Below are positions 1 through 37,374 of a stretch of 37,374 bases of DNA, one piece after another. The stretch comes from a bacterium (GTDB lineage: Bacteria > Patescibacteriota > Saccharimonadia > Saccharimonadales > Saccharimonadaceae). The DNA lies in contig JAJXWT010000008.1 of assembly GCA_021781475.1 (NCBI GenBank), positions 1 through 37,374 of the forward strand, given 5' to 3'. Each line of letters starts with the position of its first letter. The first letter of the stretch is position 1. The notes below the pieces were generated by a model that saw only the letters and a program-made list of their open reading frames with translations, searched no databases and was not told the DNA's origin. The position numbers and the translations under genes are program-made.

Positions 1-585
1 CAGGAAGAAATCGACAACCAGGTGCAGTCGTTTGAGAGGAAGTACTCTGCCAACCCATCCAACCGACTAACTAATGCTCAGGCAGATTTAAGTGAAGCTA
101 TTAAAAGTGGCGATACCGTAAAAGCACGCGCCGCATTCCGCATACTCAGTACATCCGGGGGCGCTGGCATTAGTAAGGCCCGTGAGGCGATTGCTGGTGC
201 GCAAGGTAGTCGCAAGATTAGCGACCTATCTAACGAGGAGCAGAATGTCATGAATGCGCTGAAGAGCGACGTGAACAGCGCGGGGGTTAAATCGAAAGAC
301 AATGTGTTTGCAAGCTGGGCCTACCAAGACAAAACAATGGAAGAGATATCGAAAGATACTAGCACCTATGACAAGCTTAGCGACGCCGAGTTTGCAACAC
401 AAAGCGCGGACAATATTAAAGCAGCCCATACTAGCGGCATACTGACACAAGCTAGGGTCGACGCTCTACGTTCCGGGACGAGCTGGACACAAATGTCAGA
501 AGAGAATAGGAAATACCTCAACGCTAATTTTCCAGTGGCACCCGCACAACAACAACCAGCGCAACAACCGCCACAGACACCATAA
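1..585 (+). CDS. C-terminal part of a hypothetical protein upstream of prgI (5'-truncated by window; frame open from base 1), Ala/Gln/Pro-rich C-terminus; possibly a T4SS component
   Basis: Frame 1 is open from base 1 to TAA at 583-585; tail PAPAQQQPAQQPPQTP; directly upstream of PrgI/VirB4 genes on the same strand. Confidence 0.6.
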   Translation, partial: QEEIDNQVQSFERKYSANPSNRLTNAQADLSEAIKSGDTVKARAAFRILSTSGGAGISKAREAIAGAQGSRKISDLSNEEQNVMNALKSDVNSAGVKSKDNVFASWAYQDKTMEEISKDTSTYDKLSDAEFATQSADNIKAAHTSGILTQARVDALRSGTSWTQMSEENRKYLNANFPVAPAQQQPAQQPPQTP

Positions 586-618
586 ACCAAAACGCTCATG
601 TAAACTGGCATTATCGTT

Positions 619-624
619 TATAAT
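619..624 (+). promoter_or_regulatory. putative -10 element (TATAAT) of the prgI operon
   Basis: TATAAT at 619-624, 11 nt before ATG at 636. Confidence 0.5.
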
Positions 625-635
625 AACTTACAGCC

Positions 636-1703
636 ATGGCAACCTATAAAGTAGCACAAGATGTTGAGGCCGACGACCACTTGCTGGGGCCGTTTACGGC
701 GCGCCAGTTTATTTACCTGATTATTGTGTCGATGGCCGGGCTTTTGGCGTTCTTTTTGGGCAAACTATTTGTGCCGCTTGCAATTATTCCGCTGCCCGTA
801 ATTTTGTTCTTTGGTGTGCTTGCACTGCCACTGCGCAAAGATCAACCCATGGAGGTGTACTTTGCGGCCTTAATTTCGTTTTACCTAAAACCCCGGCGGC
901 GGCTATGGGAGCCCGATGGCCTTACGTCGCTGATTGAAATTATCGCACCGCAAGCAATTGAACAGCAGCGTGTAAAAAGCTTTAGTGGCAGTGAGGCCGA
1001 GAGTCGCCTTGGCTACCTCGCAAGCATTGTTGACACCGAAGGCTGGGCCATCCGCCACGCCGCGGGCGCGCAAGACACTAACACTAGTATGATTAGCGAT
1101 GTGTATAACGACGCCGTGGCAACCGAAGATCTGCTCGACACCAGCAGTAGTGTTGCTCAGGATTTTGACGCGAAACTCTCGGCCGCGACCGAACGACACC
1201 GCAAAGAAATTATGGACCGCATGCGGAACCCAGGTGACTACAGCGTGCCTGGTACACAGGTAACAACCGCCGTGGCCGCCGCACCGCAGCCAGCGGCACC
1301 AAACTATAGTTACCAAGCCCCCGTGCAGGCGCCCGCTGCCGCCAGTGCGCCCCAGCAATACATGACCCAACCGATCGCACCGCAACCACAGGTACAAACA
1401 CAGCCATCGGACCTCCACTTTAACCCGTACCCAACAATCCACCAGACAATAATTCAACCGCTCGCTCCCGCGCCAAGCGCAGCAGCTACCCCGCAGGCGC
1501 CACCCATGGCCGCTACACCCGCACCAGTCCAGCCAACGCCACCAGTTGCAAACCCCGCTGAAAGCACTAGCGAAACTGCGCCATCACCTGATATAATGAG
1601 GCTTGTAAATAATTCCGATTTATCCGTAGAAACCATTGCGCGTGAAGCGCACAGGCTCAAGGGTAAGGACGACAGCGACGAGGTTGTCATATCCTTACGG
1701 TAG
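636..1703 (+). CDS. PrgI-family T4SS-associated membrane protein with long Pro/Gln/Ala-rich C-terminal region
   Basis: N-terminus MATYKVAQDVEADDHLLGPFTARQFIYLIIVSMAGLLAFFLGK...LPLRKDQPMEVYFAALISFYLKPRRRLWEPDG fits the PrgI family (two TM segments, short loop), followed by a low-complexity region. Confidence 0.85.
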   Translation: MATYKVAQDVEADDHLLGPFTARQFIYLIIVSMAGLLAFFLGKLFVPLAIIPLPVILFFGVLALPLRKDQPMEVYFAALISFYLKPRRRLWEPDGLTSLIEIIAPQAIEQQRVKSFSGSEAESRLGYLASIVDTEGWAIRHAAGAQDTNTSMISDVYNDAVATEDLLDTSSSVAQDFDAKLSAATERHRKEIMDRMRNPGDYSVPGTQVTTAVAAAPQPAAPNYSYQAPVQAPAAASAPQQYMTQPIAPQPQVQTQPSDLHFNPYPTIHQTIIQPLAPAPSAAATPQAPPMAATPAPVQPTPPVANPAESTSETAPSPDIMRLVNNSDLSVETIAREAHRLKGKDDSDEVVISLR

Positions 1704-1736
1704 GGGATAGGTAAGTCGGCATAAGGAGTGTGGGGA

Positions 1737-2594
1737 GTGCCGCCAAACAATCAAACGCAAAACCCGGGAATGCAACCTGCCCAGCCCAATCAGTTTAATG
1801 GGCAATTTATGGCTACGCCCCAACAGGCCCCCACAGCCACCCCGCAACCCGCGCAACAAAACCAAACTGCGCCAACGCCAGCTGCCCCGCGCGCCGCAAG
1901 CACACAAAATAGCTTGTTGTTCAGTGAAATTCGCGAAAACATGGTGATTATGCGCGATGGCACATTCCGTGCGGTGATTGCCTGTAAATCGATTAACTTT
2001 GACCTTATGAGTAACCGTGAACGCGAGGGTATTGAACTCAGTTACCAGAACTTTTTAAACGCCCTGTATTTTCCGGTGCAGATATTGGTGCGTTCACAGC
2101 GTGTTGACATTGGTCCGTATATCGACAAGCTAGTGGACCTCCGCCGGGCACAAGACAACATGTTACTTGGCGTACTAATGGACGATTACATTAATTTTAT
2201 TGACGTCTTAAGCCAAGAAGCAAATATTATGGATAAAAGTTTTTTTGTTGTAGTGCCGTATTTTCCAGCTGGTGACATTACTAACGTTGTCGAGCGGGGC
2301 AAGGGCTTTTTGAGCAGCTTTTTCCCAAAACAGGCGGTGTCTGTCACAAAAATTGACAAAGCAACCTACGACAAGGCAAAAGATGAAATCCGCAACCGCG
2401 TTGACGCCGTAGTGAATGGCCTGTCACAAGTTGGGGTCCATGCTGTGCAGCTTACCACCAAAGAGGTTGGCGAACTGTATTATAACGTGTATAACCCCGA
2501 CACTGCCGTGCGCGAACCGCTTGGTGATTTTAGTAACGCCACCAATATGTACGTACAAAAAGGCACGCTAAAACCGGAGACACAAAATGGCTAA
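1737..2594 (+). CDS. TraC/VirB4 N-terminal-domain-like protein without ATPase domain
   Basis: ORF track starts at GTG 1728, but SD-like AAGGAG (1723-1728) suggests in-frame GTG 1737. Core NSLLFSEIRENMVIMRDGTFRAVIACKSINFDLMS...; no Walker A; overlaps the VirB4 CDS by 8 nt. Confidence 0.7.
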   Translation: MPPNNQTQNPGMQPAQPNQFNGQFMATPQQAPTATPQPAQQNQTAPTPAAPRAASTQNSLLFSEIRENMVIMRDGTFRAVIACKSINFDLMSNREREGIELSYQNFLNALYFPVQILVRSQRVDIGPYIDKLVDLRRAQDNMLLGVLMDDYINFIDVLSQEANIMDKSFFVVVPYFPAGDITNVVERGKGFLSSFFPKQAVSVTKIDKATYDKAKDEIRNRVDAVVNGLSQVGVHAVQLTTKEVGELYYNVYNPDTAVREPLGDFSNATNMYVQKGTLKPETQNG

Positions 2595-4422
2595 AAAGCC
2601 CGACCCAATGCAAATTGCCGCCGAACAACGCGAGCGCGAGCAAACCGAAGTCGAACAGGCATTTTTAAAGGGAATGAACACCCTGCGGGATACGATTGCG
2701 CCAAGCAGCCTTGAAATCCACAGTAGTTACTTTCGACTTGGCACCAAGTACGGGCGCACCATGTACGTGTATGGCTACCCGCGCGAGTTATATACCGGAT
2801 GGCTCAGTAGCCTGATTAACATTGACCAGGTGATCGATATTAGCATTCTTGCGTACCCAGTCGATACCCAAGTTGTATTAAACAACCTGCGTAAAAAGGT
2901 CACCCAACTAGAGGCCGACATGCAAATTAATAGCGAAAAAGGCCGCGTGCGTGACCCGGGCCGCGAAGCCGCCCTACAAGACGCCGAAGAACTGCGCGAC
3001 CAGCTACAAGTGGGTGCCGAGCGCTTTTTCCGGTTTGGCCTGTACGTCACCGTGTATGGCGACAGCCTGGACGAACTCAATTTTGTGCAGCATGCTATTG
3101 AAACGATTTTCGGCCAACAGCTAATTTACAGTAAAACCGCCAGCAGCCAGCAAGAACAGGGCCTTAATAGCACTGTGCCGCAAATGAGCGACCAGCTGCA
3201 AATTCGGCGCAACATGAACACTGGCGCCATTAGCACGAGTTTTCCGTTTACGAGCGCCGACCTCACCCAAGACGGTGGCATTTTATACGGCATTAATATG
3301 CACAATAACGGCCTGGTGATATTCGATCGGTTTAGCCTAGAAAACGCGAACATGGTGGTATTTGCAAAATCTGGTGCCGGTAAATCGTTCGCCGTTAAGT
3401 TAGAAGCTTTGCGGAGTATGATGATGGGCAGCGATATTTTGATTATCGACCCTGAAAACGAGTACCAAAAGCTATGCGACGCCGTGGGTGGCAGTTATAT
3501 TCGCCTGAGCCTGAGCAGCGATACCCGCATTAACCCCTTTGACCTGCCAAAGGTGATCGACAAAGAAGATGCCGATGACGCCCTGCGCGCCAACCTCATT
3601 ACCCTACATGGGCTCCTTCGGCTTATGCTAGGTGGGACGCAGCTTGGCGGCCAAGGCCAGCCACTATCAGCCTTAACCCCTGCCGAAGAAGCCGACCTTG
3701 ACCAAGCCTTAATCGATACCTATGCCCGGGCGGGTATTACCAGCGACCCGCTTACCCACAGCTCAACGCCGCCAACTATTAACGAGCTGTATGACACGCT
3801 TTTGCATATGGGTAACACCGGCCCCCAGCTTGCACAGCGCCTCCGTAAATACACTAGTGGTACGTTTGCCGGTATTTTTAGCCAACAAAGCAATATCGAT
3901 ATTAATAACACTATGGTGGTATTTAACATCCGCGACCTCGAAGATGAACTGCGGCCGGTGGCAATGTATATTGTGCTGAACCATATCTGGAACATTACCC
4001 GTAGCGAGCAAAAAAAGCGCATGCTGATTGTCGATGAAGCCTGGGAACTCATGAAATACGACGACAGCGCAAACTTTATGTTTAGCCTGGCTAAGCGTGC
4101 CCGTAAATACGCCCTTGGGCTCACTACAATCACCCAAGATGTCGAAGATTTTATGGGCAGCCGCATGGGCCGCGCCATTGTTGCAAACTCAAGCATGCAG
4201 CTCCTTTTAAAGCAGTCGCCCAGCGCCGTGGATGTATTAGGCGATGTATTTAAGCTCACCGAAGAAGAGCGCAAGCGCTTAACGAACTTTCCTGTGGGGC
4301 AGGGGCTCTTTTTTGCCGGCCAAAACCACGTACATATTCAAGTTATTGCCAGCCAAACTGAAACAGGGTTAATCACTACAACGCCAACCGTAGCGGTACA
4401 GTCGCAGCAACAAGGCCAGTAA
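2587..4422 (+). CDS. virB4: VirB4/TraC-family conjugation ATPase
   Basis: Walker A VVFAKSGAGKSFAVKLEAL, Walker B KRMLIVDEAWELM, VirB4-typical TTITQDVEDFMGSRMGRAIVANSSMQLLLKQ. Confidence 0.93.
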   Translation: MAKKPDPMQIAAEQREREQTEVEQAFLKGMNTLRDTIAPSSLEIHSSYFRLGTKYGRTMYVYGYPRELYTGWLSSLINIDQVIDISILAYPVDTQVVLNNLRKKVTQLEADMQINSEKGRVRDPGREAALQDAEELRDQLQVGAERFFRFGLYVTVYGDSLDELNFVQHAIETIFGQQLIYSKTASSQQEQGLNSTVPQMSDQLQIRRNMNTGAISTSFPFTSADLTQDGGILYGINMHNNGLVIFDRFSLENANMVVFAKSGAGKSFAVKLEALRSMMMGSDILIIDPENEYQKLCDAVGGSYIRLSLSSDTRINPFDLPKVIDKEDADDALRANLITLHGLLRLMLGGTQLGGQGQPLSALTPAEEADLDQALIDTYARAGITSDPLTHSSTPPTINELYDTLLHMGNTGPQLAQRLRKYTSGTFAGIFSQQSNIDINNTMVVFNIRDLEDELRPVAMYIVLNHIWNITRSEQKKRMLIVDEAWELMKYDDSANFMFSLAKRARKYALGLTTITQDVEDFMGSRMGRAIVANSSMQLLLKQSPSAVDVLGDVFKLTEEERKRLTNFPVGQGLFFAGQNHVHIQVIASQTETGLITTTPTVAVQSQQQGQ

Positions 4423-4425
4423 CCC

Positions 4426-7218
4426 ATGGACAACCGCCAACGAAATTACGAACCAGATATTGAACCGGAAACCCGGCCCAATTTACGAGCTCTCCCAGGT
4501 AGGGGTGAGTCTACGCCGGAACGTGGAAATTTGAATGTGGTGAACGACACCTCAAGCGACCTTAAAAACAGGGAGTCTACCGCTCAAGGCTTGCACGCTC
4601 TCCCAGGTGGGGGTGAGTCTACGCCGGAACGTGGAAATTTGAATGTGGTGCGCGCTGGTGAAGCAACGCCGTTCACAAGCAATGTCACCGCACCATCGGT
4701 CGGCGCGGCAGCCGCTACAAATGCAGTCAAAAAACTCCCCTTTATAAAAAAGGCCGGGCCAGTCGGCGGGATTATTGCCTCACTACTTGGCGTATTTATA
4801 TGGTCAGCCTTGTTTTCACCAGCTGTCTTACTGGTTAACCTCAAAGAAACCCTAGTCGGCAAGTTTGATACCCAACAGATAAGCGCCAATACGCGGATGG
4901 AAAAGGTGATGAAAAACAAGCTCGTCAGCTTTTTTGGCAAAGCCGCTTGTAATGTCGCCGAATATACGTGCCGCATATCAACGCCTTCGAATTATATGTT
5001 AAAGCGCATGAATGCAAACGGCATCGAAGCCCTTGATGCAAGCGGCAACCCCATTGCTATCACAACAGACGCGTACCCAAAAGAGGTGCCAGCGCAATAC
5101 CGATTTACGGCATCGGACGGTGGAGTAAAAACCTTCCCCGCGGATCAAGTCCCCACAGAATTTAAAAATAATGCAAGCTTTCGGGCAGCATTTCACGATA
5201 GCTGGAATCCCAAAACTGCCTTTTACGACAAGGCCGACACTGCGTTCAAGCAAATAATGGCGAAATTTGGGTTTGGAAAATCCGATGTTGTCGCGAACGC
5301 CACTGACACCACGACCGCAAAGGAGGAAATTAACGCCGACGTCACGGGGGAGGATGTTGGGGCAAAAGCAGCGACACAAGAGGGCGCAGCGGCCGAAGAA
5401 AGCTTCATAAAAAAGCTTTTTAATGGCACAGTCAGCGATATATTCGATAAAATTGCTCAGTCCACCAAAACAAGCGGCGTGGTTGGGCTCGTTGCGGGTG
5501 GCGTATGTATTGCGGGTGACATACCAGGGCTGGTCGCTACCACCGCTCGGACATATCAAATGGCGCAAATTATAAAACTCGCCATGGTATACCTCGTTGT
5601 TGCCGATGCGATAAAAGCTGGGAACGCCACCCCCGCTGAAGTGGGGGCGCTTGGTGGTATGCTCACCGCTGTCTTAAAAGACAGTAAGGGGAACATTGTG
5701 AGTAATGCTGCAACCGACTCGCAAGGGATGAAGTATGCGTTTGGGTTCCTAAAAGGCGGAAGCACAAAGACAAGTGTAGCGAGCCATAGCCTGTCGTATT
5801 TCCAGCCAGGTGGTAATGTTGTAAAAGCGCTCGGCCCGGTATTAAAGGTGACCCAGAGCAGCGTCGCAAAGGATGCGTGTGCGGTGGCAACAAGCCCTGT
5901 AACTGGCGCGGCACTCGACACAGTCGCCGTGGGGGGGTCGGAATTCCTTGGCATAACACTGGCGATTCAAGGTGCGAACATTGCCCTTGGCTATGCCCTT
6001 GGGTGGGCAATCGGAAAAATTATGCCCCCAATTATTAACTTGGCTGTTTCGGCCATACCTGTTCAGTCAATTATGAAATACTTTATGGGTGACTTTACCC
6101 AGAACCTTGATTCAGAAAGCACTGGGAATGCCTACGCCAGTGGCGCGGCCAATATGATGGCCCTGACCGCAAACGCTGGCGGTAACATGCCAATGACCGT
6201 CAACCAAGCCGTGGCCTACGCTGACCTCGGGCATCAACAAGAGCTCGCCTATGCCCAAGAGGACCGCTTAACCCACAGTCCGTTTGATGTGACTGATCAA
6301 AACACATTCCTTGGCAGTATTGTTGCGCAGCTCGTCCCGTATTATTCAAAAGTTAGCTCGCTGACTGATGTATTTTCTACTGTTGGGAGTGTCTTTACCG
6401 GCTCCCTTAGTAACGCAATGCGCATGTCAGTGGCTGGCGCCTCAAGTGTATCGGCCGGTGACTTCTTTGGCTGTAACGACCCGAACCTCACAAAAGGCAA
6501 TCTGGCAGTTGGGCCTTTTTGCAACGTGTATTATGGTATTCCAACCCAATACCTTGGCAAGAGCCCAGACGATGTATTAAATGATTTAAGCGGCCAAATC
6601 GATCCACAAACCGGTGACCCACTACCAAAATCAGACCTTGCCGCCTGGACCACACTCTGCACTGATGGCTCCGACACACAGGCGAGTAACTGTAAAATTA
6701 CTACTCCACAAGAAGCGGATTACGCCCTATACACCGTTGACCACCGCATACAGGTGAGTATGGATGGCCAAGGGACTGCGAATACCGGCGGCTCGGCAAC
6801 TACCGCTAGCACTGGCAGCCCGCAAAATGGCGCCATGATTGGTGACGTGGGCAAGCAATACCTATCGTGTGCCGCCTGGATTGATCAATTTGTGCTGCCA
6901 ACCTACTTTGGTATACAAAACCCTGGTGGTAATGGTAAAGATGCGGTGCCAAACCTTGGTAAAATGGGCTATACCGTCAACCATACCCCCGCTGTGCACG
7001 CAATTGTGTCGTGGCCAGCCGGCGGGGTGGCAGGGAGCCCGGCCGACGGTACGTATGGTCACGTGGCAATCGTATACCGAGTCAACGCCGACGGGTCGAT
7101 CGAAGTCGAAGAACACAACTACACCTACCCGAACAAATACGATACCCGCCATATTGATGCTAGCGCTGCGAGCCTGTTAATGTATGCGCATACAGAAAGT
7201 AAGTTTAAGGCACCATAA
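4426..7218 (+). CDS. Large multi-pass membrane protein (VirB6/TrbL-like position) with C-terminal CHAP-domain amidase/endopeptidase
   Basis: Hydrophobic segments (e.g. GPVGGIIASLLGVFIWSALFSPAVLLV); C-terminus has a CHAP-like Cys/His pair (LSCAAWIDQF ... YGHVAIVYRVNADGSIEVEEHNY). Confidence 0.75.
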   Translation: MDNRQRNYEPDIEPETRPNLRALPGRGESTPERGNLNVVNDTSSDLKNRESTAQGLHALPGGGESTPERGNLNVVRAGEATPFTSNVTAPSVGAAAATNAVKKLPFIKKAGPVGGIIASLLGVFIWSALFSPAVLLVNLKETLVGKFDTQQISANTRMEKVMKNKLVSFFGKAACNVAEYTCRISTPSNYMLKRMNANGIEALDASGNPIAITTDAYPKEVPAQYRFTASDGGVKTFPADQVPTEFKNNASFRAAFHDSWNPKTAFYDKADTAFKQIMAKFGFGKSDVVANATDTTTAKEEINADVTGEDVGAKAATQEGAAAEESFIKKLFNGTVSDIFDKIAQSTKTSGVVGLVAGGVCIAGDIPGLVATTARTYQMAQIIKLAMVYLVVADAIKAGNATPAEVGALGGMLTAVLKDSKGNIVSNAATDSQGMKYAFGFLKGGSTKTSVASHSLSYFQPGGNVVKALGPVLKVTQSSVAKDACAVATSPVTGAALDTVAVGGSEFLGITLAIQGANIALGYALGWAIGKIMPPIINLAVSAIPVQSIMKYFMGDFTQNLDSESTGNAYASGAANMMALTANAGGNMPMTVNQAVAYADLGHQQELAYAQEDRLTHSPFDVTDQNTFLGSIVAQLVPYYSKVSSLTDVFSTVGSVFTGSLSNAMRMSVAGASSVSAGDFFGCNDPNLTKGNLAVGPFCNVYYGIPTQYLGKSPDDVLNDLSGQIDPQTGDPLPKSDLAAWTTLCTDGSDTQASNCKITTPQEADYALYTVDHRIQVSMDGQGTANTGGSATTASTGSPQNGAMIGDVGKQYLSCAAWIDQFVLPTYFGIQNPGGNGKDAVPNLGKMGYTVNHTPAVHAIVSWPAGGVAGSPADGTYGHVAIVYRVNADGSIEVEEHNYTYPNKYDTRHIDASAASLLMYAHTESKFKAP
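4489..4542 (+). repeat. 54-bp direct repeat, copy 1 (in-frame)
   Basis: GCTCTCCCAGGTAGGGGTGAGTCTACGCCGGAACGTGGAAATTTGAATGTGGTG; recurs at 4597-4650 with one mismatch. Confidence 0.95.
4597..4650 (+). repeat. 54-bp direct repeat, copy 2 (in-frame, offset 108 bp)
   Basis: Identical to 4489-4542 except A->G (GGTAGGGG vs GGTGGGGG). Confidence 0.95.
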
Positions 7219-7222
7219 AACC

Positions 7223-7684
7223 ATGGCCACACGTACAAAAATCGCTATCGGTGTACTGGTCAGCCTGTTACTTATTGGCGCCGGGTGGACTATATGGAGC
7301 GCGTTACACACAAGCAAAACATCGCCCGTAACTACCAAAAATACGCAAGCGACGTATACAAGCCTTGATTTTTATAGTGCTGATATTCCGTTTCAAACCC
7401 GTAGTGCTATCGAGCAATGGCTTACTGCAAACAGTGGTGTGAGTGGCTTAAATAATACCACTGTAACCGTACGAAAAGGTACCTATACAAAAACCTTTAG
7501 CCCTGACGGGTCGCTCTATACGGTACGTTTTTTGGTCGACTTAACCGGCACGCCACATGTCACGTACGCTATACACGTTGATTTAAGCCCCGCTAATCAC
7601 TACGCACCGCTAATTGTGACATGCCCGCCCGCGAGTGAACAAATTGGCAACCCAGCCGACTGTAAGGGGATGACACAGATATGA
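7223..7684 (+). CDS. Membrane-anchored hypothetical protein
   Basis: ORF starts at 7184 but in-frame ATG 7223 avoids overlap with the CHAP gene; N-terminal TM IAIGVLVSLLLIGAGWTIWSAL. Confidence 0.65.
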   Translation: MATRTKIAIGVLVSLLLIGAGWTIWSALHTSKTSPVTTKNTQATYTSLDFYSADIPFQTRSAIEQWLTANSGVSGLNNTTVTVRKGTYTKTFSPDGSLYTVRFLVDLTGTPHVTYAIHVDLSPANHYAPLIVTCPPASEQIGNPADCKGMTQI

Positions 7685-8097
7685 TTCACAGCCGGCGCAT
7701 TATCACTGTTATCGCAATCGTACTCCTTGCCACTGTTATAGGTGTGGTTGGTATTGGCTACGCCTACAATGCGCAGCACGCGACCACCACCACAACCCCA
7801 GTACGCACGGCCGCTGACTATTCGGCACTCTTTACAAAAAAATACCCTTCACTCGTTGGGAGCGATGGGAACCCGATCTTTACAATTGGCGCTGTTAAAA
7901 AATTAGCCGATAATTGGTATAGCGTGACGATTATCAGTAAACAAAATAATGATACACTGCGGGCATTGGTTCTTGATTCGACGCAAAGCACCGATGGTAT
8001 GTCGATTGTACTAGGACCGAGCGTCGCGTTTAACCAGGCAGACGTTCCGAGTGATGTATTCTTGCCAGAAACCGTGTACCAGGAGTTTATTCAGTGA
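7681..8097 (+). CDS. Membrane-anchored hypothetical protein
   Basis: N-terminal TM IITVIAIVLLATVIGVVGIGYAY; ATGA 4-bp overlap with the preceding gene. Confidence 0.65.
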   Translation: MIHSRRIITVIAIVLLATVIGVVGIGYAYNAQHATTTTTPVRTAADYSALFTKKYPSLVGSDGNPIFTIGAVKKLADNWYSVTIISKQNNDTLRALVLDSTQSTDGMSIVLGPSVAFNQADVPSDVFLPETVYQEFIQ

Positions 8098-9380
8098 AAC
8101 GCCTTATAACCACGCTTGTGGTGGTGCCACTACTGGTGTGTATTACACTCGTACAGCCTGCCTATGCAGCAGAAGTAATTGACCCGATGAGCAATGATAT
8201 TATGTTTTACGATCCAACAAGTACCGCCTGTAGTACCACACAAAGCACGCTCAGCGCTGGGCTATTAACCACCGACCTAAAAACGCGTGAACGGACAATT
8301 TTACAATTCTTTACCGGCAAGGGCCTTACCTTAGCCCAAGCATCAGGTTTTGTTGGCAACATGATGCAGGAATCAACCCTTCGGTCAGACATCATACAGG
8401 GTGGCTCAACAGTGTCAAGCAGTTACACTCCTGTTGCTGGGGTAGGTTTTGGCTTAGTCCAATGGACTACAGCTGCAAGACAAGCAGCGCTCGAAAAACT
8501 TGCACAATCTAGCAATCGACCAATTACTGATATGGGGCTGCAACTCGACTATGTATGGCAAGAACTGACCGGACCATATAAAGCAACTCTACAAACCTTA
8601 CTCGCGTACCCCAATGTTACCCCAGTTGATGCCGCAATCATCGTTCACGGCAATACACCGCTTACTAGTAGCGACCCTCGCTTTGCTATCGCACCAACCC
8701 TTGGCTACGAAGCGTCGGGCGATACCGCACAGACGGTGATTGATGTGCGCGGTGGGGTAGCGCAAACGGCTTACGATACCTTTAAGGGCACAATTGCCGA
8801 CGGTACAGGCGTACAGGGGGCATTGAGCAGTAGCGTAACACCACTTAGCACCGGGAATACGTGCAGTGGTTCAAGTAGCGCCGTTGCCTCAACAACCTGT
8901 AGTGTCACGGCGCCAGTGCAAGGCTCCAGTAAATCAGCGAATGCAAATGAACTCACCCAAGCCCAACTCACTGCTATCTACGGAGACCCGACCCCAAGCG
9001 TGATGAAACCAAAAATGGTATCGGTAGACTTTTTAGGCCACAGTGTTATGGTCAACCCAAAGGTGGCGGGGTGTTTGACCGCAGTTGCGAATGAAATAAA
9101 AACCAATAATATTCAGTATACCGTCACCAGTATTGGTGGCTACCGCTACGATGCGGCGACCGGCATAGGACACGTTGGCCTTAGCAGCTACCATGATTAC
9201 GGGGCCGCTGTTGATATTAATGCCGCCGACAACGCGTATAATGGCACCACCCACACAATGCCACAGTCGTATGTTGATGCCTTTTACCACCATGGCTGGA
9301 CGTGGGGCGGGGACTGGACAAAGAACAAAGACTGGATGCATTTTGAATTTAATGGCATAGGGCCTGGAGGGGGCAATTAA
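8094..9380 (+). CDS. Secreted two-domain cell-wall hydrolase: phage-tail-lysozyme-like domain + M15 (VanY/D-Ala-D-Ala carboxypeptidase-like) domain
   Basis: Signal peptide MKRLITTLVVVPLLVCITLVQPAYA; lysozyme-like ILQFFTGKGLTLAQASGFVGNMMQESTLRSD...GFGLVQWTTAARQAAL; M15 motif SSYHDYGAAVDI ... WMHFEF. Confidence 0.83.
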   Translation: MKRLITTLVVVPLLVCITLVQPAYAAEVIDPMSNDIMFYDPTSTACSTTQSTLSAGLLTTDLKTRERTILQFFTGKGLTLAQASGFVGNMMQESTLRSDIIQGGSTVSSSYTPVAGVGFGLVQWTTAARQAALEKLAQSSNRPITDMGLQLDYVWQELTGPYKATLQTLLAYPNVTPVDAAIIVHGNTPLTSSDPRFAIAPTLGYEASGDTAQTVIDVRGGVAQTAYDTFKGTIADGTGVQGALSSSVTPLSTGNTCSGSSSAVASTTCSVTAPVQGSSKSANANELTQAQLTAIYGDPTPSVMKPKMVSVDFLGHSVMVNPKVAGCLTAVANEIKTNNIQYTVTSIGGYRYDAATGIGHVGLSSYHDYGAAVDINAADNAYNGTTHTMPQSYVDAFYHHGWTWGGDWTKNKDWMHFEFNGIGPGGGN

Positions 9381-10783
9381 TGAATCAACCAACACAACCA
9401 CCGAAAAAAATCCTCATCTTTGGTGCCGTGATTATTTTTATTGTCATACCCCTTATATGGGTTGCTGCAAAAAATAGCTTTGTAATCATTTCGGCAAGCG
9501 ACAAATCAGCAACCATCACCCTTACGAGCACCGACAACAGTACAAAAATTACCGCCACTGGCAGTTATGTTGGCATGGTCCCCGCAAAAGACTACACCAT
9601 TAACACCCAAACCGTCACCGCCGCTGCCTCGCAAAGCTTTTCAGCCATGCCATTCCATATTCAGTCTGTTGCTGTTCAATTAAATAAGTCAGTCCAGTCA
9701 GAAGCCGTCTCAAACATTGCCACCGACAACGTCAATGTCGCCACTGGAACAAGTCTTACTTTCGTTGATTCGGCGACCCAATACCTAGAGCGGGTTGATT
9801 CACATAATACCCTGCAACGGATTGGCGCCCCCTATAGCTTTAGCCGCGTGGCATGGAAAGATCAGACGAGCGGTATTGCGATTGGCACCGATCCCGCAAA
9901 TAATGTCGGGGTATTTGCGCTCCATGGCACCACTATCGCGGCACTGCCACTGCCAGAGGTAGTCTCAGACAGTAATAGCCTGTCTGTTGCCTATGCCGGT
10001 AATAATACCTATTACTTTACCGAAAACAATAAACTCTATAGCTATAGCGCTAGTGACCCAACATTTACCCGTGTCTCATTTATACCAAGTGGTTATGTGC
10101 TTAGTTCAGCATCAGGGGTACGGGCGCTCTTATATAACGCCAGTTCAAGCGTCGGCTCAAATTACGCCGTTACATTACTAAATACCAAAAATGGCAGCAC
10201 CAACAAAACCACTGCGCCCCTTATTGAAAACCCAAATTACACCTTTAGCTCATCGTGGTCACCAGACGGCACAAAGGTAATTATTAGTGCGTCTGGGAGT
10301 AGCACCGTCTACAACCAATCGCTACAAAAAATCTCAACCATTGCAGGGAACGCAAGCAATAGCCCAGCGTGGCTGAATAATTCATCGGTTGTATATGCGG
10401 CCCAAAACCGACTATGGCAATACTCGTTTGACACAACCGTTTCGAACGCAATCGCTTACTTGCCAAAATACGCTACCGCAGACACTATCTATACCGACCA
10501 TTCAGGGCAGTATTTATATTTCACGGTTATTACTAATGGTCAAATATCGTTATATCGAGCAGCGCTCCATAACCAGCCAATTAATATATCCGCCCAAAAA
10601 CTGGGCGAATCGAACACGCAGCAAACATCCAATGGTTGCGCAATGAATTACCTAAACTTCACCTCACTTACGATGATTGCAGACAGCCCATCAGACAATA
10701 CAAGCTGTATTGCGGCTATTCAGGATTACCTGTCAATTATTACCGTTCCCGAGACAACGCCTGTGCAAGTTTTTAACCCTTAA
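9380..10783 (+). CDS. Membrane-anchored beta-propeller (TolB/PD40-like) protein
   Basis: N-terminal TM ILIFGAVIIFIVIPLIWVA; propeller-like blades including SSWSPDGTKVIISA. Confidence 0.65.
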   Translation: MNQPTQPPKKILIFGAVIIFIVIPLIWVAAKNSFVIISASDKSATITLTSTDNSTKITATGSYVGMVPAKDYTINTQTVTAAASQSFSAMPFHIQSVAVQLNKSVQSEAVSNIATDNVNVATGTSLTFVDSATQYLERVDSHNTLQRIGAPYSFSRVAWKDQTSGIAIGTDPANNVGVFALHGTTIAALPLPEVVSDSNSLSVAYAGNNTYYFTENNKLYSYSASDPTFTRVSFIPSGYVLSSASGVRALLYNASSSVGSNYAVTLLNTKNGSTNKTTAPLIENPNYTFSSSWSPDGTKVIISASGSSTVYNQSLQKISTIAGNASNSPAWLNNSSVVYAAQNRLWQYSFDTTVSNAIAYLPKYATADTIYTDHSGQYLYFTVITNGQISLYRAALHNQPINISAQKLGESNTQQTSNGCAMNYLNFTSLTMIADSPSDNTSCIAAIQDYLSIITVPETTPVQVFNP

Positions 10784-10786
10784 CCC

Positions 10787-11887
10787 CTAGCTTTTCAGTG
10801 GCATAATAATGTGGGTGTAGTTGGCGCCTTTTTGCGCGGTCGTGAGCACGCAAGGGCTTAGCTTACCGCTAAACCGAAAGGTAATTGTGTCGCCGTCAAT
10901 CACGTTAAGCGCGTCGGCAATGTAGCGGGAATTAAGTGTAATTTGGCCACTCGCCGATATTTCGGCGCTTGCGGTCGACGTGTTTTCGCCCAGTTCCGAC
11001 GCAATCGAATGAATACTCAGTTCTTGCTTGTCTTTATCGGCATTGAGCGTCACCGAACCACCTGATTCGCGAGCAAATAGGCTGGCGATTTTAACCGTGC
11101 GCGCAAAATCATCGGCCTTAAGTGCCACGATTGTTTCCGATTCCCTTGGAATCAGCTGGCGATAGTCCGGGAAATTGCCATCAATCAGCCGGCTGGTAAT
11201 TTCGGCTTCACCAATCCGAAAACGCACCTGTGTATCGTCAAACAACACCTCGACTTCATCAATAGAATCGGTAATTGTGCGCAGCACTTCTTGCAGGCTT
11301 GGTGTAGGAACAATGGCGGCAATTTCACTTTTTGTGTTCATTAGCTGGCGCTCAGCAAGCCGGTACCCATCGGTTGCCGCCAGGTACAGGGCGCCGTCAA
11401 TCGAATGCCAAAATACGCCGGTAAGCACTGGGCGAGTTGAATCACTACTACTCGTAATCACCGTCTGGTTTAACGCCTGTTTAAGGTCAACCGAGGCAAT
11501 GCTATAGGTCACGGCTTGGGTTTCATCTATCGCTGGGAGCTCGGGGAACTCTTCGGCATCCATACCATTTACGACCGACGTGTAATTACCAGAACTGATT
11601 GTCATATGGGTTGTTTTAACCTGTAGGTTCACGGTCCCTTTTGGCAAAGAGCTCACAAATTCCGCCAGTAAGCGTGCTGGTAGGGTAATGCTGCCTTGTT
11701 TAAGCACCTTGGCGCCAATGTAATAAGTTTCGGCGATTTCAAGGTTGGTGGCGGCAACAAGCAGGCGGTTACCTTCGGTGCGGAGTAATATATTTGAAAG
11801 GACAGGCAGGCCTGCTTTACTGGTGGCAATCCGGGCAACGGCGCTGAGTGCGCGGGAAAGGTTTTCTTGGGTGACGCTGAGTTCCAT
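10787..11887 (-). CDS. dnaN: DNA polymerase III beta subunit (sliding clamp)
   Basis: MELSVTQENLSRALSAVARIATSKAGLPVLSNILLRTEGNRLLVAATNLEIAE...; C-terminus YTHIIMPLKS; adjacent to dnaA in the same direction. Confidence 0.97.
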   Translation of the reverse strand: MELSVTQENLSRALSAVARIATSKAGLPVLSNILLRTEGNRLLVAATNLEIAETYYIGAKVLKQGSITLPARLLAEFVSSLPKGTVNLQVKTTHMTISSGNYTSVVNGMDAEEFPELPAIDETQAVTYSIASVDLKQALNQTVITSSSDSTRPVLTGVFWHSIDGALYLAATDGYRLAERQLMNTKSEIAAIVPTPSLQEVLRTITDSIDEVEVLFDDTQVRFRIGEAEITSRLIDGNFPDYRQLIPRESETIVALKADDFARTVKIASLFARESGGSVTLNADKDKQELSIHSIASELGENTSTASAEISASGQITLNSRYIADALNVIDGDTITFRFSGKLSPCVLTTAQKGANYTHIIMPLKS

Positions 11888-11900
11888 ACTGTATTACTCC

Positions 11901-11949
11901 TTTTTTAATAAATTTATTTCGTCTTAGTAATAATAGGTACTGTGGATAA
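11901..11949 (-). other. oriC: Putative origin unwinding module: DnaA box + DnaA-trios + AT-rich tract
   Basis: Minus strand reads TTATCCACA-GTAC-CTATTATTACTA-AGACG-AAATAAATTTATTAAAAAA; + strand TAGTAATAATAG at 11925-11936, box at 11941-11949, AT tract 11901-11919. Confidence 0.75.
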
Positions 11950-12153
11950 TGGGTATAACTGGCGTAGTAGCGGGGGTAGATTGACATTTTCTAGAGTGGA
12001 AAAGCCTGTGTGCCAATTGCGAGTAACCTGTGTGGATATAGGCCATTGTGCACATGCCTTAGCCCAAATACCCATACTTGGGTGCTGTGCTGTGGACAAA
12101 CGAACACATTTTTTACTGGGTACTATGCACTGGTTGTTCACATATTGTACACA
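11941..12153. promoter_or_regulatory. DnaA-box cluster between dnaN and dnaA
   Basis: TGTGGATAA 11941-11949 (perfect, minus); TGTGGATAT 12031-12039; TGTGGACAA 12091-12099; TTGTTCACA 12134-12142; TTGTACACA 12145-12153 (one mismatch each). Confidence 0.7.
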
Positions 12154-12157
12154 GGTA

Positions 12158-13540
12158 CTAAGCATATAGTTTCTCCCTAATTTCGGCAACTTGTTCGCGA
12201 ATCATAAAATCAAGCTTAATGGCCTTTTCGATTTTTTCGATGGAATGGATTGCAGTGGTGTGATCTTTGCGGCCAAGTTCTTGTGATATCTTAGGGAATG
12301 ACATGTGGAGTTCGCTGCGGAGTAGGTACATGGCAATTTGGCGGGGAACAACAATATGCTTGTCGCGTTTGGCGCCGCAGATTTCTTTTGGTTCAATACT
12401 AAAATGCTTGGCAGTTTTGTCGATAATTTGTTTGGCGGTAACATGCTGGGGGCGGGCGTGCTTAATGTTCCCCAGTAGCCCTTCGGCAGTTGTGACATCG
12501 GCAGGTACGCCGCGCATTTCGGCGTAGGCAAGTAATTGGTTGAGGGCGCCTTCAAGTTCACGCACGTTTGTTTTAATGTTTTTTGCGAGGTATTCCACTG
12601 TGTCTTGATCAAGGCTCACGCCGCTCATGTTGGCTTTGGTCTGTACGATGGCGCAGCGGGTTTCAAAGTCAGGCATTTGAATATCAATTGCCATGCCCCA
12701 CTCCAAACGGCTGCGTAGGCGCTCGGTAAGGGTGGGGATGCTCCGTGGTGGTTTGTCGCTTGTAATAATGATTTGTTTGTTTGCCTGGTGGAGGGCGTTA
12801 AAGGTGTGAAAAAACTCTTCTTGGGTTTTTTCTTTGCCAGCAATAAACTGCATATCGTCAACGATTAACACGTCGACATTGCGGTATTTGTCGCTAAAGC
12901 CTTTCTTTTTAAAGCGAATGTAATCTAAAAATTCGTTCACAAATGTTTCAGAGCTAATATAAAGGACACGGGCAGAGGCATCGCGCCGTAGTACTTCGTG
13001 GCCAACTGCTTGGGCAAGGTGGGTTTTACCTAAACCAACGCCACCGTATAAAAACAGTGGGTTATATTTTTGGCCTGGATTGGCGGCCACAGCTTGGGCG
13101 GCGGCAAAGGCAAGGTCGTTACTGCCACCAACAATAAAGCTGTCAAACGTGTACCGCGGGTTTAGGCTCGTACTGGCCGTGCTGCGCGTAGGGGTTGCTC
13201 GGCCGTTTCCAAGCAGGTCGTCGGCGCGCTGGGAACGATTGTCTTGCTCGGATTCACCAGTGGTTTCGCGGGTCACAATATGTTTTTTAGCGCCTTTTAC
13301 CACATAGGTAACGTGCGGGTTGGTAATGCCGTTGTGGGCCAAAATCTCCTTTACGGTGTCGTCAAACTTGACTTCGAATTGCCGAATCGCAAAAACGTTT
13401 GGAACCGCCACGGTTAGGTGGCTATCGTGGTGCTCAATAAGTTCGGTGTTTTTAAACCATGTGGTAAAGTTGCCGTGGCTAACGGTTAGTTCAATTTCTC
13501 CTAAAACACTCTGCCATAAGGCTGCTGCAGTTGTGTTCAT
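12158..13540 (-). CDS. dnaA: Chromosomal replication initiator protein DnaA
   Basis: Start set at MNTTAAALWQSVLGEIEL (ATG 13540, preceded by GAGGGG) rather than ORF start 13663; Walker A GGVGLGKTHLAQAVGHE, VLIVDDMQFIAGKEKTQEEFFHTFNAL, DNA-binding GRKDHTTAIHSIEKI. Confidence 0.97.
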   Translation of the reverse strand: MNTTAAALWQSVLGEIELTVSHGNFTTWFKNTELIEHHDSHLTVAVPNVFAIRQFEVKFDDTVKEILAHNGITNPHVTYVVKGAKKHIVTRETTGESEQDNRSQRADDLLGNGRATPTRSTASTSLNPRYTFDSFIVGGSNDLAFAAAQAVAANPGQKYNPLFLYGGVGLGKTHLAQAVGHEVLRRDASARVLYISSETFVNEFLDYIRFKKKGFSDKYRNVDVLIVDDMQFIAGKEKTQEEFFHTFNALHQANKQIIITSDKPPRSIPTLTERLRSRLEWGMAIDIQMPDFETRCAIVQTKANMSGVSLDQDTVEYLAKNIKTNVRELEGALNQLLAYAEMRGVPADVTTAEGLLGNIKHARPQHVTAKQIIDKTAKHFSIEPKEICGAKRDKHIVVPRQIAMYLLRSELHMSFPKISQELGRKDHTTAIHSIEKIEKAIKLDFMIREQVAEIREKLYA

Positions 13541-13571
13541 AACCCCTCGTACAACAATTAATACTCCACTT

Positions 13572-13577
13572 AGTATA
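13572..13577 (-). promoter_or_regulatory. putative dnaA -10 (TATACT on minus strand)
   Basis: AGTATA on + strand; expected -35 position (13595-13600) overlaps DnaA-like box TTTTCCACA 13592-13600. Confidence 0.45.
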
Positions 13578-13591
13578 GCGGAGTAGCAGAG

Positions 13592-13697
13592 TTTTCCACA
13601 ACCCATAAGGTGGTGTGAAAAAATCCACGTGGGCAAGTGACGATGGGGGTGCCAGTTATCCACAGTTCTGTGCTACCCCTGTTATTTTTGTGGATAA
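13592..13697. promoter_or_regulatory. DnaA-box cluster between dnaA and rpmH
   Basis: TTTTCCACA 13592-13600; TTATCCACA 13656-13664 (perfect, +); TGTGGATAA 13689-13697 (perfect, -). Confidence 0.75.
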
Positions 13698-13763
13698 AAC
13701 CACAAAAAGTGGGGAAAAGTCATGTCATAATGATACAAAATTGCTAAATTTGCAAGGCTATGA

Positions 13764-13792
13764 TTGACCGCAGAGAGGGGAGAGGGTATAAT
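13764..13792 (+). promoter_or_regulatory. rpmH promoter: TTGACC - 17 bp - TATAAT
   Basis: -35 at 13764-13769, -10 at 13787-13792; ATG follows 9 nt after the -10. Confidence 0.75.
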
Positions 13793-13801
13793 GGAGCGGA
13801 T

Positions 13802-13939
13802 ATGCCAAAGCGAACACACCAACCACACACACGTCACCGTGCCAAAACGCATGGATTCCGTGCGCGCGTTGCAACCAAGGCTGGGCGCTTAGTCTTAAAA
13901 CGACGCCGCGCTAAAGGCCGCGCACGCCTTTCGGTCTAA
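13802..13939 (+). CDS. rpmH: 50S ribosomal protein L34 (45 aa; absent from ORF track because of size)
   Basis: Translation [45 protein letters not shown]; typical L34 and typical position. Confidence 0.97.
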
Positions 13940-13975
13940 TATATAAAACCCCCGCTAGCCGGGGGTTTTATATAT
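13940..13975. terminator. Intrinsic (potentially bidirectional) terminator after rpmH
   Basis: Inverted repeat TATATAAAACCCCCG-CTAGC-CGGGGGTTTTATATA with flanking A/T tracts. Confidence 0.88.
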
Positions 13976-13979
13976 ACGG

Positions 13980-13985
13980 TATAAT
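13980..13985 (+). promoter_or_regulatory. putative -10 (TATAAT) for rnpA
   Basis: TATAAT just after the terminator, 12 nt before ATG 13998. Confidence 0.55.
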
Positions 13986-13997
13986 ACAATACCAGAT

Positions 13998-14351
13998 ATG
14001 TTAGCCGCCCGTAATCGATTCCATGGCCATGCCAGCCAAAAATACCTGTACAAAAATGGAACGTCAGTTCGTTCGCACTGGGTGGTCATTAAATATATTG
14101 CCAATCCGCGCCGTAAACAGAGTCGCGTCAGCGTGGTAATTAGTAAAAAAGTCCATAAATCAGCCGTTGGCCGCAATCGAATCCGCCGCCGTGTGTACGA
14201 AATTGTGCGCCATGAACTACCAAAGTTTAGCGGAATCTACGATATAGCGATTATTATTGTGTCGGGCGAAACCATTACCGCCAGCCACGAAGACTTAGCT
14301 GGGACAATCCATTCGCTCTTAGCGCAAACCTCTGTTTACAGTAGTAAATAA
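13998..14351 (+). CDS. rnpA: Ribonuclease P protein component
   Basis: RVSVVISKKVHKSAVGRNRIRRRVYEIVRHEL matches the RnpA signature; between rpmH and yidC. Confidence 0.95.
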   Translation: MLAARNRFHGHASQKYLYKNGTSVRSHWVVIKYIANPRRKQSRVSVVISKKVHKSAVGRNRIRRRVYEIVRHELPKFSGIYDIAIIIVSGETITASHEDLAGTIHSLLAQTSVYSSK

Positions 14352-14396
14352 GTGATATACTAGGGCTAATAACATAGCCGGGAGAATGGTTTATCC

Positions 14397-15338
14397 ATGT
14401 TTAATTCGCTGATTGTACAACCAATTTTTAATATACTAGTTTTAATTTACAGTGTTGTTCCCTACGCCGATTTTGGTATTGCACTCATTATCTTTACAGT
14501 ACTGGTACGTTTTTTGATGTACCCACTCGTGAAAAAACAGCTCCACCAAAGCCGCGCCATGCAAAAAATGCAACCCGAACTTAAGCGGATCCAGGCCGAG
14601 TATAAAGATGATCGCCAGGCACAGGGCGTCGCCATGATGGAACTGTATAAAAAGCACAATATTAGCCCATGGCGCTCAATTGTAATTTTGATTATTCAGA
14701 TCCCGATCTTTTTAGCTTTATTTACGGTGATTCAGATTTTTGCTCAACACCGTGACCAAATTGGCCAATGGACGTACGGCTTTTTAAAGGGCCTACCCGC
14801 AATCCACTCGCTAATCCAAAGCCCAAACAATTTTAACCACACCGCCTTTGGGTTTATTGATCTTACCAAAACATCGGTGACGGCCGGGCAGATCTACTGG
14901 CCACTTATGATAATTGCCGTGATTGGCGCGGTAACTCAGTATTTTATGAGCCGCCAAATTATGCCAAAAACCGCCGCCACCAAGCGAACATTCCGCCAGA
15001 TTATGGAAGATGCCGCCAGCGGCAAGCAGCAAAATCAAAGCGACGTGAACCAGGTGGTGAGCAGTAATATGATGAAATTTATGCCGATTATGATGTTCTT
15101 TATTATGATTTCCCTGCCTGGCGCGCTTGCCCTGTACTATGTGATTTCAAACCTTGTTGCCGTTGGTCAACAGTGGTATATTTTGCGTGAAGACGAAGAG
15201 GAAATGGAAGAGATTGCCGAAGAGCCGAATAAGCGTGACGCCAGCCGTGTAAAAGCAGTTGAAAAGCGCGCCAAAGAAGCCCAAGAAGCACACGTAACCC
15301 GAATTGTCGCAAAGGATGCTGGAAGGAGGAAAAACTAA
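14397..15338 (+). CDS. yidC: YidC/Oxa1-family membrane protein insertase
   Basis: FGIALIIFTVLVRFLMYPLVKKQLHQSRAMQKMQPELKRIQAEYKDD..., typical YidC core; followed by jag. Confidence 0.95.
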   Translation: MFNSLIVQPIFNILVLIYSVVPYADFGIALIIFTVLVRFLMYPLVKKQLHQSRAMQKMQPELKRIQAEYKDDRQAQGVAMMELYKKHNISPWRSIVILIIQIPIFLALFTVIQIFAQHRDQIGQWTYGFLKGLPAIHSLIQSPNNFNHTAFGFIDLTKTSVTAGQIYWPLMIIAVIGAVTQYFMSRQIMPKTAATKRTFRQIMEDAASGKQQNQSDVNQVVSSNMMKFMPIMMFFIMISLPGALALYYVISNLVAVGQQWYILREDEEEMEEIAEEPNKRDASRVKAVEKRAKEAQEAHVTRIVAKDAGRRKN

Positions 15339-15799
15339 TGGATCAGCAACAAGCAATTGATTTCGCGGTGGAGTACCTGCAAAATATTGTGGCCTTTTTT
15401 GGGCAAAATGTTGCCGTGCAGGCAGCGCTCGAAGATGAAATAATATCACTCCACATTGATTCATCGGACCTAAATAGTATACTAATTGGCCGGAACGCCG
15501 AAACGCTCCGCAGTTTGCAGTATATTGTCAGTACCGCACTCCGCAACAAGGGTTTTAGTTTAACCCGTGTCAATGTGGACGTTGCCGACTACAAAAAGCA
15601 GCGCGAAGAAAAAATGGCCGAAAAAGCCCGCGAGTGGATAGAGGAAGTTCGCACGAGCGGTGATTCGCACATTGCGCACATTAATGCGGCCGACCGCCGT
15701 ATTGTGCACCAGGTGGCAAGTGAGTATGATGATATTGAAACCTTTAGCGAGGGTGAGGGTCGGGAACGGCACATTATCATCGCGCAAAAAAGTTCGTAA
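15338..15799 (+). CDS. jag: Jag/SpoIIIJ-associated RNA-binding protein (KH-R3H)
   Basis: LIGRNAETLRSLQYIVSTALRNK (KH-like) and AADRRIVHQVASEYDDIETFSEGEGRERHIII (R3H); follows yidC. Confidence 0.92.
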   Translation: MDQQQAIDFAVEYLQNIVAFFGQNVAVQAALEDEIISLHIDSSDLNSILIGRNAETLRSLQYIVSTALRNKGFSLTRVNVDVADYKKQREEKMAEKAREWIEEVRTSGDSHIAHINAADRRIVHQVASEYDDIETFSEGEGRERHIIIAQKSS

Positions 15800-15838
15800 A
15801 CCGCAGCGTATATAACATAAGTCAAAGGGGAAGTAACC

Positions 15839-16405
15839 ATGGTAACAACAATCATAATTCTGCTCGTTGTAGTGTTCGTAATTGGCATTATTGCGTCGCT
15901 GTATAACGGGCTAGTCCGGGCTGACCAAAAAGCCAAAGAATCATGGAGCGATATCACCGTGCAGCTTAAGCGGCGCGCCGATTTGATCCCTAACCTCGTT
16001 GAAACCGTAAAAGGCTACGCCGCTCACGAAAGTGGCGTGTTCGAAAAGGTAACCGAAGCACGGGCTGCAGTAACAGGCGCCGGCTCGCCAGCCGCCGCCG
16101 CACAGGCCGACGGCCAACTAACAGGGGCACTAAAAAGCCTGTTTGCCGTTGCCGAAAACTACCCAGACCTTAAGGCCAACCAAAACTTTTTGGAACTCCA
16201 GGCACAGGTCACTGACACCGAAGATAAAATCAGCGCCAGCCGCCGCTTTTATAACAGCGCGGTCAACTCATTTAACGCAAAGCGTAAAATGTTCCCAACC
16301 AACATGGTTGCCGGGATGCTTGGGTTTAACACCGACAAAGAATTCTTTGACGTAAGCGATGCCGAAAAGGCAGCGATTGAACAACCAGTCGAAGTAAAAT
16401 TTTAG
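15839..16405 (+). CDS. lemA: LemA family protein
   Basis: N-terminal TM then YNGLVRADQKAKESWSDITVQLKRRADLIPNLVETVKGYAAHE; ENYPDLKANQNFLELQAQVTDTEDKISASRRFYNSAVNSFNAK. Confidence 0.95.
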   Translation: MVTTIIILLVVVFVIGIIASLYNGLVRADQKAKESWSDITVQLKRRADLIPNLVETVKGYAAHESGVFEKVTEARAAVTGAGSPAAAAQADGQLTGALKSLFAVAENYPDLKANQNFLELQAQVTDTEDKISASRRFYNSAVNSFNAKRKMFPTNMVAGMLGFNTDKEFFDVSDAEKAAIEQPVEVKF

Positions 16406-16425
16406 GGTAACCCGAGCCCTGCTCT

Positions 16426-17772
16426 ATGGAATTTTTACATGGCCTAGTAGTCCCGCTTGAGTTTTTTGCCCGTGCTGGCGGTGGCGGCTCAAGCAGTGGC
16501 GGTGGCGGCCTTGGCAATATCTTTGTTGTATTGGGCTATGTCCCAATGCACCTTATGACAGCCGCGTTCCGGCGCCAGTTTAAACAGCGCCCGGCACTAT
16601 TTGTGCCCCTAAGCATTGTTTCGTGGCTGGTATTTGCCTTGTATGCGGGCGTACTAATCACCTTTATGGGTATATTAGGCTGGTACACGGCAATTGCGGC
16701 GCTACTAGGGGTTGTAGCGGGCCTGTATGGGTTATTCACTAAGCTGCGGCAAAGCACGGCTGTTAAAAATGAACTCCAGCAGGCGGCCGCCGAAGACCCG
16801 ATTTGGAATGAAGCCCAACTGATAGATTTTACCGAAGCTGCATTTAAGCGCTACCAGGCCGATTGGGGTACATTTAACACGAGTGCGATCCAGCAGTACA
16901 CAACCCCCGAATACTACCAGCACACGGCGCTTTTGCTGCGCGTGCTGCAGTCAATGGGCCGCGCGGACAGCATGGAAGATATCCATATAAGCGCGGTGGA
17001 GGTCATTGCCATGGACGACGAGCCGGGGAGCGATCATGACAGCTTTACGGCCGGCATTACGGCCCGCGCAAAAGATCGCTTGTTTGAAACACAGGGTGAC
17101 AAAACCCTGTACGTGGATTACAACGAGTTCACCGAATTTTGGCAGTTTGTGCGCAGCGGCAACACCTGGCTATTGGCTGGTATTCAGCAGCAAACCGCAA
17201 GCTTAGCAGCCGAAAATGCCGCCATTGCTACCCTAGCGCAGCAAAACGGCTATTACTACAGCCTTGATATGGGCTGGCTATTTATTCCAAAGCGGGGCCA
17301 GCTATTTGGCGGGGCACGGTTTGGGACTTCTGACATTAATAATCACATTGTGGGCTTGTATAATAACCAGCTGCTAGTACAGGTATATAGCTACAACAAG
17401 GCGCCGCAAGATACTGGCTCAAAAACGTATGTGATAGCACAGGTAAATGTACCAAAGCAGTACGGCACAATTATTGTGCGCCGCAAAAAGTTTATGCAGC
17501 TGCCGGCGTTTGGCTTAAAGCGGGTAGAGACCGAGTGGACGCAGTTTAATAAAAAATACGAGGTGTTTGCGAGCGCGCCCGAGCAGGTCACAAGCTTTGA
17601 GCTTTTAAACCCAACCTACATGGAGCAGCTAGAGGCATTGCCGTTCGAAGTCACAATTGAGGTTGTCGACAACGTGATTTACCTGTATGCGGCAGAATCA
17701 AACACGGATACTCAAACCTACCAAACCATGCTGGATCTTGTGAACAAGGCGTTTAAAGAGTTGCGGCTTTAG
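16426..17772 (+). CDS. Membrane protein with Tim44-like domain and DUF3137-like C-terminal part
   Basis: Gly-rich segment GGGGSSSGGGGLG and TMs, then EAAFKRYQADWGTFNTSAIQQYTTPEYYQH (Tim44-like) and a C-terminal domain ending IYLYAAESNTDTQTYQTMLDLVNKAFKEL. Confidence 0.65.
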   Translation: MEFLHGLVVPLEFFARAGGGGSSSGGGGLGNIFVVLGYVPMHLMTAAFRRQFKQRPALFVPLSIVSWLVFALYAGVLITFMGILGWYTAIAALLGVVAGLYGLFTKLRQSTAVKNELQQAAAEDPIWNEAQLIDFTEAAFKRYQADWGTFNTSAIQQYTTPEYYQHTALLLRVLQSMGRADSMEDIHISAVEVIAMDDEPGSDHDSFTAGITARAKDRLFETQGDKTLYVDYNEFTEFWQFVRSGNTWLLAGIQQQTASLAAENAAIATLAQQNGYYYSLDMGWLFIPKRGQLFGGARFGTSDINNHIVGLYNNQLLVQVYSYNKAPQDTGSKTYVIAQVNVPKQYGTIIVRRKKFMQLPAFGLKRVETEWTQFNKKYEVFASAPEQVTSFELLNPTYMEQLEALPFEVTIEVVDNVIYLYAAESNTDTQTYQTMLDLVNKAFKELRL

Positions 17773-18860
17773 CTGCGTAGAACTTGCTCGTAGAGCGCGT
17801 GGGTTTCGCGGGCCATATGCTCCCAGCTGTATTTTTTTACCTGCGTATGGCCTTTTTGCACCATATTTTTTAGTAGTTCGGGGTTATGAATAGTAGTGGC
17901 AATAACGCGCGCCATTTCTGTTGCACTGTGGGGGTTAAAATATACCGCCGCATCGCCAAGTACCTCTGGCATACAGCTGGCGTTGCTGCTGATTACTGGC
18001 GTGCCATAGGCCATTGCTTCGAGTGGTGGTAGGCCAAAGCCTTCCATAAGGCTTGGGAACACGTAGGCGATCGTTTGTGTAAACAACCAATCGCGCTGGG
18101 GGTCGGGCAAATAGCCCGTAAAATGGATATTTTTGTAGCCCAGCTTTTCAAAATATTCCTTATTACGCGCGGTGTCTTTGTTCATGCGGCCAACAAGCAC
18201 CAGCCCTAGGTCGGGGTCGGTTTTAAGCAACAGCTGGTGGGCCTCACCAAGTTTGCGAACGTTTTTGTAATCTGGTTGTTGGCCAACATACATAATAAAG
18301 CGCGTAAAAGGCAGGTCTTTATAGGGTTTGAGTTCAGTAGGGTGGGCCTCCCCCGCCTCATATATTGTTGTAATTTTATCATCATTTATATGGGTGTAAG
18401 TTTGAAATTCATTTTTAGTGTTGTTAGTGATTGCAATAATGTGGTTATTGGTGCGCGCAATGTCTTTAAACACAAACCGGCCGACCAGCTGTTTAAAATG
18501 GTACATAAGCCAGTTTTTATCACTATTATAGGTGTTAAGCAGGGTTAAATCGTGCACGGTTGTTATTTTTTTACCACGGTACAGTACGGGCTGCTGGGGC
18601 ATGCCAAAATGCACTAAATCAGGTTTTAATGCACTAAGGTAGCGCAAAAAGCCCAGCTGCTCGTTAAAGGAGTAGGCCGTAAAGGGGACGGTGCGCACTG
18701 TAAAATTAGGGTTAGTGGGTTGCCAATACGCTTTATCTTTAGTAGGCACAAGCACGGAGTATGTGTTAACGGTGTCAATTTTTTGCAGGTATTCGAGCAG
18801 CTTAACCGCGTAGGTGCCGGTGCCAGAATTTATAAAACGAACATCAATCGCAATATGCAT
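17769..18860 (-). CDS. Glycosyltransferase family 4 (GT-B)
   Basis: IAIDVRFINSGTGTYAVKLLEYL...YVFPSLMEGFGLPPLEAMAYGTPVISSNASCMPEVLGDAAVYFNP. ORF track starts at GTG 18866; ATG 18860 also in frame. Confidence 0.9.
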   Translation of the reverse strand: MHIAIDVRFINSGTGTYAVKLLEYLQKIDTVNTYSVLVPTKDKAYWQPTNPNFTVRTVPFTAYSFNEQLGFLRYLSALKPDLVHFGMPQQPVLYRGKKITTVHDLTLLNTYNSDKNWLMYHFKQLVGRFVFKDIARTNNHIIAITNNTKNEFQTYTHINDDKITTIYEAGEAHPTELKPYKDLPFTRFIMYVGQQPDYKNVRKLGEAHQLLLKTDPDLGLVLVGRMNKDTARNKEYFEKLGYKNIHFTGYLPDPQRDWLFTQTIAYVFPSLMEGFGLPPLEAMAYGTPVISSNASCMPEVLGDAAVYFNPHSATEMARVIATTIHNPELLKNMVQKGHTQVKKYSWEHMARETHALYEQVLRS

Positions 18861-18890
18861 ATGCACCTAGTATAAGGTATATAGGTGGGC

Positions 18891-19331
18891 TTACAAAACA
18901 GTTTGAATCGGCGGCGTATGCTTAAACACGACCCGGGCGTACATAATATAGTTCCACACCATAGATACCAGGGTGGCGAGTAGCTTACTAGCAACCAGGC
19001 CCGCGATGGGGTTATGGAGCAGATTAATCAGTGGCGCCTGGGTTAGCGCAATAATACTATTTTGCAGACCCCATAACCCAACTAGCGTGACTACTACAAA
19101 CAGCACCATTTCGCGCACCACATTAGTATCGGTGGTTTTAAAAGTATATTTTTTGTTGGCCGCAAAGCTAAAAATAAAGGCGAGGGTGCTCGAACAGGTA
19201 TTGGCTACCAGTACGTTAATACCAAACGACTTTAGGGTAAGTAGCACCCCAAAATCAATCGCTGTGTTTGCGAGCCCGACAACCGTAAACCGCCCCAATT
19301 GCTTATTTTTTAGTATGTTGGGTACTTTCAT
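18891..19331 (-). CDS. gtrA: GtrA-family membrane protein
   Basis: RFTVVGLANTAIDFGVLLTLKSFGINVLVANTCSSTLAFIFSFAANKKYTFK, four hydrophobic segments; next to a GtrB-like GT2. Confidence 0.88.
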   Translation of the reverse strand: MKVPNILKNKQLGRFTVVGLANTAIDFGVLLTLKSFGINVLVANTCSSTLAFIFSFAANKKYTFKTTDTNVVREMVLFVVVTLVGLWGLQNSIIALTQAPLINLLHNPIAGLVASKLLATLVSMVWNYIMYARVVFKHTPPIQTVL

Positions 19332-20253
19332 GGTATTCGTCGATTAAATAAAGTGGCCGCTGTTTTGTTTCGTTAAAAATCCGCCCAATGTATTCGCCGA
19401 TCACCCCAAGGCTTAGTAGCTGCACACCACCTAAAAATAGTATGACTGCCATAAGTGATGCATAGCCGCTGCCGGTCGGCACGCCAAACAGCGGGCGAAT
19501 TAATAGGTAGGCAATGTATATAAACGCCACCAACGACACAAGGCCGCCGAGCAGCGATGATAGTCGCAGTGGTGCCGTGGTAAACGAGGTAATGCCGTCG
19601 ATCGCGAGGTTTATAAGCTTGGCGTAATTCCACTTTGTTTCGCCAGCGGCCCGTGGGTCGCGGTCGTACAAAATTTCTTTCTTTTTAAAGCCAATCCAGC
19701 TAAACAGGGCTTTTGTGTTGCGCTGGCTTTCGCGCAGCTGTGTTAAGGCGGTAATGCACCGTTGGCTCAGCAGGCGAAAATCGCCGGTATCGCGCTGAAT
19801 AGGTATGCGGGTGGATTTTTGCAGTACCCGGTAGTACCATTCGCTTGTTTTCTTTTTAAACCACGTTTCACCGGTGCGGCTGCGGCGCCGGGCGTACACA
19901 TCGTCGTAGCCTTGTTCCCATAACTCAATCATTTTAGGGATAAGCTCGGGTGGGTCTTGTAAATCAGCATCAATAATCACCGTGGCGTCGCTTTTTATGT
20001 GGTCAAAGCCGGCAATCATGCCAATTTCTTTGCCAAAATTGCGCGCAAAATCAATATAGCTTACCCGGGTATCGTGCTCGGCCCAGTCACGAATAAGCTG
20101 CATTGTACCATCGCGGCTGCCATCATTTACAAACAAAAATTCAAGCTCGTAGTTTGGCAGCGACTCACCAAGGGTGTGGAGGCGTTTTTGTAGCATGGGC
20201 AACACCTGCTCCTCGTTGTAGGCGGGTATCAGCACGGTAATTTTCTTTTTCAT
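19303..20253 (-). CDS. GtrB/DPM1-like polyprenyl-phosphate glycosyltransferase (GT2)
   Basis: ITVLIPAYNEEQVLPMLQKRLHTL...VIIDADLQDPPELIPKMIELWEQGYDDVYARRRSRTGETWFKK; two C-terminal TMs. Confidence 0.92.
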   Translation of the reverse strand: MKKKITVLIPAYNEEQVLPMLQKRLHTLGESLPNYELEFLFVNDGSRDGTMQLIRDWAEHDTRVSYIDFARNFGKEIGMIAGFDHIKSDATVIIDADLQDPPELIPKMIELWEQGYDDVYARRRSRTGETWFKKKTSEWYYRVLQKSTRIPIQRDTGDFRLLSQRCITALTQLRESQRNTKALFSWIGFKKKEILYDRDPRAAGETKWNYAKLINLAIDGITSFTTAPLRLSSLLGGLVSLVAFIYIAYLLIRPLFGVPTGSGYASLMAVILFLGGVQLLSLGVIGEYIGRIFNETKQRPLYLIDEYHESTQHTKK

Positions 20254-20298
20254 ACTACTGCTAGTATAGCGCTCTTTTGCTTTGTTCCAAAGGGGGTA

Positions 20299-21315
20299 TT
20301 ACTTGCCGGTAAAGAATTTACGGAACTTGCGCATACCGGTTTGCTCGGGCGGGATATCGTGCAATAAGATACTGTTAATGTACTGCGTGGTAACGGTTTT
20401 TGTTTTTTGGATCCGCCACCGTTCGCGGAACATATGGGGCATAAGCGCCCAACTTTTGATCCAGCCTTTTACGGCGTACTTACCGTTCCCTTTTACAATC
20501 GCGTTCCCTAAAATCAGGGTATATAGCAGCACAAAGCGAGGGTAAATGGTTGGCCAAAGCCCCAGTGGTACGTTTTTTGTAAATAATACCGGTAGGTTTT
20601 TAAATGTGTTATACACCGCAAGCCCTGGTACAGTCTTGCTGCTGGCGCCAAGCTTATGGTAGGCGATAGCTTTTGGGGTAAAACGCACCGCGTAACCCTG
20701 TAATTGGGCGCGGAAACTTATGTCGACATCTTCGTAGTACATAAAAAATGCCTCATCGAACAAGCCGATTGCCTTAAACATAGCGGTGCGGGCAATAAAC
20801 CCACCGCCAGTACTACCGAATACCTCGCCTGGCTCCTTTGGTGCCACCTGGCGCTTGGCGTCACGGTTGCGCGGGCCCGGCAAACCCCAGGTGGTATACA
20901 GTTCACCGCTCGTGTCAATTGTTGTGCCGTCACGGCGCAAGAGGAGGCCTGTTGCTATGCCGGCCTTGGGGTGCGTTGTAAGCTCGTGTGTAAGCTCTGT
21001 TGCCCACTGGGTGTCGGCAATCGCATCAGCGTTTAAGGTGCCGACAAATTCATATCTATTGTCGGTTGCCCACTTTATTCCAGCTTTAAAGCCACCAGCC
21101 GTGCCACCATTGCGGCCTGTGGCGATAAACCGGATATCGCTATTTGGCTTATTGGCGATATATTTTTGTAGCTTGTCCGCAGAATCATCAGTTGAGCCGT
21201 TGTCAATACTGAGCAAGGTGAGCCCCTTTGTTATTTGCTTACCTAAACTTTCCAGGCACTCAATCGAGTCGCCGGAATTGTTCCAAGTTATTACCATTAT
21301 TACAAGTCTGTTCAT
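20299..21315 (-). CDS. Rhamnosyltransferase-like GT2
   Basis: RLVIMVITWNNSGDSIECLESL...LLSIDNGSTDDSADKL...FFMYYEDVDISFRAQLQGYAVRF. Confidence 0.85.
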   Translation of the reverse strand: MNRLVIMVITWNNSGDSIECLESLGKQITKGLTLLSIDNGSTDDSADKLQKYIANKPNSDIRFIATGRNGGTAGGFKAGIKWATDNRYEFVGTLNADAIADTQWATELTHELTTHPKAGIATGLLLRRDGTTIDTSGELYTTWGLPGPRNRDAKRQVAPKEPGEVFGSTGGGFIARTAMFKAIGLFDEAFFMYYEDVDISFRAQLQGYAVRFTPKAIAYHKLGASSKTVPGLAVYNTFKNLPVLFTKNVPLGLWPTIYPRFVLLYTLILGNAIVKGNGKYAVKGWIKSWALMPHMFRERWRIQKTKTVTTQYINSILLHDIPPEQTGMRKFRKFFTGK

Positions 21316-21331
21316 AACGCTTCATCTATCT

Positions 21332-21337
21332 TATAAT
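21332..21337 (+). promoter_or_regulatory. putative -10 (TATAAT) of the wzm operon
   Basis: TATAAT ending 12 nt before ATG 21350. Confidence 0.5.
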
Positions 21338-21349
21338 ATTTAGTTGATT

Positions 21350-22162
21350 ATGAAACTATCAAACGTCTTTAGTCGTAAAAACCGCATACTGCTGCGGGAG
21401 CTAGTTATCACAGATTTTAAACTCCGCTACCAGGGGTCGGTGTTAGGGTATGCCTGGTCACTACTAAAGCCGCTCTTTTTGTTTGCAATTATGTATGTAG
21501 TGTTTGGAAAGCTGATGAAATTTGGCTCGGTCGAGCATTATGCAATCTACCTTCTGTTTGGAATTGTTCTCTGGAATTTCTTCCTTGAGGCCACGAGCCA
21601 AGGAATGGCATCGATTGTAGCGCGGAGTGATTTGCTTCGAAAAATTAACTTCCCAAAGTATATTATTGTTCTGTCAGCAACAATCTCGGCCCTGATTAAC
21701 CTTGCACTTAACCTTGTGATAGTTGCGATTTTTATGATTGTGAATGGCGTAAGTTTACGACTTGTATTTATAACTACCCCGATTTATATGGCCGAGATAT
21801 ATATTTTTGCTCTAGGAATAGCGTTTTTACTGTCGGCCCTTAACGTCAGATTTCGCGACATCAGTCATATATGGGAAATTGTAACGCAAGCTGCGTTTTA
21901 TGCGACCCCAATTATCTACCCATTAAGTATCATTATCGCTAAAAGCAGGCTTGCTGCCCAGTTACTGATGTTGAATCCGATTGCTCAGGCTATACAGGAT
22001 GCTCGCTACGCGCTGGTGACAAAGCAAACCATGACATTTGCAGACCTTTTTCCTCATCACCAGTACCTGCTGGTCATACCCTATTCCATCGTTGTCCTTA
22101 TGCTGGTTGTCGGGGGCCTATACTTTAAGAAGCACTCTAAATATTTCGCGGAGAACATATAA
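21350..22162 (+). CDS. wzm: Polysaccharide ABC transporter permease (Wzm-like)
   Basis: LLRELVITDFKLRYQGSVLGYAWSLLKPLFLFAIMYVVFGKLMKFG; ABC2-type permease paired with Wzt. ATG 21350 preferred over TTG 21344. Confidence 0.92.
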   Translation: MKLSNVFSRKNRILLRELVITDFKLRYQGSVLGYAWSLLKPLFLFAIMYVVFGKLMKFGSVEHYAIYLLFGIVLWNFFLEATSQGMASIVARSDLLRKINFPKYIIVLSATISALINLALNLVIVAIFMIVNGVSLRLVFITTPIYMAEIYIFALGIAFLLSALNVRFRDISHIWEIVTQAAFYATPIIYPLSIIIAKSRLAAQLLMLNPIAQAIQDARYALVTKQTMTFADLFPHHQYLLVIPYSIVVLMLVVGGLYFKKHSKYFAENI

Positions 22163-23350
22163 ATGGCTGAAAATGTAGTTATTGTTAAGAACTTACATAA
22201 GTTTTTTAAGTTACCCAAAGAGCAGGCTAATGGCCTTAAGCAGGCAATGGTCAACAAGCTTAAGGGTATTCGGGGATACGAGAAACAGCACGTGCTGCGG
22301 GGAATTAGCTTTGAAATAAAAAAAGGCGATTTCTTTGGCATTGTCGGGCGCAACGGGAGCGGGAAGAGCACGCTGCTCAAGCTATTGGCACAAATCTACT
22401 CTCCAAACTCAGGTTCTGTGGAGGTCCATGGGTCGCTGACCCCATTTATTGAGCTTGGCGTGGGATTCAACCCTGAACTTACCGGCCGAGAAAATGTATT
22501 CCTGAACGGCTCACTCCTTGGTTTTAGTCACAAAGACATGGAGCGTATGTATGATGACATTGTTTCATTTGCAGAGCTGGAGCATTTTATGGACCAGAAA
22601 CTTAAGAACTACTCCAGTGGCATGCAGGTGAGGCTCGCCTTTTCTATTGCGATCAGAGCAGATACGGATATATTAATACTCGATGAAGTGTTGGCGGTTG
22701 GTGATGAGGCGTTCCAAAAGAAATGCAGCAGCTTTTTTAGCCAGATCAAGAAAGACAAATCAAAAACTGTTATCCTTGTGACGCACTCAATGGGTGACGT
22801 AAAAAGGTATTGCAACAAGGCGCTATTGCTAGAAAAAGGAAAGATTGTTGCAATTGGTAACCCAACAGAGGTAGCTGATGACTACTCCAAGCAGTTTATT
22901 GATGAGAGTGTGGCAACGACAATCAAGCGCAAGAATAGATATGGCACTGGGGAAGTTATTTATGAAAACATGAAGCATCATATTACCCCAGAGTTGTTCA
23001 CCTTGGACTTTGATATCGTCAATAAAACTGACAAGCGCGCTAACGGTATAACGATGGGGTTTGATTTTTGTGTTAATGGGGATATAGTTGTCGGCAATGA
23101 CACGCGGTTTCTGCAGGAATATAAAAAAGGCCTGTCGCTTGGGCCAAAGAAGAAGAAGCATATAACAGTGGAGTTTCCAAATAATCTTGGCAACCAACCA
23201 TTTAGCTTAAATACAAATATTACGACGGATCTTGGCATTAACGTGACAGATCACATGAACCCTGCATTGGAGTTTAACTCCACAAATATCCAGTACGCTA
23301 ATGCCTGGAAGGTACTTTCGTTTCCAGACATCAGTGTGAAGGATAAATAG
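22163..23350 (+). CDS. wzt: Polysaccharide ABC transporter ATP-binding protein (Wzt-like) with C-terminal substrate-recognition-like domain
   Basis: GIVGRNGSGKSTLLKLLAQIY, YSSGMQVRLAFSIAI, ILILDEVLAVGD; about 150-aa C-terminal beta-rich extension. Confidence 0.93.
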   Translation: MAENVVIVKNLHKFFKLPKEQANGLKQAMVNKLKGIRGYEKQHVLRGISFEIKKGDFFGIVGRNGSGKSTLLKLLAQIYSPNSGSVEVHGSLTPFIELGVGFNPELTGRENVFLNGSLLGFSHKDMERMYDDIVSFAELEHFMDQKLKNYSSGMQVRLAFSIAIRADTDILILDEVLAVGDEAFQKKCSSFFSQIKKDKSKTVILVTHSMGDVKRYCNKALLLEKGKIVAIGNPTEVADDYSKQFIDESVATTIKRKNRYGTGEVIYENMKHHITPELFTLDFDIVNKTDKRANGITMGFDFCVNGDIVVGNDTRFLQEYKKGLSLGPKKKKHITVEFPNNLGNQPFSLNTNITTDLGINVTDHMNPALEFNSTNIQYANAWKVLSFPDISVKDK

Positions 23351-23368
23351 TGAGCGCGAGGTGGCTTT

Positions 23369-25222
23369 ATGAGTTATGAGCCACTAGTAACATGTGTCGT
23401 GCCTATCTATAATGCGGAAAAATATTTAGCACAGGCTGTTCAGTCATTATTGTCCCAGACGTATAAAAATCTAGAGATCATACTGGTCGACGATTACAGC
23501 GCCGACGGGAGCTGGTCAATCTGCCAGCGCTATCGTACACAACACTCTAACATCCTATGTTTTCGAAACAAGGTGAACTCTGGTGGTCCACTTCGAGGCC
23601 GTGAGCTAGGTATTCAGAAGAGCCGTGGCGAGTGGATTACATTCATGGATGGGGATGATTATGTCGGACAATACTATATAGAGAATCTTGTAAAAGCAAC
23701 CAAAAATGGCACCTATGACATTGCGGTCACGGGACACTCGAGGCTATACGCGGGCGGGCGAAAGAAAGATTTTTTGTGGGAAAGTTACACGCAAACAACA
23801 CCTGAGCGGCTCACTGCTTTTTATCAACACCTACTGACGCATAACTTCTGCACTGATCCGACGGACACTATCGGGCAGCAGTTGGTGAGGGCAAAGATCT
23901 GCAAATCAACCGATTTATCGTACTACTCAAACGCAGTGTTCGCTGAGGATACGCTAATGGCGCTCGCATTTTTGGCAAATTCAAAGAGTGGCATTAACTT
24001 TGTCGATACGCATGATTTTATGTGGCGCCAAGTGGAGGGCTCTGGGTCGCATGGTGGTTTTTTGGAGCGCGCTAATCAATCTGAGTTTTACGTGGCGTGT
24101 ATGAATATCTTTCATCGAGCAGATGTATACAGTACTATTAGTGAACAGTTACCGAGAATATCGTTGATAGTACCTGCGTATAATGTGGAAAAATATATTG
24201 GTGAATGCCTTGAGAGCGCGATAAGTCAAACTTATCAAAACGTTGAGATTATTGTTGTGAATGACGGCTCAGAGGATGAGTCACAGGCCGTAATCAGCTC
24301 GTTTAAGCGTCGGGACCATCGGATTATAAGCTTAACGCAAAAAAACAAAGGACTAAATATGGCACGGGCCGCGGGGGTTAAGGTTGCGAGCGGCGATTTT
24401 ATCACATTTGTAGATAGTGACGACGTGTTGCATCCCGATTATCTCAAAATATTGTATGAGAATCTACTAACGAACAATGTTGACATATCAATTGCGGGCT
24501 TCGAAATTTTTTATACGAAGAAGGATTTAGCGCAGAGCAAGCCAGAGCTTACGCCAGACTATTCCCAGCAAGTGTTGCGCGATGGGGTAAGTGTCATGCG
24601 CTACTACCTTGGGGATCTTAAAAGTGTGCCGAATATCTACCAAATGACAGCATGGGGGAAGTTGTTCAAGGCAGAGATCATCAAGGAGACCGACTGGCAA
24701 TTAGCAAACTATAGGCGACATGAGGATAATCTAGAGTCGCTCCAGTGGTATTGTAGAGCCCAAAATGGTATTGCGGCAATATCAACACCTCTCTACTACT
24801 ATCGTATTAATAAAAACTCGATCACAAGTAGTGTACGCCCGAATATTGGCCCAGATGGTGAGATTCTAAACTATTTTCAGTGGCTGAACAGGCTTTATAG
24901 AAAGACGGCTGAATATGTTAATAATAACGCGGTAGATGTCGCTATAGTGAATCAATTTGCGCACACCAATTCAATACAACTTAGGGAGCAGTTCCTAAAG
25001 GGTCAAGTTGATAAGGAGGGCATGATGTCGGCCATAGACAACTGGGGTGAGCTGATTATTTTATATAATCAGCAGATACAGCAGAGGGACGAGCGTATTA
25101 CTTACCAGCAAAATATAATAAAGAATATTGAAGGATCGCCATCATGGCGGCTTACGGCGCCAGTACGTAAGGCTAAATCCCTATTGATTCGGATTTATAG
25201 GACGCTTCGAGCGGCTCTTTAA
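23369..25222 (+). CDS. Tandem two-domain GT2 glycosyltransferase
   Basis: Two GT2 cores: CVVPIYNAEKYLAQAVQSLLSQTYKNLEIILVDDYSADGS and SLIVPAYNVEKYIGECLESAISQTYQNVEIIVVNDGSEDES. Confidence 0.9.
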   Translation: MSYEPLVTCVVPIYNAEKYLAQAVQSLLSQTYKNLEIILVDDYSADGSWSICQRYRTQHSNILCFRNKVNSGGPLRGRELGIQKSRGEWITFMDGDDYVGQYYIENLVKATKNGTYDIAVTGHSRLYAGGRKKDFLWESYTQTTPERLTAFYQHLLTHNFCTDPTDTIGQQLVRAKICKSTDLSYYSNAVFAEDTLMALAFLANSKSGINFVDTHDFMWRQVEGSGSHGGFLERANQSEFYVACMNIFHRADVYSTISEQLPRISLIVPAYNVEKYIGECLESAISQTYQNVEIIVVNDGSEDESQAVISSFKRRDHRIISLTQKNKGLNMARAAGVKVASGDFITFVDSDDVLHPDYLKILYENLLTNNVDISIAGFEIFYTKKDLAQSKPELTPDYSQQVLRDGVSVMRYYLGDLKSVPNIYQMTAWGKLFKAEIIKETDWQLANYRRHEDNLESLQWYCRAQNGIAAISTPLYYYRINKNSITSSVRPNIGPDGEILNYFQWLNRLYRKTAEYVNNNAVDVAIVNQFAHTNSIQLREQFLKGQVDKEGMMSAIDNWGELIILYNQQIQQRDERITYQQNIIKNIEGSPSWRLTAPVRKAKSLLIRIYRTLRAAL

Positions 25223-25270
25223 TGTCTTTGCTGCTGAGGGATTTGTTGAATGGATGGGGTGGGCATGAAG

Positions 25271-25276
25271 TATAAT
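25271..25276 (+). promoter_or_regulatory. putative internal -10 (TATAAT)
   Basis: AAGTATAATAG in the 100-bp gap upstream of the 25323 gene. Confidence 0.35.
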
Positions 25277-25322
25277 AGTGGGTGGATACGTGTGATATGC
25301 CTAAAAGCGACAGGAGCTAGTT

Positions 25323-27998
25323 TTGGTTAGTAGTGAAAAAAAACCTGAAATTGCCGTTGTTATTACCAACTATAATTATGGCAAATACTTAAATCAGGCA
25401 ATTCAGAGTGTGCTCGCACAAACCTATCGTGCGATTAAATTGTTTGTTATCGATGATGCAAGCACGGATGACTCAAGAACGGTCTTGAATAAATACAGGG
25501 ACCGTGCGACCATCGTGCGACACGTACGGAATAAGGGTATAGTTTATACGCGCAACGAGGCGCTTAGCTTGGTTTCGAGCCCCTACGTCCTGTTCCTCGA
25601 CGCCGACAACTGGTTTGAACCAAATCACGTAGCAGCGCTTGTCGAGACAGCCATAGAAAATAAGGCAGATGTTGTGTATTGCGGTATGCAATATTACGCA
25701 GAGGACAAGGAAGGTGTAAGGTGGATCCCCCCCGAGTATGATATCGAGCGTTTAAAAAACGAGAACTACATTGATTCATCATCGCTCGTACGTCTTGCTG
25801 CGGTTCACGACATACGATTTGACCCTATGATGGAAAAGTTGACACACGAGGATTGGGATTTCTTTTTAGCTGTGGCACTAACAGGGGCGAGCATTAAGTT
25901 AACAAAAAAGACTTACTTAAATTATAGGGTAAAGTCAGATCGTAGGAATATAACTAACGCCGACTCTAGTCAAAAGTTCGTGGATCTGTACAAGTATTTG
26001 TACGAAAAATACGCTGCTCAATATCCAGATAAAATAGGCTACCTGGCCTACTATAGGTTTATTAAGAGCTATTCAAGGCTTGCTGAAAAGCTTGCGAGCG
26101 TTCAGTCATCTGTGGGAGAATTCCACCAAGTCGCAGAGCGGATCCAGGGGGAGCTTGATGCGGTAAGGGGTTCGGGGTCCTATAGAATCGGGAGGTTTAT
26201 TACGTTCTTACCAAGGACTGCCAGGCGGGTCTTTGGTAAATTCAGCGCTGCCCACCTAGTAGTTAAATATAAGCACATTATTCAACAAACAACATTTGGC
26301 AAGGCCACTGCCGAAGTAGTATATAGACTTAGAAATGTAAGCTATGCCCAGGAGCGGTACTTTCTTGAGCGTGACGGCGCATTCAAAAAGAAATCTAATT
26401 TGGCCGTTATTTTACATCTATATTACACCGAAAACTGGGAGCAAATTTTTCGTAGAAAACTTCTGTTCCTCACGAGCCATGCCAGCATAGACCTATATAT
26501 TACTATGACGCCAAAAGATAAGAATTTTATTGAAACCATACGTCGGGACTTTCCAGATGCCAACATATTTTTCGCGCACAACAAGGGCCGTGATGTACTA
26601 CCTTTTATAAAGGCAGTACACGTTCTGTCGGCGATGGGCTACAAAAAGGTTTTGAAGATTCACTCTAAGAAATCTACTCACAGGGATATTGTGGGCAATA
26701 GTGCGGAAAGCGGTTCAAATTGGCTGAAAAAGATGCTTGACGCCCTTGTACCGGAAGATTCTGACGAAATTAAAGCAATAATCAATAAGGTTTCCGAGGA
26801 TACTACCGGGATTATCGGCACGCAAGAATATTGCTATCCAATGAAGATGTACCTAGACCACAACAGGTTGCTGATAGAGAGAATCATGGCATCGATTGAC
26901 CGGACGTTCTTTATGGGTGAAATTTCTCAAAAGCTAGATAAAATGAGCTATTTTGGTGGAACAATGTTTTGGATTGATATTCAGGCGATCCAGGAATTGC
27001 TAAATATATCAAAACGTAATTTTCAAAAGGAACAAGGCCAAACGGACGGGACAACTGCACATGCTCTTGAGAGGCTTTTTAGCCTCCTTCCCCAGCTAAG
27101 AAATAAGAATAATTACGTAGTTTCACGTAGGGGTAGAATACGTCCATTGTCAAACCAGCCAACATATCCTGATTGGTATTATGATGACCTTCCAGCAGGC
27201 GAGCCTTGTGTTAGCATTGTGGTTCCCGTGTACGCCGACTGGCAGTCTCTATCGAAAAATATTCGCTCTCTAAAAAAGTATTTTGCGGGGTCAGAAATCG
27301 TGTCGGTCCACTATGTGAATGACTGTGGGCCTGATGCTGATAATCTTGAGCAAAAGATAAGAAGACACATATCGGGTCTCTCGAACTTTTATTACTATCG
27401 TAACCCGCAAAATCTCGGGTTTGTAAGGACATGCAACAGGGCGAGCCTAGAATTAGTGAGTCAACGGGATGATGTATTACTACTAAATAGCGACACGAAA
27501 GTAACCAAAAACTTTGCGTATGAGATGAGGAAAGTTTTGTACGCTCAGCCCAATATTGGGGCGGTGACATCAAGAAGTAACAACGCAACAATTTGGTCTG
27601 TGCCTATGACGAGTCGCCTCGCTAACCATCGTTGGGCTTCGTATTTACTATATAGGGTTATAAAGCACAAACTACCACTAATGTATATTACGCCTACGAT
27701 TCACGGTTTTTGTGTACTTATTCGTCGCGAGGTAATCAGCCAATACGGGCTATTTGATGAAATTTATGGAAAAGGCTATGGCGAAGAGAATGATTTTGCG
27801 ATGAGGATTACTAATAACGGATGGAGCTGTGCTGCGGCTAATTATGCGTACGTATTTCACTATGAGTCAAGGAGCTTCGGCAACGAGGTGCGAAATGCAC
27901 AGATTGAAAAGAACGAAAAGATCCTACTAGAACGATACCCGAAATACAGGATGCTCGTGCAAGAATATTGGGACAGTATTAAGGAGCCATTAAAATGA
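25323..27998 (+). CDS. GT2 - RgpF-like (rhamnan synthesis F) - GT2 fusion glycosyltransferase
   Basis: TTG start with AGGAG at 25314-25318. GT2 AVVITNYNYGKYLNQAIQSVLAQTY; RgpF-like SNLAVILHLYYTENWEQIF...FFAHNKGRDVLPFIKAVHVLSAMGYKKVLKIHSKKSTH; C-terminal GT2 VSIVVPVYADWQSLSKNIRSL...GEENDFAMRITNNGW. Confidence 0.87.
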   Translation: MVSSEKKPEIAVVITNYNYGKYLNQAIQSVLAQTYRAIKLFVIDDASTDDSRTVLNKYRDRATIVRHVRNKGIVYTRNEALSLVSSPYVLFLDADNWFEPNHVAALVETAIENKADVVYCGMQYYAEDKEGVRWIPPEYDIERLKNENYIDSSSLVRLAAVHDIRFDPMMEKLTHEDWDFFLAVALTGASIKLTKKTYLNYRVKSDRRNITNADSSQKFVDLYKYLYEKYAAQYPDKIGYLAYYRFIKSYSRLAEKLASVQSSVGEFHQVAERIQGELDAVRGSGSYRIGRFITFLPRTARRVFGKFSAAHLVVKYKHIIQQTTFGKATAEVVYRLRNVSYAQERYFLERDGAFKKKSNLAVILHLYYTENWEQIFRRKLLFLTSHASIDLYITMTPKDKNFIETIRRDFPDANIFFAHNKGRDVLPFIKAVHVLSAMGYKKVLKIHSKKSTHRDIVGNSAESGSNWLKKMLDALVPEDSDEIKAIINKVSEDTTGIIGTQEYCYPMKMYLDHNRLLIERIMASIDRTFFMGEISQKLDKMSYFGGTMFWIDIQAIQELLNISKRNFQKEQGQTDGTTAHALERLFSLLPQLRNKNNYVVSRRGRIRPLSNQPTYPDWYYDDLPAGEPCVSIVVPVYADWQSLSKNIRSLKKYFAGSEIVSVHYVNDCGPDADNLEQKIRRHISGLSNFYYYRNPQNLGFVRTCNRASLELVSQRDDVLLLNSDTKVTKNFAYEMRKVLYAQPNIGAVTSRSNNATIWSVPMTSRLANHRWASYLLYRVIKHKLPLMYITPTIHGFCVLIRREVISQYGLFDEIYGKGYGEENDFAMRITNNGWSCAAANYAYVFHYESRSFGNEVRNAQIEKNEKILLERYPKYRMLVQEYWDSIKEPLK

Positions 27999-29353
27999 AA
28001 ATACTAGCCTTCTCGCATACGGGACTTACAACGGGGGGCGCCGAGCAGTGCCTAATAGAATATGTTGACTTGCTTATGTCTCGTGGTCACGAATGCAAGG
28101 TGATTATTCCGCACGAGGGTGATATGCAGCGATTATTAACAAGCAAAAAGATTGAGAATCGAGTTATAGGCTATGGCTGGGCAATACGACCACATAAGAA
28201 AGTTGATGCGCATGAAATACGCGCCTCAACAGGTGCTTCGTTGGCGCAAATATTCCACGAGGTCGAGAAAACAAAACCAGATGTAATACTTGTCAACACG
28301 GCTGTTATTCCTTGGGGCTTATATGCGGGCCGGATCTTTGGTATTCCAACTGTCATGTTGGCGCATGAGATCATTAACGAGAGGGACCCATCACTACACG
28401 TTTTGCCGAGCTATAAAAGCTACATTAAGATATTAAACGAAAATGTCGATACTGTTGTCTATAACTCTGATTTTGTAAAGGGTGAGTACGAAAAAGACCT
28501 TAATATGCCGAAAACACCCAAAAAAATACTATACCCTCTACCCCCCTTGAGCGCACAGCTTATAAATAAGCTCTACAAGGATAATGTAATTGGTGATACG
28601 CTACAAATGGCAATATTTGGAGCGCTCGCCCCACGGAAAAATCAGATAGAGACGCTTGAGGCTATAAAGATACTCCGAGATCAGGGTATAAAAAATATCC
28701 ACGTTGATTTCTATGGTGATGCTGCTGCAAACCTGCCTTATGTAAACCAGATGAGATCATATATTAAAGAAAACTCACTGGGTAGCCTGGCAGATATTAA
28801 AGGTTTTACCACCTCGGTATATGAAGCGATGAATCAGTACAATGTGGTTATTAGTAACTCAAAATACGAACCGTTTGGCAGAACAATCATTGAGGGCCAG
28901 TTATTTGGTCGCATTGTCATTGCTAACAGCACTGGTGGAGGTGCAGAATTAATTAAGCACGGTGAAAGCGGATTTCTATATAAGCTTGGCGATGCAGGCT
29001 CACTGGCAAAGCAGATATCCTGGGTCATTAAGCATCCTGGTAATGCTGTCACCGTAGGCAAGACGGCAAAAGGTGATCAAAAAAGGAAATACCTCACGAA
29101 CGCACGCTATGACGCACTTATAGAGGCGGTTGAAAATTCTAGTCGAAATAGCAAGGGTATAGGCTGCGAAGAAGATTACTTTAATCCAATTAGTGCGCTT
29201 TACGAATACAATCATGTGCTTAACGAGCGGTATAAAAAAATAGCAAGGGTTATTAACAACCGCTATACGAGGGCTGGCCGGCATGCCACGAGGCGTGTCG
29301 TCCAAATCGCAAAAAGGCGAGTAAAAGAAATTCTTGCCTACAAGCTGAAGTAG
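27995..29353 (+). CDS. Glycosyltransferase family 4 (GT-B)
   Basis: FSHTGLTTGGAEQCLIEYVDLLMSRGHECKVI...VVISNSKYEPFGRTIIEGQLFGRIVIANSTGGGAELIKHGESGFLY; ATGA overlap with upstream gene. Confidence 0.9.
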   Translation: MKILAFSHTGLTTGGAEQCLIEYVDLLMSRGHECKVIIPHEGDMQRLLTSKKIENRVIGYGWAIRPHKKVDAHEIRASTGASLAQIFHEVEKTKPDVILVNTAVIPWGLYAGRIFGIPTVMLAHEIINERDPSLHVLPSYKSYIKILNENVDTVVYNSDFVKGEYEKDLNMPKTPKKILYPLPPLSAQLINKLYKDNVIGDTLQMAIFGALAPRKNQIETLEAIKILRDQGIKNIHVDFYGDAAANLPYVNQMRSYIKENSLGSLADIKGFTTSVYEAMNQYNVVISNSKYEPFGRTIIEGQLFGRIVIANSTGGGAELIKHGESGFLYKLGDAGSLAKQISWVIKHPGNAVTVGKTAKGDQKRKYLTNARYDALIEAVENSSRNSKGIGCEEDYFNPISALYEYNHVLNERYKKIARVINNRYTRAGRHATRRVVQIAKRRVKEILAYKLK

Positions 29354-29410
29354 TCGGCAGGCTAAATATAGGCGTAGTTAGGTGTACCTGGTGGTTATTC
29401 TGTCGTGGGG

Positions 29411-31633
29411 TTATGGCTGCGCATACCAGGCAATACCTTCATACTTCCAGCCAGAGGCTACCATTTGGTCACGCTCAGCGGTACTTACCGTATAGAAGTG
29501 GTCGGAGCTGCCATCATATAGTCTATAAACGGGCTCACTCGTTACGGTATCACTTGCGTACCAGGCAATACCCTCGTATTTCCAGCCGCTGGATACCATT
29601 TGGTCACGCTCAGCGGTACTTACCGTATAGAAGTGGTCGGAGCTGCCATCATATAGTCTATAAACGGGCGTATTCGTTGGCGCGGTGCTGACATTAAATG
29701 CCACTCCTTCGGTCGACCAGCCAGCGCTATTATTAAGTGATAACACCTCATTCATGTCGGCCGTGTAGAAGTGCGTTGAGTTGCCAAGTAATCTGTACAC
29801 CGGCAGTGTAGAGCCCTGGTTGTAGCCAAATGCGATGCCCTCATAATGGACGCCCGGAGTGTTAGTAAGGTGCAGCGCCTCGCTTAAACTTGTAGTGTAG
29901 AAGTGGTAGCCGTTGATATAAAATCTGTACGTCTGGGGTGTGGAACTGTCAATATACCAGGCCGTTCCTTCTGAGGTCCAGCCGTTGGCTAATAATTGGG
30001 ACTGCTCAGAGCTGGATGCTGTAAAAACGTGGTCGCCCGTTGGGCTTAGTAGGCGGAATATTGGTGTCGTTTGGGCTGTGGTTGAAGAGGTCGTGGTAGC
30101 CGTTGATGTGGCTGGCGCTTCAAGCATAATGCCCTCGTATGCCCAGCCGGCCTTGATTAGGCTGTCGCGCTCGTAAATATTTTGCGTATAAAAGTGCTTT
30201 CCACTGTTGCTAAGTCTATAAATATTGACATTACCGGCTTGTGGATCTGGCTCAGTGGCAAATGCGCTTGGTGCGTTGAATACGACGCCGTTATCTGTGT
30301 AGCCAGCAGCGATAAGCCTTGCCTTTTCGGCGGGGTCGGCAACAAATACGTCGCCAGCGGAGTTTGTTAATTTTGAAACTGGGTATGATGCGTTTGATGC
30401 CGCATTGGGTGGGTATACGTAGAATGCTATTCCTTCGTATACATTCTGGCTGTTTTGCAATAGAGTGTCACGCTCTGTGGCGCTTATTGTATAGTAGTGC
30501 TCGTTTGTCAGCTTAAGCCGGTAAACAGGCACGGTGCCGGGTTCCTGGCTGGTATACACGTAGAACGGTGTCCCTTCGTATGCGTACTGGCTATCATATA
30601 CGGCATTGTCTCGCTCGACATTATTCGATGTTAAGAAATTACTGTCACTCGCTCCCTGCAGCTGCCATACGCATGCCGTGCCCGTAACCTGCGCATCGCA
30701 CGTGGGTGGCGTATAGTTTGGGTCGCCAAACCACTTATACCAGTACGACCAGAAGTTCAGGTTACCATATGAACTACAGCTATCGCCTGTATTGGGCATG
30801 TTATTTAAGGCAGCTTGGTCTGGCTGGTAGGGCGTATAGTTGTATAGGCCGGCGGTTGCGTAGTCTTGTATAAATATGCTAGACGCACCGCAAACGCTTG
30901 CGCTCGGAGTGGGGTTGGTCGTGTCACTAGGATTGTAATAAATAGTGTTCGCCTGGAACGGTAAGTAACGATAGCTGCCAGGGTTGATTCTATATTGATT
31001 AAATTGCCATGCTGCGTTTGTGACTTGGTTATAAAAACCGGCATACGTTGGATTGCACGGTGCGCTGTCTGGGCAGCCATACCCCATGGCATTTGTGTAT
31101 TGGCTTGCAAGCGGCCACGAGTCGAAGATAAGGTTAATAGATTCTTTTTGTAGGGTGACAAGGATGGCTTTAGGGCTAATGTTGTAGGTGTCGGCGGCGT
31201 TCTTGATAATTTGCGCAGCGCTAATTGCACCTGACGGCGTAGAGCCAGAAAAGTTGTCGACGATTGAAGACGATTGTGGTACTTGCATGTAATCTTTTAG
31301 GCAAACGTATGGTGGTCCGGGCCAGCCCATCATGGCTGCGTACTGGGCGTGTGTCATGTTTGGGTAACCCAGGTCGGCTGCCGATTGGGTCCCTTGGGTG
31401 TCACAGGTAGGGACTTTGCTATTCAAAAAGTTTTGGATATCGGCAACAGACATCGAGTTATTATTATAAAAATAGGTATCCTCGATAATCTGCCCGGGGT
31501 TCCAGTCTGCGCCGGTAAAGGCCGCCGCCCGCATATGCGAAAGACCAATAAACATAACACCCATAAACACCACCAGTAAAAGTGGCAGCGAGCGGAGGAG
31601 ATTGCGCGTTCGGGATGCCGGAGCTATTTTCAT
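29411..31633 (-). CDS. Secreted surface protein: N-terminal lysozyme/hemagglutinin-like domain followed by about 8-9 DUF5648-like repeats
   Basis: N-terminal hydrophobic signal/anchor; repeat unit PVYRLYDGSSDHFYTVSTAERDQMVSSGWKYEGIAWYA recurs in diverged form through the C-terminal half. Confidence 0.8.
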   Translation of the reverse strand: MKIAPASRTRNLLRSLPLLLVVFMGVMFIGLSHMRAAAFTGADWNPGQIIEDTYFYNNNSMSVADIQNFLNSKVPTCDTQGTQSAADLGYPNMTHAQYAAMMGWPGPPYVCLKDYMQVPQSSSIVDNFSGSTPSGAISAAQIIKNAADTYNISPKAILVTLQKESINLIFDSWPLASQYTNAMGYGCPDSAPCNPTYAGFYNQVTNAAWQFNQYRINPGSYRYLPFQANTIYYNPSDTTNPTPSASVCGASSIFIQDYATAGLYNYTPYQPDQAALNNMPNTGDSCSSYGNLNFWSYWYKWFGDPNYTPPTCDAQVTGTACVWQLQGASDSNFLTSNNVERDNAVYDSQYAYEGTPFYVYTSQEPGTVPVYRLKLTNEHYYTISATERDTLLQNSQNVYEGIAFYVYPPNAASNASYPVSKLTNSAGDVFVADPAEKARLIAAGYTDNGVVFNAPSAFATEPDPQAGNVNIYRLSNSGKHFYTQNIYERDSLIKAGWAYEGIMLEAPATSTATTTSSTTAQTTPIFRLLSPTGDHVFTASSSEQSQLLANGWTSEGTAWYIDSSTPQTYRFYINGYHFYTTSLSEALHLTNTPGVHYEGIAFGYNQGSTLPVYRLLGNSTHFYTADMNEVLSLNNSAGWSTEGVAFNVSTAPTNTPVYRLYDGSSDHFYTVSTAERDQMVSSGWKYEGIAWYASDTVTSEPVYRLYDGSSDHFYTVSTAERDQMVASGWKYEGIAWYAQP
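29459..29534 (-). repeat. 76-bp perfect direct repeat, copy A, within DUF5648-like repeats
   Basis: TACCATTTGGTCACGCTCAGCGG...GTCTATAAACGGGC identical to 29594-29669 (offset 135 bp = 45 aa). Confidence 0.92.
29594..29669 (-). repeat. 76-bp perfect direct repeat, copy B
   Basis: Identical to 29459-29534. Confidence 0.92.
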
Positions 31634-32202
31634 TGGACCGTTACCGTGCCTGTTGTGGTTGTCTGGGTGTTATTGGCAAAATAGTCTGCTTCCACTTGCC
31701 AGTCGCCGACCATACTAAACTCCAAGCTTGGAATAGATGCGCTACAAGCGCTAGTGGTCGTGTTGACTGTATGCGTAACGGGCCTTGCGCCTGTTTTAGT
31801 AAAAGTAAACGTACAGACACCAGATGACGCTGGATTGGTGATTGCAACAGCAATATTTACATTGCCGCTAGTTTCGTTGAGACTTGTAATACTAATACTA
31901 CTAGTTTGTGAAACCGGTACTTGGTTAGTAGTTTGGTCGCTGCTAACGCCTGGTGTTTTTTGCACAGTGCTACCCTTGGCCGAAGGGGGCGTTGTCTGGC
32001 TATTTGTGCCCGTAGTGTTCGACTGGCTATTTGCGTTAGTGCTCGAGCTCGATTTTTGGGTTGATGTATTGGTTGTGGGCGTGTGTCGTGTTTTGGCATA
32101 CAGTAGGGCCGCACCTGCAAGTAGCACCACAGTTATAGCAGTAGCAATAATAATCTTTTTGATTCGAGCGTTTTTAGGGGGTGACTTTTTTATTGACCGC
32201 AT
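31630..32202 (-). CDS. Secreted/membrane-anchored protein with Ser/Thr/Asn-rich linker and Ig-like C-terminal domain
   Basis: TM IIIATAITVVLLAGAALLYA, linker TNTSTQKSSSSTNANSQSNTTGTNSQTT, beta-rich C-terminus; 4-bp overlap with the downstream repeat-protein gene. Confidence 0.7.
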   Translation of the reverse strand: MRSIKKSPPKNARIKKIIIATAITVVLLAGAALLYAKTRHTPTTNTSTQKSSSSTNANSQSNTTGTNSQTTPPSAKGSTVQKTPGVSSDQTTNQVPVSQTSSISITSLNETSGNVNIAVAITNPASSGVCTFTFTKTGARPVTHTVNTTTSACSASIPSLEFSMVGDWQVEADYFANNTQTTTTGTVTVQ

Positions 32203-32317
32203 GTTTTTATCTCGTTTTGTAGTGCTATTAGTATATCATGCTTATGCCATATCATCAACAATAAATTGGGGTATTAAAAACCACAGCTGGGATAGAATTC
32301 ACCGCTGATGGTAGTTG

Positions 32318-33169
32318 CTAGCGGAGCTGTTTCAAGTAGTTACCATACCCTGATTTTTTGAGTGGTTCGGCGAGCGCGACAAGCTGAGAGCCATTAATAA
32401 AACCCCGTTCGTAGGCGACTTGTTCGGGGCTACCAATAATCTTGCCGGTACGCTTTTGAATCACGCGCACAAAATCGGTGGCGTCGGTGAGGCTATCAAT
32501 GGTGCCGGTGTCGAGCCAAACTTCGTTAAATAGCGAGACTTTTAGTTCGCCCAGTTGGCGGTAGGCGTCGAGCACGCTGGTGATTTCGATTTCGCCACGC
32601 TCGCTCGGCTGCACATTTTGGGCAATTTGCTTAACGCGGTTGTCAAAAAAGTACAGGCCACTGTTGGCGTAGTTTGATTTTGGCCGGGCGGGCTTTTCTT
32701 CGATTGAAATAACGTTCATATTGCTGTCGAACTCGTACACGCCGTAGCGTTCGGGGTCGTCAACCTCCACAGCAAAACCAACGCCACCGGTAAAGTCGGC
32801 GAGGCCTTGCAGCTGCTGGGCTAAATCGATGCCGTAAAAGATGTTGTCACCCAAAATCATTGCCACTTTGTCGTCGCCAATAAAGTCGGCGCCAACAATA
32901 AAGGCGTCGGCCAGGCCGCGTGGAGTTTCTTGGATGGCGTAACTGAGCTGAATGCCCCACTGCGAACCGTCGTCCAGCAAGTTTTGGAAAGCCGCTTGGT
33001 CGGTTGGGGTGGTAATCACTAAAATGTCACGAATGCCCGCCTGCATAAGGGTGGTGAGTGGGTAGTACACCATTGGCTTGTCATAAATTGGCATAAGCTG
33101 CTTGCAGACTGCCTTGGTAATAGGGTATAGGCGCGTGCCCGAACCACCAGCTAAAATAATTCCCTTCAC
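32318..33169 (-). CDS. rmlA: Glucose-1-phosphate thymidylyltransferase
   Basis: MKGIILAGGSGTRLYPITKAVCKQLMPIYDKPMVYYPLTTLMQAGIRDILVI. Confidence 0.97.
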   Translation of the reverse strand: MKGIILAGGSGTRLYPITKAVCKQLMPIYDKPMVYYPLTTLMQAGIRDILVITTPTDQAAFQNLLDDGSQWGIQLSYAIQETPRGLADAFIVGADFIGDDKVAMILGDNIFYGIDLAQQLQGLADFTGGVGFAVEVDDPERYGVYEFDSNMNVISIEEKPARPKSNYANSGLYFFDNRVKQIAQNVQPSERGEIEITSVLDAYRQLGELKVSLFNEVWLDTGTIDSLTDATDFVRVIQKRTGKIIGSPEQVAYERGFINGSQLVALAEPLKKSGYGNYLKQLR

Positions 33170-34585
33170 TTAGTTCTCCTTTAAATATTCATCTAGTTTT
33201 TCGCGCCAATCTGGTGGCATAAAACCGGTTGCTTTAATTTTGCTGAGGTCGAGGGTGCTTTGCGGCGGGCGTGGGGCGATGCCGTCTTTACCGCGGTAGT
33301 ATTCTTCGGTCGTAACAGGCGTGACGTCGCTGGCGGGTTTACCGCTGTGCTCATAGACAATCTTAGCGATGTCGGCCCAGCTGGCTCGCTCGCCGTCATT
33401 TGTCAGGTTGTAGGTGCCAAATGGCGCCTTGCTATCAACTAAGTGTTTAATGCCGCGGGCTAAGGTGTCGGCAAAGGTTGGGCGGCCGATTTGGTCACCG
33501 ACCACGGTCGGCTTAATGTCACGCTCGGCGAGGCCACGCATAATGCTGGCAAAGTTTTTACCATCGCCCATTACCCAGCTAGTGCGAACAATGTAATGTT
33601 GCGGCGCCGTGCTAGCAGCGATGTCACCGGCAGCTTTTGATTGGCCGTAGACGTTTAGTGGGCTGAACGGCTCACCTTCGGTGTGTAGATCCTTGGTGCC
33701 ATCAAACACGTAGTCGGAGGATACATGTACAAGCCTAAGGTGATATTCAGTCGCAATGCGCGCGAGGTTGCGGATAGCCTTAGCGTTCGCTTCCCACGCG
33801 GTCACGCGCCCCTCGGGGGTTTCGGCGCCATCCACGTTGGTATAGGCGGCAGCGTTGATAATGGCGCCGTAATCGCGCCAACGGCGTGCGGTAAGTATCG
33901 ATTCATTTACGATGTCAAGCTCTTCGCGGCCCACAAGCTCGGCGTCTGGGTAAAGCTCGGCGAGTGCTCGCCCTAGTTGCCCGTTTGCGCCTGTAATTAA
34001 TACCTTTTTTGGCTTAATGACAACCGCTTGGTCAAACATTGGGTGGTTACGGTCTTTTTCAGAAACCTCGGCCTGATCAATCGGGATAGGCCAGTCGATG
34101 TTATTGGTCGGATCGGCAAGGTTCACGAAGCTATACACGCCTTCGGGCGGGTTTGCGGACCAGTGGTCGTTCACCAGGTACATGTAAATGGTATCATCTT
34201 CGAGCGCTTGAAAGCCGTTGGCAACGCCGCGGGGCACAAAAATCGCGTGCGACGGGTCCATTTCGAGCGTGAAGGTTTGGCCAAAACTGGCGCTGTCTTG
34301 CCGCATGTCGCGCCAGGCACCTAAAATACGCCCAGCACCAAGGGATACATACTTGTCCCAAGGTTCCGCATGGAGTCCGCGAGTGACGCCTTTTTTTGCA
34401 TTGAACGAGATATTATTTTGCACGGGGCCAAAATCGGGCAAGCCCAGAGCGGTCATTTTTTCGTGTTGCCAGTTTTCCTTAAACCAGCCGCGGCTGTCAC
34501 CCATAACCGGTAAGTCATACCACACCAGGCCTTCAATCGGTGTTTCGTGGGCCTGAAGCTCTTTACTAAACAAAATCTCAGACAT
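33170..34585 (-). CDS. rmlCD: Fused dTDP-4-dehydrorhamnose 3,5-epimerase / dTDP-4-dehydrorhamnose reductase
   Basis: N-terminal RmlC-like GVTRGLHAEPWDKYVSLGAGRILGAWRDMR...; C-terminal RmlD KKVLITGANGQLGRALAELYPDAE...VHVSSDYVFDGTKDLH...NVYGQSKAAGD. Confidence 0.93.
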   Translation of the reverse strand: MSEILFSKELQAHETPIEGLVWYDLPVMGDSRGWFKENWQHEKMTALGLPDFGPVQNNISFNAKKGVTRGLHAEPWDKYVSLGAGRILGAWRDMRQDSASFGQTFTLEMDPSHAIFVPRGVANGFQALEDDTIYMYLVNDHWSANPPEGVYSFVNLADPTNNIDWPIPIDQAEVSEKDRNHPMFDQAVVIKPKKVLITGANGQLGRALAELYPDAELVGREELDIVNESILTARRWRDYGAIINAAAYTNVDGAETPEGRVTAWEANAKAIRNLARIATEYHLRLVHVSSDYVFDGTKDLHTEGEPFSPLNVYGQSKAAGDIAASTAPQHYIVRTSWVMGDGKNFASIMRGLAERDIKPTVVGDQIGRPTFADTLARGIKHLVDSKAPFGTYNLTNDGERASWADIAKIVYEHSGKPASDVTPVTTEEYYRGKDGIAPRPPQSTLDLSKIKATGFMPPDWREKLDEYLKEN

Positions 34586-34587
34586 GG

Positions 34588-35655
<1,068 letters not shown>

Positions 35656-35660
35656 CTACT

Positions 35661-36101
35661 GTGAGGCGAGTAATTGTAAGCGGCTATTTTAACCCCCTAC
35701 ATGGTGGGCACCTAGATATGATTGAGGCGGCGGCAAAAATGGGCGACTACCTGCTTGTTATTGTGAATAATGATACGCAGGCGGTATTAAAAAAAGGCAA
35801 GATTATCCTCGATGAAGATAATCGACTGCGTTTGATTTCGGCGTTACGCGATGTAGATGAGGCGCTGCTGTCTGTTGACACAAGTGACACTTCCCAGGTG
35901 AATACATTAATGAAAGTGCGCCAGATATACCCCCATGATGAACTAATTTTTGCGAACGGTGGCGATAGAAGCTCTACGGCTGATATCCCAGAGACAGCCG
36001 TATGTGAGCAGTGTGGCATCCAGATGGTTTTTGGTGTGGGTGGCGTAAGCAAGTCAGATTCCTCAACCCGCATAAACCAAGCCACAGGGGCGCAGACATA
36101 G
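35661..36101 (+). CDS. Cytidylyltransferase-like (TagD/RfaE-type) nucleotidyltransferase
   Basis: VSGYFNPLHGGHLDMIEAAAKMGDYLLVIVNNDTQAVLKKGKII (HxGH); GTG start with AAGGAGG at 35647-35653. Confidence 0.85.
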   Translation: MRRVIVSGYFNPLHGGHLDMIEAAAKMGDYLLVIVNNDTQAVLKKGKIILDEDNRLRLISALRDVDEALLSVDTSDTSQVNTLMKVRQIYPHDELIFANGGDRSSTADIPETAVCEQCGIQMVFGVGGVSKSDSSTRINQATGAQT

Positions 36102-36160
36102 CTTGTGTAATGGGTGGGTATCTTTTACACTATAAACATAAGGTATAAGGTTACAATATA

Positions 36161-37374
36161 ATGAAAATCGCAGTCAACGACGACGAAGTAGAAGAAGTGG
36201 CAGCAGAAATCGCCGCTGATGAGCAAGAAGGAAAAACAGAAGTTATAGAAGACGCGCGCGACGAGCGGGTGGACGCGCGGGCGCCATTTAAAGCGCGCCT
36301 TGCAAGGTTTATTAAAAGCGGCGTTGGTAAAACGATTATTGGCTTTTTGCTGCTGGTTGCAATTGTGTTGGCGGTGCCAATGACCCGCTATGCCTTTTTG
36401 GGATTAATGATCGCAAAGCCGGCCACAATTACTGTTGTAGATAGCATAACGGGCAAGCCAGTGAGCGATGCGACCATTCATTTTGGCCAGAATGATGGCA
36501 CAACTGACAGCAAGGGCGTGGCGACTATAAACGGCACGTCGGTTGGCGACCACGTGCTAAAGGTTGAAAAGAAATACTATGCTACCGCGAACACCGATTA
36601 TTTGGTGCCGATTTTTGGCTCTGCCCATACGACCGTAAAGCTGACTGCTACGGGCCGGGTGGCGAGCGTGACTGTGACAAACGGAATTTCGGGCCAACCA
36701 CTTTCGGGCGCGACGGTGCAAATTGGTGATACTTCGGCGACGAGTGGCGATAACGGTGTGGCATCTATTGCGCTTGCAACAGCCACCGCTGACCAAACCG
36801 GGCAAGTAACCCTTGCGGGCTATAACACGGCAAGTGTGACAGTAAACACCAAAGACATGGCGCCACAGGTAGCGGTAAAACTTGTGCCAAGTGGTAACGT
36901 GTACTTTATTTCGAACCGTACCGGTGCGTACGATGTGATGAGCTCGGCGCTTGATGGTACAAACCAAAAGGTGGTGTTGGCGGGTACGGGCAGCGAAGTG
37001 GGCAATGAGCTGCAGCTGTTGCCCACAGCCGACAATAGTTACCTTGCCTATGTTGCCAGGCGTAACGGCGATACAGCGCCGGCGATTTATATTATTACGA
37101 CATCGAACGGGGCGGTAAATGAAATCCCCAACTCTGTTGGTGCGGGCGCTATTGGGTGGATTAACGACACCTTTTACTACAGCACCTTTAACTACAACAG
37201 TGGGGTAATTACCGACAAACGCCAACAGCTATTGGCATATAACGCGGCGAATGGCCAAGTGACAACCGTTGATGCGTCCCACCTTGTGGGCAATCCTGGC
37301 CAGTATAACTATACGTATGCCGAACACGGCCTGGGTCATTTTGTGCTGGTGGGCAACCGTATTTATGACGCCAA
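36161..37374 (+). CDS. Membrane-anchored surface protein (3'-truncated by window): TM + carboxypeptidase-regulatory-like domains + beta-propeller-like region
   Basis: Not in ORF track because no stop in window. From ATG 36161: MKIAVNDDEVEEVAAEIAADEQEGKTEVIEDARDERVDARAPFKARLARFIKSGVGKTIIGFLLLVAIVLAVPMTRYAFLGLMIAKPATITVVDSITGKPVSDATIHFG...; open to 37374. Confidence 0.85.
   Translation, partial: MKIAVNDDEVEEVAAEIAADEQEGKTEVIEDARDERVDARAPFKARLARFIKSGVGKTIIGFLLLVAIVLAVPMTRYAFLGLMIAKPATITVVDSITGKPVSDATIHFGQNDGTTDSKGVATINGTSVGDHVLKVEKKYYATANTDYLVPIFGSAHTTVKLTATGRVASVTVTNGISGQPLSGATVQIGDTSATSGDNGVASIALATATADQTGQVTLAGYNTASVTVNTKDMAPQVAVKLVPSGNVYFISNRTGAYDVMSSALDGTNQKVVLAGTGSEVGNELQLLPTADNSYLAYVARRNGDTAPAIYIITTSNGAVNEIPNSVGAGAIGWINDTFYYSTFNYNSGVITDKRQQLLAYNAANGQVTTVDASHLVGNPGQYNYTYAEHGLGHFVLVGNRIYDA

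Follow-up and report, generated by a model that had tools for sequence, protein, structure and literature searches.

A probable basal unwinding system in the dnaA–dnaN spacer of a Saccharibacteria genome, and covariation of its DnaA-trios with an initiator residue

The general mode by which DnaA opens a chromosome origin is still debated, one view invoking a cis oligomer on DnaA-trios and the other single-strand recruitment. In Bacillus subtilis, the basal unwinding system (BUS) of incC comprises DnaA-boxes 6/7, a short spacer and DnaA-trios, and BUS elements have been predicted in 1755 of 2070 bacterial origins under a rule that allows a box–trio spacer of 0–16 nt (PMC8287927). According to the B. 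subtilis BUS structure (8btg), two protomers hold each trio; the first G is contacted by R202 and E228, the middle A through its amine by N187, and the third T by N196. The middle A can be replaced both in vitro and in vivo by C, which also bears an amine, whereas G and T substitute poorly, and no trio-contacting DnaA residue is universally conserved (PMC10721633). The DUE of Thermotoga maritima (DnaA-trio, eTrio) likewise carries TAG/TAA trinucleotides by a DnaA box, and these assist unwinding there. The main text of the BUS survey makes no mention of CPR, candidate phyla or Saccharibacteria (PMC8287927). In the open literature, we found no paper joining DnaA-trios with candidate phyla.

The DNA analysed here, a stretch of 37,374 nucleotides referred to below as the window, corresponds to contig C8 of an 809 kb genome assembled in 30 contigs and 97% complete. 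The named relatives of its DnaA are Candidatus Saccharibacteria/Patescibacteria, in agreement with an earlier reading made from the sequence alone, which had taken the genome to be of the CPR type. Saccharibacteria are tiny, host-dependent bacteria. The window carries, both on the minus strand, dnaN for the DNA polymerase III beta clamp (10787–11887; three Pfam beta-clamp domains) and dnaA (12158–13663; 501 aa from a GTG; Pfam Bac_DnaA, Bac_DnaA_C and DnaA_N). The dnaA frame runs about 46 codons (13525–13663) 5′ of the point where homology with most relatives starts; since this homology begins mostly from about residue 47, the GTG may lie too far upstream and the true start may be internal.

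Direct reading of the minus strand from 11958 to 11897, within the dnaA–dnaN gap, gives a pair of boxes, the spacer GTAC, a run of triplets, an AT-rich tract and the dnaN Shine–Dalgarno sequence. The distal member of the tandem is a weak DnaA box, TTATACCCA (11950–11958, two mismatches), which abuts the trio-proximal box TTATCCACA (11941–11949), free of mismatches and conserved in relatives. The 4-nt spacer (11937–11940), mostly NNNC in relatives, is followed by DnaA-trios 1–4, CTA TTA TTA CTA (11925–11936), which read 3′-GAT AAT AAT GAT-5′ on the trio strand, and by trios 5–6, AGA CGA (11919–11924). The whole array on the trio strand is thus 5′-TCG TCT TAG TAA TAA TAG-3′, with four middle A and then two middle C, and lies 4 nt from the perfect box and 13 nt from the upstream one. 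Beyond it, the AT-rich tract AATAAATTTATTAAAAAA (11901–11918), a probable region of melting and helicase entry, is contiguous with the Shine–Dalgarno core GGAG (11897–11900), nine bases before the dnaN ATG (11887–11885). Further boxes in the upstream spacer are ATATCCACA (12031–12039) and TTGTCCACA (12091–12099), each on the minus strand with one mismatch, and two weak boxes in reverse orientation (12134–12153, plus strand; TGTGTACAA and TGTGAACAA in dnaA-strand letters) at the dnaA-proximal end, where reverse boxes are enriched across relatives. When both strands of the window were searched for a perfect box accompanied, within 16 nt, by three or more YTA trios, a single site emerged, the two raw counts being one array at two spacers.

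For assignment to the BUS we required a box with at most two mismatches to TTATCCACA and an uninterrupted run of three or more trios whose middle base on the trio strand is A; a second adjacent co-oriented box, the commonest arrangement, was optional. The locus has all of these within the search rules of the survey, and its box-nearest trio is 3′-GAT-5′, as most often reported (PMC8287927). Like the B. subtilis BUS, it is sited in the dnaA–dnaN spacer, where a short gap separates two adjacent boxes of one orientation from six trios that are in phase and lie on the corresponding strand, with AT-rich DNA beyond; unlike it, two of the six trios have a middle C, the distal box is weak, and the AT tract extends for only some 18 bp before the dnaN Shine–Dalgarno sequence. 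The sequence-only reading had given the perfect box, spacer, trios and AT tract at 11901–11949 with correct coordinates and letters, and their order, orientation, spacing and direction toward dnaN fit the published BUS rules (PMC8287927). Its four contiguous trios stand, but AGACG, which it had set apart from them as a gap, is better taken as the beginning of in-phase trios 5 and 6 (AGA, CGA), making six in total; it also overlooked the second, weaker box abutting the perfect one. The proposed running of the AT tract into the Shine–Dalgarno sequence is present in the letters, the two meeting at 11897–11906.

On all DNA-sequence criteria the module belongs to the BUS, and 11897–11958 very probably forms the core at which the chromosome origin unwinds. 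By analogy with B. subtilis, DnaA at the abutting box pair (11941–11958) would nucleate an ATP-DnaA oligomer that extends onto the adjoining trios, successive protomers would each capture one trinucleotide of the strand read above, and the capture would part the duplex toward the AT-rich tract and dnaN.

The conservation of the module was assessed in relatives. The dnaA–dnaN adjacency was kept in all of the first 30 loci (L001–L030), and these together with 80 further named loci yielded 99 distinct spacers. A box with at most three mismatches, exactly 4 nt and YTA (CTA/TTA) occurred in 98 of the 99, whereas shuffling them under a dinucleotide model gave about 22; in an enlarged set, it occurred in 135 of the 142 distinct Saccharibacteria spacers. 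The fixed 4-nt spacer was adopted because a Pelliciari-type rule with a free spacer of 0–16 nt proved too permissive (89/99 real, about 20/99 shuffled). Anchoring at the rightmost candidate misplaced several arrays and was abandoned; for the set of 135, the anchor was the lowest-mismatch box 90–125 nt from dnaN.

As the anchor itself forces part of the 98/99 figure, positions outside the box–spacer–YTA anchor weigh more, and these were conserved as well. Across 61 dereplicated sequences, the fraction of A at the third base of triplets 2–6 was 0.77, compared with a mean of 0.41 and a maximum of 0.48 in 2000 within-segment shuffles; for triplets 4–6 alone it was 0.70 vs. 0.40. The 3-nt phase held through six triplets and was gone at the seventh. 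Reading frames across the array were open in only 20–32 of the 61 sequences, which excludes a coding origin of the phase. An abutting upstream box (at most two mismatches) was found at offset −9 in 59% of relatives, with no other offset between −14 and −6 exceeding 11%. The triplet phasing beside the box, whose loss in close relatives had been named as grounds for rejecting the module, is therefore strongly kept. From trio 1 to the Shine–Dalgarno core the median distance in relatives was 34 nt, so the compactness seen in the window is usual for the order, and the AT tract averaged 79% AT vs. 60% in the upstream spacer. A separate element, CTGTTA/CTGTTG, was observed in 41% of Saccharibacteria spacers (L002–L343) vs. 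1.4% of shuffles at a fixed position, 23–24 nt 5′ of the trio-proximal box; its equivalent in the window (about 11967–11973) has diverged.

The second check proposed from the sequence alone concerned GC skew. Within the window, in a genome that is a 30-contig draft, the cumulative skew was lowest at 11260, and the box lies about 0.7 kb away. In 20-kb stretches sampled from two single-contig congeners, the skew changed sign at dnaA, near 521 kb in G004 and near 507 kb in G007, being negative on one side and positive on the other. Taken together, these data do not bear out the objection that the skew minimum lies elsewhere.

The module was also sought in the wider CPR, using 110 genomes with one locus each, mostly from different families; dnaN adjoined dnaA in 89 of them. 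A box followed by 3–6 nt and a trio-array score of at least 3 was present in 37% of the CPR spacers vs. 0.6% of shuffled ones (63% vs. 5% at a score of at least 1.5), and some loci (L169, L170 and L183) bore six or seven unbroken YTA trios. These results extend the unwinding system to the CPR at large and support its great age, and the module offers a practical origin marker for draft CPR genomes.

The trio-contacting residues of DnaA were then compared, with 8btg as the solved structure closest to the window DnaA; the residues in that structure follow the same B. subtilis numbering as the BUS study, which is used throughout. The window DnaA keeps N187, I193, K222, E223, E228 and the arginine finger R264, and differs from the B. 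subtilis protein by I190 to Leu, N196 to Lys and R202 to Ser, so that the contacts made by R202 and N196 are missing, a point that weighs against the unwinding reading. In 142 Saccharibacteria, residue 196 was Lys in 138 and residue 202 was Ser or Ala in 137, while residue 187 varied (Asn 51, Lys 42, Gln 36, Ser 10). Other CPR had Asn187 in 24 of 29 sequences and Lys or Arg at 202 in all 29; among 20 further outgroup CPR, which mostly have clear arrays, the corresponding counts were 18 and 17. Given that the states of residues 187 and 202 differ between Saccharibacteria and other CPR, the base-reading pocket appears to have been remodelled in this order. Because C replaces A in B. subtilis and trios 5–6 of the window have a middle C, all six of its trios would be readable by the chemistry of the middle base.

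The clade-specific change of the pocket appears to be matched by a change in the DNA. In the 135 anchored Saccharibacteria spacers, we scored trios 2–6 for their middle base on the trio strand. A or C made up 84% of the middle bases with Asn187, 45% with Lys187, 52% with Gln187 and 70% with Ser187, and all five middles were A/C in 22 of 51 Asn187 genomes compared with 2 of 84 others. Lys187 genomes had G at 59 and C at 10 of 190 middle positions; in Asn187 genomes the counts were 14 and 49 of 255. The window follows the same pattern. Its triplets CTA TTA TTA CTA AGA CGA have the trio middles A A A A C C, all six A/C, and its DnaA has Asn187, whereas the eleven congeners with DnaA have ten Lys and one Ser. 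Its nearest relatives read CTA TAA TCA TCA CAA CCA (L007) and CTA TAA TAA GCA TCA CGA (L014); compared with L014, the middle bases differ in trios 2 to 5 and the third bases are all identical.

Could shared ancestry, not coevolution, have produced this link? The states of residue 187 cluster on the tree, and a lineage-wide shift of base use could mimic the association. Independent N/K pairs numbered two on well-supported branches and seven on all branches, their averages lying in the predicted direction; the supported pairs being too few for a sign test, phylogenetic regression was used on a DnaA tree from whose alignment the contact columns had been left out. With full Brownian covariance (lambda 1), the link was still significant, with a slope of 0.34 and p 2e-5 for N vs. 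K and p 3e-5 for N vs. all, values that are approximate because a bounded fraction was regressed. When the first or the third base was scored for A/C as a control, no significant N vs. K link to residue 187 emerged at lambda 1. Among 188 states of variable ATPase-domain residues, 187N and 187K ranked first and second at lambda 1 and 0.5, the idea of residue 187, prompted by the data and a paper, having predated this unbiased scan. In addition, the A/C vs. G/T class is independent of G+C content, and the window, with Asn in a Lys genus, tracks its own residue and not its kin. We therefore regard common descent as the less probable source of the link, though the most serious of the alternatives considered here.

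The covariation suggests that residue 187 reads the chemistry of the middle base of each trio, Asn probably pairing with the amine-bearing A/C, while in the Lys and Gln lineages the middles may have drifted or shifted to G/T. On balance, we lean towards a changed trio code in Saccharibacteria through initiator–origin coevolution, in which Asn187 takes A/C, Lys187 and Gln187 tolerate or prefer G/T, and recognition has partly moved to the third base, the most conserved one, with residue 196 fixed as Lys and position 202 no longer basic. The covariation of residue 187 with the middle base is the part that is new beyond the initial observation, and no report of middle-base variation tied to this residue was found in the open literature. 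The interest of the locus rests chiefly on this match between pocket and DNA. Such residue–base covariation is independent evidence that the base-capture contact of B. subtilis operates in living lineages; it comes from a deep branch in which we found no tested origin, and it makes the trio code swappable and testable.

A different opening mode was also considered, in which box-bound DnaA binds back on the TTATT/TAG-rich single strand, as in the ssDUE recruitment of E. coli and Thermotoga, and the proximal trios only aid melting. The further boxes in both orientations in the upstream spacer would suit such a mode, and in T. maritima the annotated box-proximal trio is dispensable, the essential TAG repeat lying farther from the box (PMC10316083). 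In the Saccharibacteria, on the contrary, conservation peaks at the triplets next to the box, whose 4-nt distance and phase are fixed, as expected of a continuous cis oligomer, and we consider recruitment of this kind improbable. Less credible still is a dnaN promoter, with the conserved CTATTATTA-like tract as a −10 element and the triplets incidental. TATTAT or TATAAT does lie at the same place in many relatives, and dnaN starts about 45 nt downstream. Nevertheless, the top-conserved bases are the A of each third position as far as the sixth triplet, unlike a −10 pattern, the would-be invariant last T is T in only 48%, and the box–triplet distance is fixed at 4 nt. Some CPR relatives carry six or seven pure YTA repeats, and a promoter would not predict covariation with residue 187. 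Finally, although YTA is easily found in the AT-rich spacer near dnaN, as the shuffled hits show, the near-universal occurrence and the conservation beyond the anchor make a chance origin of the triplets negligible, and it was ruled out by the shuffle comparisons in both Saccharibacteria and the wider CPR.

Several observations concern the replication genes and the surroundings of the module. In the window's genome (G000), the helicase loader DciA was not found, and a search for DnaC/DnaI/IstB-like proteins gave DnaA itself as the sole match above the cut-off. Seven near-complete CPR genomes (G340, G163, G384, G268, G040, G056 and G188), of which G340 and G163 are one contig each, had no Bac_DnaA match; masked runs of N, as seen in G007, are a possible cause, otherwise these would be CPR lacking DnaA. 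To the left of dnaN (1–10783), the genes of the window lie on the plus strand and would thus be head-on with the left-going fork if the origin is at 11.9 kb. Two of these neighbours may be cell-wall hydrolases, one encoding a CHAP-domain protein (4426–7218) and the other a protein with phage-tail-lysozyme and M15-peptidase domains (8094–9380).
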